A stretch of 58,972 nucleotides of DNA. Source: Candidatus Woesearchaeota archaeon (GTDB taxonomy: Archaea > Nanobdellota > Nanobdellia > Woesearchaeales > JAFGLG01). The position numbers were made by a program, and so were the translations under genes. This document shows, one piece after another, positions 1-58,972 of this stretch (within the stretch, counting starts at the first letter, position 1; each line of letters begins with the position of its first letter). The DNA lies in the NCBI GenBank assembly GCA_016928155.1, contig JAFGLG010000007.1:1-58972 (forward strand), given 5' to 3'. The notes under the pieces were generated by a model, which saw only the letters and a program-made list of their open reading frames with translations, had not been told where the DNA came from and did no database searches.

Positions 1-1240
1 TGACAATTATCGACTGTGCAGATATCCTGATCGTCGCATAAAGCATCATTAGGATTATGATCGCACCTGTCGAAGATTTCGTTGCATGTGTCGACTGTGC
101 ATCCCACTGCATCGCTGCAGTCCCTTGCAGGTCCTGATTGGCATGAGCCGCCTGCGCACTGGTCGTTGATTGTGCACCACTGGCCGTCACTGCATGGATC
201 ATTGTTATTGTTGTACTGGCAACCAAGAATCACATGGCAGACATCGTCTGTGCAGATATTATCATCATTGCACAGCGCATTGTCCGGAGTGTGGTCGCAT
301 ATGTCCTGCACCTCATTACAAGAATCGACAGTGCATGAAACACCATCAAAACAATCCCTGGCAGGACCAGAATGACAAGAACCACCGCTGCAGTAGTCAT
401 TCACAGTGCACCACTGGCCGTCATTGCACGGGTCGTTATTGTTTGTGTATTGGCAGTAGGATTGAGGTGTGCCGGGGTTTATGCAGGCATCGTCTGTACA
501 GACATTTGAGTCAGCACAGTCAGCATCATTGTAGCATTCTATCTCTTCTTCTTCACAATAGCCGTTGATGCATACCTCACCAGGAGGGCAGTCGCCGCAG
601 TAATAGCATCCGCTCGGTGAGTCGCCGCACTCGAAAGAACCGCAGTCATTCGGGACACTCATATAAAGGCATCCTTTTGCAATGTCGCAGCTGTCTGCTG
701 TGCAGATATCATTATCATCGCACAAATCATTATTCGGCAGATGGTCGCATCTGTCCTGAGCCTCATTGCATGAATCAACTGTGCAGTTCACCATATCAGC
801 GCAGTTCCTTGCATTGCCCGAATGGCATGATCCTACACTACAATAATCATTCACTGTACACCACTGGCCATCATTGCACGGATTGGAGTTGAAAGAATAT
901 ATGCAGCCCTGTACAAGACTGCAGACATCATTGGTGCAGACATTATTGTCATTGCACAGCGCATTGTCCGGGTTGTGATCGCACCTGTCGAGAGCCTCGT
1001 TGCAAGTATCGACTGTGCAGCTTACAGCATCACCGCAATCCCTTGCGCTTCCCTGGCACCAGCCTCCGCTGCACTGGTCATTGACTGTGCACCACTGGCC
1101 GTCATTGCACGGGTCGTTATTGTTATAGTACTGGCAGTAAGAGTTGGCTGTTCCCGGATTCATACATACATCATCTGTGCATGGGTTGAAATCAAAGCAG
1201 TCGGCATTATTGTAGCACTCTACATCACCAATCACTTCAA
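1..1240 (-). repeat. Internal tandem repeats encoding cysteine-rich modules
   Basis: Within the first gene, a unit encoding an NDPCNDGQWCTVND-like segment followed by a CTVDTCNE-like segment recurs about every 170-180 bp. It appears with strong nucleotide identity around 60-250, 290-450, 680-880 and 960-1140. This is protein-level module duplication, not a mobile repeat. The array continues past the window edge, so its copy number is unknown. Confidence 0.8.
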
Positions 1241-1922
1241 GTGTCCTGACCTCAATGTCTTCAGAGGATCCAGAGCATTCGCAGTTCTCGGAGTTCCTTA
1301 CAATTGTCCTGATCTTGAGTGAGTATGTGCCTGTTTCCCCGGGGGTGAAGGTAAACTGCACATTGTTTGAAGAGCTCCATCCTACATTAACAGTCTGGAC
1401 CTGGCGTGGAACGGTCTCAGAGTTGACATAGAACTCCACTCTGACATCATTTGAGTAATGCTGCTGGATCGCCATGGGGGCATATTGCGGTCCGCCAGCG
1501 TGAAAATCGAATACAGAATCCACTGTCACATAGACAACTACAGATTCACCCAGGTTTATCGTGTAATCAGATAGGCTCATCGAGTTTATGTTAGAATGAC
1601 AATTGGACTCCTTGGCGAAATCTACATTGTAGTTCCAAGGTCCGTTCCCTGTGCTTCCATCAACATAGTTGTAGTAAGCATGGGAGACGAAGCATTCGTC
1701 ATAGTCAAATTCCGGAATCGTCATGGAACCGGAACCTGATATGGAATACTGGTTAGGGTTCCCGTACAGTTCATAATGATTCAAACCGCCCATATCCACA
1801 TAGGTATGGAAAGGCCCCTGGTTTCCATGGATCCTGAAAGTCACAGGGTATGCTGAGACAGCTGTCGCCAAGATCAGCCAACAACAAATCAATATCGTAA
1901 TCACGCCAAATTTTTTGTTCAT
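1..1922 (-). CDS. Secreted cysteine-rich repeat protein (CTDC-like repeats), 3' end outside window
   Basis: The reading frame is open from the ATG at 1922 to the window edge (640 codons plus), so the C-terminus is missing. The start is preceded by GAGGGGGT, a good ribosome binding site. Residues 1-24 form a signal peptide. About 200 residues of Ig/CARDB-like beta sequence follow, then at least six cysteine-rich modules with patterns such as CTVDTCN, CNDGQWCTVND and a closing CDH. These resemble the Dictyostelium-type CTDC repeats also found in secreted prokaryotic proteins. Modules below about position 1240 are near-duplicates at the DNA level. A surface or secreted role is inferred from the signal peptide and disulfide-type cysteine spacing. 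No catalytic motif is visible. Confidence 0.85.
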   Translation of the reverse strand, partial: MNKKFGVITILICCWLILATAVSAYPVTFRIHGNQGPFHTYVDMGGLNHYELYGNPNQYSISGSGSMTIPEFDYDECFVSHAYYNYVDGSTGNGPWNYNVDFAKESNCHSNINSMSLSDYTINLGESVVVYVTVDSVFDFHAGGPQYAPMAIQQHYSNDVRVEFYVNSETVPRQVQTVNVGWSSSNNVQFTFTPGETGTYSLKIRTIVRNSENCECSGSSEDIEVRTLEVIGDVECYNNADCFDFNPCTDDVCMNPGTANSYCQYYNNNDPCNDGQWCTVNDQCSGGWCQGSARDCGDAVSCTVDTCNEALDRCDHNPDNALCNDNNVCTNDVCSLVQGCIYSFNSNPCNDGQWCTVNDYCSVGSCHSGNARNCADMVNCTVDSCNEAQDRCDHLPNNDLCDDNDICTADSCDIAKGCLYMSVPNDCGSFECGDSPSGCYYCGDCPPGEVCINGYCEEEEIECYNDADCADSNVCTDDACINPGTPQSYCQYTNNNDPCNDGQWCTVNDYCSGGSCHSGPARDCFDGVSCTVDSCNEVQDICDHTPDNALCNDDNICTDDVCHVILGCQYNNNNDPCSDGQWCTINDQCAGGSCQSGPARDCSDAVGCTVDTCNEIFDRCDHNPNDALCDDQDICTVDNC

Positions 1923-1998
1923 TTTTTAAACCCCCTCGAATCTTTTCAAACCCTCCTAGCATTATCGGACAATCCGAATAATTGAAAAAATAAAAAAA

Positions 1999-4900
1999 TC
2001 ATTGGCCTCCGCCGCCTCCGCGCGGATCACCTGGGCCACCGCCCCTGCCAGGGGCATTTTCTCCCCCTACAGGGAACCAATCATCCCAGTAATGGCCGCC
2101 CATCCATCCGAGGCCCATGCCTGCGAGGAATGCAGCGAGCTCATGGCTCTGCCTGCCTACGCCGACACCAACCCTGGATATGTCAATGACATTGCCCTTG
2201 TCGTCATAATCATATCCCATCATGACATACTCATTAGGATGATCACCAGCAACTGATTCACCAGGCCTGACCTTGTCGAACTTGAACTGGATCTTATGCC
2301 CAGCAAGCTCATCGCAGTAAGGCTCTACACCTTTCTCAGGCTCTCCGACAATGGCATCAAGATGCTTCCCGTCCTTGATGAGGGTAGCCTCCTCAAGAAC
2401 AGAGCTTTCCATGGAATTGTAGTCGGAATTGAACTCGAACAGCCTGAACTCATCAACTGACTCTGACCTGAATGTCAGAAGGTCGTTGTGCCTTATCTGC
2501 ACATAATCCGGGCTTTCGAAGTCCTTCCCCTTAGGCCATACAGACCCATGCCACCATCCCCTATCCTTGTCGACAAGAGAATCCATCTCCTTGGCCTTGT
2601 CTCCCACTTCCACCAGGAGATGCAGTGTGTCATACCGGTTCTCGTGATCGACCCTTATCGCGATGTCATAGACATGCGTGAGATGATCCAAGCCCTGCGC
2701 AGGAGCATCCTTGAACGGGGTGACCTGGACAAGCTTATTTCCATCCATCTCGAAGAAGGTGCTCAAATCCTCGGATGTGGAATGGTATTTATGGCCGTCT
2801 GCAATAGCTGCCTCAAGCCCGGCATTGGCCATGACAGTGGCCTGCTGGAGCTCCCTGACATGAAGGATCTGATAATCTCCCTTCACACCCGGTGTCTCTA
2901 GTGTCAGAACCGCGTTCTCCTCTGAGGTGATGAACTGGATGTTATCCCCTGGGATGAGGTTCGGGTTGTACTCTATTGCAGGCTTCACAGGCACAATCGG
3001 CTCTGGAATTATATTCTGTGGTTCTTCAAATTTTATGACTAGCTTCTCAGGCTCGCCTTGTGCGATTGCTGTGTTTTCAGCGGGAGCCTCCGGTGTCACT
3101 GCAATCGCTGAGCTTTCAGCAGGAACTTCAGGAGTCACTGCAATTGCTGTGTCTTCAGCGGGAGCTTCCGGAGTCACTGCAATTGCTGTGTCTTCAGCGG
3201 GAGCTTCCGGAGTCACTACAATAGTCTCAGCGCTCTCAGGCAGTACAGGTCTGGTGTATCCAGGCAGGCAGCTTCCATGCTTGATTGAAGCGATATAATC
3301 GAATTCCATCCTCAATTTACCGCCATGCATGAATTCCAGATCCTCCCCCCTGACAGCACCTATCTGGAAGCATGTCGACGAGAAATCAACAGAATCATTT
3401 GAATATACATATTTCCCATCATCTGTCCTCAGCAGGAATGCGCTTGTATCCACTCTCTTGTCTCCGTCTGAATCCCATAATATCCTGACGAGATCTGTCT
3501 CTGCATTCAGATTCTCTGTCAGCTGGATCTCGATACTGTGGCTGTCTGCGCCGTACTTCCAGATGCCATTATAGAGATCAGGATCCTTTGTGTCAAATCC
3601 GATCCTCATGCTTGTCTCATCCCTGGTCCAGGTCTTGCTTATCAGCCTTTCGATATCCGGATCCATATCTGATCCAGATGTCAAAGGGGCCTGGGATGCT
3701 ACAGCAGCATCTGCCGGAACAACTGTCTCTGAAGAGACAGGTCCCTCAACCTGCGGTGTCTGCACTATGTCAGCGACGATAGAAACACCTGCATATGCCG
3801 GAGATGTCTCAAAAGATTGGGTCTCAATAACCGGCGTTGTTGCTTTGTCTGCCACTACAACAGTATCAATTACCGGTCTACTCAAACCAGATGATGTATC
3901 TGATGTATCCATAGATGCACTTCCAATAACTGCTGTATCCGTGGCCGGTGGTGTCAGATTCTGCACAGCCGGCGATTCCGCGGTTATATTCGTCACAGTT
4001 CTTGTCTCCGGATCGTATCGTATGCTGTCATCTGTCGAAGGTGTGGGTTCAGCATCCGATGCTGTGGTTGGTACATCAATTGTGATTGTTGCTGTTGGTT
4101 CTGCAGTTGTTGCTGTTAGGTCAGTAACTGCTTGGCTGACAATTGGTTTTGCTCCCGTATCAGCTATTGCAGATGTATCTGTCAATGGCTCAGAATCCTG
4201 AGCGAAAGCATTGCCTCCGATGCTGCCCATGAAATATCCTGCCAAACCTATCCCCAATATCTCAGAACCCAGCTGGAGCCTGCTGCTCTTCTTTATGTCC
4301 CCTGACAGCTCTGCTTCCAAGGCCTTGCTCTTCATCCTGTTCTGCACGTATGACACGGCGACAGTCGCTCCGAGTGTCATTGCAGCGCCTGCTGCAACAT
4401 TCGCAAAATCAGAGTCAGTGGCATAAGAGACACCGCCAAGCGTAGCCCTGATGCCGAGCCTTGAGGCGATATAACCTGCACCTGCTGTGACAGCGAGACC
4501 ATCGAATGCGAATGCGTTGATCTCTGATGACCGGGTAAGGTTCCTCTTCCATGCATTTGCAGCTGCGCCTTCTGTGCCCTGATATTTTGCGTCAGCTCCA
4601 TAGACTGAAAGACCGAGAACCTTATGCTCGCCGGTCTCTGCCAGATCAGAGACAGTCTCTGCCTGCGCGATGCCAGCTCCGACAGCATACTGCTTCAGGG
4701 CAGCGGTTGCCTGCTTTGATCTCGAATGGCCTATGATGTCTGCTGTCTCAACTGATGAAAGTGTGCTATGCTCCCCATAGGCATCCCTGAGCTCCTTCAG
4801 TCCAAGAGCGATCTCCCTCTGCTTATGGAAATTCATCCTGTAAGGATAAAGAGGATTCAATGCCTGAAGCCTCGATTTCTTGATGTTGGCTCTTGTGTTT

Positions 4901-5181
4901 TCAGCATCTGTATAGAATGCCACGATGGAATCTATGTTCTCCATGACAGCTGCAGCTGATGCTCCGATGGTCCCATCAGGGTTCAACCTGTTGTATCCAT
5001 CGACAAACCTCTCCAACTGCCTTTCAGCAAAATTCTGGTACATCTTCTGAAAAGGTCTTGATATGGTGTCTGCTATCGAACCTGCTATCGATGAAGCGGT
5101 ATCCTTGATCTGTCCCCACATGTCCACAGGATAGGGATTGTCGAGCGCTATCACCTCAGCCCTCGTCTTACTTCCGTACAT
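1999..5181 (-). CDS. Large repeat-containing membrane protein of unknown function
   Basis: 1060 residues. The ATG at 5181 follows GGAGGTG with 6-nt spacing. Residues 1-200 are soluble and mainly helical. Three hydrophobic segments lie at about 225-250, 262-282 and 305-328. A long Ser/Thr/Pro-rich stalk follows and includes four 13-residue repeats (consensus VTPEAPAEDTAIA). A beta-rich C-terminal part has three candidate folded modules, and the protein ends in a glycine-rich tail. I recognise no family. The topology suggests an N-terminal membrane-anchored part with a long external stalk (inference). It lies upstream of and co-directional with the cysteine-rich protein, 76 bp away. No catalytic motifs are seen. 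Confidence 0.8.
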   Translation of the reverse strand: MYGSKTRAEVIALDNPYPVDMWGQIKDTASSIAGSIADTISRPFQKMYQNFAERQLERFVDGYNRLNPDGTIGASAAAVMENIDSIVAFYTDAENTRANIKKSRLQALNPLYPYRMNFHKQREIALGLKELRDAYGEHSTLSSVETADIIGHSRSKQATAALKQYAVGAGIAQAETVSDLAETGEHKVLGLSVYGADAKYQGTEGAAANAWKRNLTRSSEINAFAFDGLAVTAGAGYIASRLGIRATLGGVSYATDSDFANVAAGAAMTLGATVAVSYVQNRMKSKALEAELSGDIKKSSRLQLGSEILGIGLAGYFMGSIGGNAFAQDSEPLTDTSAIADTGAKPIVSQAVTDLTATTAEPTATITIDVPTTASDAEPTPSTDDSIRYDPETRTVTNITAESPAVQNLTPPATDTAVIGSASMDTSDTSSGLSRPVIDTVVVADKATTPVIETQSFETSPAYAGVSIVADIVQTPQVEGPVSSETVVPADAAVASQAPLTSGSDMDPDIERLISKTWTRDETSMRIGFDTKDPDLYNGIWKYGADSHSIEIQLTENLNAETDLVRILWDSDGDKRVDTSAFLLRTDDGKYVYSNDSVDFSSTCFQIGAVRGEDLEFMHGGKLRMEFDYIASIKHGSCLPGYTRPVLPESAETIVVTPEAPAEDTAIAVTPEAPAEDTAIAVTPEVPAESSAIAVTPEAPAENTAIAQGEPEKLVIKFEEPQNIIPEPIVPVKPAIEYNPNLIPGDNIQFITSEENAVLTLETPGVKGDYQILHVRELQQATVMANAGLEAAIADGHKYHSTSEDLSTFFEMDGNKLVQVTPFKDAPAQGLDHLTHVYDIAIRVDHENRYDTLHLLVEVGDKAKEMDSLVDKDRGWWHGSVWPKGKDFESPDYVQIRHNDLLTFRSESVDEFRLFEFNSDYNSMESSVLEEATLIKDGKHLDAIVGEPEKGVEPYCDELAGHKIQFKFDKVRPGESVAGDHPNEYVMMGYDYDDKGNVIDISRVGVGVGRQSHELAAFLAGMGLGWMGGHYWDDWFPVGGENAPGRGGGPGDPRGGGGGQ
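3071..3226 (-). repeat. 39-bp tandem repeat, about 4 copies, in coding sequence
   Basis: Four consecutive 39-bp units encode 13-residue repeats rich in Pro, Glu, Ala and Thr. Two units (from about 3148 and 3187) are essentially identical, and the outer ones diverge (EV, SS and EN variants). This is typical of length-variable surface stalks. Copy number may vary between strains. Confidence 0.85.
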
Positions 5182-5569
5182 TAAAACACCTCCAGGTTTA
5201 GTTCTTTGGATAAGAATGAGTCCTTCCTAATCAGGCCAATCAAGTTCATTCTAAAGATCATCTCATGGGAAAAATTAGTATATGAAAGCACGCTACAGAA
5301 GAGTTTAACCACATGTTTTTCCAATACCACATTCAATCCCCCAAATCAGCCCCAATTTCTTAAATTTTGAGACGATAAAGGGAATACACCAGAATATAAA
5401 AAGGTTTCCAGTTATGTTTATATAATGAACAGTGTAGTCATCGACGCCGGACAAAAGTTTGGATATTCACCCCAAACACGGATAAAAGGTTCCATGACAT
5501 GTTCCTGGAAAAAAATCAGAAAAATAGCAGTAAAAAAATTTAAAAAACTTTCTGAAATGATGCTGCAGC
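5182..5569. other. Intergenic region, 388 bp, no convincing gene
   Basis: A-rich sequence between two minus-strand genes. It holds the leader and promoter of the 1060-residue protein gene and the 3' flank of the upstream surface protein gene. A plus-strand frame starting at 5425 sits behind a TATA-like AATATAAAAAGG, but it runs antisense into the downstream surface protein gene and has no recognisable protein features. Confidence 0.6.
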
Positions 5570-6526
5570 CTAAAATATCTCCAGCAGGAAATAAAGAGTG
5601 GCACCTTCATACTGGGTGTCATAATGGTCTGCTGCAAACCAGAGCTCGAAATAGAGCTGTTCGCTGTAGCCTGCACCGCCGTCGGTCTCCATGTCTTCCT
5701 GGAGCAGGACGAACTGGTTCTCGTCAATATCCAAGTAGTTCCATTCCTCCTGTGTCCTCTTCCATCTGATGTCACTGGGGAGGATTATGTCCTCAGGATA
5801 ATGGATACCTACCAGATTTGTAGCCCTCATGCTCAGATTGCCGATTATGCCCTGCCCTTCCCTGTCATCGTTCGTGTTCAGCGTCACTGAGACAGGATAA
5901 TGGATGTTCTTGTTCCATTCGTTGTATGTGACGACGAAATCAAGGCCGTAGTTTACGTTAAAGTCGATGTTCGGATTGATGAGGAGGTCATTGACATTCT
6001 CATAGATCGGATCAGAGAGATCATCGAAGCCGACTGTATTTGAGGGATCTGTCATCCTGACACCCAGGATGCAGTTGCCCTGCATCTCATTCACATCCGG
6101 AGTCGTGAAATCGCCGGAGTAATGGGCCTCATACCTGTTGGTGAGCTCATTGTAAGTGACACCGCTTCCTGTCACGAAATAGAGCTGGGCATACTCCTTG
6201 CATCTTCCGCCTGCGCACGGGCAGTCTATCTCTACATCCACATCAAGGTTCTCAGCCTCATACACGCTCTGCTCATCGCACTCTGCGCCGAAATGGATCA
6301 CGTCACCTTCAAATGTGTATTCATAATAAGGATAGACATAGTTCCTCAATTCGTATCCTTCACCCAACGGATAGAAAGTCATGAAGCTCAACAGATTAGC
6401 TTCTCCTGTTGTCACATTCGCTGAACCATCCGGCCCAGGAAAATCCACGATTGTACCTGCGGAGAACCCGATGTTCATCAGCAGGATCGCTGCTACAGCG
6501 ATTATGTATATCACAAGGCTTTTCAT
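5570..6526 (-). CDS. Secreted surface protein, paralogue of the 6982-8037 gene
   Basis: 318 residues from the ATG at 6526. An in-frame ATG 24 nt upstream would place charged residues before the signal peptide, so I prefer 6526. Residues 1-25 are a signal peptide and the rest is beta-rich. It shares collinear motifs with the next gene upstream: YENVNDLL, VTLNTNDDREGQGIIG, and a C-terminal GYSEQLYFELWFAA. It has two clustered cysteine pairs (CPCAGGRC). A TATA-like CTTTAAATAG lies near 6597-6607. An S-layer or abundant surface protein role is plausible but unproven. I do not recognise a named family. Confidence 0.8.
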   Translation of the reverse strand: MKSLVIYIIAVAAILLMNIGFSAGTIVDFPGPDGSANVTTGEANLLSFMTFYPLGEGYELRNYVYPYYEYTFEGDVIHFGAECDEQSVYEAENLDVDVEIDCPCAGGRCKEYAQLYFVTGSGVTYNELTNRYEAHYSGDFTTPDVNEMQGNCILGVRMTDPSNTVGFDDLSDPIYENVNDLLINPNIDFNVNYGLDFVVTYNEWNKNIHYPVSVTLNTNDDREGQGIIGNLSMRATNLVGIHYPEDIILPSDIRWKRTQEEWNYLDIDENQFVLLQEDMETDGGAGYSEQLYFELWFAADHYDTQYEGATLYFLLEIF

Positions 6527-6981
6527 ATCTTCCGACCCCCAATTAACCACTAATAAAATAATACGTGATGTTAGTACTTATTAGGGGAAATTTAGTTCTA
6601 TTTAAAGATTGCGGCTTCATACAGGCTATAAAGCCAGAATTCAGGGGTTTTGTTGTCTCAAAGATGTGACGAAAAAAAAGAATGAAATCAGAATCCCAGT
6701 CCTAATTTCGGACTTCTTGTTCAGAACTTTTTGTTCAGATGATCCCACCCTGATACCCTCCTAAGATTCAGATCTATTTGAGCAGAGTTTGCTTATCAAA
6801 TCTGCTTCGCAGATTTGGCTTTAAATTCATGCATCAGCAAAATCGCATCCATTCGGAATCAAGAAATCTCCATGCCCGTGACAGGATAGCAGCGCTGATA
6901 GGAAAAAGGAACCAGAAAAAAAGTTATTCTCTCTTCGGTCTTTTTTTTAAAAGAAAAAAAATAAAAAATTATTCACAGGTC
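6527..6981. other. Intergenic region, 455 bp, with a perfect hairpin
   Basis: This is the promoter region of the minus-strand surface gene (TATA near 6600) and the 3' flank of its paralogue. A perfect 9-bp-arm palindrome with a TTC loop lies at 6797-6817. No coding sequence is supported. Confidence 0.6.
6797..6817. repeat. Perfect inverted repeat (9-bp arms, 3-nt spacer)
   Basis: CAAATCTGC and GCAGATTTG are separated by TTC. The repeat is 165 nt downstream of the end of the 6982-8037 gene. It could form a stable RNA or DNA hairpin, for example a processing or termination signal, or a small palindromic element. There is no U-tract directly after it on the minus strand. Confidence 0.7.
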
Positions 6982-8037
6982 TTAGTAGATGGTGTACAAC
7001 AACCACAGATCGCCGCCGATGAACTGGCTGTCAATGTGGTTTGCAGCGTACCACAGCTCGAAATAGAACTGCTCGCTGTAACCTACGCCATCTGTCGCAA
7101 CCTCAGTATCGATGAGGGTCCATGCAGTAGGCATTGTGCCGTATGCATTGTCCTGCAGGTTGGTCCACACGCCGGATGCATCCTTCTTGACCCTGATATT
7201 GTGTGCATAGATTATATCAGTCGGGAAGGTTGCGCCGATCATGTTTGTTGCAGCCATGAACAAGTCACCGATGATACCCTGTCCTTCCTCATCATCATCT
7301 GTGTTCAAGGTGACGACAATCGGATAGGTATCTGCGTCATTGTACTGGTTGACAAGCACTCCTGTGAAGCTGAGCCCTGAGTTTGCAGTCAACAGGATTG
7401 TCGGATTGGACAATAGGTTGTTGACATTCTCGTACAATGGGTGGACTGATGTCGCAAGATCCAATGTACCGACATTCATTGCCGGATCTGTTGCCCTGAC
7501 ATCCCAGAATCCTAGACCGACCCTGTTTGCCTGGACAATGTAGTCACCGCAGAACTGAGCCCAGTACCTTCCGGTTGCTGAGTCATATGTGGCTCCTGTG
7601 CCTGAGCACATGTACATCTGGACTGCGTCAATCACGTTTGACTGATATCCTGCGCTTCCTGGTGTTCCGACCGGAACTGCCACTCCAGTAAGATCATTGT
7701 CCATCTGAATCGCTCCAGATAAGACTCCATCATACCATGTCAACATTGCATCAACATCCATGTTCTCAACATCGTATATTGTTGTGTCTGAAACCTTTGC
7801 ATACAAGTGCAGGACTTCTCCTGTAAATGCATACTCATACTCTGGCCAATCGCTGTTCCTACCATTGTAGCTTGGGTAGTCGTATGGGAATACGAGGAAC
7901 CAATCTTCAATTATAGGGCTGACATTGCCAGCTGTGGCACCTGATCCGTTGATTGGGCCTGTCCAATTGATACCTGCAAGGACTCCTGGCACAACCAAAA
8001 GCAAGGCAGCCATCAATATTGTCAATGCTTTCTTCAT
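6982..8037 (-). CDS. Secreted surface protein, paralogue of the 5570-6526 gene
   Basis: 351 residues. The ATG at 8037 is preceded by GGAGGTAAACAAA, a strong ribosome binding site. Upstream in-frame starts fall inside the promoter and are rejected. Residues 1-21 are a signal peptide and the mature part is beta-rich with acidic character. Shared motifs with its neighbour (LYENVNNLLSNP, VTLNTDDDEEGQGIIG, GYSEQFYFELWYAA) show a tandem duplication. The promoter has a TATA box at 8078-8085 flanked on both sides by palindromes, suggesting tight regulation or high expression. An S-layer-like role is inference. Confidence 0.85.
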   Translation of the reverse strand: MKKALTILMAALLLVVPGVLAGINWTGPINGSGATAGNVSPIIEDWFLVFPYDYPSYNGRNSDWPEYEYAFTGEVLHLYAKVSDTTIYDVENMDVDAMLTWYDGVLSGAIQMDNDLTGVAVPVGTPGSAGYQSNVIDAVQMYMCSGTGATYDSATGRYWAQFCGDYIVQANRVGLGFWDVRATDPAMNVGTLDLATSVHPLYENVNNLLSNPTILLTANSGLSFTGVLVNQYNDADTYPIVVTLNTDDDEEGQGIIGDLFMAATNMIGATFPTDIIYAHNIRVKKDASGVWTNLQDNAYGTMPTAWTLIDTEVATDGVGYSEQFYFELWYAANHIDSQFIGGDLWLLYTIY

Positions 8038-8063
8038 TTTGTTTACCTCCATTTGGTTTTTAG

Positions 8064-8099
8064 CCAACATAAGTTGGTTTATATACAGACGTATGTCTG
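8064..8099 (-). promoter_or_regulatory. TATA box flanked by two abutting palindromes
   Basis: TTTATATA (plus-strand 8078-8085) is bordered by CCAACATAAGTTGG (8064-8077) and CAGACGTATGTCTG (8086-8099), each with 5-bp arms and a 4-nt centre. The predicted start of transcription is near 8055, leaving a leader of roughly 18 nt that carries the ribosome binding site of the surface protein gene. Two operators around the core promoter is an inference. Confidence 0.55.
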
Positions 8100-8662
8100 C
8101 ATATCGAAGAGAGTATGAAACTCCAGCAAAAACTGCTCACTGTCAAGACTGTCGAAATCAAGATCCGCAAACGGGTACTCAGGAACAGAATTTGCTCTCT
8201 GGAAGCTCTTGAATATGTGATTCACTAACAGATTAGAATTCAGATAACCAACCCTCTTATGCATTCTTATCTTAACCACCCAGCTAATTCTAGCTTTTCC
8301 TATCACCTCTCTCTTTTTGCTCTCTTTTTGACTGAAATTTCCTGATGAATATTAACTGTTATGTGACCAACCCAAACTAACAACTGAGTGATTAGGAACC
8401 TGAACGGGTATAAATACTTTGTTATCGGGCAGTGTATATTTCAAATCACAGAAAATCAGGATAACAAAGCGTCGTCAAGCATCAGTGAATACTCATTTCA
8501 AGCAGATCATATTATAAAACTTTCCAAAAAAATCCATGTCACTGCCGATGACAATAATATCTTCAGGGACGTTCTTCATCCTCTTCATCCAGCAATCCAA
8601 CAATCCTAACAATAGATATCTTATGGATCAGGATAAATCGGATAAATCATGATGAATCAGGA

Positions 8663-8701
8663 TTGATATTGGTGGATGAGGTTTGATATTGGTGGATGAG
8701 G
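8663..8701. repeat. Tandem 20-bp repeat, two copies
   Basis: TTGATATTGGTGGATGAGG occurs at 8663-8681 and again at 8683-8701. It sits inside a broader run of GGATAAAT/GATGAATC-like degenerate units (8615-8770). Function unknown; slippage is a simple explanation. Confidence 0.75.
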
Positions 8702-8929
8702 GTGGATAATGACAGATAAAGATGGATAAATATAACCCATAAGAGGGAATAATGATAGATAAATATGGATACTGGGCAAGGACGGACAAGGAAAACAATC
8801 TGATATGATCATCTTAGTAACTTATGCTATGTGACAAAAGTTTTTTATTTTCTACCTGCTTACTACCAGGAAATCATACAAACAGAAAATAAAAATATAA
8901 AAATCCAAAAAAAGCAGGGGGTGTCTCAA

Positions 8930-9895
8930 TTGAGAACGAAACTTTTGATACTTACTTTTCTGGTACTATTATTATACCCTACGGCCTGCCTTGCGCAGTA
9001 CTCGATCGATGTCGATATCGACGAGGATGACCTGAAGCCAGGGGAGAGCCTGGACATCACAGTCACAATAGAGAATCCCAGCAGTGCCACACAGGATCTT
9101 GAGGACATCGATGTGACAGTTACCATAGAAGGGATCGACGATGGTGATGACCTGGATGAGGACAGCGAGGTCTCTGGTTCGATAAGGCCCGGAAGGGACA
9201 AGGATACCGATTTCACATTCACCATACCGCTGGAAGCAGAGGAAGGGGATTATGATGTTGTCATCGAGATAGACGGGGAATATGAGAACGGCACAGACTT
9301 CTCAGACTCAGTCACAGAATCAATAGAGGTCAGCAAGGACAAGCATGACATGGCTGTCAAGACACTGAGCCTTGACACAGACACGCTCTCCTGCAACAGG
9401 GACACGAGGCTTTCCCTGACACTTGTGAACATAGGGCAGGAAGATGAGGATGTGGATGTCGAGATATACAATACTCAGCTGAACATCAAAGAGACAGACT
9501 CATTTGACCTCGATGCAGATGCAGGCGACGACAGCAGGATAACAAGGACATATCTCCTCAGCATCCCAGAGAACACCCCGGCAGGCGCCTATGCAATCAA
9601 TGTCAAAGTCAAGTATGATGACGGCGACTCTGTTGAGAATGAGGACATTGTGCTGAATGTCAACAAGTGCGCAGCTGTCCAAGAGGAAGAGGAAGAAGAG
9701 GAGGAAGAGGATGAGATTGTAGTTGAGCCTCCTGTCACAAAGACAGAGACAACGACAGTGCAGCCCATCTTCTACTCACAGGCACAAGAGACATTCATAG
9801 ACAAGTACGGCTTCATAGCGCTGATTGTGCTTGCTGAACTGGTGCTCATCGTGATCATAGCATTCATCATAGCGGCACTTATGAAGAAGAAATAA
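8930..9895 (+). CDS. Membrane-anchored CARDB-like surface protein
   Basis: 321 residues from TTG at 8930, chosen because GGGGGTG sits about 3-9 nt upstream and the frame then begins directly with a signal peptide. A GTG at 8921 or 8831 in the same frame is possible but would place a long non-signal stretch first. Two Ig/CARDB-like beta domains (about 25-140 and 145-250) resemble the COG1361 S-layer-type domain. They are followed by a glutamate run, a Pro/Thr linker and a C-terminal transmembrane helix (about 295-318) ending in KKK. The family resembles proteins that anchor archaeal cell-surface assemblies. Confidence 0.85.
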   Translation: MRTKLLILTFLVLLLYPTACLAQYSIDVDIDEDDLKPGESLDITVTIENPSSATQDLEDIDVTVTIEGIDDGDDLDEDSEVSGSIRPGRDKDTDFTFTIPLEAEEGDYDVVIEIDGEYENGTDFSDSVTESIEVSKDKHDMAVKTLSLDTDTLSCNRDTRLSLTLVNIGQEDEDVDVEIYNTQLNIKETDSFDLDADAGDDSRITRTYLLSIPENTPAGAYAINVKVKYDDGDSVENEDIVLNVNKCAAVQEEEEEEEEEDEIVVEPPVTKTETTTVQPIFYSQAQETFIDKYGFIALIVLAELVLIVIIAFIIAALMKKK

Positions 9896-9903
9896 TTTAT
9901 TTC

Positions 9904-10104
9904 TTATTCTTTCAGAAATCTCTTTCTTGCAGACAGAACCATGATGGATCCTGCTGCAACATAGAAAAGCACGACAATCAGGCCTAGATGCCAGGGAAGG
10001 CCCTGGAGCACAGAGATGATGATCACCATCAGGAAGATCACTCCCATAATTAGTGTGTTGTAGAACACCAGCCTATACCTTCTCTGCACCAGCTCTTTCT
10101 GCAT
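9904..10104 (-). CDS. Small two-helix membrane protein
   Basis: 66 residues from the ATG at 10104. The start is chosen because the minus-strand TATA element (plus-strand 10122-10138, AAGTTTTTTATATACCC read on minus) places transcription initiation on this ATG, a leaderless gene. Upstream in-frame starts lie beyond the promoter. A basic N-terminus is followed by two hydrophobic segments (about 18-38 and 43-60). Unknown function. It is divergent from the 10198 gene across a 93-bp shared promoter region. Confidence 0.7.
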   Translation of the reverse strand: MQKELVQRRYRLVFYNTLIMGVIFLMVIIISVLQGLPWHLGLIVVLFYVAAGSIMVLSARKRFLKE

Positions 10105-10197
10105 GACCTGAAAATGAGTAAGGGTATATAAAAAACTTCTCAAAAATCCACAGGATGTCAAAAAGTTTTTATACCCCTCCCCAATCCCTTCCGGCTC
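10105..10197. promoter_or_regulatory. Divergent leaderless promoters
   Basis: Two matching elements face opposite ways: AAAAAGTTTTTATAC (plus, about 10158-10172) and AAGTTTTTTATATACCC (minus, 10122-10138). Each is about 26 nt from its ATG (10198 and 10104), so both genes would be leaderless. The near-identical core suggests a common TFB/TBP recognition sequence. Confidence 0.65.
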
Positions 10198-10791
10198 ATG
10201 CCTTCGCTGCAAAAATACAAGCAGACATACAAGCACGGACCCTACAGAGTAACATTTCTCAATGCTCCAATCTCCTTTGCTGAGAATGCAGGACAGCTCG
10301 AGACAATGCTCAGGCCATACTGCTCAGACTGCTGCCCGACAGAAGAGAGATATCCACTGGCTTCAGATATCCTTGACGGTCCATGGCTGATCGTCGACCA
10401 CGTTGTCAAGGGAAGGAACAAGCCTCCGACACCTGTAGGGCTGATGTTGCTGGATCCCATGGGCAGCGAGATAAAGAAGATACATCTCAGAGGAGGCTAT
10501 GGCAAGAAGCCTGCGCCAGAGAAAGCTAAGATAATAGAAGCGATGCTCGGCGCAATAGCAACATGCCTCAATGGGCATGAATGCGCAGGCGCATATGTCG
10601 GATCAGTATACTGGCCCACTGAAAACCTTGATGAAGACACAATCCAGGCCGCCCTTGCTGCATTCAAGGGAACAGAAGAACCTCCTGTGAATCCAGCTGA
10701 AAGAACAGACGGCCTGCTGTGCTTTGACTTCAACTCAGGAACAGGGACCATCCCTGTCCAGTCTATAGACGTTAAACTTGATCAATCATGA
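10198..10791 (+). CDS. Conserved-looking hypothetical protein, possibly GNAT-like
   Basis: 197 residues, a soluble protein with no signal peptide or membrane segment. The ATG at 10198 lies about 30 nt after a TATA element, so it is leaderless. The alternating strand/helix pattern with a central PTPVGLMLLD strand and a later helical segment (about 102-120) is weakly reminiscent of an acetyltransferase fold, but I cannot identify the acetyl-CoA loop with confidence. Two cysteines pair at CSDCC. Function unassigned. Confidence 0.65.
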   Translation: MPSLQKYKQTYKHGPYRVTFLNAPISFAENAGQLETMLRPYCSDCCPTEERYPLASDILDGPWLIVDHVVKGRNKPPTPVGLMLLDPMGSEIKKIHLRGGYGKKPAPEKAKIIEAMLGAIATCLNGHECAGAYVGSVYWPTENLDEDTIQAALAAFKGTEEPPVNPAERTDGLLCFDFNSGTGTIPVQSIDVKLDQS

Positions 10792-11010
10792 TGTATCAAT
10801 CATGATGGATCAATTATGGTGTATTAATCATGGTGGATTGATCATGGGAATCACTTCTGCCGGAATGGTCCTCCGGCCATCTGTACTTCATGACGCCGAA
10901 CAGCCCCGCCTGACAGGACTTACATAAACAGAATCTACATCAACAGGATCAACGTCATCAGAATCTACATCATCAGAATCGGCCACATCCGGCTACATCC
11001 AGCCACATTC
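10781..11010. repeat. Intergenic short degenerate repeats (ATCAATCATGATG / ATCATCAGAATC types)
   Basis: Right after the 10198 gene, units like ATCAATCATGATG recur (10781-10848). Later, units like CATCAGAATCTACATC recur (10920-11010). Both are simple-sequence derived. No gene is supported between 10792 and 11019. Similar degenerate runs occur at 8615-8770. Confidence 0.6.
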
Positions 11011-11019
11011 AATCGTTCA

Positions 11020-12024
11020 TCATAATGCATTCAGATACAATGCCTGCGACCAACCAAGCGGCGAGTTGGGATTATGCCTTGAAGTATCCCCATAATACAA
11101 TTCCGGCAGCTCCATCTTCCAGTTCATGACATCATGGGTCTTGCTGAGATAATATCCATGCTTCTTCGGGTCACCAAGCGATCTATAGATCACAGCGAGC
11201 CATGGGAAACCCATGGTCCACTCTGCTTCGCGGCCATTGTTATAATACCTGTCGCCGATGTAACGGATCACGCCGTTCTTCCTGACAAGATGCCTCTCGA
11301 CATTCCTCAGGATCTGCCTGGCCTGCGCCGGGTTTGCTATATTGTAAGGATAGATCAGGGAAAGAAGCGCCAGGTCCACCTTCTTTGTGGCTGATTCATG
11401 CGGGAGCAGGCTGTCAAGAACCTGCTGGCCGACATCAATAAGATCCTTCGGGACTGATATGTACCTGCTGATCTTCCTGAGTCCTGCGACACAGGCACCC
11501 ACACTCGAGGCGTGGACCTCCTCATTCTCCTCCCACATACCATTGTCCTCATCATGCCAGTACTCGATGCTCCAGAGATACTTCACAAGCTTCTCCAATA
11601 TCCTCAGATCATTCCTGTCCCTGATGACCATGACATTCCTGTCAAGAAGATCACCGACCTTGAAAAGAAAAGCGCCGATGGCATCATTCTGCTTGTTACC
11701 CCATTCCTCGTGGAACTCCCTGAATGTCAGGGGATGAAATCTTGCGTGGATATACTTGAATGCCCGGTCAGGCTTCTCCCTGATAGCCCAATCTATCTTC
11801 TCCTCATGCTTCAGGAAGATGTCAAACAGTGAATTATAAGTCCTGACCAATGACTTTCTATGGCCGACCTTCTCCAGCCCCAGGGCTTCATAGACATTAT
11901 CCCTTATCCAGGCCTTATTGTATCCAGTGCTCACCTGCTTCTTTGAGGCTGCAAACAGGCCTGACCTGTACCTGAGCCCCTTGAGAATATTGATTGATCT
12001 AATCTTCCTTAATCTGTCCAGCAT
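11020..12024 (-). CDS. GH15-like (glucoamylase / phosphorylase-kinase alpha type) glycoside hydrolase
   Basis: 334 residues, about the size of a lone (alpha/alpha)6 catalytic barrel. The ATG at 12024 is preceded by AGGTG. Features of the family: an N-terminal NKAWIRDNVYEALGL segment, a WEE acid motif at about 164-166 followed by HASSVGACVAGL, GREAEWTMGFPWLAVIY, and a C-terminal PLGWSQALYLNAL. The protein lacks the N-terminal beta-sandwich of many glucoamylases. A role in hydrolysing alpha-glucosides or sugar phosphates is inferred from family. No signal peptide, so it is cytoplasmic. Substrate is not readable from sequence. Confidence 0.75.
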   Translation of the reverse strand: MLDRLRKIRSINILKGLRYRSGLFAASKKQVSTGYNKAWIRDNVYEALGLEKVGHRKSLVRTYNSLFDIFLKHEEKIDWAIREKPDRAFKYIHARFHPLTFREFHEEWGNKQNDAIGAFLFKVGDLLDRNVMVIRDRNDLRILEKLVKYLWSIEYWHDEDNGMWEENEEVHASSVGACVAGLRKISRYISVPKDLIDVGQQVLDSLLPHESATKKVDLALLSLIYPYNIANPAQARQILRNVERHLVRKNGVIRYIGDRYYNNGREAEWTMGFPWLAVIYRSLGDPKKHGYYLSKTHDVMNWKMELPELYYGDTSRHNPNSPLGWSQALYLNAL

Positions 12025-12105
12025 AGTTGCACCTGGCCAGAAAGGGGAATCTGGATTTATATATTTTGTGGATTTTTATTACTTTGTAGTGGTGTATTTA
12101 TTATA

Positions 12106-12119
12106 TTTCTATATAGAAA
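12106..12119. repeat. Perfect 14-bp palindrome in promoter region
   Basis: TTTCTATATAGAAA lies between the minus-strand genes at 12024 and 12214, upstream of the glycosidase TATA box (about 12058-12070). It could be an operator, but AT-rich palindromes arise easily by chance here. Confidence 0.4.
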
Positions 12120-12213
12120 ATATTTATATTAAGACAACTCCATATATATCCGGACTCTGCTGTGTAACCTGAAACCGCATTATCAGGTCATATCTGGGTG
12201 CAATAATCCAGAA

Positions 12214-12417
12214 TCAGCGGTAATAGAAATCATAATGGGTCTCAACACCAAGCACGACAATGAAAGTCAGGAGAAAAGTCAATAAGGAGTATAAAATCTT
12301 GAGGACAAACGAGGCATTTATGCTTTCAATGAAGAAAAAATACAGGACAACTGCGCCTATCAAAGCCACTATAATGGAAACCACAAGATTCCTATCATCT
12401 GACCTCATTTTTGCCAT
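12214..12417 (-). CDS. Small two-helix membrane protein
   Basis: 67 residues with a short charged N-terminus (MAKMRSDDRN) and two transmembrane segments (about 11-30 and 37-58), ending in aromatic/basic residues. The start ATG at 12417 lies roughly 26 nt from a minus-strand TTTAAATA box around 12440-12450, consistent with a leaderless gene. It is divergent from the 12493 gene. Function unknown. Confidence 0.65.
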   Translation of the reverse strand: MAKMRSDDRNLVVSIIVALIGAVVLYFFFIESINASFVLKILYSLLTFLLTFIVVLGVETHYDFYYR

Positions 12418-12492
12418 AAATCACTATTTATAAACAATTATTTAAATATTTTCCCATAAAATTTATAAAACACCTAAAAAAATCTCTCTGAT

Positions 12493-12693
12493 ATGTCCAG
12501 AGCCAAACGAAGGAAGGAGAAGAAAAAGGCCAATCCGCAGAAGCTAGAGCATAAGCAGAAAGTGGATGAAAGGCTGAAATCAGTACCAAGCTCCTCAGAT
12601 GTTGACATGGATCTTGTGAGATACAATGAGAACAACATAGATTATTTCTGGAGAACCACAAGATTCATGAGAGACAAAGAAAAGAAGAAGTGA
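12493..12693 (+). CDS. Small highly charged protein
   Basis: 66 residues, very Lys/Arg-rich at both ends (MSRAKRRKEKKK and RDKEKKK) with a short hydrophobic/aromatic patch (YFWRTTRFM) near the C-terminus. The ATG follows an ATTTATAAAA box by about 27 nt (leaderless). A nucleic-acid-binding role is possible from composition only. No known motif. Confidence 0.6.
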   Translation: MSRAKRRKEKKKANPQKLEHKQKVDERLKSVPSSSDVDMDLVRYNENNIDYFWRTTRFMRDKEKKK

Positions 12694-12717
12694 TATAAGA
12701 AGTGGTCATCCAAGTGA

Positions 12718-13749
12718 TCACCTGGCTGCGTCTGCCCTTCTCTTGCTGTAGACCGGATTGGCATACATATCCAGAATAAAAGGCTGAAGTTCAGCAGGAT
12801 ATTCGGATATGCGTCTCTTCAACGGCACATCTGCCTGCGGGTCTTCCTTAAGCCTGACAGCATCATGATTTGACGGAAAAAGGAGATATCCTGATCTTAT
12901 CTGCATATCAATCTCGTCTGCAACAGCTCTCGGAGTCTCAAACATACCTTTCAAGGGAGTGCCGAATGAGAGATGGATCCTCCCCTTGTAATCAGTCAAT
13001 CCCAACAGGATGCTCTTCAGGTCCTCTGTGGCTGATTTCTCATACGAACCATGCTTGTCCCTCAGATAGAGTTCCCTGGCCTTTGACATCTCACATGGAT
13101 CGAATTCATAGGACACAGCAAGAGGCACAATGCTCAGCCTGCTGACAAAGGCATCAAAAGGGATGGCCCTGTGCGCAGAATAAAGATGCTTGATGAGCGA
13201 GGGGTTTGTCCTGTCAATACCATCCTTCGCCCTCCCATCCCGCTGGGCAATCCATACATGATGGTCCAGGCCTATTGAATCCAGAATGAAATATGAAAGA
13301 TCCCTGAAAGAACCTGCCTTCTCCCTGCCAGACCCTGAACGGACAAGCATATATCCCCTGTTCGCCCTCAGCAGATGACCGGCCAGTCCTCCGGCAAGAT
13401 TGTCCCCGAATATGTTAAATGCTGTCTCATGCTTATGCCTGCCAAGCTCAAGGCTCAGCAAGGCAGGGTCAAGGACAATATCCCTGTGATTGGAGACAAA
13501 AAGATGGCCTCTTGACATGTCAATATCCTGGATGCCTGAGGAGGTGAATCCGTCAGATGTCTTCCTGAGGACAATTTCCAGGAATCTCCTGCTCAGCCTC
13601 TGGAAATCGCAGACATTGTCCACTCCAGATAAATCTTTGCCGACGTCAAATCCAGAATATCCCGAAAGCTTATCGACCAGGCTGTCATCCATCATAAGGT
13701 CCTGGCTGAGCTGTTTCACTTCACCATCATTCATAGGGAGATGATCCAT
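12718..13749 (-). CDS. PlsB/PlsC-like glycerolipid acyltransferase
   Basis: 343 residues from the ATG at 13749. A minus-strand TTTATATG box at 13771-13778 puts initiation on this codon; the ATG at 13794 lies upstream of the box. Acyltransferase motif I appears as SNHRDIVLDPALL (about residues 86-98), with His and Asp separated by five residues instead of the canonical four. This variant I associate with bacterial glycerol acyltransferases. A second motif, WIAQRDGRAKDG, fits the glycerol-phosphate binding block. The family transfers acyl groups to glycerol-3-phosphate or related acceptors. In an archaeon with isoprenoid ether lipids the physiological substrate is uncertain. Confidence 0.75.
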   Translation of the reverse strand: MDHLPMNDGEVKQLSQDLMMDDSLVDKLSGYSGFDVGKDLSGVDNVCDFQRLSRRFLEIVLRKTSDGFTSSGIQDIDMSRGHLFVSNHRDIVLDPALLSLELGRHKHETAFNIFGDNLAGGLAGHLLRANRGYMLVRSGSGREKAGSFRDLSYFILDSIGLDHHVWIAQRDGRAKDGIDRTNPSLIKHLYSAHRAIPFDAFVSRLSIVPLAVSYEFDPCEMSKARELYLRDKHGSYEKSATEDLKSILLGLTDYKGRIHLSFGTPLKGMFETPRAVADEIDMQIRSGYLLFPSNHDAVRLKEDPQADVPLKRRISEYPAELQPFILDMYANPVYSKRRADAAR

Positions 13750-13803
13750 CGATGCAGGGTGCAAAAGAACATATAAATAATTTATGAGACTCATTTATAT
13801 ATG

Positions 13804-16365
13804 CTAAACAATCTTCTTCACGAACAGCAGATAATAACCGACAGATCCCGTGAGCAGAAAGATCACTGCAATGCCGATTATCGCCATCAATGGGTCCTTC
13901 TCAGGAACAGGTCCGGGCAGAGGGACATCAACAACCCCTGTGCCGACTTTCCCCTGGGGAGTCTTGCCTGGCTGAGCAGGTTCTGCAATCCTCTGGTCCT
14001 TATCCATCTCCCCTGTTCCAGGCGTAATCCTGAGAATGACTTCGTCGCCGACAATATCAACAAGCTCGATGATGATGTCCTCCTCGCTGTCCATGTCAAT
14101 ATCATAAGCGAGGCTGTCCCCCTTCTCAATGCTGAATCTCTCATCCTCAAGGATGAAGAAAGCGCTCACCCCATCAGTTCTCAGAAGGCTGAGATGATAA
14201 GTGATGCCGTTGAAGTTTATCCTGAAGAAACTGCCCTGCTTTGCAGTCGAGTCGCTGAGGTCGAAATAGCTCCCTGTGGTGCTGTCAGAGCCAGTCCCTC
14301 CTTTCATCATCAAAGGAGAACTCCCGCCTCTGCTGCCAGAGCCTTCGACAACAGGCTCCTTATTCACTGTGAGATCACCGGAAAGGCTTCTCGGGAAGAA
14401 AATGGTTGAGTTGCATTCGATATCATACCTGTAATCCCCTTCTGCAGGGAAGCTCCTGTTGAATCCATATATCAATGATATGTTGTCATATGCCATGGTG
14501 CCATCCAGGTCAGCGAATAAGATCCTGCATTCTCCTATCGAGTCATTTATTGATGAGCCATCGCTGAGATTGGAATAATCTGCATAAAAGTGTATCTGCG
14601 TGTTAGGGTAAGTGGCCGAGGAAGAGTCATCCCATATGATCAGATCCGAATCCTGGTCAGTGATGTTGAAGAATGCTGTGCTGGACCAAGCTGAATTGTT
14701 GTATCCGTCGATGCAATAGATGCTCCAATTGTAAGCGCCTAAGCCCAGGGATTGGTTTATTGTGAGAGTTGTCTGTGTTGCCGGATCTTGGATAGATGAC
14801 TGATATGTGCTGTTGATGTAAAGAGAGCAATTTTTTATTGAGCTTGTGTCATTGACACTGAACCTGAAACTGATGTTCCTGATATCAGTCAGGAGGTTGA
14901 TGGGGTGGATAAGGGTTATTGATGGGGGGGTTATGTCATACAATGTGATGAAGGACTGGTTGTTGCCTGCCAGGCCGATAGTGTCATTGCCTGCATTGAT
15001 TCCATTAGATGCGAAGATGGTGTAAGGGGAGTAGTAGGCATAATTGTAATTAGTGTATCCACTGGAATGGTTAATTGTAAAATAGGTTAGGGCGACATCA
15101 GACAATTGACCTTGGGAGTCTGTAACTCCTTGATGAGCAAGAGAATCAAATGAGTCAGTTATGTTTATGTTAGTACTATCAGCAGGATAGTTGTCTGAAT
15201 AATTTGCCTGGACATCCAGATAATATTGTCTATACATTGTTGAGAAGTCATCTCCAAACCACACAGCAGAGGAAGTAGTTGGTATAGAACCATTAATGAA
15301 AAAGATATCACTGTTTCCAGTGAACCAAGCATAATATTGTGTGGAAAAGAAGGTGGAATCATAGAAGTAAGTTACAGGGCTGGTTTCAACATCTAGTAAA
15401 TATGCTATTGTGTTTGGCAGGTGTGATCCAATATGGCTCGAGTTGAAAATTGTGTTGTTGCTGCTGACTACTTGAATATTTGTCCTATCAAAAACATATG
15501 GGTTTGTGTCATTATAAAATCCGCATCCTTCAAAGTAAGTATTATCACTCTGGAAAATCACAGCATTAGGATCCTCATTGTATGATATTGTGTCTTTGAA
15601 GAATTGATTCCCCTCACTTGATTCAATATGTAACCCTTCCTCATTGTGATGTATTTCATTGTTATTGAATGTGTTGTCGTTGCATTGGCTGTAAAAGAAT
15701 ACCCCATACTTGAAATTGTATATGTTATTGCTGCTGAAATTATTATTTGATGTATTAAACTCCATGTCAATCCCATAACCATAGGCAGGATCAGAGTAAT
15801 TGTAAATGTCATTATTGTATATCCTGTTCTGAGAATTATCATATAACATCTGGAGGCCTACTGCTCCGCTGTATGCAATAGTGCAATTATCAACAGTGTT
15901 ATTATTTGCTCCAATGAATGTCAAACCCATGTAGTTGTTGATGAAATCAGAGTTCAGGAAAAGATTATTGTCTGAGTAAACTTCCAAACCAAATCTCGTG
16001 TTTGCATTTGCATAACCAGCATCACTTATCCTTGAATCAATTATCTCTATGTGTGATCCTTCCAATACAAGGAACTCATATCTTGCTGATGTGTTGGATT
16101 CTATGACTGAATCATTGAGTATGTAGAGCTCTGAGTTGTTGAGCACAGTTATCCTGAACTGGCCGTTCGATGATGAATTCATCTGCAGAGTTGTGTTCCT
16201 CAGTATCAGTGTGCTGTTGACAGTCAGATCGCCTCTGAGGATGATGTCAGTGTCGTTGCATTCCACTGACTCATTTATCAGCCAATTGCCGGAAGATGGA
16301 GGTTCACAGAGCGCACAGGAAAAAACAGGAAACAGCAAGAAGACTATCAAAAACCCTTTTTTCAT
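13804..16365 (-). CDS. Surface protein with right-handed beta-helix and C-terminal membrane anchor
   Basis: 853 residues. The ATG at 16365 sits about 25 nt from a minus-strand ATATATTAAT box (leaderless). A signal peptide (1-20) is followed by a long parallel beta-helix of NosD/periplasmic copper-binding type (about 40-330), rich in Asn-X-Thr/Ser sequons and repeated N-N-x-I/F turns. An Ig-like region with TPPSITLIHP follows, then a linker with SSPLMMKGG, a small C-terminal beta domain, and a transmembrane helix near 825-847. The topology is extracellular and anchored at the C-terminus. The many sequons suggest heavy N-glycosylation. Role likely adhesion or glycan binding (inference). Confidence 0.85.
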   Translation of the reverse strand: MKKGFLIVFLLFPVFSCALCEPPSSGNWLINESVECNDTDIILRGDLTVNSTLILRNTTLQMNSSSNGQFRITVLNNSELYILNDSVIESNTSARYEFLVLEGSHIEIIDSRISDAGYANANTRFGLEVYSDNNLFLNSDFINNYMGLTFIGANNNTVDNCTIAYSGAVGLQMLYDNSQNRIYNNDIYNYSDPAYGYGIDMEFNTSNNNFSSNNIYNFKYGVFFYSQCNDNTFNNNEIHHNEEGLHIESSEGNQFFKDTISYNEDPNAVIFQSDNTYFEGCGFYNDTNPYVFDRTNIQVVSSNNTIFNSSHIGSHLPNTIAYLLDVETSPVTYFYDSTFFSTQYYAWFTGNSDIFFINGSIPTTSSAVWFGDDFSTMYRQYYLDVQANYSDNYPADSTNINITDSFDSLAHQGVTDSQGQLSDVALTYFTINHSSGYTNYNYAYYSPYTIFASNGINAGNDTIGLAGNNQSFITLYDITPPSITLIHPINLLTDIRNISFRFSVNDTSSIKNCSLYINSTYQSSIQDPATQTTLTINQSLGLGAYNWSIYCIDGYNNSAWSSTAFFNITDQDSDLIIWDDSSSATYPNTQIHFYADYSNLSDGSSINDSIGECRILFADLDGTMAYDNISLIYGFNRSFPAEGDYRYDIECNSTIFFPRSLSGDLTVNKEPVVEGSGSRGGSSPLMMKGGTGSDSTTGSYFDLSDSTAKQGSFFRINFNGITYHLSLLRTDGVSAFFILEDERFSIEKGDSLAYDIDMDSEEDIIIELVDIVGDEVILRITPGTGEMDKDQRIAEPAQPGKTPQGKVGTGVVDVPLPGPVPEKDPLMAIIGIAVIFLLTGSVGYYLLFVKKIV

Positions 16366-16438
16366 AAGGCGAAAAATGAGTCATTAATATATATGTTTTT
16401 CCACAAACTATATAATGGGGTATACAGCCCATTCGGGC
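16366..16438. promoter_or_regulatory. Divergent leaderless promoters
   Basis: A minus-strand TATA element (around 16384-16396) serves the ATG at 16365. A plus-strand CTATATAAT (16408-16415) serves the ATG at 16439. Both spacings are about 25-27 nt. The plus box overlaps an earlier ATG (16415), which is why 16439 is the better start for the thioredoxin-like gene. Confidence 0.6.
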
Positions 16439-16843
16439 ATGAAATGGATAATGCCCATGATGATGCTGATTTTGGCCCTTACAGCCTGCAAGCCCCCGGA
16501 AATCGAGGAAAACGGGCTCGTGCAGTATGAGAACTACACAAGCACTGACCTTTTCGCCATCTGCCTGGCCAGCACCGGGATGCAGCTGTTCGGCTCAAGC
16601 ACCTGCGGAGGCTGTGTCTACCAGAAAAACCTCTTCGGGGAGGCTTTCAAGCATATAAATTATGTCGAATGCAACCTGAATGAGCCAAACCACAACTTCG
16701 AATACTGCAGGGAGATGAATATAACACATTATCCCAGCTGGGTGAAAGATGAAGTGCTTTATCCTGGTTCCAAGACATTCCAGGAGCTTTCTATAATATC
16801 CGGATGCGCTTATCCAGGCGGCTCTGTCCGGAATGTAGGTTAG
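16439..16843 (+). CDS. Thioredoxin-fold lipoprotein-like protein with C-terminus altered by a MITE
   Basis: 134 residues. The N-terminus has a signal peptide ending in a lipobox-like LTAC (about residue 17), suggesting a lipid-anchored or secreted protein. The thioredoxin-like part has a FGSSTCGGC redox motif and a later ITHYPSW segment in the cis-Pro position, similar to the thioredoxin-like domain attached to some VKOR proteins. A thiol-disulfide role outside the membrane is inferred. The last residues (GSVRNVG) and stop codon come from the MITE at 16820-16984. Without it the frame would end ISGCAYPG-stop, so the fold should be intact. Confidence 0.8.
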   Translation: MKWIMPMMMLILALTACKPPEIEENGLVQYENYTSTDLFAICLASTGMQLFGSSTCGGCVYQKNLFGEAFKHINYVECNLNEPNHNFEYCREMNITHYPSWVKDEVLYPGSKTFQELSIISGCAYPGGSVRNVG

Positions 16844-16984
16844 TGGCATCAGGTCAAAGTCCGGATGAGCGATTTTCTGGCTGACAAAGGGGAAGCTCCC
16901 TACGGGAAATGTCAGCTTTGAATTGGTTATAACCGGGACTTTGAAGCCACTAACCCAAGCGTTAGCGAGATTCTGGACAGAGCC
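16820..16984. mobile_element. MITE, 165 bp, with 15-bp terminal inverted repeats and 9-bp target duplication
   Basis: The termini GGCTCTGTCCGGAAT (16820-16834) and ATTCTGGACAGAGCC (16970-16984) pair over 15 positions with one G-T. TATCCAGGC is directly repeated on both sides (16811-16819 and 16985-16993), a 9-bp target-site duplication. Inside, the arms continue to pair: GGTTAGTGGC/GCCACTAACC (16838-16847/16946-16955), TCAAAGTCC/GGACTTTGA (16854-16862/16936-16944), and GCTGACA/TGTCAGC (16880-16886/16910-16916). A GGTTATAACC palindrome lies at 16925-16934. No transposase is encoded, so it must be moved in trans. The transposon family is not identified. Confidence 0.85.
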
Positions 16985-17065
16985 TATCCAGGCTAAAGAT
17001 TTAAAAAGGAGAGCCAATTCTGCAGAACCAACTGCCCATGAAGGGCGCGTTCGGAGGAAAGTAAA

Positions 17066-17392
17066 ATGGAAGGAAGTGTTAAGTGGTTCAATAGGACCAA
17101 AGGATATGGTTTTGTACAAGGAGAAGACGGCAACGAGTATTTTGTGCATAAGACAGGACTGGCAAAGGGCACATTCATAAGAGATAATGACCGTGTATCC
17201 TTTGATCCTGCAGAAGGTGAGAAAGGAAAACAGGCACAGAATGTCGTGCTGCTCCAGAAAGGAAGCGAGATAGCACAGTCAGCTAAACCTGCTGCATCAG
17301 AGCCTGAAGAATCTGATGAGTCTACAGAAGATAATTCTGATGAGTCTACAGAAGAAGAATCTGATGAGTCTACAGAAGAAAATTCTGAATAA
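17066..17392 (+). CDS. Cold-shock-domain protein with acidic repeat tail
   Basis: 108 residues. The ATG at 17066 follows GGAGGAAAG. A TATA-like AGATTTAAAAAGG (16996-17008) lies just beyond the MITE, so the promoter was spared. Residues 1-65 form a complete cold-shock domain with RNP1 (KGYGFV, about 12-17) and RNP2 (EYFVHKT), binding single-stranded RNA/DNA as a chaperone. Residues 75-108 are an acidic tail of three SDESTE(D/E)(N/E) units. The tail is unusual for this normally 65-70-residue family and may regulate nucleic-acid binding by electrostatic competition, or mediate partner binding (inference). Confidence 0.9.
   Translation: MEGSVKWFNRTKGYGFVQGEDGNEYFVHKTGLAKGTFIRDNDRVSFDPAEGEKGKQAQNVVLLQKGSEIAQSAKPAASEPEESDESTEDNSDESTEEESDESTEENSE
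17312..17383 (+). repeat. 24-bp tandem repeat x3 in cold-shock gene tail
   Basis: Three 24-bp units beginning TCTGATGAGTCTACAGAAGA are nearly identical and encode the acidic SDESTE repeats. Low divergence between units points to a recent expansion by slippage. Confidence 0.9.
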
Positions 17393-17420
17393 GCGATTCT
17401 GCAATTTTTATTTTTTATGA

Positions 17421-20400
17421 TTATTTTTCTTTCAGGAGCCTATTTATCGTCTTATCCATCGGATTCCTGTCATCTTTCCTGCGCAAAACAGCATAACCGC
17501 AGATAAAAACAATCAAGATTATCCCCAACACGAGATAAATGCCTTTCACTTCAAGAAATCCGCCTGACATGATATCTTTCCCGGCTGTGAACATCCTCCC
17601 CACAAGATTCCCAGGCTCTTCAACAGCAGGCTCCCGCTTCTCAGGCTCCTCCATGAATCCATTGTCAGATGATATATCATCTGTCTCCACCTCATCCGAG
17701 ACATTCTCTTCGACAGCCATCTCATCTGCTGCAGTGTCATTCACAGGGGCTATCCCTGATGAAGGCGCAAGCGATCCCCCGCCGCCTTTCAGCACCAAAG
17801 GAGAACCGCCTCCTTTCAGAACCAAGGGAGAGCCGCCAGTATCTGTCCTGCACCTTTCCTCAGCTGAACAGTCAGAGCAAGTGCATGGCTCGAAATCCTC
17901 ACAGACAAGATCACCGCAACCGCCTAAGCTGTATGCAGTAAAACTGCTGACATTGAATGTCACAGATGTGCTGATATGGGAGATGACTGCGCAGTCAGCG
18001 CACACTGCATCATCCTTAAGGACAAAAACATCAGTGTATGTGATATTGTGCAGGGTGATATTGGCGCTCTTGTTCAGCTCATGGACTGTTGAATTGACAA
18101 AGACATGATTATGGCTTATATTCACATTCTCATCAAGATTTACTGCAATCAGGTTGATGCCCTGCGTGAAAGAGATAATCCCTTTATCATTCCCCAGGAC
18201 AAGGCCCGTGGCATTCTCCCAGTCCATTCCTGTTATATTGCTCGACATTGGGTTCTCAAAATTGGTGTAGACAGGATAGCATGGCAGGCCCACTCCCTTC
18301 CCCAAAGGATCATACTGATCAGGGTTTGCTACGGGCGGGCAGTTGTCGCAGGCATCTCCTATAAGGTCTAAGTCCAGGTCAGATTGGTTCTGATTATCAA
18401 CAAATGGGCAGTTGTCAAGGCCTGCCCAGACTGTATCGTTGTCGTCGACATACCAATTGCTGTTGGAATTATCATAATAAAGCCTCGGCCACACCATCCC
18501 TGACTCATTATATGTTGTGTTGAAGGTCATGACATAAATCAGATTGCTGTCATCTGAAGCTATGGCCATATCTGTGAGATTGTCCTTATCGAAATCACCT
18601 ATGAGCGGAGTCACCCAGCTTGAGATATACTCCAGATAGAAAGGATAATGGCCATATCTGGTGCCGTCATCATTCCAGACACTTATCGTGCCCAAATGAT
18701 GTGTGGACATGATCTCGACATGGCCGTCATTGTCTAAGTCAGCAGCGACAGTGCCTCTCTGGACCCAGGTATTCACATAATCCATGCTTGCCGGGAAGCC
18801 GGAAACATTGCTGCCGTCGTGATGAAGCGCATAGATCCTCTTATAAGGCTTGGCAATGCCCCCGCTTCCGAAAATAACCTCAAGATCGCCATCGCTGTCC
18901 AGGTCTGCAAGAGAAGCAGTGGCCAGAGTAGATGCCTGGGTCATGATAGGCCAATCCCCAGGGAGGATGTTACCATAAGGATCAAATGCAAAGAGAGATT
19001 CCTGCCACATTATGGAGCCGATCATTATCTCCTGCACACCGTCATTATCCATATCTGCCACCAATGGCGTCGACCTGAAACCATAGGAAGAGATGTCGAC
19101 AGGCCAGCCCGGAAGCATAGTCCCGTTGGGGTAATTCACGAATATCTCGCCAGTCTCTGTGCCTGTGATTATCACCTTCTTACCATCACCGAACAGGTCA
19201 GCCACACCAGGATTCCCCCAGAGCACCTGATTGTCCTGCATCGGGGAGGCATAGCTGTGAAGCAGAGTGCCATTCCAGGAAAAGGTATAAACCATCTCCA
19301 TGTCCTGCACAATCACCTCTTTCCATCCATCCTGGTTGACCTCTGCGATGACTGGCTGTGAGCCAGTGTAATAAGAGAGCTGCTGAGGCCATCCGCCAAG
19401 CACTGTGCCGTCATGATTATATACATAGACATCCGCCCTGCTGTTCATGTCGGTTCCGCTCGTCATGATCACTATCTCAGGCATGCCATCCTTGTCTATG
19501 TCATCTATTGCAGGAGTCGCAAAATCAACCCTTCCAGGATAGACCGGCCAGCCAGGAAGATATGAACCATTGGGCAGGAAAGCATGCATGGCCCCGCTGT
19601 AAGTCGGTACAAACAGGACATGCCTGCCATCAATCTCTGCAGATGCTATGCCCGAGGCCCAATAATTGCCGAGCGGTCTCGGCCAGCCTTCAAACATTAT
19701 AGGATTATAATTGCTTATCTTGATGAATGAATAATCAAAATGATTGCTCCATTCGTCTGTATCCCACCCTACAAGACCGCTCCTCTCTGTGACAAGAAGG
19801 AGTGTCATTATGGTATTGTTGAAAGGCCTGGTATCAAACTCATAAAGCATGTCTGAAGGAGTCCCTGATGCAAGAAGAGTCCAGTTTTCGAGACTTGACC
19901 TGTTGATATCTGCTGGATATTTAAGCTGATAATAAAGACGGAACTGGCCGAAACCTGAATCAAAAGAGGCAGTGATGTTCACTATGCCTTTCAGGATATC
20001 CCTATAATCATTATCCGGATAAATCAGTCTATAATTGTCGATGTGGAAATCAATGCTTGAGTTCTCTGAGTTAGAGCCAGTGTCTGAGAAAAGGGTGAGA
20101 GTGTATTCCCCGTCAGGATAGAGGGATGTGTTGAGCTCCATGAATGTGCTGTCTGATACCCCACCTGTACCATTCCCTATCTGCACCACAGCATAAGGGG
20201 ATACATGCTGCTTCATGCTGAGAGTCCAGTTCTGCGCACCTTCAAGCGTGCTTCCATTTATCGGCACAACACCTGACACGACCTGATTGTCCTCAGGATA
20301 GCTTATGATGCTGTTCTTTATGTCCAGCAGGTAATAATCAATGCTTGAGGTGTTGGAGTTCGTGACATTAAACATGAGCAGATGAAGGCCTGAACCATAT

Positions 20401-22055
20401 GATACTGTATCCATGGAAGCAAGTGCAGCATCGTGGACTTCTGATGACCCTGAGCCTATCAGTGTGAAAGAAGGGGCAGAGTCAGGATCAAACAAGTCAT
20501 CATCAATGAACAATGAGTATGAGACGAGGCCATCATATGATCCTGCAGTGCCGTTGATATCGATATCCCCTTTTGCAGTCGCCATATCCTTTATGACCGC
20601 CACAGGAGGTCTTGAGAAATTTATCAGGGCAGATGCATTTATCCTGCCGTGACCCTGAGTGAGGAGATTGTATCCGATATCTGCGGCAGTATCCCTGATC
20701 GCTGCCTTGATCTCTGCAGGAGACCAGTCAGGATGAAGCTGCTTGACAAGCGCTGCCAGCCCTGAGACATGAGGGCAGGCCATTGAGGTGCCGCTGAGAT
20801 ATGCATATCCTGACGGGACAGAGCTGTATATGTTCACACCAGGGGCAGTGACATCAGGCTTAATGTGGCCCTGCAGTGTCGGCCCCCTTGAGCTGAAACT
20901 TGCCATCTGATCATCCTTTGATGAAGCCCCGACAGTCATCGCAAGCCTTGAGGTGCCAGGTGAACCCAGAGTATAATAACCAGGCCCGTTGTTCCCAGAA
21001 GATATCGATATGAAGACACCTGCTTCCACTGCAGCGTCAACTGCAAGGCTCAATGGGTCATCGGCGTCTGCCAGACCGCCTCCCAGGCTTATGCTGGCAA
21101 TATCATAATGATCAGAGAAGTCATCATCACCATCCGGATCGGCTGTCGCATCCAAGGCCTCCATGATGTCCGAGGTCGGGCAGGAGCCATACAGGTCACA
21201 GACCTTGAAGGCGACAAGCTTAGCAGAGGGGGCCATGCCTTTCAGCGAATGATTTGCCGCGATTATCCCACTTACATGGGTGCCATGCTTATTATCGTCA
21301 AAAGGATCGCTGTCCTCATTGTAAAAATCATAACCTGCAATCACCTTAGAGCATGAGCCTGACAGGAACTCTGCCTGGGTGCAATTCCCCAGCTCAGGAT
21401 GGGTATAATCTATCCCTGTGTCAATGACAGCGACTGTGATATCCTGGCCAGTCGTGTTCAGTCCGGATGTGTTGATCCTCCAGATGTCAGGAGCTCCAAC
21501 TTTAGGGACACTTTCCTGAAGCTGGATGCTCATAAGATAATCAGGCACGATCCTCTTCACATCAGGGTCCTTTGTCCTCTCAAGTATCGACGAAGGCGAC
21601 ATCCATGCAGCAGAGGCCCTTATCAGCCTGAAATGATGCTCATCCTCTGCAGTGCTTGCTGTGATGAATCCCTGTTTTTGGGATTCCATGAGCTCCTGCA
21701 AGTCTTCTGATATCTTTGAGGGGTCAGCCTTCTTCTCCTCAAGAGCACCCATATCCATCTGGATACCCTCTGTCATGCCAGACAATCCAAGAGATGATGC
21801 CTCAAAGGATCCGGGTGATCCAGGAGGAACATCGGCTTCTGGGACAGGCCCGTCGTGATATAAGACAATCACCCTTATCATGCCATCCCTGATCTGGCAG
21901 ATCTCTCCTGCATCATCTGCTGCTCCAAAATTGTCTTCCTGGCCCCCCTCAAGAGTGACCATGCCGATGAGGCCAGGCCCGTAGAGGAATATGGCTGTTG
22001 CCAGGGACAGGATAAGAAATGCGGAAACAACAGTCGGAATCATTTCTTTTCTCAT
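17421..22055 (-). CDS. Cell-surface subtilisin-like (S8) protease with FG-GAP-like repeats and membrane anchor
   Basis: 1544 residues. An N-terminal membrane/signal segment (7-33) and a propeptide-like region lead to an S8 catalytic domain. It has Asp212 ([15 protein letters not shown]), His257 (HGTHVSG), oxyanion Asn at about 355 (SGNNGP) and Ser424 ([15 protein letters not shown]), all intact. Beta-sandwich domains follow, then roughly eight repeats of a GWP-containing FG-GAP/VCBS-like propeller (about 800-1150). Next come a thrombospondin-3-like Asp-rich calcium segment ([11 protein letters not shown]), a SPLVLKGG tandem and an anchoring helix near 1502-1522. A secreted, surface-retained protease, perhaps acting on neighbours or on surface proteins. 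Its ATG overlaps the stop of the TrmB-type gene. Confidence 0.9.
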
Positions 22056-22651
22056 CTTGCATAACCCCTGTACTGCTCTGCCAGAGCCTTGCTCTTTATC
22101 ACATTTATCCAGGGCTCTTCTTCATCTGCATCATCTGCCAGCTGTATCACATGATCATCTGCGACGAGAGTGGTGCATGGAAGAGAGCGATCTGACCTGA
22201 CAATCCTCCTCATACTGAAAAGCGGGAGATGGGATTCATCCTTCAGGAAGATCAGGAAGCTCCTGCTCCTGAGACTGCCAAGGAAAGAGATGATGCCTTC
22301 CTGGCCTTTGATGATCGCAGATGATACAGGATCCTGCTGATACCCTGATTCAAGCTTCGGGATGATCCTTTTCAGCTGTCGCTCCCTTGTCTCCAATTCC
22401 AGCTTCTGCGCTTTCAGAAGACTGAACAGGTTCCTGGGGTCTGAAGCCTGGAAATACCTTGTCCGCCTCTTTGTGAATTCAGAGACAAGGTCCTTTCTCA
22501 TGAGCCTCTCGAGAATCTCATAGACCTTGGATGAGGATATGCCTGCCCTGTCTATTATAGGCCCGGTTGTTGTGGGGCCAAGTTCCAGCAGGGCCAGATA
22601 GATCCTTGCCTCCCCGTTTGTGAGGCCTATGCCTGCCAGCTGACTGATCAT
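22052..22651 (-). CDS. TrmB-family transcriptional regulator
   Basis: 199 residues from the ATG at 22651; a TTG one codon upstream is less likely. A minus-strand ATTTATAAA box about 28 nt away makes it leaderless. Residues 1-75 form the TrmB-type winged helix ([16 protein letters not shown], then [12 protein letters not shown]), followed by a coiled coil (about 80-105) and a short sensor region. No full sugar-binding domain is evident. The stop codon overlaps the start of the S8 protease (ATGA, 22052-22055), so the two are translationally coupled. Control of the protease operon is a reasonable inference. Confidence 0.85.
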
Positions 22652-22736
22652 CAATGCTGACAGTATGCCCTGGTTTATAAATATTGCTCCTCACTAAGGG
22701 GGGGAGTATATATCAGAGGCATAGACTGAACAGGCC

Positions 22737-22829
22737 ATGACTGAAATCAAAAGAAAAAATCACGCTAAAAACCCAGATCCGGTTCTTAGCATCATGAAAT
22801 CCGCTGAGATTACGAATTTCAGGACATAG
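22737..22829 (+). CDS. Possible 30-residue small protein
   Basis: An ATG at 22737 lies about 26 nt downstream of AGTATATATC (22707-22716), matching the leaderless architecture of neighbouring genes. The frame encodes a basic 30-residue peptide ending in a TAG that overlaps the convergent gene's 3' end by 11 bp. No homology can be judged, so this is low confidence. The TATA element may instead serve a noncoding RNA. Confidence 0.3.
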   Translation: MTEIKRKNHAKNPDPVLSIMKSAEITNFRT

Positions 22830-23058
22830 AACCAATTGCTTTCTGCATCACAGGGACCACTTTCTCAGCCTCTTCCTTGGTCATCCTGCCGAGCTTGCTG
22901 AATCTCCACTCACCATTTGATGGCTGAAGATTCTCCCTTGAGACCTGAAGCTTAGGCGCCCCGTCATTATAAGAGAAAACACTGACCCTCAATTTTGTGG
23001 TCTCAAACTCTATTGTCTCGCCGAACAATTCCTTGTCAAGATTCTTGTCAAATGCCAT
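22819..23058 (-). CDS. Small PC4-like (single-strand binding) protein, tentative
   Basis: 79 residues from the ATG at 23058, which follows GGAGG with about 8-nt spacing. It is a soluble protein with a strand-rich front half (FETTKLRVSVFSYNDGAPKLQVSR) and a C-terminal helix introduced by KLGRMTKEEAEKVVPVMQKA. This order of four strands plus a terminal helix is reminiscent of the PC4/YdbC-type single-stranded nucleic-acid binding fold. That is a pattern judgement, not a family match. Confidence 0.6.
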   Translation of the reverse strand: MAFDKNLDKELFGETIEFETTKLRVSVFSYNDGAPKLQVSRENLQPSNGEWRFSKLGRMTKEEAEKVVPVMQKAIGSMS

Positions 23059-23139
23059 TATCAAAACCTCCTAAAATCATATCTTCCTAACTCCCTAAAA
23101 GATGAACTCGCTGAGCCCTTTTTAAATATTTTGGTGGCC

Positions 23140-24120
23140 TCAGTCTTCAGCCATGATATAAGCGAACATCAATGGGGCCACAATCGTGGCATCAGACTCA
23201 ATGACAAACTTTGGAGTGTCAATGGCCAGTTTCTCCCAAGTGATCTTCTCATTGGGGATAGCACCGCTATAAGATCCATAAGATGTTGTAGAGTCTGATA
23301 TCTGGCAGAAATAGCTCCATAATGGGACTTCAGTCTCCATGTCCTGCCTGATAAGCGGCACAACACATATGGGAAAGTCTCCAGCAATGCCGCCTCCGAT
23401 CTGGAAGAAACCGATCCTCTTATCCTTTGTGTTTTCGGTGTACCAGTCAATAAGCCATGACATTGTCTCAGGGCCTGATTTCACTGTGTCGATCCGCTTT
23501 ATGACGCCGCGCTTGACAGCAGCCACAAACATATTCCCTGTGGTGCAGTCCTCCCAGCCCGGCACAAATATCGGGAGATCCTTCTCGCATGCAGCTATCA
23601 CCCATGAATCCTTCGGGTCAATCTGATAAGATCCCTCCAATACTCCAGACTTGATAAGCTGGTAGATGAACTCATAAGGGAAATACCTCCTGCCCTCCTG
23701 CTCTGCCTTCTTCCAGACGACATGGAGCTGCTTCTCAATCCTCCTCATGGCCTCCTCTTCAGGGATGCAGGTGTCTGTCACCCTGTTCATGTGCCTGTCC
23801 AGCAGAGCCTGCTCATCATCAGGAGACAGGTCACGATAATGCGGGACACGCTCATAGAAATCATGCGCCACAAGATTGAAGATATCCTCCTCAAGATTCG
23901 CTGCAGTGCAGGTTATCGCATGGACCTTGCCCTGCCTTATCATCTCAGCAAGTGTCTTGCCAAGCTCAGCAGTGCTCATTGCTCCAGCCATGGTGATCAT
24001 CATCAGATTACCTTTCTTCAGCTGAGCAATGTACCCTTCAGCAGCATCCTTGACAACAGCTGCATTGAAATGAAGAAAATTTTCCTGTATGAACCTCTTT
24101 ATTGTCCTGAAATCCCCCAT
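23140..24120 (-). CDS. Deoxyhypusine-synthase-like protein (copy A)
   Basis: 326 residues. The ATG at 24120 follows GGGGTGGAAAA; longer in-frame starts would run into the neighbouring gene. Family features: AGAMSTAELGKTLAEMIRQG, the NAD-site ANLEED, FVPGWEDCT, IGFFQIGGGIAGDFPICVVP, and a Lys in the ITWEKL position that aligns with the catalytic lysine of deoxyhypusine synthase. The GFFQIGGG segment replaces the His-containing active-site segment of the eukaryotic enzyme. I therefore place it in the deoxyhypusine-synthase-like group, whose members may act on other polyamine substrates such as in homospermidine formation. Tandem with copy B, 79 bp apart. Confidence 0.85.
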   Translation of the reverse strand: MGDFRTIKRFIQENFLHFNAAVVKDAAEGYIAQLKKGNLMMITMAGAMSTAELGKTLAEMIRQGKVHAITCTAANLEEDIFNLVAHDFYERVPHYRDLSPDDEQALLDRHMNRVTDTCIPEEEAMRRIEKQLHVVWKKAEQEGRRYFPYEFIYQLIKSGVLEGSYQIDPKDSWVIAACEKDLPIFVPGWEDCTTGNMFVAAVKRGVIKRIDTVKSGPETMSWLIDWYTENTKDKRIGFFQIGGGIAGDFPICVVPLIRQDMETEVPLWSYFCQISDSTTSYGSYSGAIPNEKITWEKLAIDTPKFVIESDATIVAPLMFAYIMAED

Positions 24121-24199
24121 TTTTCCACCCCATGATTTTTCTGGATGCAAAACACAAGCCCAATATAAATCTATCCTTTTATCCTGATATTTATCCCAC

Positions 24200-25207
24200 T
24201 CAGGATGCAAGGACATATGCGAAGATAAGCGGTGCAACTATCGTGGCATCTGACTCAATAACGAACTTCGGTGTATCGACACCAAGCTTGCCCCAAGTGA
24301 TCTTCTCATTCGGGACTGCTCCGCTGTAGGAGCCATAAGATGTTGTGCTGTCAGAAATCTGGCAGAAAAATGACCACAATTGCGCGGGCCTGTTCAGCCT
24401 GGGCAGATCATGATTTATCAGCGGCACCACACAGATGGCGAAATCGCCTGCAATCCCCCCACCGATCTGGAAGAATCCGATCCCTGAGTCTTTTGAATTT
24501 TCCCAATACCAGTTCACCAGGGCATGCATGTACTCGAGCCCGCTCCTGACAGTGTCAATCTTAGTCATCTTATCATTCATCAGGATCTCTGAAACAAATG
24601 AATTGCCGAGAGTGGAATCCTCCCAGCCCGGCACAAAGATGGGCAGATTTTTCTCGCAGGCAGCAATGATCCACGAATCCTTCGGATCAATCTGGAACTT
24701 CCCTTCAAGCACTCCGGACCTGATGATATTATAGATGAATTCATGCGGGAACATCCTCTTCCCTGATTTCTCTGCCCTTGACCATTCATCCACAATCTCC
24801 CTGTCAATTACCATCATCGCTTCCTCTTCAGGGATGCAAGTGTCTGTGACCCGGTTCATCCCATTCTCAAGGAGCCGGAGTTCATCATCGGGTGTAAGAT
24901 CCTTATAATCCGGGACCCTTCTATAATGATCATGAGCTACAAGGTTGAACAGATCCTCTTCAAGATTGGCACCAGTGCAGGTTATTGCGTGGACCTTGCC
25001 CTGCCTGATCATCTCAGCAAGTGTCTTGCCAAGCTCAGCAGTGCTCATGGCTCCGGCAAGGGTAATCATCATCTTATTGCCTTTCTTCAGCTGGTCCACA
25101 TATCCCTTTGCAGCGTCTTTGACAACTGCTGCGTTGAAATGAAGGAAATTATTATCTATGAATGACTTAATGACCTTGAAATCAGCTTTTTTATTCTCAA
25201 AATCCAT
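24200..25207 (-). CDS. Deoxyhypusine-synthase-like protein (copy B)
   Basis: 335 residues. The ATG at 25207 is preceded by GGGAGGTG and, further out, an ATATTTATAAAA box. It is collinear with copy A over its full length (roughly two thirds identical by eye): CTGANLEED, FVPGWEDSTLG, GIGFFQIGGGIAGDF, and the ITWGKL lysine. The conserved NAD-binding and lysine positions suggest both copies are active. Differences cluster in the loop after PLINHDLPRLNRP, which is longer here. Possible neofunctionalisation or subunit specialisation, since the family forms tetramers, is inference. Confidence 0.88.
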   Translation of the reverse strand: MDFENKKADFKVIKSFIDNNFLHFNAAVVKDAAKGYVDQLKKGNKMMITLAGAMSTAELGKTLAEMIRQGKVHAITCTGANLEEDLFNLVAHDHYRRVPDYKDLTPDDELRLLENGMNRVTDTCIPEEEAMMVIDREIVDEWSRAEKSGKRMFPHEFIYNIIRSGVLEGKFQIDPKDSWIIAACEKNLPIFVPGWEDSTLGNSFVSEILMNDKMTKIDTVRSGLEYMHALVNWYWENSKDSGIGFFQIGGGIAGDFAICVVPLINHDLPRLNRPAQLWSFFCQISDSTTSYGSYSGAVPNEKITWGKLGVDTPKFVIESDATIVAPLIFAYVLAS

Positions 25208-25289
25208 TTTTTCACCTCCCTGATAATTTTAATCAGAAAAAAACCTTTTTTTATAAATATTATGGTTTTTGATTGAATCTAGAAACAAA

Positions 25290-25934
25290 CTATCTATTTT
25301 GAGAGATGTATTTCTGCAGATAAGCAGCAGTAGGGAACCGCTGGGCAAGCTGAGCTCTTTGAACATCATTCAAGTATCTAAAACCGCCAATAATCCCGTT
25401 GCACCTGTCCTGACGGCACCTGCATACGAACGGGGAGGCCATATCCATCTCAGTGGTCAGGTAATTGAAGCTGATTATCTCTCCCGGCAAAATAGCCCTC
25501 CTTGCCACCAGATTGTCTGTGTCGGGATCCACTATGCAGGTGGGGTCAGAGCAGCTGTGATCTATCGCTCCCCTGCCGACGACATGGACAGAGTCATCAA
25601 TCTGCCTCGAATACCTCAGCGGCCTTGAGATCTTCGAGCCGGTCGCATAGGAAATCACTTCACCTTCACCGATGCGCGCTGTGGCTATCGTGGCCCTCCC
25701 TGTCTCAGGCCTCACTATGAATTCAAGGTTATGGTTGAGCGTGGCTGTCGCAAGGAATTCCGGGAACTGGTCGACGCTGTCGCAGCTGTTCAGATAGGCC
25801 TGAAGCCGGGGTGATATATGCACCACTCCATCCCGGATAACTGCCATGACAGCTGCTGCTTCAGCGGGCCTGCTGCCTGGCCAAATATCCCTATGCCCCT
25901 GTCCAGATTTCCTGTATGCGATCCCTGATGCCAT
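25290..25934 (-). CDS. SET-domain protein (putative lysine methyltransferase)
   Basis: 214 residues. The ATG at 25934 has a weak GGGG ribosome site 8 nt upstream. The C-terminal 130 residues look like a SET domain: IGEGEVISYATG (the G-x-G strand), AIDHSCSDPTC in place of NHSCxPN, GEIISFNYLTTE (GExxxxxY), and a post-SET-like CRCRQDRCNG. The domain binds S-adenosylmethionine and methylates lysines. The canonical Asn of NHSC is Asp here, which could weaken cofactor binding. The N-terminal third is unassigned. SET proteins are rare in archaea, and likely substrates would be chromatin or translation proteins (inference). Confidence 0.72.
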   Translation of the reverse strand: MASGIAYRKSGQGHRDIWPGSRPAEAAAVMAVIRDGVVHISPRLQAYLNSCDSVDQFPEFLATATLNHNLEFIVRPETGRATIATARIGEGEVISYATGSKISRPLRYSRQIDDSVHVVGRGAIDHSCSDPTCIVDPDTDNLVARRAILPGEIISFNYLTTEMDMASPFVCRCRQDRCNGIIGGFRYLNDVQRAQLAQRFPTAAYLQKYISQNR

Positions 25935-25979
25935 GCTGTAATCCCCTGAATATCATTCTCCCTGAATTTTGGTAATTAT

Positions 25980-25992
25980 TAACTTGAAAGTT
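25980..25992. promoter_or_regulatory. Imperfect palindrome between SET gene and Lrp-type gene
   Basis: TAACTTGAAAGTT (palindromic core AACTT-GA-AAGTT) lies about 50 nt from the SET gene start and about 90 nt upstream of the Lrp-type gene. The same 13-mer occurs inverted at 35601-35613, upstream of a secreted protein gene. It may be an Lrp-type operator, but chance occurrence is not excluded. Confidence 0.35.
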
Positions 25993-26078
25993 GGAAAAAT
26001 TTATGATTAATAATAAAATCGGTCAATTATTTTGTGAAAAAGAAAATTATTTATATCAAAAGTAAAAATATACAAAAA

Positions 26079-27059
26079 ATGGCGGGTCTCAGGGATATCG
26101 AAAGGAAGGTCATCGCAGGACTGGAAAGGGATGCGAGGGCGCATTTCTCAAAGATAGGCAAGAAGATGAGGAAGAGCCAGCAGCAGGTGAGCTATACTGT
26201 GAACTCGCTTGAGAAGCAGGGCATCATAAAGGGCTATTACACAATAATAGACTATTCCAAGCTGGATGTGCTCCATTTCAGGGCATATTTCAAAGTGAGC
26301 TACATAAGCGAGAAGAAGATGGAGGAGCTTGCCAGATCCATGGCTTCAGAGCCCATGACATGCTTTGTTGCCACATGCGGCGGGGAATATGACCTCATTG
26401 CAACTTTTTTGGCAAAGAACCCTTCCCAGTTCAACAAGGCGCTCCACAAGATAATGGAGAAGCATCCCAGGCATCTGCAGAATTTCACAGTCCTGACGAC
26501 AGTCGTGGCAAGAGGATCCGGAAGGAAGTACCTGTTCTCGAATACAAACACGCTCACAGAAGACATCTACGGCGGGGACAGGGAGGCTGAGAAGATCGAT
26601 GAGCTGGACATGAGACTGCTGGAGAGGCTATCTGCAAATGCGCGTGAGAGCGCGCTCAAGCTTGCAGCAAAGCTCGGCACGACGTCAAAGACAGTGATAG
26701 AAAGGATCAAGAGGATGCAGGACAGGCTAGTGATAAGATCATTCAGGCCATTGCTTGACCTCCAGAGCGCAGGATACAAGAGAAGCCTCCTGACAATAAG
26801 ATACCATAACATAACAGCAGAGAAAGAGAATGAGCTGATCAATTTCCTGAATGCCCATCCAAATGTGCTTCGCCTCTTCAAGACAATAGGCGAATGGGAT
26901 GTGGAAGTGGAGCTTGAGGGAGAAGATGCGCAGAAGCTGAGGAAGATAGAGATGGAGATAAGAGAGAGATTCGCTGCACTGATACAGACCATCAGGATAA
27001 TACCTCTCTATGATGTCCATAAGATAAACTATTTCCCAAAAATCCTGGAACAACATTAA
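26079..27059 (+). CDS. Double Lrp/AsnC-type transcriptional regulator
   Basis: 326 residues from the ATG at 26079. TTATTTATATC (26047-26057) is 26 nt upstream, so initiation falls on this codon. An in-frame GTG at 26034 lies before the promoter and is rejected. Two consecutive Lrp/AsnC units are visible. Unit 1 has a winged helix (about 3-55, ending KSQQQVSYTVNSLEKQGII) and a RAM-like domain (about 60-150). Unit 2 has a winged helix (about 172-220, TSKTVIERIKRMQD) and a RAM-like domain ending EVELEGEDAQKL. Fused pairs occur in archaea. It may sense amino acids or growth state; the ligand is not readable. Confidence 0.85.
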   Translation: MAGLRDIERKVIAGLERDARAHFSKIGKKMRKSQQQVSYTVNSLEKQGIIKGYYTIIDYSKLDVLHFRAYFKVSYISEKKMEELARSMASEPMTCFVATCGGEYDLIATFLAKNPSQFNKALHKIMEKHPRHLQNFTVLTTVVARGSGRKYLFSNTNTLTEDIYGGDREAEKIDELDMRLLERLSANARESALKLAAKLGTTSKTVIERIKRMQDRLVIRSFRPLLDLQSAGYKRSLLTIRYHNITAEKENELINFLNAHPNVLRLFKTIGEWDVEVELEGEDAQKLRKIEMEIRERFAALIQTIRIIPLYDVHKINYFPKILEQH

Positions 27060-27095
27060 TAAACAGCAATATGCTCATTGCTGGCTTGACCTCAG

Positions 27096-27467
27096 ATGAG
27101 TGACATATACATCCTGCTGATTGACAAGAACAAAGGGAACGGCTCAAATGGGAAGGGCGGATGCCTGGACCAGGAGCGCTTAGAGCTTGAGGCAGCTGGC
27201 TTCCGAGTAGGCGATTTTGTGATGTGCCCTGAAACGCTTTCTCTGTATGATATTGTCATAGCCAACCCGAGGCCTGAAAGCGTAGAGAAGCTCTCCTATT
27301 TCCATAGGAACCACCCTGAAGTGCCCTTAATCGTTTATGGGGGCCTTATGAAAGATAATGTGGAGATCTGCAGTATCAATAAAGACCAAGCAGGGGTTTA
27401 TATACCTGTATTCTCTAGAATGGAAGATTTTGTTGCCTTTATACAGTCATTAGCGTATTATAACTAA
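27096..27467 (+). CDS. Small receiver-like protein (degenerate CheY fold), tentative
   Basis: 123 residues, soluble. The strand pattern IYILLID, YDIVIANP, PLIVYGG, AGVYIPV and the following helices resemble a response-regulator receiver without the phospho-acceptor Asp cluster: the expected Asp on strand 3 is Asn (IVIANP), and the expected Lys is absent. It lies 36 bp after the Lrp-type gene and may be cotranscribed. No clear role. Confidence 0.55.
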   Translation: MSDIYILLIDKNKGNGSNGKGGCLDQERLELEAAGFRVGDFVMCPETLSLYDIVIANPRPESVEKLSYFHRNHPEVPLIVYGGLMKDNVEICSINKDQAGVYIPVFSRMEDFVAFIQSLAYYN

Positions 27468-27468
27468 A

Positions 27469-27577
27469 TTTATAAATATGTTTTTTTCTAGTGCTGATTA
27501 CCTATTGCGGGCAAGCGGAAATTATAAATTTCCGGGTCCGCAAAATTGAATATTAATACAAAAAGCTACTCAATTTT
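27469..27577 (+). promoter_or_regulatory. tRNA-Leu promoter and structured 5' leader
   Basis: TTTATAAA (27469-27476) predicts initiation near 27499, leaving a leader of about 79 nt. The leader contains the hairpin GGAAATT-ATA-AATTTCC (27517-27533) inside a TGCGG/CCGCA stem. CAAAATTG (27541-27548) pairs with CAATTTTG (27571-27578), which ends on the first tRNA base. Such pairing could influence RNase P processing. This is inference. Confidence 0.55.
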
Positions 27578-27806
27578 GCGGGGGTAGCAAAGCCTGGTCA
27601 ATCGAAAATCGTTGATTTTCGGTGGTCTAAAATCTTCGATTTCAGACCAAATGCGCAGGACTCAGAAAAGGTCTTGCAAAGCGCAAGGCAAGAGTGCGAA
27701 ACTTAAGACCGGCAGAACGCCGTTGAGAGATCCTGTCTCTTAGTGGGTTCGAGGGTTCAAAAGGCATGCAGAGAGATCTGGTGTCATGAGATTCCCTTCC
27801 CCCGCA
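27578..27806 (+). tRNA. tRNA-Leu(CAG) with three introns
   Basis: Exons 27578-27601, 27651-27666, 27730-27761 and 27793-27806 join to an 86-nt class II tRNA. It has acceptor GCGGGGG/CCCCCGC, D stem GCA/TGC with D loop AAGCCTGGTCAAA, anticodon stem CAGGA/TCCTG, loop CTCAGAA with CAG at 27663-27665, a long variable arm, T stem GAGGG/CCCTT, T loop TTCAAAT and discriminator A. The introns sit in the D loop (49 nt), at the canonical 37/38 site (63 nt) and in the T loop (31 nt). Each is bounded by a 4-bp helix with 3-nt bulges: GGTC/GACC, CTCA/TGAG and TTCA/TGAG. CCA is not encoded. Confidence 0.92.
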
Positions 27807-27859
27807 TTTTTTCTTTTATCATAAATGTTGAAGCACCTGAATCCGGGGGTTTAAGATCT

Positions 27860-27900
27860 GAACTTGCAATACTCGCAGTCTTCTGATTGGAGCCGGGCAG
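27860..27900 (+). pseudogene. Decayed fragment similar to XRE-remnant flanks
   Basis: The sequence starting TTGCAATACTCGCAG resembles 28672-28707 over about 35 bp and continues into a TTCTTTGAGT that ends the other remnants, as if the middle had been deleted. Too short for independent annotation. It supports repeated gene decay in this interval. Confidence 0.35.
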
Positions 27901-27949
27901 TCTTCTTTGAGTTTTCTGGAGATCTTCTGTATCCCCCAGCGAAAGCTTT

Positions 27950-27981
27950 AAATATTATTTATGTTATAAATATTATTTATG
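27950..27981 (+). promoter_or_regulatory. Promoter with 14-bp direct repeat over an antitoxin start
   Basis: AAATATTATTTATG occurs at 27950-27963 and again at 27968-27981, the second ending on the antitoxin ATG (27979). The first copy includes the TATA box, placed about 27 nt before the ATG. Ribbon-helix-helix antitoxins commonly bind repeated operators at their own promoter, so autoregulation is a fair inference. Confidence 0.5.
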
Positions 27982-28224
27982 GTATCAATATCAGTCTCAG
28001 TGCCTGAAGAGCTCAGGCAGAGGATGGAGAAGCACCCTGACATAAACTGGTCAGCGGTAGCACGAAAGGCCTTTGAGGATCATGTAGAGAAGATAGAATT
28101 CTTCAAGAAACTGGTCAGCAAGAGCAAGCTCACAGAGAAAGACGCAAAGGAGATAGCTGATAAGATAAATGAGAATGTCGGCAAAAGACTTCTTGCGAAA
28201 ATGAAGCAGAAAAAGCGGAAATGA
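27979..28224 (+). CDS. VapB-type ribbon-helix-helix antitoxin
   Basis: 81 residues. An N-terminal beta strand (VSISVSVPEELRQRME) and the following helices (NWSAVARKAFEDHVEKIE) fit the ribbon-helix-helix antitoxin pattern of archaeal VapB. The basic C-terminus (KQKKRK) would contact the toxin or DNA. The leaderless ATG at 27979 lies about 27 nt after a TATA box. It is followed 51 bp later by a PIN-type protein, so the two make a toxin-antitoxin pair. Confidence 0.78.
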   Translation: MVSISVSVPEELRQRMEKHPDINWSAVARKAFEDHVEKIEFFKKLVSKSKLTEKDAKEIADKINENVGKRLLAKMKQKKRK

Positions 28225-28275
28225 TACGGTTTTTTCTCAGTCAATAATATCAAGGCCTTCCTGATATCATTAGAT

Positions 28276-28665
28276 ATGAAACTTGTTGTTGATGCCAACC
28301 CTATAATATCTATGCTGATAGCAGAGAGTCCTGCCATTGATATCATCTTTGACAAGCGATTCGAGATCTTTGCACCAAGGCTGATACTTGATGAGATCAG
28401 TAGGAATATGGGTGTGATCAGGTCAAAAAGCAGGCTATCAAATATGGAGCAGATATTCAGGATGATAAAGAATGAGATCCAGCTGGTGCCTTCAGAGGAG
28501 TATGAATGCTGTGTTCCAGATGCCGAGCAGATATGCCCTGATCCCAAAGATATTGCTTATTTCGCTCTTGCACTGCATTTAGGGTGTGGTATATGGTCAA
28601 ATGAGAAATGGGAGCAGAATCTTGTCAGAGTATATATGACACATGAGCTCATCTCAATGATCTAG
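28276..28665 (+). CDS. PIN-domain toxin-like protein (VapC family)
   Basis: 129 residues. The N-terminal LVVDANPIISML carries the first PIN acidic residue, and an acidic segment DPKDIAYFALALHLG with IWSNEK supplies the later ones, so the nuclease quartet appears present. PIN toxins are Mg-dependent ribonucleases, often cutting tRNA or rRNA. The pairing with the RHH gene upstream supports a toxin role. A TATA-like element is not obvious in the 51-bp gap, so it is probably cotranscribed. Confidence 0.78.
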   Translation: MKLVVDANPIISMLIAESPAIDIIFDKRFEIFAPRLILDEISRNMGVIRSKSRLSNMEQIFRMIKNEIQLVPSEEYECCVPDAEQICPDPKDIAYFALALHLGCGIWSNEKWEQNLVRVYMTHELISMI

Positions 28666-28692
28666 AGTAATTGCAATACTTGCACTCTTCAG

Positions 28693-28758
28693 ATGGGGCT
28701 GGCATTCAACATAGCGGAAGTGTTAGATGCGAAGGTGGATGAGTTGTTCTTTGAGTGA
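28693..28758 (+). pseudogene. XRE-regulator C-terminal remnant A
   Basis: The frame reads [21 protein letters not shown] then stop, closely matching the end of XRE-family regulators and nearly identical at the DNA level to remnant B (29065-29166) over its last 41 bp. The preceding codons (TLQ) match the family too, but no helix-turn-helix remains. Confidence 0.6.
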
Positions 28759-28810
28759 GATGAGGGTTTTAGGGATAAGATTTAAATATCTGTTAGGGGG
28801 TTGTGTGGGT

Positions 28811-29065
28811 ATGAAAAAAGTGGAGAAAAAGCAAGTATGGATTTTCATGATCATCGGGTTGTTCTTAGTTCTCATGTGTGCATGGAGCCTGTATGATTAT
28901 TATGTCAAAGGAGAGGTCCATGTCTCAGTATTTCCCATACCTCAGGCAATAGGCACTCCAGGTATGGAATATTTTGGGCTTGTGCTTGGAGGCCTGTTCA
29001 TATTCATTTCCTTCATCTCCTTCGGTGATGTTGGAGCTAATAAGAGGAACAAGGAGAGATTATAA
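28811..29065 (+). CDS. Small two-helix membrane protein
   Basis: 84 residues from the ATG at 28811. ATTTAAATATC lies about 26 nt upstream and makes it leaderless; longer frames include unrelated residues. Two transmembrane segments (about 8-30 and 55-75) are separated by an external loop ([19 protein letters not shown]). No family recognised. It sits between toxin-antitoxin remnants, so it may be cargo of an accessory island. Confidence 0.65.
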
Positions 29066-29166
29066 TAGGCTTCTTAGAGCAGAACAAATACAACCCATCT
29101 TTGAAATTAGCATTTGATGTTGCGAAAGTGCTAGATGCGAAGGTGGATGAATTGTTCTTTGAGTGA
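29065..29166 (+). pseudogene. XRE-regulator C-terminal remnant B
   Basis: The in-frame sequence [20 protein letters not shown] continues to [11 protein letters not shown] and a stop, which is the last third of a typical small XRE repressor (the GxIERGKYNPSL helix region). The N-terminal helix-turn-helix is missing, replaced by the end of the 28811 gene. Together with remnant A this marks a duplicated and decayed regulator. Confidence 0.65.
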
Positions 29167-29220
29167 ATTTCCGCTTTCCTGAGCGATATCTTTAAATACA
29201 AGATATATCTTACTTATCTT

Positions 29221-29457
29221 ATGATAGACATAGGCAAGGTGAGCTCAAGAGGACAGATCGCGATACCTTCAGAGATCAGGCAGAGATTAGACCTCAAGGA
29301 AGGCAACAAGATACTATTCATATTAGATGAAGATACATTGATCATGAAAAAAGTCACTTCTGAAACATTTTCTGCATTAACAAAACCATTACGGAAGAAG
29401 ACCAAGAAGATTAAAGAAGGCCAAGTCAACAGACTGATACACAATCTCAGGAAATAG
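29221..29457 (+). CDS. AbrB/SpoVT-type antitoxin
   Basis: 78 residues. A swapped-hairpin AbrB-like N-terminus, VSSRGQIAIPSEIRQRLDL, followed by KEGNKILFIL, is typical of archaeal VapB antitoxins. The C-terminal basic half would bind the toxin. A CTTTAAATAC box about 26 nt upstream makes it leaderless. Its stop is 1 nt before the GTG of the downstream PIN gene, an operon with very tight spacing. Confidence 0.85.
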   Translation: MIDIGKVSSRGQIAIPSEIRQRLDLKEGNKILFILDEDTLIMKKVTSETFSALTKPLRKKTKKIKEGQVNRLIHNLRK

Positions 29458-29458
29458 A

Positions 29459-29864
29459 GTGACTCTGGATACTAATGTATTGGTCTCAGGCATGGACAGG
29501 AGACTCATTCAGGATACTTGACTTGATAGACAGAAAAGAATTAAAATGCATCCTGTCAATGGAGATCATAAAAGAATATAACAGAGTGATGAGCAGCGGA
29601 GAGATAATAGAGAAATCAAGGAAGAACAATCTCAAGATATCAAACATAATCAGGAAAGTAATAATGAATTCTATCATTGTGGAACCAAAGACAAGAATAA
29701 ACATTGTGGAAGACAAGGATGACAACAAGTTCATAGAAGCAGCAGTTGAAGGCAAAGCAGATTACATAATAAGCCAGGATAATCATCTATTAAAGATCAA
29801 AGAGTACAGGGGTATAAGAATAATGACTCCAAGGGAGTTCTTGGATGAGCTGTTCTTTGAGTAA
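29459..29864 (+). pseudogene. PIN-domain toxin with a frameshift
   Basis: GTG at 29459 begins VTLDTNVLVSGM, the canonical PIN start with its first acidic residue, but that frame stops soon after. The rest of the domain (WTGDSFRILDLIDRKELKCI, then EDKDDNKFIEAA, ending TPREFLDELFFE) is in another frame. A shift near 29487-29492 is needed to join them. As sequenced, an intact toxin is not produced without frameshifting. A nuclease-null or slippage-dependent locus is the inference; a sequencing or assembly error is the obvious alternative. Confidence 0.75.
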
Positions 29865-29896
29865 GATTCAAATATCTTAACAGTACCAGAGGTTGG

Positions 29897-29995
29897 ATGG
29901 AAAAGCTTTATATTGTGATGATAATTGCGGCCATAATATTAGCAGTCATTTTCTTAATATTACTTGCGATACCTCTTATCTATAAGTATGTTTAA
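29897..29995 (+). CDS. 32-residue single-helix membrane peptide
   Basis: The ATG at 29897 lies about 26 nt downstream of ATTCAAATATC (leaderless architecture). The frame encodes MEKLYIVMIIAAIILAVIFL and continues hydrophobic to a YKYV end, a single transmembrane helix. Its size and position after a toxin-antitoxin locus recall small hydrophobic toxins, but nothing beyond composition supports that. Confidence 0.55.
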   Translation: MEKLYIVMIIAAIILAVIFLILLAIPLIYKYV

Positions 29996-30008
29996 AAAAA
30001 TTCGAGTG

Positions 30009-30027
30009 AATGAGAAATATTCTCATT
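30009..30027. terminator. Perfect 8-bp-arm hairpin after the 32-residue gene
   Basis: AATGAGAA-ATA-TTCTCATT (30009-30027), 13 nt after the small gene's stop, would form a stable stem. The following bases are T-rich (TTTCTGTTTC) but not a strong U-tract. A 3' end-forming or regulatory hairpin is possible. Confidence 0.4.
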
Positions 30028-30145
30028 TTCTGTTTCTTATCCCAACATCTTTTCTCTGTAGTTGAATGTTTCTGATTTCTTAGAGAATATTGCAGATATT
30101 TCTCAGAAGGGCATAAGAAGGATCAAAAGAAAAAATAAAATATGC

Positions 30146-30259
30146 GCCGGCATTGGCTAACCGGTAAGCCGCAAGGTTGATACCCTTGTGTCCTTAGGGA
30201 CTTCGGGGTTCAAATAACTTTCGGTTTTTGCCGGTAGTTTGGAATTACCCGTGCCGGCG
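30146..30259 (+). tRNA. Class II tRNA (Ser-like body) with anticodon GAT and a T-loop intron
   Basis: Exons 30146-30214 and 30246-30259 give acceptor GCCGGCA/TGCCGGC, D stem GGC/GCC with loop TAACCGGTAA, anticodon stem CAAGG/CCTTG, loop TTGATAC (GAT at 30179-30181), variable arm GTCC-TTAG-GGAC, T loop TTCAAAT and discriminator G. The 31-nt intron (30215-30245) has a strict bulge-helix-bulge: TTCA/TGGA with bulges AAT and ATT, and stem AACT/AGTT. The long variable arm and G73 suggest serine identity, yet GAT reads isoleucine codons. G53 faces A61, and no clear TATA box lies 5'. Pseudo-tRNA is the main alternative. Confidence 0.7.
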
Positions 30260-30271
30260 CACATCATTATC

Positions 30272-30379
30272 ATGAGCTGTTCTATAGGTGATCAGGTATG
30301 TAGTTGCGGATTTCGGAAAAATGCAGCCAGAAGCTGGTCCTGCATAAGATGCAGAGAGAATATACTCTACCTAATCTGA
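30272..30379 (+). CDS. Possible 35-residue zinc-ribbon-like protein
   Basis: The ATG at 30272, just after the class II tRNA, opens a frame with VCSCGFRKNAARSWSCIRC, a C-x-C then C-x2-C spacing that could bind one zinc. The stop at 30379 overlaps the convergent HNH gene by 9 bp. No promoter spacing supports the start. Low to moderate confidence. Confidence 0.35.
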   Translation: MSCSIGDQVCSCGFRKNAARSWSCIRCRENILYLI

Positions 30380-30730
30380 CAATGCTTCTGTATCTAATCT
30401 GCTCTTTGCTTTATGGCATCTCTTGCAGAGGGTTCTGAGATTTGCTTTCTCGAATGGCTTGCCTCCCATCTGGATAGGGATGATGTGATCCACATCCAAG
30501 AGTTTCTTGTTATACCTCTTGTTGCAAATACTGCATCTGAACTCATCTCTTCGCAAGACGTCCAAACGTACAAAGAACCAAGTGTTGTTGCGATTGAACT
30601 CATCCATGCACTTCCTGGAGCAATAATGCCTGCGTCCCTCAGCAACAGCATTATCACAGTTCCTGCAGAGCTTATTCCCCTGACTATCAAACCTCTCAGG
30701 TGTGTCCCTGATTCTTGGATAGCGTGCCAT
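30371..30730 (-). CDS. HNH endonuclease-like protein
   Basis: 119 residues from the ATG at 30730, where an AATCTAAAAAA element lies about 27 nt upstream; an ATG at 30745 is also possible. An N-terminal zinc-type CRNCDNAV...CSRKC is followed by CSICNKR, LDVDHIIPIQMGG and LRTLCKRCHKAKS, the HNH core with its metal-binding His and zinc Cys pairs. HNH proteins cleave DNA in restriction, homing and mobile-element contexts. Being next to a tRNA and toxin-antitoxin remnants, it fits an accessory island. Free-standing role unknown. Confidence 0.82.
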   Translation of the reverse strand: MARYPRIRDTPERFDSQGNKLCRNCDNAVAEGRRHYCSRKCMDEFNRNNTWFFVRLDVLRRDEFRCSICNKRYNKKLLDVDHIIPIQMGGKPFEKANLRTLCKRCHKAKSRLDTEALSD

Positions 30731-30785
30731 GAAATAGTATTTCATGCTCTCTTTTTTAGATTTTGCGCTTTTGTCAGAAATAGGA

Positions 30786-31055
30786 TCAAAGCTCGAACTC
30801 CTCTATGAACCCGAGGATCGATGAATATTTCTCAAGATAATTGAAGCCCTTGTCAGTCAGGGTGATATGCTCCCGGCCTTTGACTTTTATCTTCCTTATC
30901 ATATCCTTTGATTCAAGCTCCTCGACATATTCAATGAAACTCTGGGAGCTCAGATTGGAGTAACGCAGAAGAGGGGTCGGCTTAATGGAATTGTTATGCT
31001 TCTGGATCACCCTCAAGATGTCGTATATGACCTTAAGCCTGTCTCTTTTTGCCAT
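30786..31055 (-). CDS. Archaeal winged-helix DNA-binding protein
   Basis: 89 residues. The fold pattern (LKVIYDILRVIQKHN, then YSNLSSQSFIEYVEELESKDMI, then HITLTDKGFNYLEKY) matches the small archaeal winged-helix proteins of the HTH_45 type. Its start overlaps the upstream membrane protein gene by 23 bp, so the two form one operon. Regulation of that membrane protein or of stress genes is a guess. Confidence 0.8.
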   Translation of the reverse strand: MAKRDRLKVIYDILRVIQKHNNSIKPTPLLRYSNLSSQSFIEYVEELESKDMIRKIKVKGREHITLTDKGFNYLEKYSSILGFIEEFEL

Positions 31056-31737
31056 TCCCCGATAACCTCTTGCTGACCTTATAGTAGATGTAGACGAATA
31101 TTGCCAAAGAAAGTATGTTCAAGGTGATTTTCATTGGGGATATGAAGAAATATTGGGCCAATGAAACAAGATTGATTATATAGAATACAAACAAGAAAAA
31201 ATAAGTGAGGGTCATCTTTGAGAAAAATGAGATCCGCTTCTCTTTATGGCAGATGAATCCCTTGATCATTAGGAGCACGAGCATTATGAGCCCGAGCAGG
31301 ACAAGGATGATCTGGAATCCTGCAAAGAAAGTCAGGACAGCAAAGAACAATGATATCAAGTGAAGAGTGGACTCCCAATCATCACCAACCTTGTCAGAGA
31401 ACATCGATGAGAGCAGGGAAAGGATCGCAAGAATGCTGAAATAAGATACAAGGAAGAGACTAGTGCGGACGATAATCTGATATGTGCCGAAAGTGACCAA
31501 CTGCTGATTGAATATCAGGACAATAGGGAGGATCCTGAAAAGGAAGACGACAGCAAAATACATGAATGCATTCCTGAAATACTTGATGCCTTTATGCTTT
31601 GAAAGGTCATAGGCATCCTTTGTCTTGAAATATATCAGAAGGCAGAGGATGATGACTGCCAAAGAATACACCAGCTCAATGCTGATAAACTCCAATGGAG
31701 GCATCGGAAGCTGCCTGCGGACCATCAATCGCATCAT
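31033..31737 (-). CDS. Polytopic membrane protein (about seven helices)
   Basis: 234 residues from the ATG at 31737; a GTG two codons upstream at 31743 would fit the TTTATAAA box (31762-31769) about equally well. About seven hydrophobic segments span about 18-38, 55-77, 88-108, 125-147, 149-165, 178-198 and 205-222. No motif for transport or catalysis is visible. It resembles membrane sensors that are paired with small winged-helix regulators in archaea, suggesting a two-gene signalling module (inference). Confidence 0.75.
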   Translation of the reverse strand: MMRLMVRRQLPMPPLEFISIELVYSLAVIILCLLIYFKTKDAYDLSKHKGIKYFRNAFMYFAVVFLFRILPIVLIFNQQLVTFGTYQIIVRTSLFLVSYFSILAILSLLSSMFSDKVGDDWESTLHLISLFFAVLTFFAGFQIILVLLGLIMLVLLMIKGFICHKEKRISFFSKMTLTYFFLFVFYIINLVSLAQYFFISPMKITLNILSLAIFVYIYYKVSKRLSGNGKKRQA

Positions 31738-31917
31738 TTTCACTATGTCAGGATTCTATCCTTTATAAATAATATGGATTTCAGATGCACATTTCGGCTT
31801 CTTCCTGCTTAAATATGAGCATAGCCTTACATGTCTAAAAATGAGGCTGGCAGGATCAAGGTCCTCCCTCCTCCAGAGAGGTGAATCAATTGCCTCAAAA
31901 TCAAAAGGTGAATGAAA

Positions 31918-32325
31918 ATGAAAAAAACAACAATAGGATTATTGGCGCTCATGATTGTGGGAGTTGTTGCTTCAGCAGGAATCGCATCAGCCTTCATGGG
32001 ACAAGGAATTGGAAAGCAGCTCAGCGATGAAGAGAGAGAAGCAATGCATGATGCAATGGAATCAGGGGATTATGATGCCTGGCATCAGGCAATGACTGAT
32101 ACGCTCACAGAAGAGAGATTCAACGAACTTGTTGAAATGCACGCCCAAAAGCAAGCAATAGAAGAAGCCATTGAGAACAAAGACTACGATGCATGGGTCA
32201 ATGCAATGCAAGAGATGTTCGATGAAGAGCATTTTGACATGATGCAACGCCCAAGATCAAACAAATCAAACCCCGATGGTAGACCTCCTCTTGGCGGACC
32301 CATGCATCGTTGCTCTAATCAGTAA
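31918..32325 (+). CDS. Secreted helical-repeat protein
   Basis: 135 residues. The ATG at 31918 is preferred over 31912 because AGGTGA lies about 7 nt upstream of it. A signal peptide (about 1-24) leads to two copies of a helical unit with consensus AxxxxDYDAWxxAM (AMESGDYDAWHQAM and AIENKDYDAWVNAM). The tail is Asn/Pro/Gly-rich (NPDGRPPLGGPM). Function unknown. Exported small helical repeat proteins of this type are frequent in these archaea in my recollection, but I can name no family. Confidence 0.75.
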   Translation: MKKTTIGLLALMIVGVVASAGIASAFMGQGIGKQLSDEEREAMHDAMESGDYDAWHQAMTDTLTEERFNELVEMHAQKQAIEEAIENKDYDAWVNAMQEMFDEEHFDMMQRPRSNKSNPDGRPPLGGPMHRCSNQ

Positions 32326-32407
32326 AATTAATCTTTTTTTTTTCAGGTAGCATGGCTGATGATCCAACTGCAAAAAATATTTAAACTCATGGATGAAAAC
32401 ATGGATA

Positions 32408-33010
32408 ATGCTCAAGAAAGACCAGTGGCCCATCGCGATCTTCGCACTCCTGATGCTGATAGTGTACGGCATGATATTCTTCTCAAGAAAAAACTATGAA
32501 TTCATAGGATACATAGTTGTTGTCGTCTTCTTTGCAGCGCTGATTGTCTTCACGAATGACAAGGTCAAGTTCCCTAATTTCGTGCTCTGGTGGCTGGCCA
32601 TATGGGCGTTCCTGCATCTTTCAGGCGGCGGGATAAGCAGCGGGGGATGGAGACTGTATGACTGGATAATTGTCGATATTGTCGGCGAACCATACCTGAT
32701 ATTCAAGTATGACCAGTTTGTCCATATAATAGGATTCTTTGCTGCGACACTTGCGATGTACTATCTGATCAAACCTAAGCTGAAGCCGGATCACAAATGG
32801 GCTGCACTTGGCATAGTTGTTGTGATGGCAGGATTAGGAGCAGGAGCGCTCAATGAGATAATAGAATTCACAGCAACAGTAATGGTGCCAAGCACAGGCG
32901 TCGGAGGATATGAGAACACATCACTAGATCTTGTATCTGACATGATTGGAGCATTAATTGCATTCTTTTATATAAAATATAAAGAAAAACCCAAAATAAG
33001 TGCCAAATAA
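32408..33010 (+). CDS. DUF2238 (YjdF-like) membrane protein
   Basis: 200 residues from the ATG at 32408, which lies 26 nt after TATTTAAA (32378-32385), so the gene is leaderless; an ATG at 32393 would be only 11 nt away. It has about six transmembrane helices with family motifs YDQFVHIIGFF, AGALNEIIEF and DLVSDMIGALIA. The conserved acidic and His residues suggest a membrane-embedded site, but the molecular role of the family is unknown to me. Confidence 0.8.
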   Translation: MLKKDQWPIAIFALLMLIVYGMIFFSRKNYEFIGYIVVVVFFAALIVFTNDKVKFPNFVLWWLAIWAFLHLSGGGISSGGWRLYDWIIVDIVGEPYLIFKYDQFVHIIGFFAATLAMYYLIKPKLKPDHKWAALGIVVVMAGLGAGALNEIIEFTATVMVPSTGVGGYENTSLDLVSDMIGALIAFFYIKYKEKPKISAK

Positions 33011-33060
33011 TATAAATAAGCTAATCCCACTTTCTATATAGCTTTTTTAAGGGGGTTTGG

Positions 33061-34605
33061 ATGGACAAGAAAGACACACCTTATCAGGGACTTGAAGGGA
33101 AAATAATCCCATTCGGCAAGCAGCCGGCTGATGGAATGAGATACCAGCCATTTGAACTATATGAACTAATGGCAAATGCCTCGTCTTCAGCCATGACACT
33201 CATAGAGCCTGTAAAAGGCGACTTCATCTACAGGGCAGCCAATGAGAGATTCCTCGAACAGCTCGGTGCAGAGAGCCATGAGGTCATAGGAAGCCCGCTA
33301 TCAGATGTATGGCAGAGCTCATACTGCAATGTGAGAAACCATCTCATAACCGCAAGGACAGGCGAGAAAGTGCAATATGATGCCAGGTTCGCCTTTCCCA
33401 ATGGCGCGGAGAGGCACTATGAGATCATCCTGCATCCGATAAAAGACGACAGGGGAAGAGTGATATACCTAATGGGTGAGATATCTGACATCACACGGCA
33501 GAAGATCCTTGAAGAGAGCGTGCAAAGGGTGCAGAGACATGAGCTCGAGGCAGAAGTCGCGCACATGATGGCGCATGATTTCAGGGGACAGCTCACTGCA
33601 ATCATAGGCAATCTCGAAGTCGCAAGGAACTACGGGGATCCCCTAAAAATCAGGAGATGCATCGAGAATGCCTTCGAGGTATCCCTGCAGGCAGCAGACC
33701 AGGTGAACCAATACATGACAGACGCGACTGACAAAGGGAAAGAGGAAGAGGCAGACCTCAACAGCCTTGTCAGGAACAGCTTCAGGATAATGCAGGGTTT
33801 CAGGAAAGACATAACAATACATGCAGACCTCTGCCCTGATATCTGGGGGATAATGGCGAACCCGGTGAACATTAACAGGATGTTCATGAACCTGTACAAG
33901 AACGCATCAGAAGCCATGACAAGGAGCGGCGAACTGTTTGTGACGACGTGGAATACAGTGCTCGAATCAAGGCACATAACAGGATTCAAGGCAAGGCCCG
34001 GAGAGTATGCCGCTGTATCGATAAGGGATACAGGGCCGGGCATGGGGCCTGAAGTCTCAAAGCGTGCATTTGACCTGAATTTCACGACAAAAAGAGAGAA
34101 AGGGGGATCAGGTCTCGGATTATACTCAGTATTCACGATAGTGACGCAGCATCATGGCATGATAACCCTCAGCACAGCAGAAGGCAAAGGAGCAGAATTC
34201 ACCATATGCCTGCCGGCAAGAGCGCAAGCCGCACCTGACAAGCCAGCACAAGGTCTTGTCATGATTGTCGACAAGAACCAGGAGACACTGAAAGGTGCAG
34301 CGAGATTATTGGAGGATCTGGGATACAGGGCCATCACTGCAGAGAACAATTTCGAGGCACTGCACGGGACACTGACAAACAAGGATGATATGGATGCGAT
34401 ACTCATCGAAGCGGACTTCGCAGGATCATTCACAGGAAGTCTCGTTGATTCACTGAAGCTGGCGACAACACCTGAAACTAGGATATTGCTTGCAGGAAAC
34501 ACTGACAGCCCAAGACGCGGCCGGCTGAATATCATAAAACCTTATACATCCATCTCCTTAAGAAAATTATTCCAGAAGGCACAAGAGGGTGCCTCTCAAG
34601 GATAG
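33061..34605 (+). CDS. PAS-domain histidine kinase with degenerate receiver
   Basis: 514 residues; the ATG at 33061 follows GGGGG at 5-nt spacing. No membrane segments, so it is cytosolic. A PAS domain spans about 35-145. The dimerisation and phosphoacceptor helix contains AHDFRGQL with His172. The ATPase domain has N box NLYKNASEAM, G1 DTGPGMG and G2 GGSGLGLYSV. The C-terminal receiver-like domain (about 398-505) has Glu where the phosphoaspartate should be (AILIEAD), no acidic pair at the start (IVDKN), and the conserved KP kept (IIKPY). It likely senses a cytosolic cue. The receiver may be constitutive or a decoy (inference). Confidence 0.88.
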   Translation: MDKKDTPYQGLEGKIIPFGKQPADGMRYQPFELYELMANASSSAMTLIEPVKGDFIYRAANERFLEQLGAESHEVIGSPLSDVWQSSYCNVRNHLITARTGEKVQYDARFAFPNGAERHYEIILHPIKDDRGRVIYLMGEISDITRQKILEESVQRVQRHELEAEVAHMMAHDFRGQLTAIIGNLEVARNYGDPLKIRRCIENAFEVSLQAADQVNQYMTDATDKGKEEEADLNSLVRNSFRIMQGFRKDITIHADLCPDIWGIMANPVNINRMFMNLYKNASEAMTRSGELFVTTWNTVLESRHITGFKARPGEYAAVSIRDTGPGMGPEVSKRAFDLNFTTKREKGGSGLGLYSVFTIVTQHHGMITLSTAEGKGAEFTICLPARAQAAPDKPAQGLVMIVDKNQETLKGAARLLEDLGYRAITAENNFEALHGTLTNKDDMDAILIEADFAGSFTGSLVDSLKLATTPETRILLAGNTDSPRRGRLNIIKPYTSISLRKLFQKAQEGASQG

Positions 34606-34682
34606 GCCCTTATTGATCACCCCTGGTCTGAATGGTGCAGAAATTGCTGTTCTATTGCCTCCAATCCAATTCGCTTTGCTGA

Positions 34683-34755
34683 TGGGGTTGGGAGGATTTG
34701 AACCCCCATCGCCACCTCCCGAAGGTGGAATGATACCAAGTTACACCACAACCCC
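34683..34755 (-). tRNA. tRNA-Pro(CGG)
   Basis: Read on the minus strand: acceptor GGGGTTG/CAACCCC, D arm GTG...CAT with TAACTTGGTA loop, anticodon stem CCACC/GGTGG with loop TTCGGGA (CGG), T stem GGGGG/CCTCC around TTCAAAT, discriminator A. 73 nt, without an intron. No TATA box at the expected distance. The nearest good box (AATATTTATATAAT, about 34896-34908) is upstream of a truncated tRNA copy, so the mature tRNA would be released from a long precursor. Confidence 0.9.
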
Positions 34756-34835
34756 TTAAATACTTGGCTAACTAAAGCGGTCCGCGGGATTGCTAAATCC
34801 CGCTTGAACAGGGTGCAGCGTGACCTTACACGCTT

Positions 34836-34866
34836 ATGATACCAAGTTACACCACAACCCCTTAAA
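34836..34866 (-). repeat. Truncated 5' copy of the tRNA-Pro gene (31-bp direct repeat)
   Basis: 31 bp identical to 34730-34760, covering the 5' leader, acceptor 5' strand and D arm of tRNA-Pro, but nothing beyond. The 75 bp between copies hold two hairpins (AGCGTG/CACGCT and GCGGGATT/AATCCCGC) and a T-loop-like TTCAA. Alternatives: tandem duplication with decay, remnant of an element integrated in the tRNA, or a 5' tRNA-half gene. Confidence 0.75.
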
Positions 34867-34943
34867 GCTGTATATGGGAACGGGATTCTGACAATTATTA
34901 TATAAATATTATGAAGAAAAAGGAGAAAAAAAGAAAAAATTAA

Positions 34944-35498
34944 CTATATGTACCCCGGCCAGGCAGTCTCTCCGTAAGGAGTCGCTGAGACCCTGATCTT
35001 GCACTTGAGATCTCCGTCACCAGGCATGTTCAGATGAAGTGTGTCCATCTTCTTCATGTTATAGACCTGGTTCCCGCAGATAAGCTCGTACTTGGTGAAA
35101 GGATCAAATCCATACTTGTTCCAGGTAAAAGTATACCTCTCTCCTGCAGGCCCATTCGCCTTAACCACAAACTCCTTGACATCCTGATAGATCAGCGGAT
35201 ATCTCTTGTACTGCTGGGAGTATTTTCCCTTGTAATATATGTGGTCACTCGGATCCGCTTTCACATCCTCACCAGGCACATTTGCGTCATTGTAATGCCA
35301 GCTGACCCCGAAATATGTCGCTAACGGTGTGCCGCCATTGAAATAACCCCAAAGCATATTCATTGGAGATGACATTCTCTGGAGCCATGGATAAAAAACG
35401 CCAGGCGTACAGCCAGGTTGCTGAACAGCAGCCAATGCTGTTGGCACAAGCATCAGAGAAAGCAATCCAACAATTGCTAAAGCCAATATCTTTTTCAT
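34944..35498 (-). CDS. Secreted protein of unknown function
   Basis: 184 residues; the ATG at 35498 follows AGGTGATTAA. A clear signal peptide (1-23) is followed by a beta-rich domain with aromatic-rich stretches (YFGVSWHYNDANVPGEDV) and a two-cysteine pair in the C-terminal half. It is likely exported and Ig-like. The palindrome at 35601-35613 lies about 100 nt upstream of its start. Confidence 0.72.
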   Translation of the reverse strand: MKKILALAIVGLLSLMLVPTALAAVQQPGCTPGVFYPWLQRMSSPMNMLWGYFNGGTPLATYFGVSWHYNDANVPGEDVKADPSDHIYYKGKYSQQYKRYPLIYQDVKEFVVKANGPAGERYTFTWNKYGFDPFTKYELICGNQVYNMKKMDTLHLNMPGDGDLKCKIRVSATPYGETAWPGYI

Positions 35499-35600
35499 TT
35501 AATCACCTCATGGTGTTTTGTTAGTCAATCCCTAGTCAATTCCGCATCATTATATAAATTTTACATGTCTAGCCACAGTGGTTACAGACGATATCAAATT

Positions 35601-35613
35601 AACTTTCAAGTTA
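35601..35613 (-). promoter_or_regulatory. Inverted copy of the 13-bp palindrome at 25980-25992
   Basis: AACTTTCAAGTTA is the reverse complement of TAACTTGAAAGTT at 25980-25992. Both sit in intergenic DNA upstream of a gene start (here the secreted protein gene at 35498). A shared operator is possible, but a matching 13-mer pair is also expected by chance in 59 kb. Confidence 0.3.
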
Positions 35614-35747
35614 CAAATCTGCTTCATCACTAAAAACAGGAAAAGGTTTTGGATACAGGATAGGCATCTATCAAGATGAACAAAGACAAGCTGAACAAAA
35701 ACAGGCAGGAAGGGCTGAACAAGATGTGATAAGGGCCGGAGCGCTGA

Positions 35748-36161
35748 TCATTGTCTGATATCTATGCTGACTTTCGAATTAAGGGGGATATCACCCTGCA
35801 GTTCAGCTGTTATATTGTAGATACCTTCGGGGATTCCAGAGCATTTGTTGCATGCCGGCGCCTGGTACTGGAAAAAGAAATCATTCTCCCCGGGCGATAC
35901 CAGCACATCCCTCTTCAGATTCAGCCTGTTGATGCCTGAAAAAATCCCGTAGACACTCATGGTGCCATTGAATCCAAGTGTCGAGTTGACCTGGACAGAG
36001 ATGTTCACAGTCTCGCCGGAATGATAGAGGCCCTTATCTGTGCTCAAAGACATCTCAGCATGAGACGGCTGTTCTGCTGTGCAGGCTGCGAGAAACAATG
36101 AGCATACGAGCAGACACAAAACATACAATGCTTCCGTGATATTCAAGGATAATGCTTTCAT
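35748..36161 (-). CDS. Lipoprotein-like Ig-domain protein
   Basis: 137 residues from the ATG at 36161, which lies about 28 nt from CATTTAAAAAGG (36183-36195); the ATG at 36170 is too close. A signal peptide ends in a lipobox-like LAAC (about residue 27). The mature part is a single beta-sandwich (TDKGLYHSGETVNISVQVNS) with a CNKC motif near the C-terminus. Likely membrane-anchored and extracellular. Role unknown. Confidence 0.72.
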   Translation of the reverse strand: MKALSLNITEALYVLCLLVCSLFLAACTAEQPSHAEMSLSTDKGLYHSGETVNISVQVNSTLGFNGTMSVYGIFSGINRLNLKRDVLVSPGENDFFFQYQAPACNKCSGIPEGIYNITAELQGDIPLNSKVSIDIRQ

Positions 36162-36249
36162 GACAGTCATGGATATCTAACCTTTTTAAATGGTTTTTGA
36201 ATCTGATGGCACAATATTTAAAAAGGGGGTAGGAATCGTAGGCTTCAAT

Positions 36250-36337
36250 GCCCCTGTAGCATAGCGGTTGGTGCGCGTCCTTGGTATAAACAGCCACAAA
36301 AAGGACGAGGTCGGGAGTTCAAATCTCCCCAGGGGCT
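36250..36337 (+). tRNA. tRNA-Thr(GGT) with a canonical 15-nt intron
   Basis: Acceptor GCCCCTG/CAGGGGC, anticodon stem CGTCC/GGACG, loop TTGGTA plus A38, with GGT at 36283-36285, T stem GGGAG/CTCCC around TTCAAAT, discriminator T. The 15-nt intron (36287-36301) is at the canonical 37/38 site. The bulge-helix-bulge is relaxed, with a 3-bp TTG/CAA helix and an AAA 3' bulge. TATTTAAAAAGG upstream (36212-36225) suits a short 5' leader. Confidence 0.9.
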
Positions 36338-36446
36338 TTATACTCCAGATCCGGATAAATCTTTCCCAAGTTTCTTTCTCAAGAATCTTTCATAAGAATC
36401 TTTCTCAAATATCCCAGATAAAGACATCATCATACAGGCGGTCATC

Positions 36447-39400
36447 TCACTTCAGTCTTGACAACTGTCGGGATACATCGGGCTGATTGGGTTTGATATT
36501 TAGAGATTTCTCATAATAGAGCCTCGCGTTGCCCACATCACCCATATCTTTGTAAATATCGCCCAAGACCCCCAAAGCCCAGTAATTATCAGGCGCGAGC
36601 TCAACTGATCTGGTCAGGCAATGTATCGCTTCCTCATACTCGGCCTGTCTCCTGAGAGCAACTCCCAGATGATGCCAGGCCCAGGGATTATTGCGATAAT
36701 TATCATCATCCCTGCCGATCGATGCCCGGAAGAAACCGACAGCATCCTCACTGAGCTCTGATGAGACTTTTCTGTAAAGCTCATGGAACTTGAATACTAA
36801 TGCCTCTCTTGATCTATCAGGAACATTCTTCAATCCCTTTATGAGGCTGTTCTCTGCCATGTCATAGAAACCTGTGTTGATGAAGAAATCGCAAGCTGAA
36901 GTATACCTCCGTGGATCTTCAGCGCCGTATACAGAAGTAATAATCAGGTCATAGACAGACTTGAGCTTCCCAAGATCAGAGGCAGTCCTTTCCAGGTTGC
37001 GTCTGAGGTCAGAGATGTCCTTCTCAGTCCTTGCAATATACTCAGGATCAATGCTTCCTGACCTAGTCTGGCGAGCAGCTTCTGCAGCGGCCTTCGCATT
37101 TGCGACCTCTTCCTCAAGGCCTGAAATCTTCTGGGTCATCTCCTCTTCCGTCATCCTCTGCTGTGCAAGATCAGCTTCAAGGCTCTCAATCCTGCTTTCC
37201 TTTGCCCTGTCTGAGCGCCTGTGACTATCACCCTGATCTTTCAGCCTGCTTTCCAGGAGACCCAGCTTATCAGAATAGACCCCATTCATCATCTCTACAG
37301 ATGCTGAGGCACTGCTGCAAGCTGCAAGAAGCTCTGTTGCCTCGACATGCTCTGATGATCTTCCCACTTTGCCATAAGCTGTCCTTGAAACATCATTGAT
37401 CCTCGATAGGGCGGCTTCGGCTAGATCCCTCTGCTCCTTAAGCTCTGATTCCAGCGTCCCCTTCCTGTCCAGGAGTTCCGCAATCTCTTCCTGATATGAT
37501 CCTATCCTCACTGAGATGCGCCCAATGAGCTCAAGCATGGCATCCTTCCTCTGTTCATATCCACCATCAAGGCTGACATCATCAGCTGTTGCTCCGATAC
37601 CTGAGAGTACCCCGACAAGACTTGCACTCACCTGATCATAAGAAGAGATTATCCTCTCCCTCAGCTTTTCCTCATCCTGCAATCTCTTCGCAAGAGATTC
37701 CTTTTCGCCTTTCTCCCTGCCAAGTTCTCTATCAAGGTCTTTCCTGTAGCTTTCAAGATTATCAGCCTTGGACCTGAACTGATCCCTCTCTGCCTTGACA
37801 GCATCTATCTCATTGTCAGCCATCTCAACCCTGCCCACCAGACGGCTGATGAGCTGTTCAAGCCTGGCGACATCCCGTGAATAAACAGTGTTGTTGACAG
37901 CAGAATTGACAACCATCCCTGAGACTGTCCTGCAAAGCTTCTGATACTCAGCAGGGGTCAGCCCGGCTGAATCGATAATGGGCTGCATCCTCGCAAGCAC
38001 TATGCTCACATCACCTGCAAGCTCAAGGAATTCGGCATAGGTATCCTTCACATTTTCCAACTGCAGCTGCAGCTTCTCAAGCCTTCTCCTTTCTGCCTCG
38101 CCCTCATAATGGGTCGTGGGATTCTCGACCTCAAAAGCATACCTCTCCTCAAGCCTGTTCAGTCTTCTGTGTTCCTCATTGCAGATGTCATTCAGACGAT
38201 TCTTGAATTCAGCAAAAGTATATGTGCCTGACATCAGAGTATGGGTGATGAGTGAGAAATTAGTGAGCCTCTGCTTCTTCTCGAGCCTCTGCCAGAGATC
38301 ATCAATGACCCTCTTTGCTTTTGGCTGTGTCGAGGAAAGATAATCAAGGCGGTCGCCCAAGGTCTTCACCAACTGCACATCAGGCATCTCAAGGATACGG
38401 AAATCCCAGCCCTGACTGAGCGGGACACGCTCAAGATTGATGTAGCAGGCTGACACAGGAGAATGATGATCATCGACCTGACGCGCAATATCGATAAGGC
38501 GGTCAACCACAGCAGGAGACTTCTTCTTAGTCTCCAGTGCAATGACAAGATTCTCTACCAGAGAGGTATCTGAAGAGTTCCTGCCCTGCCACAAGCCAGG
38601 AGTGCCCGCAAGAATGCCTCTCGAGTAATCGACTGGGAATGCGATGTCATCAACGACAGGATCCTCATGCCTGCCGAGGCCCGGGGAATATGCCTGCTCA
38701 TCCCTGGTATGGTGCGTCATCTTCCTGTCATAATCAAAAGTGGCAACCCTTCCTTGGCCTGCATGAGCGCCATTGACAAAACCATCCGGGGAAACCAGGA
38801 TAATGTCAACTGAAGCTGAGACAACTGCCTTCCTGAGATCCTCTGACCTAAATCTTGAGATCTCCCTGGCAAGCTCAGCCTTTGCATCCTGTTCAGCATT
38901 GAGAAGCTCTTCAGGACTCCTTCCTGCATTTTCATCCTTGAGAGCACTTAACAAGCTGTCAAGATTTCCATTCGGCTCTTCAGACATATGCTCAAGAACA
39001 TATGCCGCCATGTCCTCCATGTCTTTCTTATGCTTGGTCTTATCACCATAAATGATATCCAGCTGATCCCCAAATCTTGAGATCACATCATCTTTCCTTA
39101 TCACTCCTGCGACAGATGAGATATTGTTCTGATATATCCTATTATTCTCAGAATACACCACATCATGGATCATCTCCATGACGACAGCGCTGAAATGTCT
39201 CCTGTAGTATCCCCTGAGGTCCACTGATCTGCCTGACTGCCTTAGGCCTTCGTGTGTGAGGACAAACTCAAAACGCCTTCCAGGATCATCCCTGTCAGAA
39301 ATCGTGAACGGCCTTCCGTGCTCTGCGATGCCTGATTCCTTCGGGCCATCGCCGAAATCCAGGACATAATCCGGATGCATGCTGCGGACCTCAAAATGCC

Positions 39401-40061
39401 CGTCTGACCTCGCAAGTGTGGCGCCCACAGAAGGAGAATTCCCAATCGGCATAGAAATATCAGCCTGGCTGTTGTTGCCGAACCTCATGGAGGCGCTTGA
39501 GAGATAATCATCCAGCATAAGACGCTCCCTCAGGCCATCCTGCAATGCCTCCCTGATGTTGTCGACAATGCTGACTGCACTGATTTTCTCATCAGGTTTA
39601 CCCTCCAGGCTGGCCTGGACATAGACAATCATGTTCGGGTGCAGAAAGCTGCTGTTGGACTGGAATCCTGGGAATATATAATCAGGTGCAGGAAGGGCGA
39701 ACAGTGCCATATCCTCCAATGCTTTTGGGATATGATAAAGAGTCCTGGCACCGGCTGAGGCATTGATAAGAGGGCTGAGTTTTGCATCTACAGATTCAGC
39801 ATGGTTGTGGTCATCCTGACTGACAGCTGTCATCGGCGCATCCTGTTCTGAAGATTTCGCCATGATCATGGCAGGTATCCCACGCAAGCGTTCTAGAGCT
39901 GACTTGCGGTCAAGCCTGCCAGTGTCAATCCCCAGAATAGTGAGGAAATCTTCGTCCAGCTTCATATCATGCTGAGTAGCGAACAGAGCCTCGATTATAT
40001 CCCTCGGCCTTGTCTCTCCAAGATCCAAAAGAGCTGAAACAGGTATTCCTATATTAAACAA
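36447..40061 (-). CDS. Large coiled-coil protein with C-terminal TPRs
   Basis: 1204 residues, cytosolic, starting at a TTG (40061) that directly follows a GGGGG run, the only start covering the full N-terminal sequence. The next in-frame ATG is 32 codons in. The front half is alpha/beta with no known motif. A long coiled coil spans about 690-1040. Three tetratricopeptide units lie near 1095-1200 (NPWAWHHLGVALRRQAEYEE, ALGVLGDIYKDMGDVGNA). TPR proteins scaffold complexes. It is divergent from the 40234 gene across a 172-bp AT-rich promoter region. Confidence 0.75.
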   Translation of the reverse strand: MFNIGIPVSALLDLGETRPRDIIEALFATQHDMKLDEDFLTILGIDTGRLDRKSALERLRGIPAMIMAKSSEQDAPMTAVSQDDHNHAESVDAKLSPLINASAGARTLYHIPKALEDMALFALPAPDYIFPGFQSNSSFLHPNMIVYVQASLEGKPDEKISAVSIVDNIREALQDGLRERLMLDDYLSSASMRFGNNSQADISMPIGNSPSVGATLARSDGHFEVRSMHPDYVLDFGDGPKESGIAEHGRPFTISDRDDPGRRFEFVLTHEGLRQSGRSVDLRGYYRRHFSAVVMEMIHDVVYSENNRIYQNNISSVAGVIRKDDVISRFGDQLDIIYGDKTKHKKDMEDMAAYVLEHMSEEPNGNLDSLLSALKDENAGRSPEELLNAEQDAKAELAREISRFRSEDLRKAVVSASVDIILVSPDGFVNGAHAGQGRVATFDYDRKMTHHTRDEQAYSPGLGRHEDPVVDDIAFPVDYSRGILAGTPGLWQGRNSSDTSLVENLVIALETKKKSPAVVDRLIDIARQVDDHHSPVSACYINLERVPLSQGWDFRILEMPDVQLVKTLGDRLDYLSSTQPKAKRVIDDLWQRLEKKQRLTNFSLITHTLMSGTYTFAEFKNRLNDICNEEHRRLNRLEERYAFEVENPTTHYEGEAERRRLEKLQLQLENVKDTYAEFLELAGDVSIVLARMQPIIDSAGLTPAEYQKLCRTVSGMVVNSAVNNTVYSRDVARLEQLISRLVGRVEMADNEIDAVKAERDQFRSKADNLESYRKDLDRELGREKGEKESLAKRLQDEEKLRERIISSYDQVSASLVGVLSGIGATADDVSLDGGYEQRKDAMLELIGRISVRIGSYQEEIAELLDRKGTLESELKEQRDLAEAALSRINDVSRTAYGKVGRSSEHVEATELLAACSSASASVEMMNGVYSDKLGLLESRLKDQGDSHRRSDRAKESRIESLEADLAQQRMTEEEMTQKISGLEEEVANAKAAAEAARQTRSGSIDPEYIARTEKDISDLRRNLERTASDLGKLKSVYDLIITSVYGAEDPRRYTSACDFFINTGFYDMAENSLIKGLKNVPDRSREALVFKFHELYRKVSSELSEDAVGFFRASIGRDDDNYRNNPWAWHHLGVALRRQAEYEEAIHCLTRSVELAPDNYWALGVLGDIYKDMGDVGNARLYYEKSLNIKPNQPDVSRQLSRLK

Positions 40062-40233
40062 CCCCCATTTATTTACTCGGGAGTGGTCTATATTATTTTA
40101 ATCTTTCGTATTATAAATCTATTTTTTTACTATATAGAAATTTAATTTATATATAAATCTTGTCACTATAAATTCTGTTACTACCAAAAAGAAAAGAAAA
40201 TATTTAAATATCATTTTGTAAACCCCTTTTTGA
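40062..40233. promoter_or_regulatory. Divergent AT-rich promoter region with a 14-bp palindrome
   Basis: ATTTATATATAAAT (40145-40158) is a perfect palindrome centred between two divergent large genes and can act as a TATA box in both directions. A further ATATTTAAATAT (about 40199-40208) lies about 29 nt before the ATG at 40234. Confidence 0.5.
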
Positions 40234-41937
40234 ATGTCCCATCCGAAAAATGATCATGCGGAAACTAAAATTGGAACCAGAATGATGTTCCATCCTGCTA
40301 TTCCCAGTCCCGGAAATAATGGGAGCAGCTGGGTTAGGGATGCAAGCAGGATCAGGGATGCATATACTGAAAGGGATACTGATATAATCTATCTTCCTGA
40401 ATACTGGAGACAGAAAGGGCAGAATGTCGGCACAATCAGGCTGCCTGAAGCAGAATTCGACTGGCAGACAGGCCTCCCTGAAATGACAAACCCGCCCAGA
40501 TCTGTTGACATATTCCTGATACATGACAGGCTGGTATCAAGCTCTCTCAGCGAAAAGATCGGTCAGGCCAGGAAACAGATCAGCCAAAGCACACTCGAGA
40601 CACTGAACAGAAGGACAGAGGCAATCATCCGGCTGGCATCCGGCGAAATAAACGGAAGGGTGTATGACATAGTGGTGCCGGCAAACGGAGTCCCTGCAAG
40701 AAGATATGAAGGTAAGCTCGAGAATCTGGTTGATGCAGCTCTTGGACAGACGAATTCCATAGAGCATTTCTCAGGAATGATGATACAAACATTATCACGC
40801 GGGCTGCTACCAAGAGAGAGGGCAGAGCAGTACTTCGGCCTGGTGCCAAACACTGTGAATTTCACGACAGAAGTGCTCAGGGAGATGGACAGGGCTGCAA
40901 AGATAGACACAAGGATCACAAGAGGAGAATTCCTGAAGCTCAGCATAGGTACTGACATCGGGAGATACACTTGTGCTGACAGTGCAAAGCCGGCTGAAGG
41001 ACCAAGTGATTTCCAGCCGGGCCAGCTTCTTCAGGATACTGGGGCTTATAGCAAATCAATATTGTCAAACATTGATGATATCAAGGTATCCATCAAGGAA
41101 CCTATCGATGGATCCATCAATGGATCCCAAAGCAGAACAGTCAGGGCATATGCGATAGCCGAGCGCATCAGAGACATGGTGATAGATGAGATCAGGGCAT
41201 ATGACAGATATATAGTGTCGGCAAATCTGACTGAAAAAGCCCATCTTGCAGAGAACCTGAGAAGCCTGAAAAGAACAATAACATCAGAAAGGGAAGAGCT
41301 CGTGGGAATTAGTGATATCTCCTGCAAAGAAATATTCGACAACCTTGATAGAAGGATTGAAGCCAGATTACCTTTCTATATCCCCGCCATAACCAAGAAA
41401 GATGAAACAGGCACACCAATCCCGATACAATATGTCAGGAAGAGACCGACTTGGGTGTCACAGAAATTATCTGCTCTTGCAGACAGGATAAACCCAAAAC
41501 CAAGGGATTATGACCGGATGATGAAATCTCTCTTTGACAGCACAATGGATAGTGCAATGGCAAAAACCCAAGAGGGATACAGAAGTCCGGGAGCCCAAAG
41601 AGTGATGGAAAAGGCACTCGGAAGAATCGAGCGTTTCGTCAACAAGCAGCTGAGCAGCGCATACAGAGGAGAACTGGATGCAGGGAGCATATCAAACCTG
41701 AGAGACTCCTTCATCAGGCATTATGAATCAGCAGTCAAAGATGCTCACTCTCTTGAGGGTCATGATATGATATGCCCAAATATGATATGCCCTGATTACG
41801 AGACCGGCCCAGCCAAGGAGATGCATGACAGGATCCTGAACAGGCTGGACCACAATGCGGAAAAATTCTCAGGAAAGAAAAGCATGAGATCAAGTCTTGC
41901 GAAAATGTTCAGGTCAGTGAGCGATTATCTGTCATAA
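40234..41937 (+). CDS. Large helical protein of unknown function
   Basis: 567 residues, cytosolic; the ATG at 40234 has a TATA box about 29 nt upstream (leaderless). The body is mostly helical with many charged residues, and a short internal duplication (DMICPNMICPDYE, about 507-519) is visible at DNA and protein level. No enzymatic motif is seen. Being divergent from the TPR protein and of comparable scale, the two could act together. This is inference from context alone. Confidence 0.7.
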   Translation: MSHPKNDHAETKIGTRMMFHPAIPSPGNNGSSWVRDASRIRDAYTERDTDIIYLPEYWRQKGQNVGTIRLPEAEFDWQTGLPEMTNPPRSVDIFLIHDRLVSSSLSEKIGQARKQISQSTLETLNRRTEAIIRLASGEINGRVYDIVVPANGVPARRYEGKLENLVDAALGQTNSIEHFSGMMIQTLSRGLLPRERAEQYFGLVPNTVNFTTEVLREMDRAAKIDTRITRGEFLKLSIGTDIGRYTCADSAKPAEGPSDFQPGQLLQDTGAYSKSILSNIDDIKVSIKEPIDGSINGSQSRTVRAYAIAERIRDMVIDEIRAYDRYIVSANLTEKAHLAENLRSLKRTITSEREELVGISDISCKEIFDNLDRRIEARLPFYIPAITKKDETGTPIPIQYVRKRPTWVSQKLSALADRINPKPRDYDRMMKSLFDSTMDSAMAKTQEGYRSPGAQRVMEKALGRIERFVNKQLSSAYRGELDAGSISNLRDSFIRHYESAVKDAHSLEGHDMICPNMICPDYETGPAKEMHDRILNRLDHNAEKFSGKKSMRSSLAKMFRSVSDYLS

Positions 41938-42048
41938 AATCTCTTATTATCTGTTTATCGTATAACTTTTTATTATCTGTTTATCACAACACTTCTTATT
42001 ATATATAATTGAACAACATTTATAAACCTATTTCAATTTTTTCTGCCT

Positions 42049-42783
42049 ATGAAAAAAAGAGGACAGATAACACCATTCATAATCATGGGGATCCTGATAT
42101 TGATACTGATGAGCCTTATCTTCTACATATCAAGCATATCCAAGGCAGGGACACTGCCCACAGAGCATGTCGAAGCCACAAGGATGCAGCTGAACACCCA
42201 TATCCAGGAATGCGTTGAGATGGTGAGCGCCGATTCTGTGTATGTCCTCGGACTGCAGGGAGGATACATCAGCAGGCCTGAAAAAGTATTCTGGCATAAC
42301 CAGATGGGCACAAGCATCCTCTATTCAGAGAACAAGACATACATGCCAACACTCCAGGCCATGGAAGCGAACCTGTCTGCCTATGTCGAGACCTTCCTCC
42401 CATACTGCGTCAATTTCTCATTTTTCCCAGGATATGAAATAACTGCTGACAAGGCAGATGTCCGGGTGCAGGCAGAAGACGGAAGAATCCTCTTTGACAT
42501 CAACTGGCCCATAACATACAGCCAGGGCGGAACCTCAACCATGATATCCGAATGGTCAACACCTGTGCCGATAGACCTGAAGAAATTCCATAACATAACT
42601 GCCAGCATCGTGGTCAAGACACAAAAAGACCCTTCATACATAGACCATATCTTCCTGCTGTCGCACGCCATGAACATATCCTATTCTGTCTACAATAACA
42701 CAGTTGTCTATGACCTCAGGGATGTTGCACTATACAAGGATGAGACAGACTATGTGTTCATATTTGCGGTGGAGACAAAATGA
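42049..42783 (+). CDS. Pilin-like-start (class III signal) membrane protein
   Basis: 244 residues; the ATG at 42049 lies 26 nt after TTTATAAA (leaderless). The N-terminus KKRGQITPFIIMGILILI fits an archaeal class III signal: a charged region, cleavage after KRG, then a hydrophobic helix. A C-x20-30-GLQGGY region (ECVEMVS then LGLQGGYISRP) and beta-rich remainder match the start of the 658-residue protein at 56198-58174. First gene of a three-gene operon with 4-bp overlaps. Surface filament or adhesion scaffold is an inference. Confidence 0.75.
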   Translation: MKKRGQITPFIIMGILILILMSLIFYISSISKAGTLPTEHVEATRMQLNTHIQECVEMVSADSVYVLGLQGGYISRPEKVFWHNQMGTSILYSENKTYMPTLQAMEANLSAYVETFLPYCVNFSFFPGYEITADKADVRVQAEDGRILFDINWPITYSQGGTSTMISEWSTPVPIDLKKFHNITASIVVKTQKDPSYIDHIFLLSHAMNISYSVYNNTVVYDLRDVALYKDETDYVFIFAVETK

Positions 42784-44609
42784 GCAAGGCTATGTCATCA
42801 TTCATCTGGATGATCCTCCTGCTCATCATCACCCCTGTCTGCTTTTCGCAGTCTGATGGAGAAGGCAATGGTACAGATTACCCAGAAGACTGGGACACAG
42901 CAGCGATAATGGGAAACATCGGCGGAGCCAATACCTACCTCCAGCAGAAGGGATTCGATGTATCCATATCCGGATGCACGGACTGTGAGATAACAGGAGG
43001 GAACACGCTAATCATCTCATCAGGAAAAGCGAGCATAAACGGGAACCCTGTCTCTGCACCAGGCCCCATATCCTGCAGCCCTGACTCATGCACATTCGAC
43101 GGCTCGTCAATAGGGAATATGAAGGGCGCCAGAGGAACACAGCAGGACGGCACCCTTTCCTTAGACTATGCGCGCATGGGAAACACTGAGATATACAATC
43201 TTGATGATGTCACCCAGAATCCTGATGGAACAATCCACGGATCATCCCTCGGAGGCTCTATGATACTCGGTGAAACCACTCTCCAAATACCATCTGACGC
43301 AGAAGTGATAGTCACAGAAGACAGGATGGGGGCCGACATCCCTGAAGGGAAATCACTGCAGAGCTGCGTATCCATGACTGACTGCACAGACTTTCTTTCT
43401 GAAGGACAACTGCTGTTCACCATATCATCTGAAGGTGATTATGTAGCATTCGGGGGAGGCAGCATAGCAAATGACCTCTTCAGATTCGAGCTCTTCGAGG
43501 AAGACCGCAGCTATCTCATTGACACATCAGGCAGGACAAGCGGGGCAGGTGTAACAGGAGATATCACCATATCCCATGAAGTGATGCTTGGAGATGGATT
43601 CATCTTCTCACAAGGAGAAGGCAAGGTTATCTTCAAAGAGACCCCGAGCGAGGGGACTTCTTCCCTGTCACAGCTGGTCGAAGATACAGGTCTTCAGGCA
43701 GGCAACAAGATTGTCGCAGGACTTCCCCCTGAATTCAGGATAGCAGCCCAACAGTATTCTACAGGTGTATTGCACGATAGCCCTTCATCTGAGGATACTG
43801 AAAGCGATCTGGAATCCCCTATCAGCCCTAATCTTGATGAGGACAAAGTAAGAGATGCATTCTACAAAGCACTGCAGAAAGAGCTGCTCGATATGCCTGA
43901 AATAAAGGGATTAAAAGAATCTTTTCTTGACAAAATTGAGCCTATCAAGATAAGTGTAGAAGAGATGTGGGCCGGGGATATCGGTCAGAAAGCGCTTGCA
44001 GGGTTCATAGCCACACCATACCTGCTCGGAAGCCTTTACCTCGGAGAAGAGCTCAATACAGGTGAGGCTGAATTCCTTGGCACAGCACATTCAGCCAATG
44101 TAAAACGCGTCCAGGATGGCATAGCCTTCACGATAAAAGGCCGTGAGTTGCCGGGAAAGACAATGGATTTCGATACAATCCTCAGCTGGAATGTAGCATA
44201 CATGACATCCGGCCATTTCTCAGGGCAGTTGGTGATAAACACAGACATCGGGCCGGTCACAGTGGGATACAATTCCAACAACAACCAGATAATCAGCTCA
44301 CTGAAAACACAAATAATGGGGGCAGATTCCCTATTGTCAGTAAGCTATTCAGAAGTCAGCAATAAGATGACCCAGCAGATGGACAACATGTGGATAGGGC
44401 AATACCAGATGAACCATGACAGATTCGGCGCCTATATCCGCGCAGCGATCCGTGAAGGCGATCCTGGGCTCGTATTCGGCATCGTGATACCACTCGGCGG
44501 CAGACCGAGCGGCATGCCCATGGAGCCTATGGGGATGAATCCCATGCAGCAGACGCTCGGAGGAGGATCAGGTCTGCAACCCCAGAGCGGCGGATCTCTC
44601 TTAAAATGA
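42780..44609 (+). CDS. Secreted beta-rich protein
   Basis: 609 residues; its ATG overlaps the upstream stop (ATGA, 42780-42783). A signal peptide (about 1-24) precedes repetitive beta sequence (right-handed helix-like IISSGKASINGNPVS) with two cysteine pairs, then a helical segment (about 350-400). A C-terminal 130-residue stretch of alternating strands with aromatic edges ends in a Gly/Met-rich tail (MPMEPMGMNPMQQTLGGG). The strand pattern recalls membrane beta-barrel proteins, unexpected in a single-membrane archaeon. A soluble barrel or sheet is the likelier reading. Confidence 0.72.
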   Translation: MSKAMSSFIWMILLLIITPVCFSQSDGEGNGTDYPEDWDTAAIMGNIGGANTYLQQKGFDVSISGCTDCEITGGNTLIISSGKASINGNPVSAPGPISCSPDSCTFDGSSIGNMKGARGTQQDGTLSLDYARMGNTEIYNLDDVTQNPDGTIHGSSLGGSMILGETTLQIPSDAEVIVTEDRMGADIPEGKSLQSCVSMTDCTDFLSEGQLLFTISSEGDYVAFGGGSIANDLFRFELFEEDRSYLIDTSGRTSGAGVTGDITISHEVMLGDGFIFSQGEGKVIFKETPSEGTSSLSQLVEDTGLQAGNKIVAGLPPEFRIAAQQYSTGVLHDSPSSEDTESDLESPISPNLDEDKVRDAFYKALQKELLDMPEIKGLKESFLDKIEPIKISVEEMWAGDIGQKALAGFIATPYLLGSLYLGEELNTGEAEFLGTAHSANVKRVQDGIAFTIKGRELPGKTMDFDTILSWNVAYMTSGHFSGQLVINTDIGPVTVGYNSNNNQIISSLKTQIMGADSLLSVSYSEVSNKMTQQMDNMWIGQYQMNHDRFGAYIRAAIREGDPGLVFGIVIPLGGRPSGMPMEPMGMNPMQQTLGGGSGLQPQSGGSLLK

Positions 44610-45100
44610 ATGCACAGCACCATCTTGGGATGAACATAATAATTACATCTGCATCACTTTTCATTCTTGACAGTCTCGGCATGATTGATTTCTGGTCACT
44701 CAATATACTGCATCTAGTCATAGCTGTCTATGTGTTCAGCAACCTACCTGACATAGACAATGCCAACTCAAAGATGAGCTACACTTTCTTCCTTTTCTAC
44801 ATTATTTTCTTCATGCTCGGCCTCTCTGATCACAAGTCAAATCCGCTGCTGAGCATAGGAAAGATGATGCTTGCAATGCTCATGGGATGGTATCATGTGA
44901 TGGTCATGGAGAAAGGGAGAAAACACAGGAAATTCCCACACACTTTCACATTCGGCATACTGGCCTCTCTTATCTTGTGGTTGTATACATCGCTTCCCAT
45001 CGCATTGACAGGATTCTTCTGCTTCTTCCTGCACCTGCTGTTCGACAGGCATGTCAGTGCAGCATTAAGGAATGATATGCATATGTGGCTGAGAAAATGA
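44606..45100 (+). CDS. DUF457 / YdjM-like membrane protein
   Basis: 164 residues; ATGA overlap with the upstream gene. Family marks are present: N-terminal HHLG, LPDIDNA, HRKFPHT, and HLLFDRH near the end, arranged over about four or five transmembrane helices. The conserved His/Asp set is typical of the putative metal-dependent hydrolase group (DUF457/YdjM). Third gene of the operon. It may process or modify the secreted products encoded upstream (inference). Confidence 0.8.
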   Translation: MNAQHHLGMNIIITSASLFILDSLGMIDFWSLNILHLVIAVYVFSNLPDIDNANSKMSYTFFLFYIIFFMLGLSDHKSNPLLSIGKMMLAMLMGWYHVMVMEKGRKHRKFPHTFTFGILASLILWLYTSLPIALTGFFCFFLHLLFDRHVSAALRNDMHMWLRK

Positions 45101-45115
45101 AGAAGGGGTTCTTGT

Positions 45116-45619
45116 TCATCTATACTTGTGCATATTGAGATATGATTTTATCAGGCGTGCAAGAGTGTTGACGTCATCCACAAGGCTTCCTGTGAACTTG
45201 TCAGTGTATATCTTATAGATGAACTTGTCGAAAATGGTCCTGATGAAATAATATATTGCCTTAGATTCCCACCTGTTCTCATAATCAGTCTCCAGATACC
45301 CTGTGAAAGCGAACTCGACCTCGCCCTGATTGAGCCTGACCTTGACGCCGTCACGCTCCACCTCGACCTCCTTGACATTCGACATGGCGCATTCTATCTT
45401 GATAATATGCCTCGCATAATCAGTTATCTTCTTCCAGGGATAGAACTGCCACCAGATATGCTTGCCTGAAGGGGTCACCTGCTCAGAATTGGCCTTCTCG
45501 AACTTATCATAGTTCTTCTCCTCAAGCCAGGAATCCACAAGATTATAAAGCTCAGACATGTTGAAGAGGCCCTCATACCTCAGCTTCATCTTGTCGACAA
45601 TAATCCTAAGCTCTACCAT
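45116..45619 (-). CDS. Hypothetical protein, paralogue of 45639-46187
   Basis: 167 residues, cytosolic. The ATG at 45619 follows GAGGTC. It shares a collinear core with the upstream neighbour: YEGLFNMSELYNLVDSWLEE aligning with YKGLFDLAGMIQLIQSWLEE, followed by a strand-rich charged region and a helical C-terminus. The gap is only 19 bp, so they are one operon. I recognise no named family. Confidence 0.75.
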   Translation of the reverse strand: MVELRIIVDKMKLRYEGLFNMSELYNLVDSWLEEKNYDKFEKANSEQVTPSGKHIWWQFYPWKKITDYARHIIKIECAMSNVKEVEVERDGVKVRLNQGEVEFAFTGYLETDYENRWESKAIYYFIRTIFDKFIYKIYTDKFTGSLVDDVNTLARLIKSYLNMHKYR

Positions 45620-45638
45620 CCTGACCTCTTTTCTCGGC

Positions 45639-46187
45639 TCACCATCTTGTTATGTAGATGTTCGATGATGCCTCCATATTTAAAAATTTCTTTATTTCGC
45701 CATGCAGCTTGAGCATGATGTAGTATATATAATCCCCCCAGATGGTATCAATCTCTTTCTTGACAATGAACTCATTATAGAAATTCCTGACCTTCTCCAT
45801 GAACTTTGAGGTCTCAAAAGCGCTCTTCCAGTCAAGCTCAAGGACACACCACATCTCAATCCTGATCCTCCCTTTCTGCATCTTGACCTTCCTGCCGTCC
45901 TTGATGACCTCGACATCCTGCATATCCCAGGCCTTGAACTGGACATGGATCTCAAAAGCGACATAGGTATCCATCCTGCGTCTTCCGAAAGCATGGTAAT
46001 CCTCCTCTACACCTTTCGGGGTGGGCACCTTGTGCTTATACTTCTTCTCTTGATAAGCATATTGGTTCTCTTCCAGCCAGCTCTGTATGAGCTGTATCAT
46101 GCCGGCAAGGTCAAATAGGCCTTTGTACCAGATGACATTCGGCCTGTTGACATGGCCCAGGTATCTCCAGTCTATCCTCTGTGACAT
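45639..46187 (-). CDS. Hypothetical protein, paralogue of 45116-45619
   Basis: 182 residues; the ATG at 46187 is followed by MSQRIDWRYLGH. Core motif YKGLFDL...SWLEENQY matches its downstream paralogue, then strands (VAFEIHVQFKAWDMQDVEV) and helices. A small START/SRPBCC-like fold could be imagined from the strand/helix order, but I cannot support it. Possibly coexpressed with the nucleotidyltransferase 76 bp upstream of it. Confidence 0.75.
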   Translation of the reverse strand: MSQRIDWRYLGHVNRPNVIWYKGLFDLAGMIQLIQSWLEENQYAYQEKKYKHKVPTPKGVEEDYHAFGRRRMDTYVAFEIHVQFKAWDMQDVEVIKDGRKVKMQKGRIRIEMWCVLELDWKSAFETSKFMEKVRNFYNEFIVKKEIDTIWGDYIYYIMLKLHGEIKKFLNMEASSNIYITRW

Positions 46188-46262
46188 GGAGAAGATTATT
46201 TAAATATGGATTTATAAAGGTATCGGTGGGGAAGAAGAGAGATTAAAAACAAAATAAGAATC

Positions 46263-48116
46263 TCAGTAAGAGATCATTATCTCCACATCCTTGCCGAAAA
46301 AGGCTTTCAGGTTCTCAAAGATAGGCTCCTTCAGGAAGACCCTCTTCGGGATGACAGCGCCAGCAAGATGCTTCTCAAATTCCTCAATAGAAGACTTATG
46401 CGTCGTGCCCAGGCTTCCGTCATCCCTTATCTCAGCCTTGGTTATCTCCTTCTCCTCATGATCTATGTCATGGATGATGAAGGCAACCCTGTCGAGCAGG
46501 ATGACCTCTCCATAACGGCTGCCGTGCTTCACCCTTATCCTGGCACGCTCAAGCTCAAGGCCCCTCCTCCTCTGCATGTGCTCGACCAGGAACTTGATCA
46601 GATCAGAAGAGGTCTTGCGGACATTCTCTACCTCTGCCTTTGTCAGCTTTCCGGCATCATAGTCCTTCTTGGCCTTCTCCACATTCTTGAGCATCCTCAA
46701 ATACTTCTCCGGGACTTTGCCTGTATGCACAAGCTCATCCTCAAACACCCTGACAGCGTCGATATCCTTGACCTTCTCAATGTGCTCCATCTTCAGGATG
46801 TCCCTGATTATCGTGACACAGCTCTCATAGATGTGGACCATGGATTCCTCTTCCTTTATCTTCTCGATCTGGGTGAAGAGACGCCTTATCCTCTTGAGAT
46901 ATTTCTGGGCAGATTCAAGCAGCTCGTCGACCTCCTTGCCGGTGATCTCTTTCACTTCCCCATGCTCAATATCCTTGTAGTATTTCCTGATCTTCTTCAG
47001 GATCTCGATATATTGGGGCTCGAGAAGCTTCTCCTTCTTCACAAAGATATCCTCGAGCAGCTGGATGGTCTCATTAGGTGTCGGCGGGGGAAGCCCGAAA
47101 AGCATGATAGCAGCCTGGGTCGGAGTCAGGGTGGCCCAGTATATATCAGCCTCGACAATCTCCTTCAGCCTGAACTTAATCCTCGAGATCATCTGCTCGC
47201 CTGTTGCCATGAACATGTCGATGGCCTCGCTGCTCGGCTTGATCTTGCCCATCTTGAGCAGCTGTTTCCAGGGCATGAACATGCCCCTGTCATACAACGG
47301 AACACCATCCCTCAGCACAGTGAAGATGACAGGATTGGCCTCCTTGATTGAATCCCAGAAATCAGTCAGTATATATACCTGGATATTGAGCTTGTTCTTG
47401 ATGCCGGTTATCTCGCCAGCCTCAATGCCCATCCCGATTATTATTGCGCGCAGCTTGTCCTTGAGCTCTGCCCTTGTCATGCGCTTAACATCTGTATCAT
47501 CAATTATGATGGCGACATCGATGTCAGACTTGGGCGTGGCCTGGCCCCTTGTCAGGGAGCCGAAGAGGACATAAGAGACGATGTATTTCTCGAACTTCTT
47601 CAAGACCATTGTCCTGTGTATCTCAGCAATCTTTATCGCAGCGAGCATGCCCTTGTCGAATACAGGCGCAGAGATGGCCATCAGGGAAAGGAGATCATAC
47701 TTCGCATCATAGCAGCTCTGCCAGAGCTCACTTGTTATGAGGACCTGGGGCACAAGATTCTTGTCGATATCCTGCGCTATCTTGTCGATTATGGTAGAAA
47801 GCTTTGACTTCAGCTCACCCTTTGACATCTTCTTCGAATCAGAATCATCAACAAGGACCATCAGGCTGACCTGATCCTTGTTATAATCCTTTGGCTGAGG
47901 CTGTCCGGGCTGCATCTTTGGGGGAGGCAGGAGCGAGATGCCAAGGACATATTTATCAAACTTCTCAAGAACCTGTTTCTGGAACTTCTCCATCTTGTCC
48001 TTCAGCTCCTTAAGCTTCTCCTGGGTCTCCTTAGGAAGATCCTTCAGGTTAGGGATCTGTGGAGGGGGGTTTTGTGTATTGTCTGCATCCTTCTGATTAT
48101 CATCTTTCTTTGCCAT
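46263..48116 (-). CDS. Duplicated nucleotidyltransferase protein (one intact, one degenerate copy)
   Basis: 617 residues from the ATG at 48116, which follows AGGTGA; an upstream in-frame start is less likely. A helical N-terminus precedes a degenerate nucleotidyltransferase-like unit (about 50-170) whose glycine-serine loop is lost. The intact copy (about 175-300) carries YVLFGSLTRGQATPKSDIDVA, the GSxTRG and DxD motifs of the MNT/pol-beta superfamily. A long helical region (about 310-540) resembles HEPN-type helices. Parallel segments VDDSDSKKMSKGELKSKL and IDDTDVKRMTRAELKDKL show the internal duplication. Such enzymes transfer nucleotides to proteins or RNA. Substrate unknown. Confidence 0.8.
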   Translation of the reverse strand: MAKKDDNQKDADNTQNPPPQIPNLKDLPKETQEKLKELKDKMEKFQKQVLEKFDKYVLGISLLPPPKMQPGQPQPKDYNKDQVSLMVLVDDSDSKKMSKGELKSKLSTIIDKIAQDIDKNLVPQVLITSELWQSCYDAKYDLLSLMAISAPVFDKGMLAAIKIAEIHRTMVLKKFEKYIVSYVLFGSLTRGQATPKSDIDVAIIIDDTDVKRMTRAELKDKLRAIIIGMGIEAGEITGIKNKLNIQVYILTDFWDSIKEANPVIFTVLRDGVPLYDRGMFMPWKQLLKMGKIKPSSEAIDMFMATGEQMISRIKFRLKEIVEADIYWATLTPTQAAIMLFGLPPPTPNETIQLLEDIFVKKEKLLEPQYIEILKKIRKYYKDIEHGEVKEITGKEVDELLESAQKYLKRIRRLFTQIEKIKEEESMVHIYESCVTIIRDILKMEHIEKVKDIDAVRVFEDELVHTGKVPEKYLRMLKNVEKAKKDYDAGKLTKAEVENVRKTSSDLIKFLVEHMQRRRGLELERARIRVKHGSRYGEVILLDRVAFIIHDIDHEEKEITKAEIRDDGSLGTTHKSSIEEFEKHLAGAVIPKRVFLKEPIFENLKAFFGKDVEIMISY

Positions 48117-48359
48117 ACTATCACCTGCAAAAGTCAATACACCCATACCTATTTTTAAACTATTTAAATAAATGTGTGCTAAATGGGCAGATTGTGGGAC
48201 AAAATAATCATACTGATTTTTTCTATATGACTTTTATGTCACACATGAGGGTCCTTAAGTTTGAGCTTATTTTTATTCAGGAAAGACATAATCACTCCAG
48301 GATGATTAAATTATCTCAATATATAAAAATCGACGAAAAGTTTATATGGAAGTGAGAAT

Positions 48360-49067
48360 ATGGAAATGCCATACACAACAATTGATGGAAAGGTGACTCA
48401 AATGGGTGATATTGACTTTACAGACATACCTTCTGCATATAAACATATCAAGCATGTACACTCAAAGAAATACGAAGAAGGGCTCCAGAAAAAATACCTC
48501 AACCTTGAACAGGAAGTCAGGAAAGAGCTGGAAGGAGGCATACCCGCACCTGAAAAAAGAGAAGCGCATGTAAGAGGCTTCATGAAAAAATATTTCGGGA
48601 AGATGCTCAGCACTGACTTCGACAAGGCAGACGAGGACATGATAGACAACCTCTACAACAGCTCCATCGTGAATGCAGTCAATGCCATCACGAATGCAGA
48701 CATCCAAGACATAAGACAGGCATACCAGGTCATCAAGGATATGGATCAAAACCAGTTCAGCAAATTCGTCAATCTACTGCCGCAAGCAGTCCAGGGAGAG
48801 CATCTCAGCAAGAAAAGGAAGAATGTCTGGCACAAATTCTACACAGCACATGAAGCGAAAGACATCGACAGGTATGATGCACAGAAGCTGCTGTATGACC
48901 ACTGGGAAAAGGATGCTGTCACTCCCGGATTCAAGGAGAACTATAATGGGGATCTGAAGGCTCAGAACATCGAAGCGCTGGTGTCTGCCAGCCTTAACTA
49001 TGAGCATACACTTGCGGCCCACGGCAAGAAAGGCAGGAGAGAGCTCCAGTACGACAAGGCTGCCTGA
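48360..49067 (+). CDS. Hypothetical cytosolic protein
   Basis: 235 residues, mostly helical, with no motif I recognise. The start is uncertain: TATA boxes at 48321-48328 and 48341-48348 suit different starts, and an internal ATG at 48402 has AAGGTGA 5 nt upstream, making it a strong alternative that drops 14 residues. Convergent with the 49084 gene. Confidence 0.7.
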   Translation: MEMPYTTIDGKVTQMGDIDFTDIPSAYKHIKHVHSKKYEEGLQKKYLNLEQEVRKELEGGIPAPEKREAHVRGFMKKYFGKMLSTDFDKADEDMIDNLYNSSIVNAVNAITNADIQDIRQAYQVIKDMDQNQFSKFVNLLPQAVQGEHLSKKRKNVWHKFYTAHEAKDIDRYDAQKLLYDHWEKDAVTPGFKENYNGDLKAQNIEALVSASLNYEHTLAAHGKKGRRELQYDKAA

Positions 49068-49083
49068 TCCCTCATCCTATTTC

Positions 49084-49917
49084 TTATCTTATTATCTTAT
49101 TCGCGACAAGGTTGATATATATCCTCGAGAAGCTGAAGAGCGGCAGGAAGAAGACAAGGCCTGCTATCAGCCACATCACAGGATGAGCCATGCTTGTCAG
49201 GAGCAGGATGAAATCAGCGATCAGGAACAAAAAGACAAGCAGAAGATACATCGGGAAGAAGACATTGATATCCCTGAAAGGCAGCACAAAAGCTTTCCTT
49301 ACAAAACCATTATGCATCAGGATCGAGTACGAGATCGGCGCGAGGTAAGTGATGACCAATGCGAAAAGGAAAGCGAAGACAATAACGATGATCTGGATGA
49401 GCTTCGGCGTGATGACAAAAGCCTTAAGATAAGAAAGCCTGACAGTCACTGCAAAGACAATTGTCATGGAAGAGAACCATAGAAGATTTATGGCAAAGAA
49501 TCTCCCTAAATACCTCCAGAAACCCAGCTTCTCATTTTCAATCTGTTTAGTGAGGTACCAATTGATGCCCTGGAACAACGAATACAGCAGATAGACTGCG
49601 CAGACAAGCACGAAGAAATACATGAAAAGCCTTGTGCGATGCTGGAAAAATACAACCTGGCCCACTTCAGTGAACTGGCCCGGATTGAACAGGAAATCCA
49701 TGCCCATGCCTATCTTGGCCATCATGTCGAACAGTATGATCATCTCATTGATGATCCTGTTAACTATCTCAGAGCCGAAGAATCCCAGGAAGAATAACAT
49801 GACAAAATCCAGGATGACCATTGTCAGGAAAAGCTTCAGGTTCTTTCTCACAATATGCAAAGCCTTCTTTGCCTCCCTGATGACAAGAAACTCCCTCATG
49901 TTAGCTGATCTCAGCAT
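49084..49917 (-). CDS. Polytopic membrane protein, last gene of surface operon
   Basis: 277 residues. Its ATG at 49917 overlaps the end of the 2096-residue gene by 7 bp; an ATG at 49899 is an alternative. About six transmembrane segments are visible (near 30-50, 100-120, 140-160, 180-200, 220-240 and 250-268). No catalytic motif. As the membrane partner of a giant surface protein and a pilin-like protein, it may secrete or anchor them (inference). Confidence 0.75.
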   Translation of the reverse strand: MLRSANMREFLVIREAKKALHIVRKNLKLFLTMVILDFVMLFFLGFFGSEIVNRIINEMIILFDMMAKIGMGMDFLFNPGQFTEVGQVVFFQHRTRLFMYFFVLVCAVYLLYSLFQGINWYLTKQIENEKLGFWRYLGRFFAINLLWFSSMTIVFAVTVRLSYLKAFVITPKLIQIIVIVFAFLFALVITYLAPISYSILMHNGFVRKAFVLPFRDINVFFPMYLLLVFLFLIADFILLLTSMAHPVMWLIAGLVFFLPLFSFSRIYINLVANKIIR

Positions 49918-52900
49918 GTTGCAGTGGTCCCGTCGACAACCCTGACTTTTATGACAGGGGATATCTGTGTGTGGCCGGCATTGTCAGATGCCTTGATAGT
50001 GAACTGCTTGAATGCCTCATTCCCTGAAGCCAATGTGATTGATGCTGCCGGTATCATGCAGGAATAAGTCGCCCCGCCTGTGTTCGAGCATGACTGGAGA
50101 TCATTAGATCCTTCCAGCAGCTTGACATTGGACAGGTCGCCATCAGTGTCTGTGACATCAATCTCGGCGCGCACATTAGAAGCTGCAGAAACCACACAGG
50201 TCACTGAAGTCGCGTCATATGAATTGGAGCCGATATACAGGGTCGGGCTGTTCGTGAACTGGGGCGCGTTCCCTCCTGTCCCTGTGCCGCTGCAAGCATT
50301 AGTGGTGGCAACACCTGCGCAGCAGTACTTGGTGCTCACATCACCTGCCTGTATGTCCATACCATCAATATCACCATCCTTATCACAATCGCAGGCACGG
50401 GTGTTCTTCCCTTCCTGGCAGGCAGGAGATGCCTCGCATCTTGTGCGGTACTGACCCTGCGGCGCGCTGGAGTGCTCATAGCAGAACTGCTTTGATGTCC
50501 CATCACAATCATCGACATCTGTCATGCCACTGTTGCCATTGCAGTCACAGCGCTGGGTATTCGGGGTGTATCCTGTAAGATCACATCTGTTTGAACCTGC
50601 TCCTCCGGCAACGCACCTGACCTGCAGAGGCACTGTATGCTGCTGCTTGGCACCGCGATATGATGATATGATCCTGTTCCCATCGCTGGTCTCCTCATAA
50701 AGGGTCATTACAGCATTCCAAGGCCTTGGAGTGGCGTCATTGCATGTGCTTGTCGTCGAGCCAGTCGAAGTGCAGGCGATGACCATCTCGCCTGAGGTCG
50801 GGTCTGTAGAGAACCTTATCTCGACATTGGCGCATTTTAGGGTCCTTGTCTGGGCATTCCAGCCAGAGCTTCCTGTCTCGCATACAGCCGGGGTCGAGCC
50901 CATTGGTGTGAAGACACCGCTGTTCATGGTGCCGAACAGGTATTTCCATACAGAGCTGTCATATGTGAATTTGAGGACGCCGTTCTGGTTGTTGTTCTTC
51001 ACAGGATCGATGATATTGAAATTGGAGTTCTGCATCACTGTGCATGTGCTCTGCGGGCCAGCAACCTCAAACATCCACTGTTCAACCTTGAACTCAGGTC
51101 CGGGCTTAGTCAGCTCATGCAGGCCTTCATAAGCTAGGACATAAGATGATGGTGCAGAAGCCCTCTGTGTCCCGTCTCCGAGAGAAGCCCCGTTCTGGTT
51201 CCTCACATCGACCTCGAGCCAGTACTGCCTGAAATCATCTCCGGGGTAATCTATTATTATCCTTGAGTTTATATTGAGGGCATCATCCAGCCCATACATG
51301 CTCTGGACAGCTGACGGCGGAACCTCGAACCTCGCAGAGCCGTTCGCATCATTCGCAGACGGACACTGGTAAGATGCGGTGCCGATGTCAAAGCTGCACT
51401 CAGCAGGCGAATCGCCTATCTCAGATATCTCCTGTTCAACGAATCCAGTTTCCCAGTCGCCACGGCTTGTGGAGTCTGTAGATGTACGGTATTCATATTC
51501 AACCCTTACCTTGTCATAGCGCACTTGGTTTCTTGGCTCAGTCGATATATCGACGAACTTCTCGACATTCAGCACCTGGCTGTCTGTCAGCCCACCATTG
51601 CCGAAGAAAGATGTCACTTCAACCTCCTTCTCACCTGACCTGAAAGCGCAGTCACAATAACCCCCTTCGAAATCAGGGCACTCATCGCTCGAGGAGCAAA
51701 TGAGCTTCACATGATACCTCAGCTCGTCAGCGCCAGGCAGGATGAAAAGGCCAACATGATATATGTGGCTTGCGTAGCCTGAAATCGGGTCATAGGTCAT
51801 GAACCTCCTGGTCGCAGGGAACACAGCAACAGTCGGATTGAGCGGTATCTCGACAGCAGAGTCGACAATCCCCTCCCAGTCGATGTCCCAGTCACCTGTG
51901 AAGGCAGCCACGCACACAGCATGCACGAGCTTCTTCTCGACAAATATAGCCTTTACCAGGTTGGTGTCACCATACCTGCCCTGGATACCCTGCCTAACCT
52001 CAGCACCTGCGTTCCCGATGAACTGGAGCATGCCAAGGCCTCCCTCATAAGACTGGCCCAGGCCGTAATTAGGCCTCTCTGTGATGCAGGCAATAGAATA
52101 GTATATGAGATCGCAAATGTAAGTCGATATCGCAGCCTGGCAGATCCCTGAGCTTCCATCACCAGTGTAAAGGATCTGCTGGAAGCAGTTCATTATGACC
52201 TGAAGGATTCTCCTGTAATGCCCAAGATAAGAGGTTATGCCCGACAGGCAGACACATTGTATTGTCCTGAGAAGGCCTGAGGTCGGGTCAACCACATACT
52301 TCCTCATGGTGGTCTGGCCAGTGCACACCTGCCTCACAATCGATTCAGGGACCTTCTTCTCGACGCCCCCTGTGGTGCCGGTCTGCTGGGTCTGGCCTGA
52401 ACCGAGTATAGTTATCACCATGTCAGAAGTCGTGGTATACTTCGGCCACGAATTGCTCGTATACTTAAGCTTCCCCTCGGCATACTGGTCGCAGACAGTG
52501 CTTGTTATTGGTATCTCTCCGACAATCGCGACATCATCACTCTCATCAATCTTATTGCCTTCACTGTTCAGAACAACCCTCTTCTCTGTCTTCGCAGTAT
52601 AAGCTTTCCAGCTCGGGCCTGTCGCAGTCTCGGTCTTCTTCATGACGAACAGCTGATCCTCTATGGTGATCCGGACCTCGCTGCCCTCTTCACCGCCCTT
52701 GCACAGCTTGAAATCAGCCAGGTACCTGAAAAGGGATTTCCAGCCACCGCACTCCTGCTTCTGTGCTTCCTCATTGAAGCCTTTGGTATAATAATTCTTG
52801 GACTGGTTCGCAGGAGCGTTTGCAGCAGCCAGGCACTGTGATTCCTTGAACTCATCCATGCCCCAGCATCCTGAGCTCCACTCCATTATGTACTCGTCAT

Positions 52901-55900
52901 CACAGCAATCAGGGTCAGCCTCTCCCTGAGGCAGGACACGCCTGACCTTGCAGTGATCCTGGAGCTTCTGCTCCTGCTGGTAATACTTGTATGTCTCCAG
53001 ATAGTTGACCCCTTCGCAATGGGACAGCTTCCTCTCTTTCGATGCAGATGAACCTTTATTTTCTGATGAAGACGAGCCTGTCCCATCATTGTTCTTCTCC
53101 CTGATGTAAGCCTCGAAAGACGGCACAGGAGGACATGAGACACGGTCACAGACCCAGTGGAGGGCATCCCAGACGCTAAGTGTGGAAAGCTTTGCCTTAT
53201 AGCACTGTGTGCACTTGTCGTCGTCAGCCCCGTTCTTCTGGCAGACGATATTATCCTTTGTGCTCCGGCCGCAATAGCAGTCCTGGAAACCTGCACCCTT
53301 GCATTCGAATATCTCAAGCACCTTCTTGACCAGCCAGGCAGCCCAGAGCCCGATGCAGGCAACGATGGTGTATTGAGTTATTTTCCTGATGGGTTCATAT
53401 ATAGCATCAATCGCCTCAATAGTCTGATTAAGAGCATGTATGGACCAATTAAGGAACTCCTCGGGGATAACACCTGGGTCAATCCTCGGCTCTATCATGA
53501 GCTCGACATTCCAGCACTGCTTCTGGGGCCTGCTGTATGTCCTTGTCGGATCCCAGGAGTCGTTGTTCTGATAGGTGATGGTTATCATCAGGGGCAGCCT
53601 GACACAGCCAATCTCCTCAGGGGCGTAACCCCATTCAGTATAAGGAAGATCGAAGCACTCGCCCATCCTGTGATTGCTGATGTTCTCCTCCCTCTGATAA
53701 TAAGTCCAGTTTGAGCCTGCAGGATTAGGATCATGCTTGAAAGTGAGAGTCACATAGCCGTACTTCCTGTCAGCCGACCACCTGTTGTCATCAATCCTCT
53801 GCACCCAGTCGACATCATAGTTCATTGTCAAGTCTTCCTGAGACAGCGGGGGCTCGCTTATATCCACACCGCTAATCCTCGGCTCATTCCCATAACCCTG
53901 CCATGAAAGATTCACTGAGAAACCTACCTGGGCCATCCCCTCAAGGATGAGCCTCGGGTTGAGTGAACCAGGTGTTATGTCGCCTACGCGGATATTCCAG
54001 TCAGAGCCCTGGCCGCAGAGCGTATAGCGGACATTCGAGCTCTGCACTGCAGTCAGACCGACCCTGTCTATCACTATTATCTTGACATCATTGTCCCAGA
54101 ACTCGCCTTCATCATTGTATGAACTGCCCTGCCCATACCCTCCTGTGCCGCTGTAGCCGCTGCTGGAATTGTAGACCCTGTCCAGGACGACTTCAATCTC
54201 GAAATAGCCTTCAGCGTCAGTATGAGAAACATAATCATAGTCGCCGTCATCCACATCGCATTCCTTCTTTATGATATCCAGAATCCCGCCCGATGTCAGG
54301 TGCTGGAGGAGATCAGAGCTGTCGATTATCACCTTACCGTTCACGCAGACAGCAACTGTCGCATTCTCATTCACCTTCCCTCTTATGGTAATCTCAGGTA
54401 TATACGCTGGAGAGAGGCTCGCCAGGTTGCTCTCGATTATCGTAGGCGGGCTGCTGTCGGCATAGACATCATAAGTGCCTTCCCATGTATTGCCTGTATC
54501 ATCAGTGGCTATTATCCTGAGGATGTTCGAGCCCTGCTTCATAGGCACTGATTCAGAGAATGGTCCATTGGCCTCGAAAGTGTGTGAAGGGATCCGGACA
54601 TCACATGTCTCATTTATGGTCTCAGCCTCGTTGGCCACAGAGATCCCGGTCAGAGTCACAGAGACGCTGCCAGATGGCTCGCCGATATTGCATGCATCAT
54701 CCATCGCCCTTATCTGATATGAATATGTTGCATTGGTGACCTTGACATCAAGGAAATTTGTCTGGGTGGATTCTGCCATGAGGCCAACATCAGACCTGTA
54801 GATGAGATATTTCGCCAGATCCTCTGTACCGTTCGGTGCTTCCCATTGGAGAGAGGCTCCCTGGCCTGACTGGATGACCTGAAGAGTCCTTATCTTGCCC
54901 GGAGCTAGCGTATCCTGCTCGTCGACAAGCGTGACAAAGGCCTCAATCCGGACATGCTCATTGGAAGATCCCTTTAGATCGAGAGTTGACGAGCCAAGGA
55001 CCTCAGGGATATCCTCGATACTGATCTTAGGAGCAACAACATCTACCCGGATAGTATAAGTCTTGGAATTCGAGTTCTGATTGGCATCCTTCACCTCAAT
55101 CTTCAGTGTGTTCTGCGGCTTGGATGTGTCGAGCGTGACCTGCACAGCAAATTCGCCTGAAGCTCCAACCTCAGGGACAAAAGACCGCTGGACATTCTCC
55201 ACATAGATCTTCACAGAGCTGTAAGGCCTTGTCGAGCCCCTAATAACAATCGTGGCTGTATTGGCAGTCGCAGGCACATCAGCCTCTATAGGCGGCGGAG
55301 TCAGGTCAGAGCCTGCAATGAAATTATATACCTGAGAATCTGCGCAGTTGCCCTTCCTGTCGCATGATCTGGCTTTATAATAATATTTGGAATGCTCCTG
55401 GAGATTGGAAAGGGATACTGAATGTACCTTCGAGAAAGCAGACTGATAGCTGACAAGGTTCATCAGAGGCCCATCTGAATAATACACTGTCGAGTTCGCA
55501 TCCTCATCAGTTGTCCAGCCGATGGTCGCTGAATTCAGGCTGATCGATGTGGGGCTGACATTGGTCAGCACAGGAGCAGTGACATCAGGGGCCTGCGTGT
55601 GGATTGTCAGGGGATCTGATTTCATCCCCTCATTATCATCTGTATCAACAGCAGAGACCTGATAATTGTAGGCGCGGCCCGGTTCAAGGCCATTCTGGGA
55701 GAACTGGGTCTGGGAAGTCTCATGTATCTTTGCACTGTCCCTGTAGACATGATAGCGCGCAAGGTCATCGACAGAGACAGCATCCCACACAATGGTCACA
55801 GAATCCTCACCTATTGATGTATTCCTCAGGTTGAGGACCTGGGGAGGGGGAGTGGTGTCCTTTGTCTTGAAACTCTGCGAAGATGATTCGGCCTTATAGC

Positions 55901-56201
55901 CGCTGGAATTCGTCGAAGCCACCTTGAACTGGTAGGTTGTGTCCTCCTGGAGATTCCTTATCGTGATCTGGTGGTTTATCACCATCTCGGAATTGGATTC
56001 ATGCTGATCCAGGTTGCCAGGACCATATGCGATCAGGCTGTCAGCCTGCTGGTCAGTACGCCATGTGATTGTGACGCTTGATGTCTGCGGGTCGGCCTTC
56101 ACATCTGCTATCTGCAGTGCAGATGATATCGGGAGGAGTATTATGAAATAGCATAAGAACAGTGCGACAATGCCGGTCATCCTTTTCATCAGTCCATTCA
56201 T
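49911..56201 (-). CDS. Giant Fn3/Ig surface protein (2096 residues)
   Basis: The ATG at 56201 overlaps the stop of the upstream gene (ATGA). A signal peptide (about 1-30) precedes at least four fibronectin-III-like domains (about 30-113, 115-203, 205-295 and 430-520; e.g. VTITWRTDQQADSLIAYGPG) and Ig-like domains. A middle region (about 920-1400) contains hydrophobic stretches (YTIVACIGLWAAWLV) and many cysteines, partly in CxxC pairs. The C-terminal third is beta-rich with a dockerin-like, calcium-type DCDKDGDIDGMD segment. The C-terminus is VRVVDGTTATC with no anchor. Likely an adhesin or structural surface protein (inference). Confidence 0.85.
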   Translation of the reverse strand: MNGLMKRMTGIVALFLCYFIILLPISSALQIADVKADPQTSSVTITWRTDQQADSLIAYGPGNLDQHESNSEMVINHQITIRNLQEDTTYQFKVASTNSSGYKAESSSQSFKTKDTTPPPQVLNLRNTSIGEDSVTIVWDAVSVDDLARYHVYRDSAKIHETSQTQFSQNGLEPGRAYNYQVSAVDTDDNEGMKSDPLTIHTQAPDVTAPVLTNVSPTSISLNSATIGWTTDEDANSTVYYSDGPLMNLVSYQSAFSKVHSVSLSNLQEHSKYYYKARSCDRKGNCADSQVYNFIAGSDLTPPPIEADVPATANTATIVIRGSTRPYSSVKIYVENVQRSFVPEVGASGEFAVQVTLDTSKPQNTLKIEVKDANQNSNSKTYTIRVDVVAPKISIEDIPEVLGSSTLDLKGSSNEHVRIEAFVTLVDEQDTLAPGKIRTLQVIQSGQGASLQWEAPNGTEDLAKYLIYRSDVGLMAESTQTNFLDVKVTNATYSYQIRAMDDACNIGEPSGSVSVTLTGISVANEAETINETCDVRIPSHTFEANGPFSESVPMKQGSNILRIIATDDTGNTWEGTYDVYADSSPPTIIESNLASLSPAYIPEITIRGKVNENATVAVCVNGKVIIDSSDLLQHLTSGGILDIIKKECDVDDGDYDYVSHTDAEGYFEIEVVLDRVYNSSSGYSGTGGYGQGSSYNDEGEFWDNDVKIIVIDRVGLTAVQSSNVRYTLCGQGSDWNIRVGDITPGSLNPRLILEGMAQVGFSVNLSWQGYGNEPRISGVDISEPPLSQEDLTMNYDVDWVQRIDDNRWSADRKYGYVTLTFKHDPNPAGSNWTYYQREENISNHRMGECFDLPYTEWGYAPEEIGCVRLPLMITITYQNNDSWDPTRTYSRPQKQCWNVELMIEPRIDPGVIPEEFLNWSIHALNQTIEAIDAIYEPIRKITQYTIVACIGLWAAWLVKKVLEIFECKGAGFQDCYCGRSTKDNIVCQKNGADDDKCTQCYKAKLSTLSVWDALHWVCDRVSCPPVPSFEAYIREKNNDGTGSSSSENKGSSASKERKLSHCEGVNYLETYKYYQQEQKLQDHCKVRRVLPQGEADPDCCDDEYIMEWSSGCWGMDEFKESQCLAAANAPANQSKNYYTKGFNEEAQKQECGGWKSLFRYLADFKLCKGGEEGSEVRITIEDQLFVMKKTETATGPSWKAYTAKTEKRVVLNSEGNKIDESDDVAIVGEIPITSTVCDQYAEGKLKYTSNSWPKYTTTSDMVITILGSGQTQQTGTTGGVEKKVPESIVRQVCTGQTTMRKYVVDPTSGLLRTIQCVCLSGITSYLGHYRRILQVIMNCFQQILYTGDGSSGICQAAISTYICDLIYYSIACITERPNYGLGQSYEGGLGMLQFIGNAGAEVRQGIQGRYGDTNLVKAIFVEKKLVHAVCVAAFTGDWDIDWEGIVDSAVEIPLNPTVAVFPATRRFMTYDPISGYASHIYHVGLFILPGADELRYHVKLICSSSDECPDFEGGYCDCAFRSGEKEVEVTSFFGNGGLTDSQVLNVEKFVDISTEPRNQVRYDKVRVEYEYRTSTDSTSRGDWETGFVEQEISEIGDSPAECSFDIGTASYQCPSANDANGSARFEVPPSAVQSMYGLDDALNINSRIIIDYPGDDFRQYWLEVDVRNQNGASLGDGTQRASAPSSYVLAYEGLHELTKPGPEFKVEQWMFEVAGPQSTCTVMQNSNFNIIDPVKNNNQNGVLKFTYDSSVWKYLFGTMNSGVFTPMGSTPAVCETGSSGWNAQTRTLKCANVEIRFSTDPTSGEMVIACTSTGSTTSTCNDATPRPWNAVMTLYEETSDGNRIISSYRGAKQQHTVPLQVRCVAGGAGSNRCDLTGYTPNTQRCDCNGNSGMTDVDDCDGTSKQFCYEHSSAPQGQYRTRCEASPACQEGKNTRACDCDKDGDIDGMDIQAGDVSTKYCCAGVATTNACSGTGTGGNAPQFTNSPTLYIGSNSYDATSVTCVVSAASNVRAEIDVTDTDGDLSNVKLLEGSNDLQSCSNTGGATYSCMIPAASITLASGNEAFKQFTIKASDNAGHTQISPVIKVRVVDGTTATC

Positions 56202-58174
56202 CTTATCTCAGGCCTCAGGGTCTCATGCAATGTTGCATTTGTTGAGATATAATCTATCAGGTTGTAGATATCTTCGTCATCCTGCGGAGCAGGGACCTGC
56301 TCATAGACATGGAACACTATCTCATCCCTGCCGACAAGCTCTTCATACCGCACAGTCCAGTTGGCCATGTAGCCTCCGAGCAATGTGTCCCCGCTGTCCA
56401 TCAGAAGCACATGTAGGAAATAAGTCCTTCCCTCCTCGAACAGGTCCAGTGTGATGTTCTCGCCGTCCCTTGTGAAGACAGCGTAATCCCCGAAAGTCGA
56501 ATTATCCTCAATGCTTATGAGCACCTGCTCATCGCTCTTGAGGTCGATAGGCATGCCGATATTCGTAGAGACATGCTTCTTCGCCTTGACGTCCATTGTC
56601 TTGAGCTTGTCGATGCTGATGTAGACAATATCATCAGGGCCAAGCTGGACCTCGTTCTCCTGATAGCCCTCCTTCTCAGCGATCAGGAATCCGTTGAGGC
56701 AACCGTCAGGCAGGTTTGTCACCAGCCGGTACATGCCTCCATCCTGCTTTGTCTGCCCAAGAGGACAGCCGAACTTAATGCAATTGTAGAAGATGTCGAC
56801 ATCCTTGAGCTCCATATTCGCGATTCCTCCCCCAGGGCCTGGCTGGAGTCCAGTGACACGTATATCGACCTGCCTCTCACCCGGCTCGCATGCAGCCTCT
56901 TCTGTGGCGGGTATATCAAATACATTAATGCCGAAATCAGACTTGTCTCCTTCATTGTGGTTTATTGTGACAGGCAGGGCGAACCTGAAATTATATCCTT
57001 TCCCATGCAGTGCATCCGGATCATGTATGACAATCTGGACCGGGAAGAGCACATCATACGTGAAGTGGTAGATGTTGATGCAGAGGAACCTGAGATATTT
57101 TGCCGGCCCGCTCATGGAGCCTGATTTCAGGATACCCCTGCTGCTAGGCCTCGCATATATATCCATGTCCCATTCAGGCCTGTAGATCACCATGGCATTG
57201 AGATCCTTGTACTGGCTTTGCGAGACATTGATCAGGAAATGATTATAGGAGTAGGCATCCCTGGGAAGACCGCTGTCAGGGAAATTCCTGTCATAGAAAT
57301 CCTGCATCTTGTATTGGCGCAGATCCTCATAGACCTCAACCGGCTCAAGGAAAGGCATATGGTCTGTCTCCCTGAACCTGATCTCAGGAGCCATCGCTGT
57401 CATCATATCCTGGACCTCCTGCTTGATATCCCTAAGATCCCACATGAGACTGCCGCACCTGAACTCCATCCCTGTGAAAGGTATCTTGGGATTCATGGCC
57501 ATGAGGTCTATGGTGATCCTCTCAAGGAACATATCAGACTTCTCAGTGACTGCAATCTCCCTTGCGAGGTCATACATCCTCCTGAGGCTAAGCCCTATCA
57601 CAGCACGGCTTCTCCCTATATCGACAGAAGATACAGTGCGGTCCTGTGAGTAGACCCTCAGATTGTAATCAGCCTGGAAAGCCACATCTGACCTTCCTAT
57701 CTTCACATCGATCTCAAGGTCCTGGAGCTGATTGATGCTGAACTCATCCCTGAAATCTTCAAGATTGTCCAGACAGACAGGAAGATTCTGCTTCACATAA
57801 GCCTCAAGCTGGGCTGAGATGACCTCAAAAGAGGGTGTCCTGTCCTGTCCCTTGTAAAACCAAAGGGGGACAACCGCCAGCCCTTTCGGGTCAAGCCAGA
57901 TTGCTGCTTTCCTGTTCCTCCTGACAGATTCAGGGATGTTCAGGTAGCCGCCCTGCTCTCCAATAAGCACAAGGCCGTCCTCAGCCACATCACCCAGACA
58001 GGTTTCGATATACCTTGAGATGGGTGTAGTCTTTGTGCTGAAAAAACCTGCTGTGCCAAATATTGTGACCTCTTCCTTCAGATATAAAATCAGGCCAACA
58101 GCGAACAAGATGATTATGCCCAGAATGATAAATACAGTTATCTGCCCTCTCACTCCTCTTTTTTTAAAAAGCAT
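56198..58174 (-). CDS. Pilin-like-start surface/membrane protein (658 residues)
   Basis: The ATG at 58174 lies about 29 nt from a minus-strand ATTTATATAGG (leaderless). The N-terminus (MLFKKRGVRGQITVFIILGI) matches an archaeal class III signal with cleavage after GVRG, like the 42049 gene, followed by a conserved CLGDVAEDG and GEQGGYLNIPESVRR region. The rest is beta-rich with a C-x9-C pair near residues 475-485 and a carboxypeptidase-regulatory-like beta domain. First gene of the operon continuing to the 2096-residue protein. A filament or membrane-tethered scaffold is inferred. Confidence 0.8.
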   Translation of the reverse strand: MLFKKRGVRGQITVFIILGIIILFAVGLILYLKEEVTIFGTAGFFSTKTTPISRYIETCLGDVAEDGLVLIGEQGGYLNIPESVRRNRKAAIWLDPKGLAVVPLWFYKGQDRTPSFEVISAQLEAYVKQNLPVCLDNLEDFRDEFSINQLQDLEIDVKIGRSDVAFQADYNLRVYSQDRTVSSVDIGRSRAVIGLSLRRMYDLAREIAVTEKSDMFLERITIDLMAMNPKIPFTGMEFRCGSLMWDLRDIKQEVQDMMTAMAPEIRFRETDHMPFLEPVEVYEDLRQYKMQDFYDRNFPDSGLPRDAYSYNHFLINVSQSQYKDLNAMVIYRPEWDMDIYARPSSRGILKSGSMSGPAKYLRFLCINIYHFTYDVLFPVQIVIHDPDALHGKGYNFRFALPVTINHNEGDKSDFGINVFDIPATEEAACEPGERQVDIRVTGLQPGPGGGIANMELKDVDIFYNCIKFGCPLGQTKQDGGMYRLVTNLPDGCLNGFLIAEKEGYQENEVQLGPDDIVYISIDKLKTMDVKAKKHVSTNIGMPIDLKSDEQVLISIEDNSTFGDYAVFTRDGENITLDLFEEGRTYFLHVLLMDSGDTLLGGYMANWTVRYEELVGRDEIVFHVYEQVPAPQDDEDIYNLIDYISTNATLHETLRPEIR

Positions 58175-58383
58175 GGCTCTTATTTTTATAATATCCTATA
58201 TAAATTTTATTATATAAATTTTATCTGAAATATCAAGGATTCAATCTGAAATTATCCGGAATCACAAAGAATACAAGAGATTTAATCTGAAATATGGGGT
58301 ATTCCATCTGAAATATCAAAAAAATTGCATAAAAACCCTAAAATCCAGGTAATGCCAAAGAAAACTATGGTCCTAAAGGAAAA
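58175..58383. repeat. Intergenic TCTGAAATAT-type repeats
   Basis: The word ATCTGAAATAT or a close variant occurs four times between about 58222 and 58322, in the interval that holds the promoter of the 658-residue gene. Possibly operator sites, possibly simple-sequence drift. Confidence 0.5.
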
Positions 58384-58972
58384 TCACTTTTGTTTCTTTC
58401 TGATGCTCTTTGTCACTACCCTTGATGATTCATGGTGTTCATGGCTGTTGCGCTTTCTACGATCATCATGAGGTCTTCCATGCATTTTAATGCCCGATAT
58501 CAGCCTTTGCTTGTGCTTCTCCTTGGGGGTCTCATGAACAGGATGGACAATAGGGCGAACATTAGGGTGAACAACAGGACGAACAGGGAAATTGGATTTA
58601 AGTACTAAGGCATAGTAAAAAATTGCCCATGCAAGGAAAATTGATAATACCAGGATGAAGAATCCATCTGCGAAACCAGCCAGATAAGAGATCAAGTGAG
58701 GGACCAGGAACCAGAAGATGAGCAGATAGAAAACAAAGATGACAGCATAAGGGACAATTAACCTGTGGAGCCGGATACCTGACGAGAAGGCTTTCCCTAT
58801 AGATGCACCGAACCTGTGCAGGTTCCTGAGATAATAGAATGAAAGCAGCATGAAATGAAGCATGATGGACAGGATGATGCCCAAGGCTATCATCGGCCCC
58901 TTTATCCCTGAGAAATCATATACACTCACTGTCTTCAGCAGGTATAGCAAAGGGAAGAGAATCGGTATGATG
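58384..58972 (-). CDS. Multi-helix membrane protein with basic C-terminal tail, 5' end outside window
   Basis: The frame is open to the window edge and the sequence beyond the TTG at 58950 (IIPILFPLLYLLK) continues a transmembrane helix, so the start lies outside. At least four hydrophobic segments are visible, then a hydrophilic tail rich in His, Arg, Lys and Pro (VRPVVHPNVRPIVHPVHE). No family recognised. Separated by 210 bp from the downstream surface operon. Confidence 0.7.
   Translation of the reverse strand, partial: IIPILFPLLYLLKTVSVYDFSGIKGPMIALGIILSIMLHFMLLSFYYLRNLHRFGASIGKAFSSGIRLHRLIVPYAVIFVFYLLIFWFLVPHLISYLAGFADGFFILVLSIFLAWAIFYYALVLKSNFPVRPVVHPNVRPIVHPVHETPKEKHKQRLISGIKMHGRPHDDRRKRNSHEHHESSRVVTKSIRKKQK

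Follow-up and report, generated by a model that had tools for sequence, protein, structure and literature searches.

Short gene-less transposons in the genomes of uncultured archaea lie at a fixed distance from TATA boxes, and integration is likely aimed at the upstream edge of the archaeal BRE-TATA core promoter. The window analyzed here is a stretch of 58,972 nucleotides from a Candidatus Woesearchaeota archaeon. It contains one such element, between the genes for a thioredoxin-like protein and a cold-shock-domain protein. The initial annotation, made from sequence alone, had described a 165-bp element between perfect 9-bp duplications, and this held base for base. The features are as follows, all on the + strand.

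16415..16843, +, gene for the thioredoxin-like protein, 142 amino acids now and 135 without the insertion
16811..16819, +, left target duplication TATCCAGGC (sequence)
16820..16984, +, non-autonomous element of 165 bp, core orientation + (sequence, copies, and covariance model at 152.4 bits)
16820..16834, +, left terminal inverted repeat (sequence; common to IS5-type elements)
16838..16847, +, left arm of the second stem, GGTTAGTGGC (covariation)
16883..16913, +, conserved apical core, GACAAAGGGGAAGCTCCCTACGGGAAATGTC (conservation across the family)
16946..16955, +, right arm of the second stem, GCCACTAACC (covariation)
16956..16969, +, side hairpin, CAAGCGTTAGCGAG, in the right arm only (folding and alignment)
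16970..16984, +, right terminal inverted repeat (sequence)
16985..16993, +, right target duplication TATCCAGGC (sequence)
16994..16999, +, BRE-like hexamer TAAAGA, including the TAA that would stop the upstream gene if the insertion were absent
17000..17007, +, TATA box of the cold-shock gene, TTTAAAAA, at the fixed register of the family
17066..17392, +, gene for the cold-shock-domain protein (PF00313)

The terminal repeats are 15 bp long with one mismatch (GGCTCTGTCCGGAAT / GGCTCTGTCCAGAAT). The element folds at -84.3 kcal/mol (z -6.8), and none of 200 shuffled sequences is as stable. The cold-shock-domain protein has an acidic repetitive tail of SDESTEE-type repeats, encoded at 17308-17392.

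A family of short elements

The element belongs to a family with many copies. The genome from which the window comes has about 17 whole or half copies. Among them are three full copies with 92-100% identity, along with diverged relatives and with half copies where contigs end. One copy (C5:85119-85366, L084) is longer, at 248 bp, and its apex holds an additional module of about 83 bp. At least six contigs of this genome end within such elements, so the repeat broke the assembly. The initial annotation had proposed looking for further copies in the genome and its relatives; these were found, with copies at 89-96% identity in the same genome and the family present in the order. An exact 9-bp duplication flanks 45 of the 94 family members with readable flanks, while any other length from 4 to 12 bp occurs at most three times. 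These shared duplications and the further copies in the same genome show that the element is not a chance structure.

Several variants of the element were seen. The ends of contigs C2, C5, C8, C9, C10, and C11 of the same genome fall within copies of the family. Three sequences at the ends of C2, C4, and C12 (L078, L079, and L080) and one further locus (L114) contain a second hairpin module with GGGCTTTATGCCCAACTTGATC and share the GGCTCTGTCCGGAA ends, and the 248-bp version has sequence related to this module within its apical insert. Another set of elements (L117, L123-L126, L134, L138, and L143) has the same apical core and quite different ends (GTATGTGCATAGCATC, GTAATACTTCAGCAATCTGAAGC), and two of these have 8-bp duplications.

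The family is widespread in one order of archaea. Of 145 genomes examined in this order, 15 besides the genome of the window have related sequence, strongest in the apex. With a covariance model, the family was recovered from 143 of 353 genomes in the order. Of the 76 genomes that scored positive in a phylum-wide covariance sample, all but one belong to the order. When 84,980 species genomes were scanned with the apical core, there were 32 matches, and 31 of these come from records labeled Woesearchaeota, Nanoarchaeota, Pacearchaeota, or unnamed archaeon. A match in Treponema (L127) has a different context and was set aside as probable chance or misbinning. No match to the core pattern was found in viral contigs. 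The open-access literature that was searched contains no description of the element family; subscription papers were mostly outside this coverage. It is likely that these elements form a large and apparently undescribed family of short gene-less transposons in Woesearchaeota-type archaea.

The length and the apex are conserved, and the terminal repeats are variable. A length of 163-166 bp is found in 81 of 95 model matches, and most exceptions are 200-230 bp long with the extra length in the apex. When only the ends were used in the search and not the core, 14 of 15 spacings were 161-165 bp, although spacings of 60-1450 bp were permitted. The terminal repeats vary among lineages (GGCTCTGTCCGGAA, GGCTCTGTAGAAAA, GGCTTCATCCAAAA, GGCTATTATGAAAT, and others), and both ends always change together. 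Changes on both sides of the stems number 354, compared to 77 expected from shuffles, and nearly all come from the outer stem and the second stem. Identity per alignment column averages about 0.7 in the ends, the second stem, the side hairpin, and the apex, and 0.41 in the arms between them. The body of the element is itself under constraint, as the conserved apex and fixed length show; the reason has not been established. The apical core is kept across the order, and it has no known function. In the window (16883-16913) and at homologous positions it has a G-tract, a C-tract, and a G-tract in that order (GGGG..TCCC..GGGA), and two alternative hairpins are possible.

Insertion upstream of promoters

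Alignment of insertion sites by their duplications reveals a one-sided motif, which consists of the duplication, approximately RWAAMA, and then TTTATAAA. In 68 of 94 sites, one side of the insertion has a strict TATA box whose start is 14-18 bp from the duplication's outer edge, while other 5-bp windows up to 55 bp contain a TATA start in one to seven of the 94 (binomial p of about 3e-55 relative to the highest background). The 94 sites are distinct flanks from approximately 50 genomes and are taken as independent insertions. The register was first noticed in 60 sides and then extended to the 94 sites, and the two sets overlap. A looser form of the promoter fits 17 of the remaining 26 sites, and about one tenth of all sites have no promoter even loosely. 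The AA of the BRE stands between the duplication and the TATA box, and in many cases a start codon comes about 22 bp farther along. The short element can have either of its ends toward the promoter (30 left, 24 right), and most surviving copies sit between genes.

All eight copies in the genome of the window with both sides readable are in register, including the window copy (TATCCAGGC TAAAGA TTTAAAAA). Autonomous IS elements provide an independent set, in which nine of ten complete elements are in register, along with eight of 16 with a single visible side; some of these sites have an imperfect duplication or an end call that is off by one base. The initial annotation had stated that the element abuts but spares the TATA box of the cold-shock gene. 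This held, and the insertion-site alignment shows that the position is a rule of the family and not an accident.

The targeted TATA boxes belong to real promoters. An open reading frame starts within 400 bp downstream in 63 of 66 cases. Start codons show a sharp peak 20-24 bp past the targeted box (44%, compared to 6% for other TATA strings). This is the TATA-to-start spacing expected for leaderless archaeal genes. The flanking composition and logo at insertions equal those of 144 ordinary promoters of these genomes. In addition, a start codon lies within 14-60 bp of 78% of targeted boxes, compared to 44% for equal BRE and TATA strings elsewhere between genes (p = 1.3e-4). This contrast favors an occupied promoter, and not the mere string, as what is recognized, but it is not proof.

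In the window, the insertion has also changed the end of the upstream protein. The predicted seven-residue extension is confirmed: the open reading frame at 16415-16843 ends in ISGCAYPG followed by GSVRNVG, and removal of the element and one duplication restores TAT CCA GGC TAA. The gene gained these residues because its stop codon sits within the BRE of the cold-shock promoter, and the longer tail is likely a side effect of the promoter hit. The thioredoxin-like protein has relatives in 208 of 338 genomes of the order, and most of 19 that were examined stop one to six residues past the same conserved Cys. Thus SGCAYPG, the ending predicted for the empty site, is nothing unusual, and the protein now ends later than is typical. 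The protein ends of relatives give indirect support to the predicted TAA; the genomes available included none from the genus or family of the window, and the empty site was not directly observed. The proposal that the insertion is recent held only in part, as recency is inferred from the perfect duplication.

Partner transposases and related systems

Transposases with the DDE_Tnp_1 domain (PF01609) were searched for in relatives, and their flanks were inspected for ends and duplications. Four complete IS elements are listed here.

L192, 898 bp, ends GGCTCTGTCCTGAATCTC, perfect 9-bp duplication
L203, 904 bp, same ends as L192 (GGCTCTGTCCTGAATCTC), interrupted gene, perfect 9-bp duplication
L188, 1183 bp, ends GGCTCCATCCAAAAA, perfect 9-bp duplication
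L197, 1019 bp, ends GGCTAATATGAAACCC, perfect 9-bp duplication

Further transposase-bearing elements have GGCTCTGTAGAAAATCTC, GGCTGCGTTGAAAAAGT, and GGCTTAGTAGAAAA ends. The end types of complete IS elements in relatives match those of the short elements, and in two genomes (G133 and G331) the ends of transposase-bearing and short elements agree over 17-18 bp. The partner transposases match IS5 models, carry the DDE_Tnp_1 domain, and share the YREK catalytic signature (Y-2-R-3-E-6-K) in an alignment. Three of them score 145, 124, and 88 bits with an NCBIfam IS5 model whose cut-off is 140. The apical core is absent from the four listed elements; it is not needed for targeting, as autonomous elements without it still land at the register. 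At contig ends of G078 and G133 (L323, L329, L335, and L340-L344), multicopy IS5-type elements break the assemblies, and several copies are at the same promoter register.

The initial annotation had identified a MITE with a reconstructable insertion and had suggested a transposase that makes 9-bp duplications. The first point held, supported by multiple copies and by IS5-type transposons in relatives with the same ends and duplication length. Such transposases are found in relatives, but none was detected in the genome of the window with four models (PF01609, PF13610, PF00872, and a profile of the partner transposases). The partner in this genome may have been lost or may sit in assembly gaps; both are possible.

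The family resembles several known systems. Like prokaryotic MITEs mobilized by IS elements (PMC10969869), its members are short, lack a gene of their own, and have terminal inverted repeats, a target duplication, multiple copies, and ends shared with IS elements. In two relatives, short elements share their ends with an autonomous element that lies in the same genome; in the genome of the window, no transposase was found. Unlike those MITEs, the family conserves its body, core, and length over an order while the ends change, and it targets promoters precisely. The partners resemble IS5-family insertion sequences in their domain, YREK signature, 9-bp duplication, and GGCT-type ends; they differ in inserting directly upstream of archaeal BRE-TATA, and some copies fall under NCBIfam cut-offs. 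ERIC and REP palindromes are also conserved palindromic intergenic repeats, whereas the archaeal family has 9-bp duplications and IS5-type partners.

Insertion at a fixed distance from promoters is known from other transposons. TnGBS, ISLre2, and ISKra4 insert 15-17 bp upstream of sigma-A promoters (PMC3942029). They share a promoter register with the archaeal elements, but they use Mutator-type transposases and bacterial promoters. The archaeal partners carry PF01609, and the Mutator-type domain PF00872 has no match in the genome of the window and hardly any in 15 relatives that carry the element. Most p-MULT 3 elements are oriented (PMC3942029), while either end of the archaeal elements can face the promoter. 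The archaeal ISH6 duplicates an AT-rich motif (PMC3942029). Yeast Ty3 integrates at a fixed promoter spot and needs TBP and Brf1 (PMC5911963), which are homologues of archaeal TBP and TFB. Ty3 is however a eukaryotic retrotransposon that uses an integrase at Pol III genes, and docking has not been shown for the archaeal elements. No report of IS5-type insertion at archaeal TATA boxes was found in the open-access literature searched, which leaves out most subscription papers.

Mechanism and alternatives

Taken as a whole, the most probable account is that a MITE of about 165 bp is moved by IS5-type transposases that target the upstream edge of BRE-TATA promoters. The transposases would act in trans, recognizing ends of about 15-18 bp, and a staggered cut would duplicate 9 bp; the ends and duplications are shown, while the reaction itself is inferred. 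The insertion-site alignment shows that the duplication is set to touch the upstream edge of BRE-TATA. The means would probably be docking of the transposase on promoter DNA bound by TBP and TFB, which is inferred and unproven. The promoter would survive because the cut falls just outside it. In the window, the target would be the cold-shock promoter, whose BRE overlaps the thioredoxin-like stop codon. A bolder reading is that archaeal IS5-type elements dock on TBP-TFB as a counterpart of Ty3, and that a satellite with a conserved hairpin exploits transposases across the order. This could as easily prove wrong as right.

The strongest alternative is that the transposase reads AANNTTTATAAA or its bendability directly, without a transcription factor. 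The targets share a strong motif, and sequence-specific DDE transposases are common. However, the motif does not go beyond what promoters of these genomes have in general, copies of the string near promoters are hit in preference to identical strings at other intergenic positions, and insertions use only the BRE side of TTTATAAA even though it is a palindrome. Direct reading therefore seems the weaker of the two explanations, but the sequence data cannot separate it from protein docking.

It is unlikely that the main role of the element is that of an RNA, either a structured RNA gene or a cis-acting RNA, with mobility only incidental. An RNA would fit the covariation in the stems, the conservation of the apical loop, and the side hairpin. 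Against it, there is no match to an Rfam covariance model, the orientation relative to neighboring genes is neutral (++ 19, -- 19), and the evidence from wobble pairs is weak and inconsistent (20 G-U compared to 10 A-C in the aligned stems, and 166 compared to 256 across the whole arms). A strand-specific RNA role is thus unsupported and improbable, but not excluded.

Random insertion, with selection keeping only copies that spare promoters, is very improbable. Insertions in core promoters would be harmful, and the intergenic location of most surviving copies fits this idea. However, positions farther upstream should be tolerated, yet they hold few insertions (one to seven per window, as given above). 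Survival bias in place of targeting was rejected on account of the 1-2 bp register. An element that adapts to reading frames, like the Rickettsia palindromes, would explain the residues added to a protein, but it is all but excluded, as just the last seven residues are affected and copies are mainly in promoter regions and not in frame inside genes.

Targeting of IS5-type elements to promoter fronts would have consequences for the biology of these archaea. Targeting of the promoter front to the base pair is documented for bacterial Mutator-type elements and yeast Ty3, and for archaea only an AT-rich preference was found in the literature searched. The register is visible in approximately 50 genomes and is easy to test. 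Because insertions land upstream of promoters, the elements can spread through compact genomes without inactivating genes, and the account would explain the spread of transposons in the small, gene-dense genomes of DPANN archaea. Insertions rewire the DNA upstream of promoters while leaving the promoters unbroken, and they mark core promoters in archaea that have not been cultured. If TBP and TFB are indeed the docking surface, a targeting principle would be common to archaeal DNA transposons and a eukaryotic retrotransposon.

Follow-up and report, generated by a model that had tools for sequence, protein, structure and literature searches.

The window, i.e., the whole stretch of 58,972 nucleotides analyzed here (forward strand of contig JAFGLG010000007.1 of a Candidatus Woesearchaeota archaeon), contains a class II tRNA gene with a serine-type body and the anticodon GAT, interrupted by an intron and overlapped on the opposite strand by a predicted antisense unit (Table 1). 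The acceptor stem GCCGGCA/TGCCGGC is followed by the discriminator G73, and the T arm reads CGGGG-TTCAAA^T-ACCCG with a G53–A61 mismatch. With its cloverleaf, long variable arm, G73, and serine-like body, the gene has the features of class II serine-type tRNAs; being class II with G73, it is not an ordinary tRNA-Ile, which is class I with A73. The first-pass annotation had recognized this class and body, the mismatch, and an 83-nt mature RNA, and our analysis confirmed all of them, since 83 nt are left once the 31-nt insert is removed. The possibility that the anticodon is shifted by one base (TGA, serine) was rejected, since the covarying anticodon stem encloses a loop of 7 nt. The gene was missed by ARAGORN and scored 21.9 bits with the Rfam tRNA model, below the cut-off of 29, presumably because of the intron in the T-loop. 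The 9–10 bp acceptor suggested earlier also proved real. At the window locus, the leader (30143–30152) and the trailer (30252–30261) extend the stem to 10 bp, and extensions of at least 3 bp are common in the window's subtype, being present in 26 of 47 members versus 5 of 25 ordinary Ser tRNAs.

Table 1. Features of the special tRNA locus and its surroundings in window coordinates.
Feature	Position	Strand	Remarks
PIN-domain (PIN_2) toxin-like gene	28276..28665	+	context only
MazE-type antitoxin (29221-29454) and PIN-domain (PIN_3) toxin (29475-29864), adjacent pair	29221..29864	+	context only
Weak TATA-like element CATAAGAA	30112..30119	+	putative, weak match at the usual tRNA promoter distance
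Predicted antisense RNA	30125..30188	-	start near 30188 (tRNA nucleotide 43), complementary to nucleotides 1-43
Class II tRNA precursor, serine body, G73, anticodon GAT	30146..30259	+	120.5 bits with covariance model CM R1, built partly on this very sequence
D arm	30155-30170	+
Anticodon arm CAAGG-TTGATAC-CCTTG	30172..30188	+	covariation in all five stem pairs
Anticodon GAT	30179-30181	+	within the 7-nt loop TTGATAC
Long variable arm, GTCC/GGAC stem	30189..30203	+
5' T-stem CGGGG and T-loop exon TTCAAA	30204..30214	+
TATA-like element TTATTTGA of the predicted antisense promoter	30210..30217	-	overlaps the T-loop
Bulge-helix-bulge (BHB) intron, 31 nt, position 59/60	30215..30245	+	strict bulge-helix-bulge fit
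BRE ACCGAAAG of the predicted antisense promoter, in the intron	30218..30225	-	identical to the BRE consensus of ordinary tRNA promoters
T60, 3' T-stem ACCCG, 3' acceptor, G73	30246..30259	+	A61 mismatched with G53
Small HNH endonuclease gene	30371-30745	-	just downstream of the tRNA

The insert runs TAACTTTCGG...GGAAT. Its 4-bp central helix, TTCA/TGGA (30209–30212/30240–30243), is bordered by two 3-nt bulges, AAT (30213–30215) and ATT (30244–30246), the intronic helix is AACT/AGTT, and the T-stem forms the outer helix, so that the gene carries at its 59/60 intron–exon junctions the bulge-helix-bulge typical of archaeal introns. Several ordinary tRNAs (His, Arg, and others) of the home genome (1.48 Mb, 17 contigs) have introns at the same place; hence, position 59/60 is a habit of the lineage, and the idea of an intron peculiar to the special gene was rejected. 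In genome G000, ordinary tRNAs (loci L017–L030, L036, L046, and L183) had many introns, including T-loop introns at 59/60 and sometimes more than one per gene, and several of these tRNAs were missed or seemingly misnamed by ARAGORN. Because ordinary tRNA finders miss genes with T-loop introns, many such copies may be unannotated.

Small-protein/PIN pairs similar to the one upstream of the window tRNA were seen near loci L051 and L172. No protein neighbor was conserved across the special-tRNA loci, and a conserved protein partner was rejected on this ground. The loci showed no sign of plasmids.

The first relatives were obtained with blastn in 40 genomes of the order, and ten homologous precursors could be aligned over their full length. 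In this alignment, 94.7% of the cells pair, both partners differ in 18 of the 32 pairs, and covariation scored 0.519 versus 0.189 for shuffled data. The covariance model trained on the ten members retrieved four full members in the home genome, C7:30146 (GAT), C2:21573 (GAT), C5:166300 (GAA), and C7:104248 (GAT), together with ordinary Ser tRNAs and damaged copies. Matches were present in 282 of 287 genomes of the order, a count that includes ordinary class II tRNAs; 103 distinct non-serine members among the matches listed (special tRNAs in the following) were examined as sequence stretches, some being classed by simple score cut-offs and patterns picked after the data had been seen. Outside the order, no match of at least 80 bits was found among the phylum-wide genomes sampled. 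The relatives fill one archaeal order (Ca. Woesearchaeota) and bear compensatory changes in their stems. The exact intron pattern occurred in 16 records of named Ca. Woesearchaeota MAGs recovered from various sites and in two bacterial records; it was missing from IMG/VR, and a virus-borne element was rejected accordingly. Two damaged special-tRNA copies were noted in G000, one full of insertions (L047, C5:5785–5961) and one devoid of the D and anticodon arms that kept its T-loop intron (L050, C10:4423–4516). At locus L079 (G113:C38), five class II special tRNAs (TAG, GAT, CAA, GAA, CAA) are arrayed in about 1.9 kb.

The first-pass annotation had entertained a decayed pseudogene; the large, covarying family spread across the order speaks against this and against a one-off. 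An ordinary decayed tRNA or a non-decoding tRNA-like RNA, with promoter-like sequence occurring by chance, would agree with the G53–A61 mismatch, the weak forward promoter, the ARAGORN miss, and the Rfam score below the cut-off. The covariation, the breadth of the family, and the promoter statistics given below count against this explanation, which is contradicted by compensatory changes across many genera and which we regard as extremely improbable.

Among the matches listed, a 7-nt anticodon loop was found in 101 of the 103 non-serine members, and 98 of these 101 have A35, with variable bases at positions 34 and 36. The covariance model, built on A35 members, could slightly favor A35, yet ordinary Ser tRNAs were among its matches too. 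The anticodons of the members listed were GAA (28), GAT (19), GAG (14), CAG (13), AAG (10), CAA (7), GAC (3), and a few singles. The codons read by A35 anticodons have U as their second base and stand for Phe, Leu, Ile, or Val. C33, which is unusual for elongator tRNAs, was present in 15 non-serine members among the matches listed. The body was nearer to the local Ser than to Leu tRNAs in 103 of 103 non-serine members (only four Leu tRNAs were compared), nearly all of them have G73, and the home genome has one ordinary SerRS gene. SerRS and LeuRS classically ignore the anticodon. Given G73, the Ser body, and an anticodon-blind SerRS, serine is the likely charge of the special tRNAs. The earlier view of a non-serine anticodon on a serine-type body, with serine as the probable charge, is thus supported, whereas decay, a one-off, and the expectation of a GAT conserved in related genomes are not, only A35 being kept. 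In line with that view, the home genome has a separate, ordinary tRNA-Ile(GAT) with A73 at C15:12120. As this tRNA exists, the window gene is not needed for AUU/AUC (4.4% of all codons in large ORFs of the window), and its role as a stand-in for a missing tRNA-Ile was rejected. An ordinary tRNA-Ser(GCT) of G000 (L012, C6:38206–38289) has an apparent T73 instead of G73.

Charging with leucine would lead to mild Leu-for-Ile/Phe/Val substitution or to plain Leu decoding. Nearly half of the members listed have Leu anticodons (GAG, CAG, AAG, CAA, TAG, TAA), and LeuRS is anticodon-blind in many organisms. We nevertheless give leucine a very slim chance, considering the nearly universal G73 against A73 in the few ordinary Leu tRNAs seen and the bodies nearer to local Ser in every special tRNA (with four Leu tRNAs compared); leucine charging would also leave the antisense RNA unexplained.

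The lack of a clear TATA box, stated in the first-pass annotation, turned out to be half of the picture: forward tRNA promoters are mostly weak in the window's type, the window included, but a strong consensus promoter lies on the opposite strand. An upstream TATA at −17 to −8 was rejected as the tRNA promoter on its spacing, which fits leftward transcription. The promoter matrix was trained solely on ordinary tRNA leaders (consensus ACCGAAAGATTTATAAAC, about 33 nt upstream). In the members without an upstream arm copy (see below), to which the window gene belongs, the T-loop intron carries ACCGAAAG-TTATTTGAA or a close variant on its reverse strand. The mean matrix score was 8.0, compared with −4.0 for the introns of ordinary Ser tRNAs, and none of the ordinary T-loops checked in the home genome exceeded −4.5. 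Since the matrix was trained on ordinary genes, this test is the most independent evidence. With the 20 nt that the variable arm and the T-stem nearly always span together, the predicted antisense start falls on the final base of the anticodon arm (30188 in the window), and the window's antisense RNA would end in a U-rich tract (30125–30142). The plus strand of the window-type leaders is rich in A (AT skew 0.39 versus −0.02, p 7e-8; p-values here and below treat related genes as independent, so they are overstated and descriptive only). T runs of at least 5 alone did not separate these leaders (23/40 versus 11/25). A TTTCTC-rich element in them may be a shared operator.

A different arrangement was found at sister loci. 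A copy of the tRNA's own anticodon or variable arm (score 20 or more) lies upstream of 56 of the 103 special tRNAs among the matches listed, versus 2 of 25 ordinary Ser tRNAs, usually at a distance of 35–60 nt and up to about 100 nt. Variable-arm copies accompany, e.g., C5:166300 and C7:104248 of the home genome. In one genome with eight copy-bearing genes, each copy scored best with its own gene; four GAA genes cross-matched partly, and the others matched their own gene only. Loci L067, L095, and L100 have nearly identical bodies and three different anticodon arms, each with a matching copy, and from such comparisons the anticodon arm and its upstream copy appear to change together. In the L079 array, own-arm copies stand upstream of at least four of the five tRNAs.

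When the matrix was applied between copy and tRNA, 40 of 43 loci had a leftward promoter with its TATA end 20–24 nt away from the edge of the copy (median 22). Archaeal TATA boxes usually precede the transcription start by this distance, and a minus-strand RNA is therefore predicted to begin at the copy edge; it would open with the complement of the tRNA's own arm. Beyond the copy there is a short D-arm-like hairpin, folded in two of three examples, and on the strand of the predicted RNA a T run of at least 5 follows in 53 of 56 cases versus 18 of 74 control stretches; hairpin and T run together are terminator-like. Another possible shared operator is a CGYGTGAGATATATAAA-like element that recurs in the leaders of copy-bearing loci (e.g., L067, L093, and L116), where the forward tRNA promoter is presumed to lie. 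Truncated and tandem copies (C5:5785 and C10:4423 in G000, the L079 array) could suggest that DNA rearrangement, such as tandem duplication or an RNA-guided insertion into matching sequence, left the arm copies behind or uses them as targets, and that they are not antisense genes. The fixed distance of 22 nt from a leftward consensus promoter, the T runs past nearly all of the copies, the restriction of the copies to the anticodon or variable arm, and their near mutual exclusion with the intronic promoter make this highly improbable.

The two arrangements seldom coincide. Among the 103 special tRNAs from the matches listed, 40 had only the intronic promoter, 52 only the upstream copy, 4 both, and 7 neither (descriptive Fisher p 9e-17), and one of the last seven had a copy downstream. 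Such near-exclusion is expected if one antisense unit is needed and either site can serve. Both arrangements are nearly absent from ordinary tRNA-Ser. Nearly all non-serine members have a promoter on the opposite strand that points at the anticodon. Judged by sequence alone, the loci have what an antisense antitoxin calls for, namely a promoter-bearing antisense gene linked to its partner and specific for it. The first-pass annotation was right about the odd Ser-type tRNA; it missed what matters most, the antisense promoter and the predicted RNA linked to this tRNA.

The anatomy of the tRNA, the intron, the family, the A35 rule, the promoters, and the matched copies are read from the DNA itself; for transcription, splicing, charging, pairing in the cell, toxicity, and the biological role, we infer the following scheme. 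The locus is, with fair probability, an all-RNA toxin–antitoxin module serving addiction or abortive infection, with a mis-serylating tRNA as the toxin and an antisense RNA as the antitoxin. The spliced class II tRNA would be charged by the anticodon-blind SerRS and would insert serine at Ile codons (anticodon GAU in the window). The window's antitoxin would be a short antisense RNA, transcribed from the intronic BRE/TATA promoter and starting at tRNA nucleotide 43, that covers the anticodon, D, and 5' acceptor strands and stops at the U-rich tract; at the sister loci, a separate upstream unit would provide an RNA complementary to the tRNA's own anticodon or variable arm. Antisense pairing may block folding, maturation, or decoding of the tRNA. 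When the labile antisense RNA is lost (gene loss, stress, or infection), the long-lived tRNA would be freed and translation poisoned. Insertion of serine at hydrophobic codons should make a tRNA harmful, and the A35 rule, by which Leu, Ile, Phe, and Val codons are hit and serine codons avoided, is the outcome expected from selection for harm. The private antisense RNAs, the mostly weak forward promoters, and the many differently addressed and damaged copies fit such a module. We lean slightly towards the wider proposal of a new two-RNA toxin–antitoxin class, in which a serine-charged tRNA misreading hydrophobic codons is opposed by its own antisense RNA, and the arms and their partners co-diversify as lock-and-key pairs.

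Several observations weigh against this proposal. Seven special tRNAs have neither arrangement, many members reside in one genome, which would be costly with a strong toxin, and an addiction role is not obvious from a context lacking a conserved protein neighbor or plasmid sign. The window tRNA may be hardly expressed because its forward promoter is weak. The same structural evidence would also suit a real antisense RNA that keeps a regulated miscoding tRNA, not a toxin, off during normal growth, with the tRNA used for stress-induced proteome diversification or as a charged-tRNA donor in a non-ribosomal reaction. Such use recalls the conserved V-arm tRNAs of nematodes, for which mistranslation was undetected (PMC4300185). 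We find this explanation unlikely, though worth keeping in mind: the many differently addressed copies per genome, each with a private antisense RNA, look like independent modules and not one regulon, and serine at U-middle codons is improbable as a useful swap.

The proposed toxin–antitoxin module resembles type I systems in that a toxin gene is opposed by a small antisense RNA of the same locus with a promoter and a terminator-like end. Toxins of type I systems are small proteins. The predicted toxin differs in being a tRNA, the sense RNA here is a covarying tRNA, and the loci have no conserved protein neighbor. CreTA, an RNA–RNA (type VIII) system, likewise has an archaeal RNA toxin acting on translation and held by a partly matching RNA antitoxin; CreT sequesters a rare tRNA and CreA acts through CRISPR Cascade (PMC8501985), whereas here the toxin is predicted to be the tRNA itself and the antitoxin a direct antisense RNA. 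The nearest relatives in kind seem to be the bacterial allo-tRNAs (Mukai et al. 2017), covered here through the available passages of a review (PMC7609411). Both groups are serine-type with many non-serine anticodons, allo-tRNAs insert Ser at Leu codons in E. coli, and a link to transposons or toxin–antitoxin systems was suggested for one group of them. Allo-tRNAs are bacterial with a 12-bp acceptor domain (8/4 or 9/3), whereas the woesearchaeal special tRNAs are archaeal with a 7/5 core, to which the window gene adds an optional 3-bp leader–trailer extension only; the T-loop intron, the A35 rule, and the linked antisense promoter with its predicted RNA further set the latter apart, those review passages naming no antisense partner for allo-tRNAs (PMC7609411). 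The nematode nev-tRNAs are class II as well, have non-cognate anticodons (one Ile), and could miscode; unlike the special tRNAs, they are eukaryotic and leucine-charged, and the consulted part of the report gives no antisense partner and no detectable mistranslation, a warning that such tRNAs may stay silent in normal growth (PMC4300185). A tRNA toxin with an antisense antidote was not found in the literature searched, the coverage of which lacks many journals, and the module looks like a previously undescribed toxin–antitoxin system.

If true, the proposal would add a kind of toxin–antitoxin system with a tRNA as the toxin and an antisense RNA as the antidote, and would explain the persistence of serine-type tRNAs with wrong anticodons, a puzzle shared with the bacterial allo-tRNAs. 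It would also mean that small-genome archaea turn the translation machinery to selfish or defensive ends. In every lock-and-key pair, nature would offer a testable design for the control of mistranslation.
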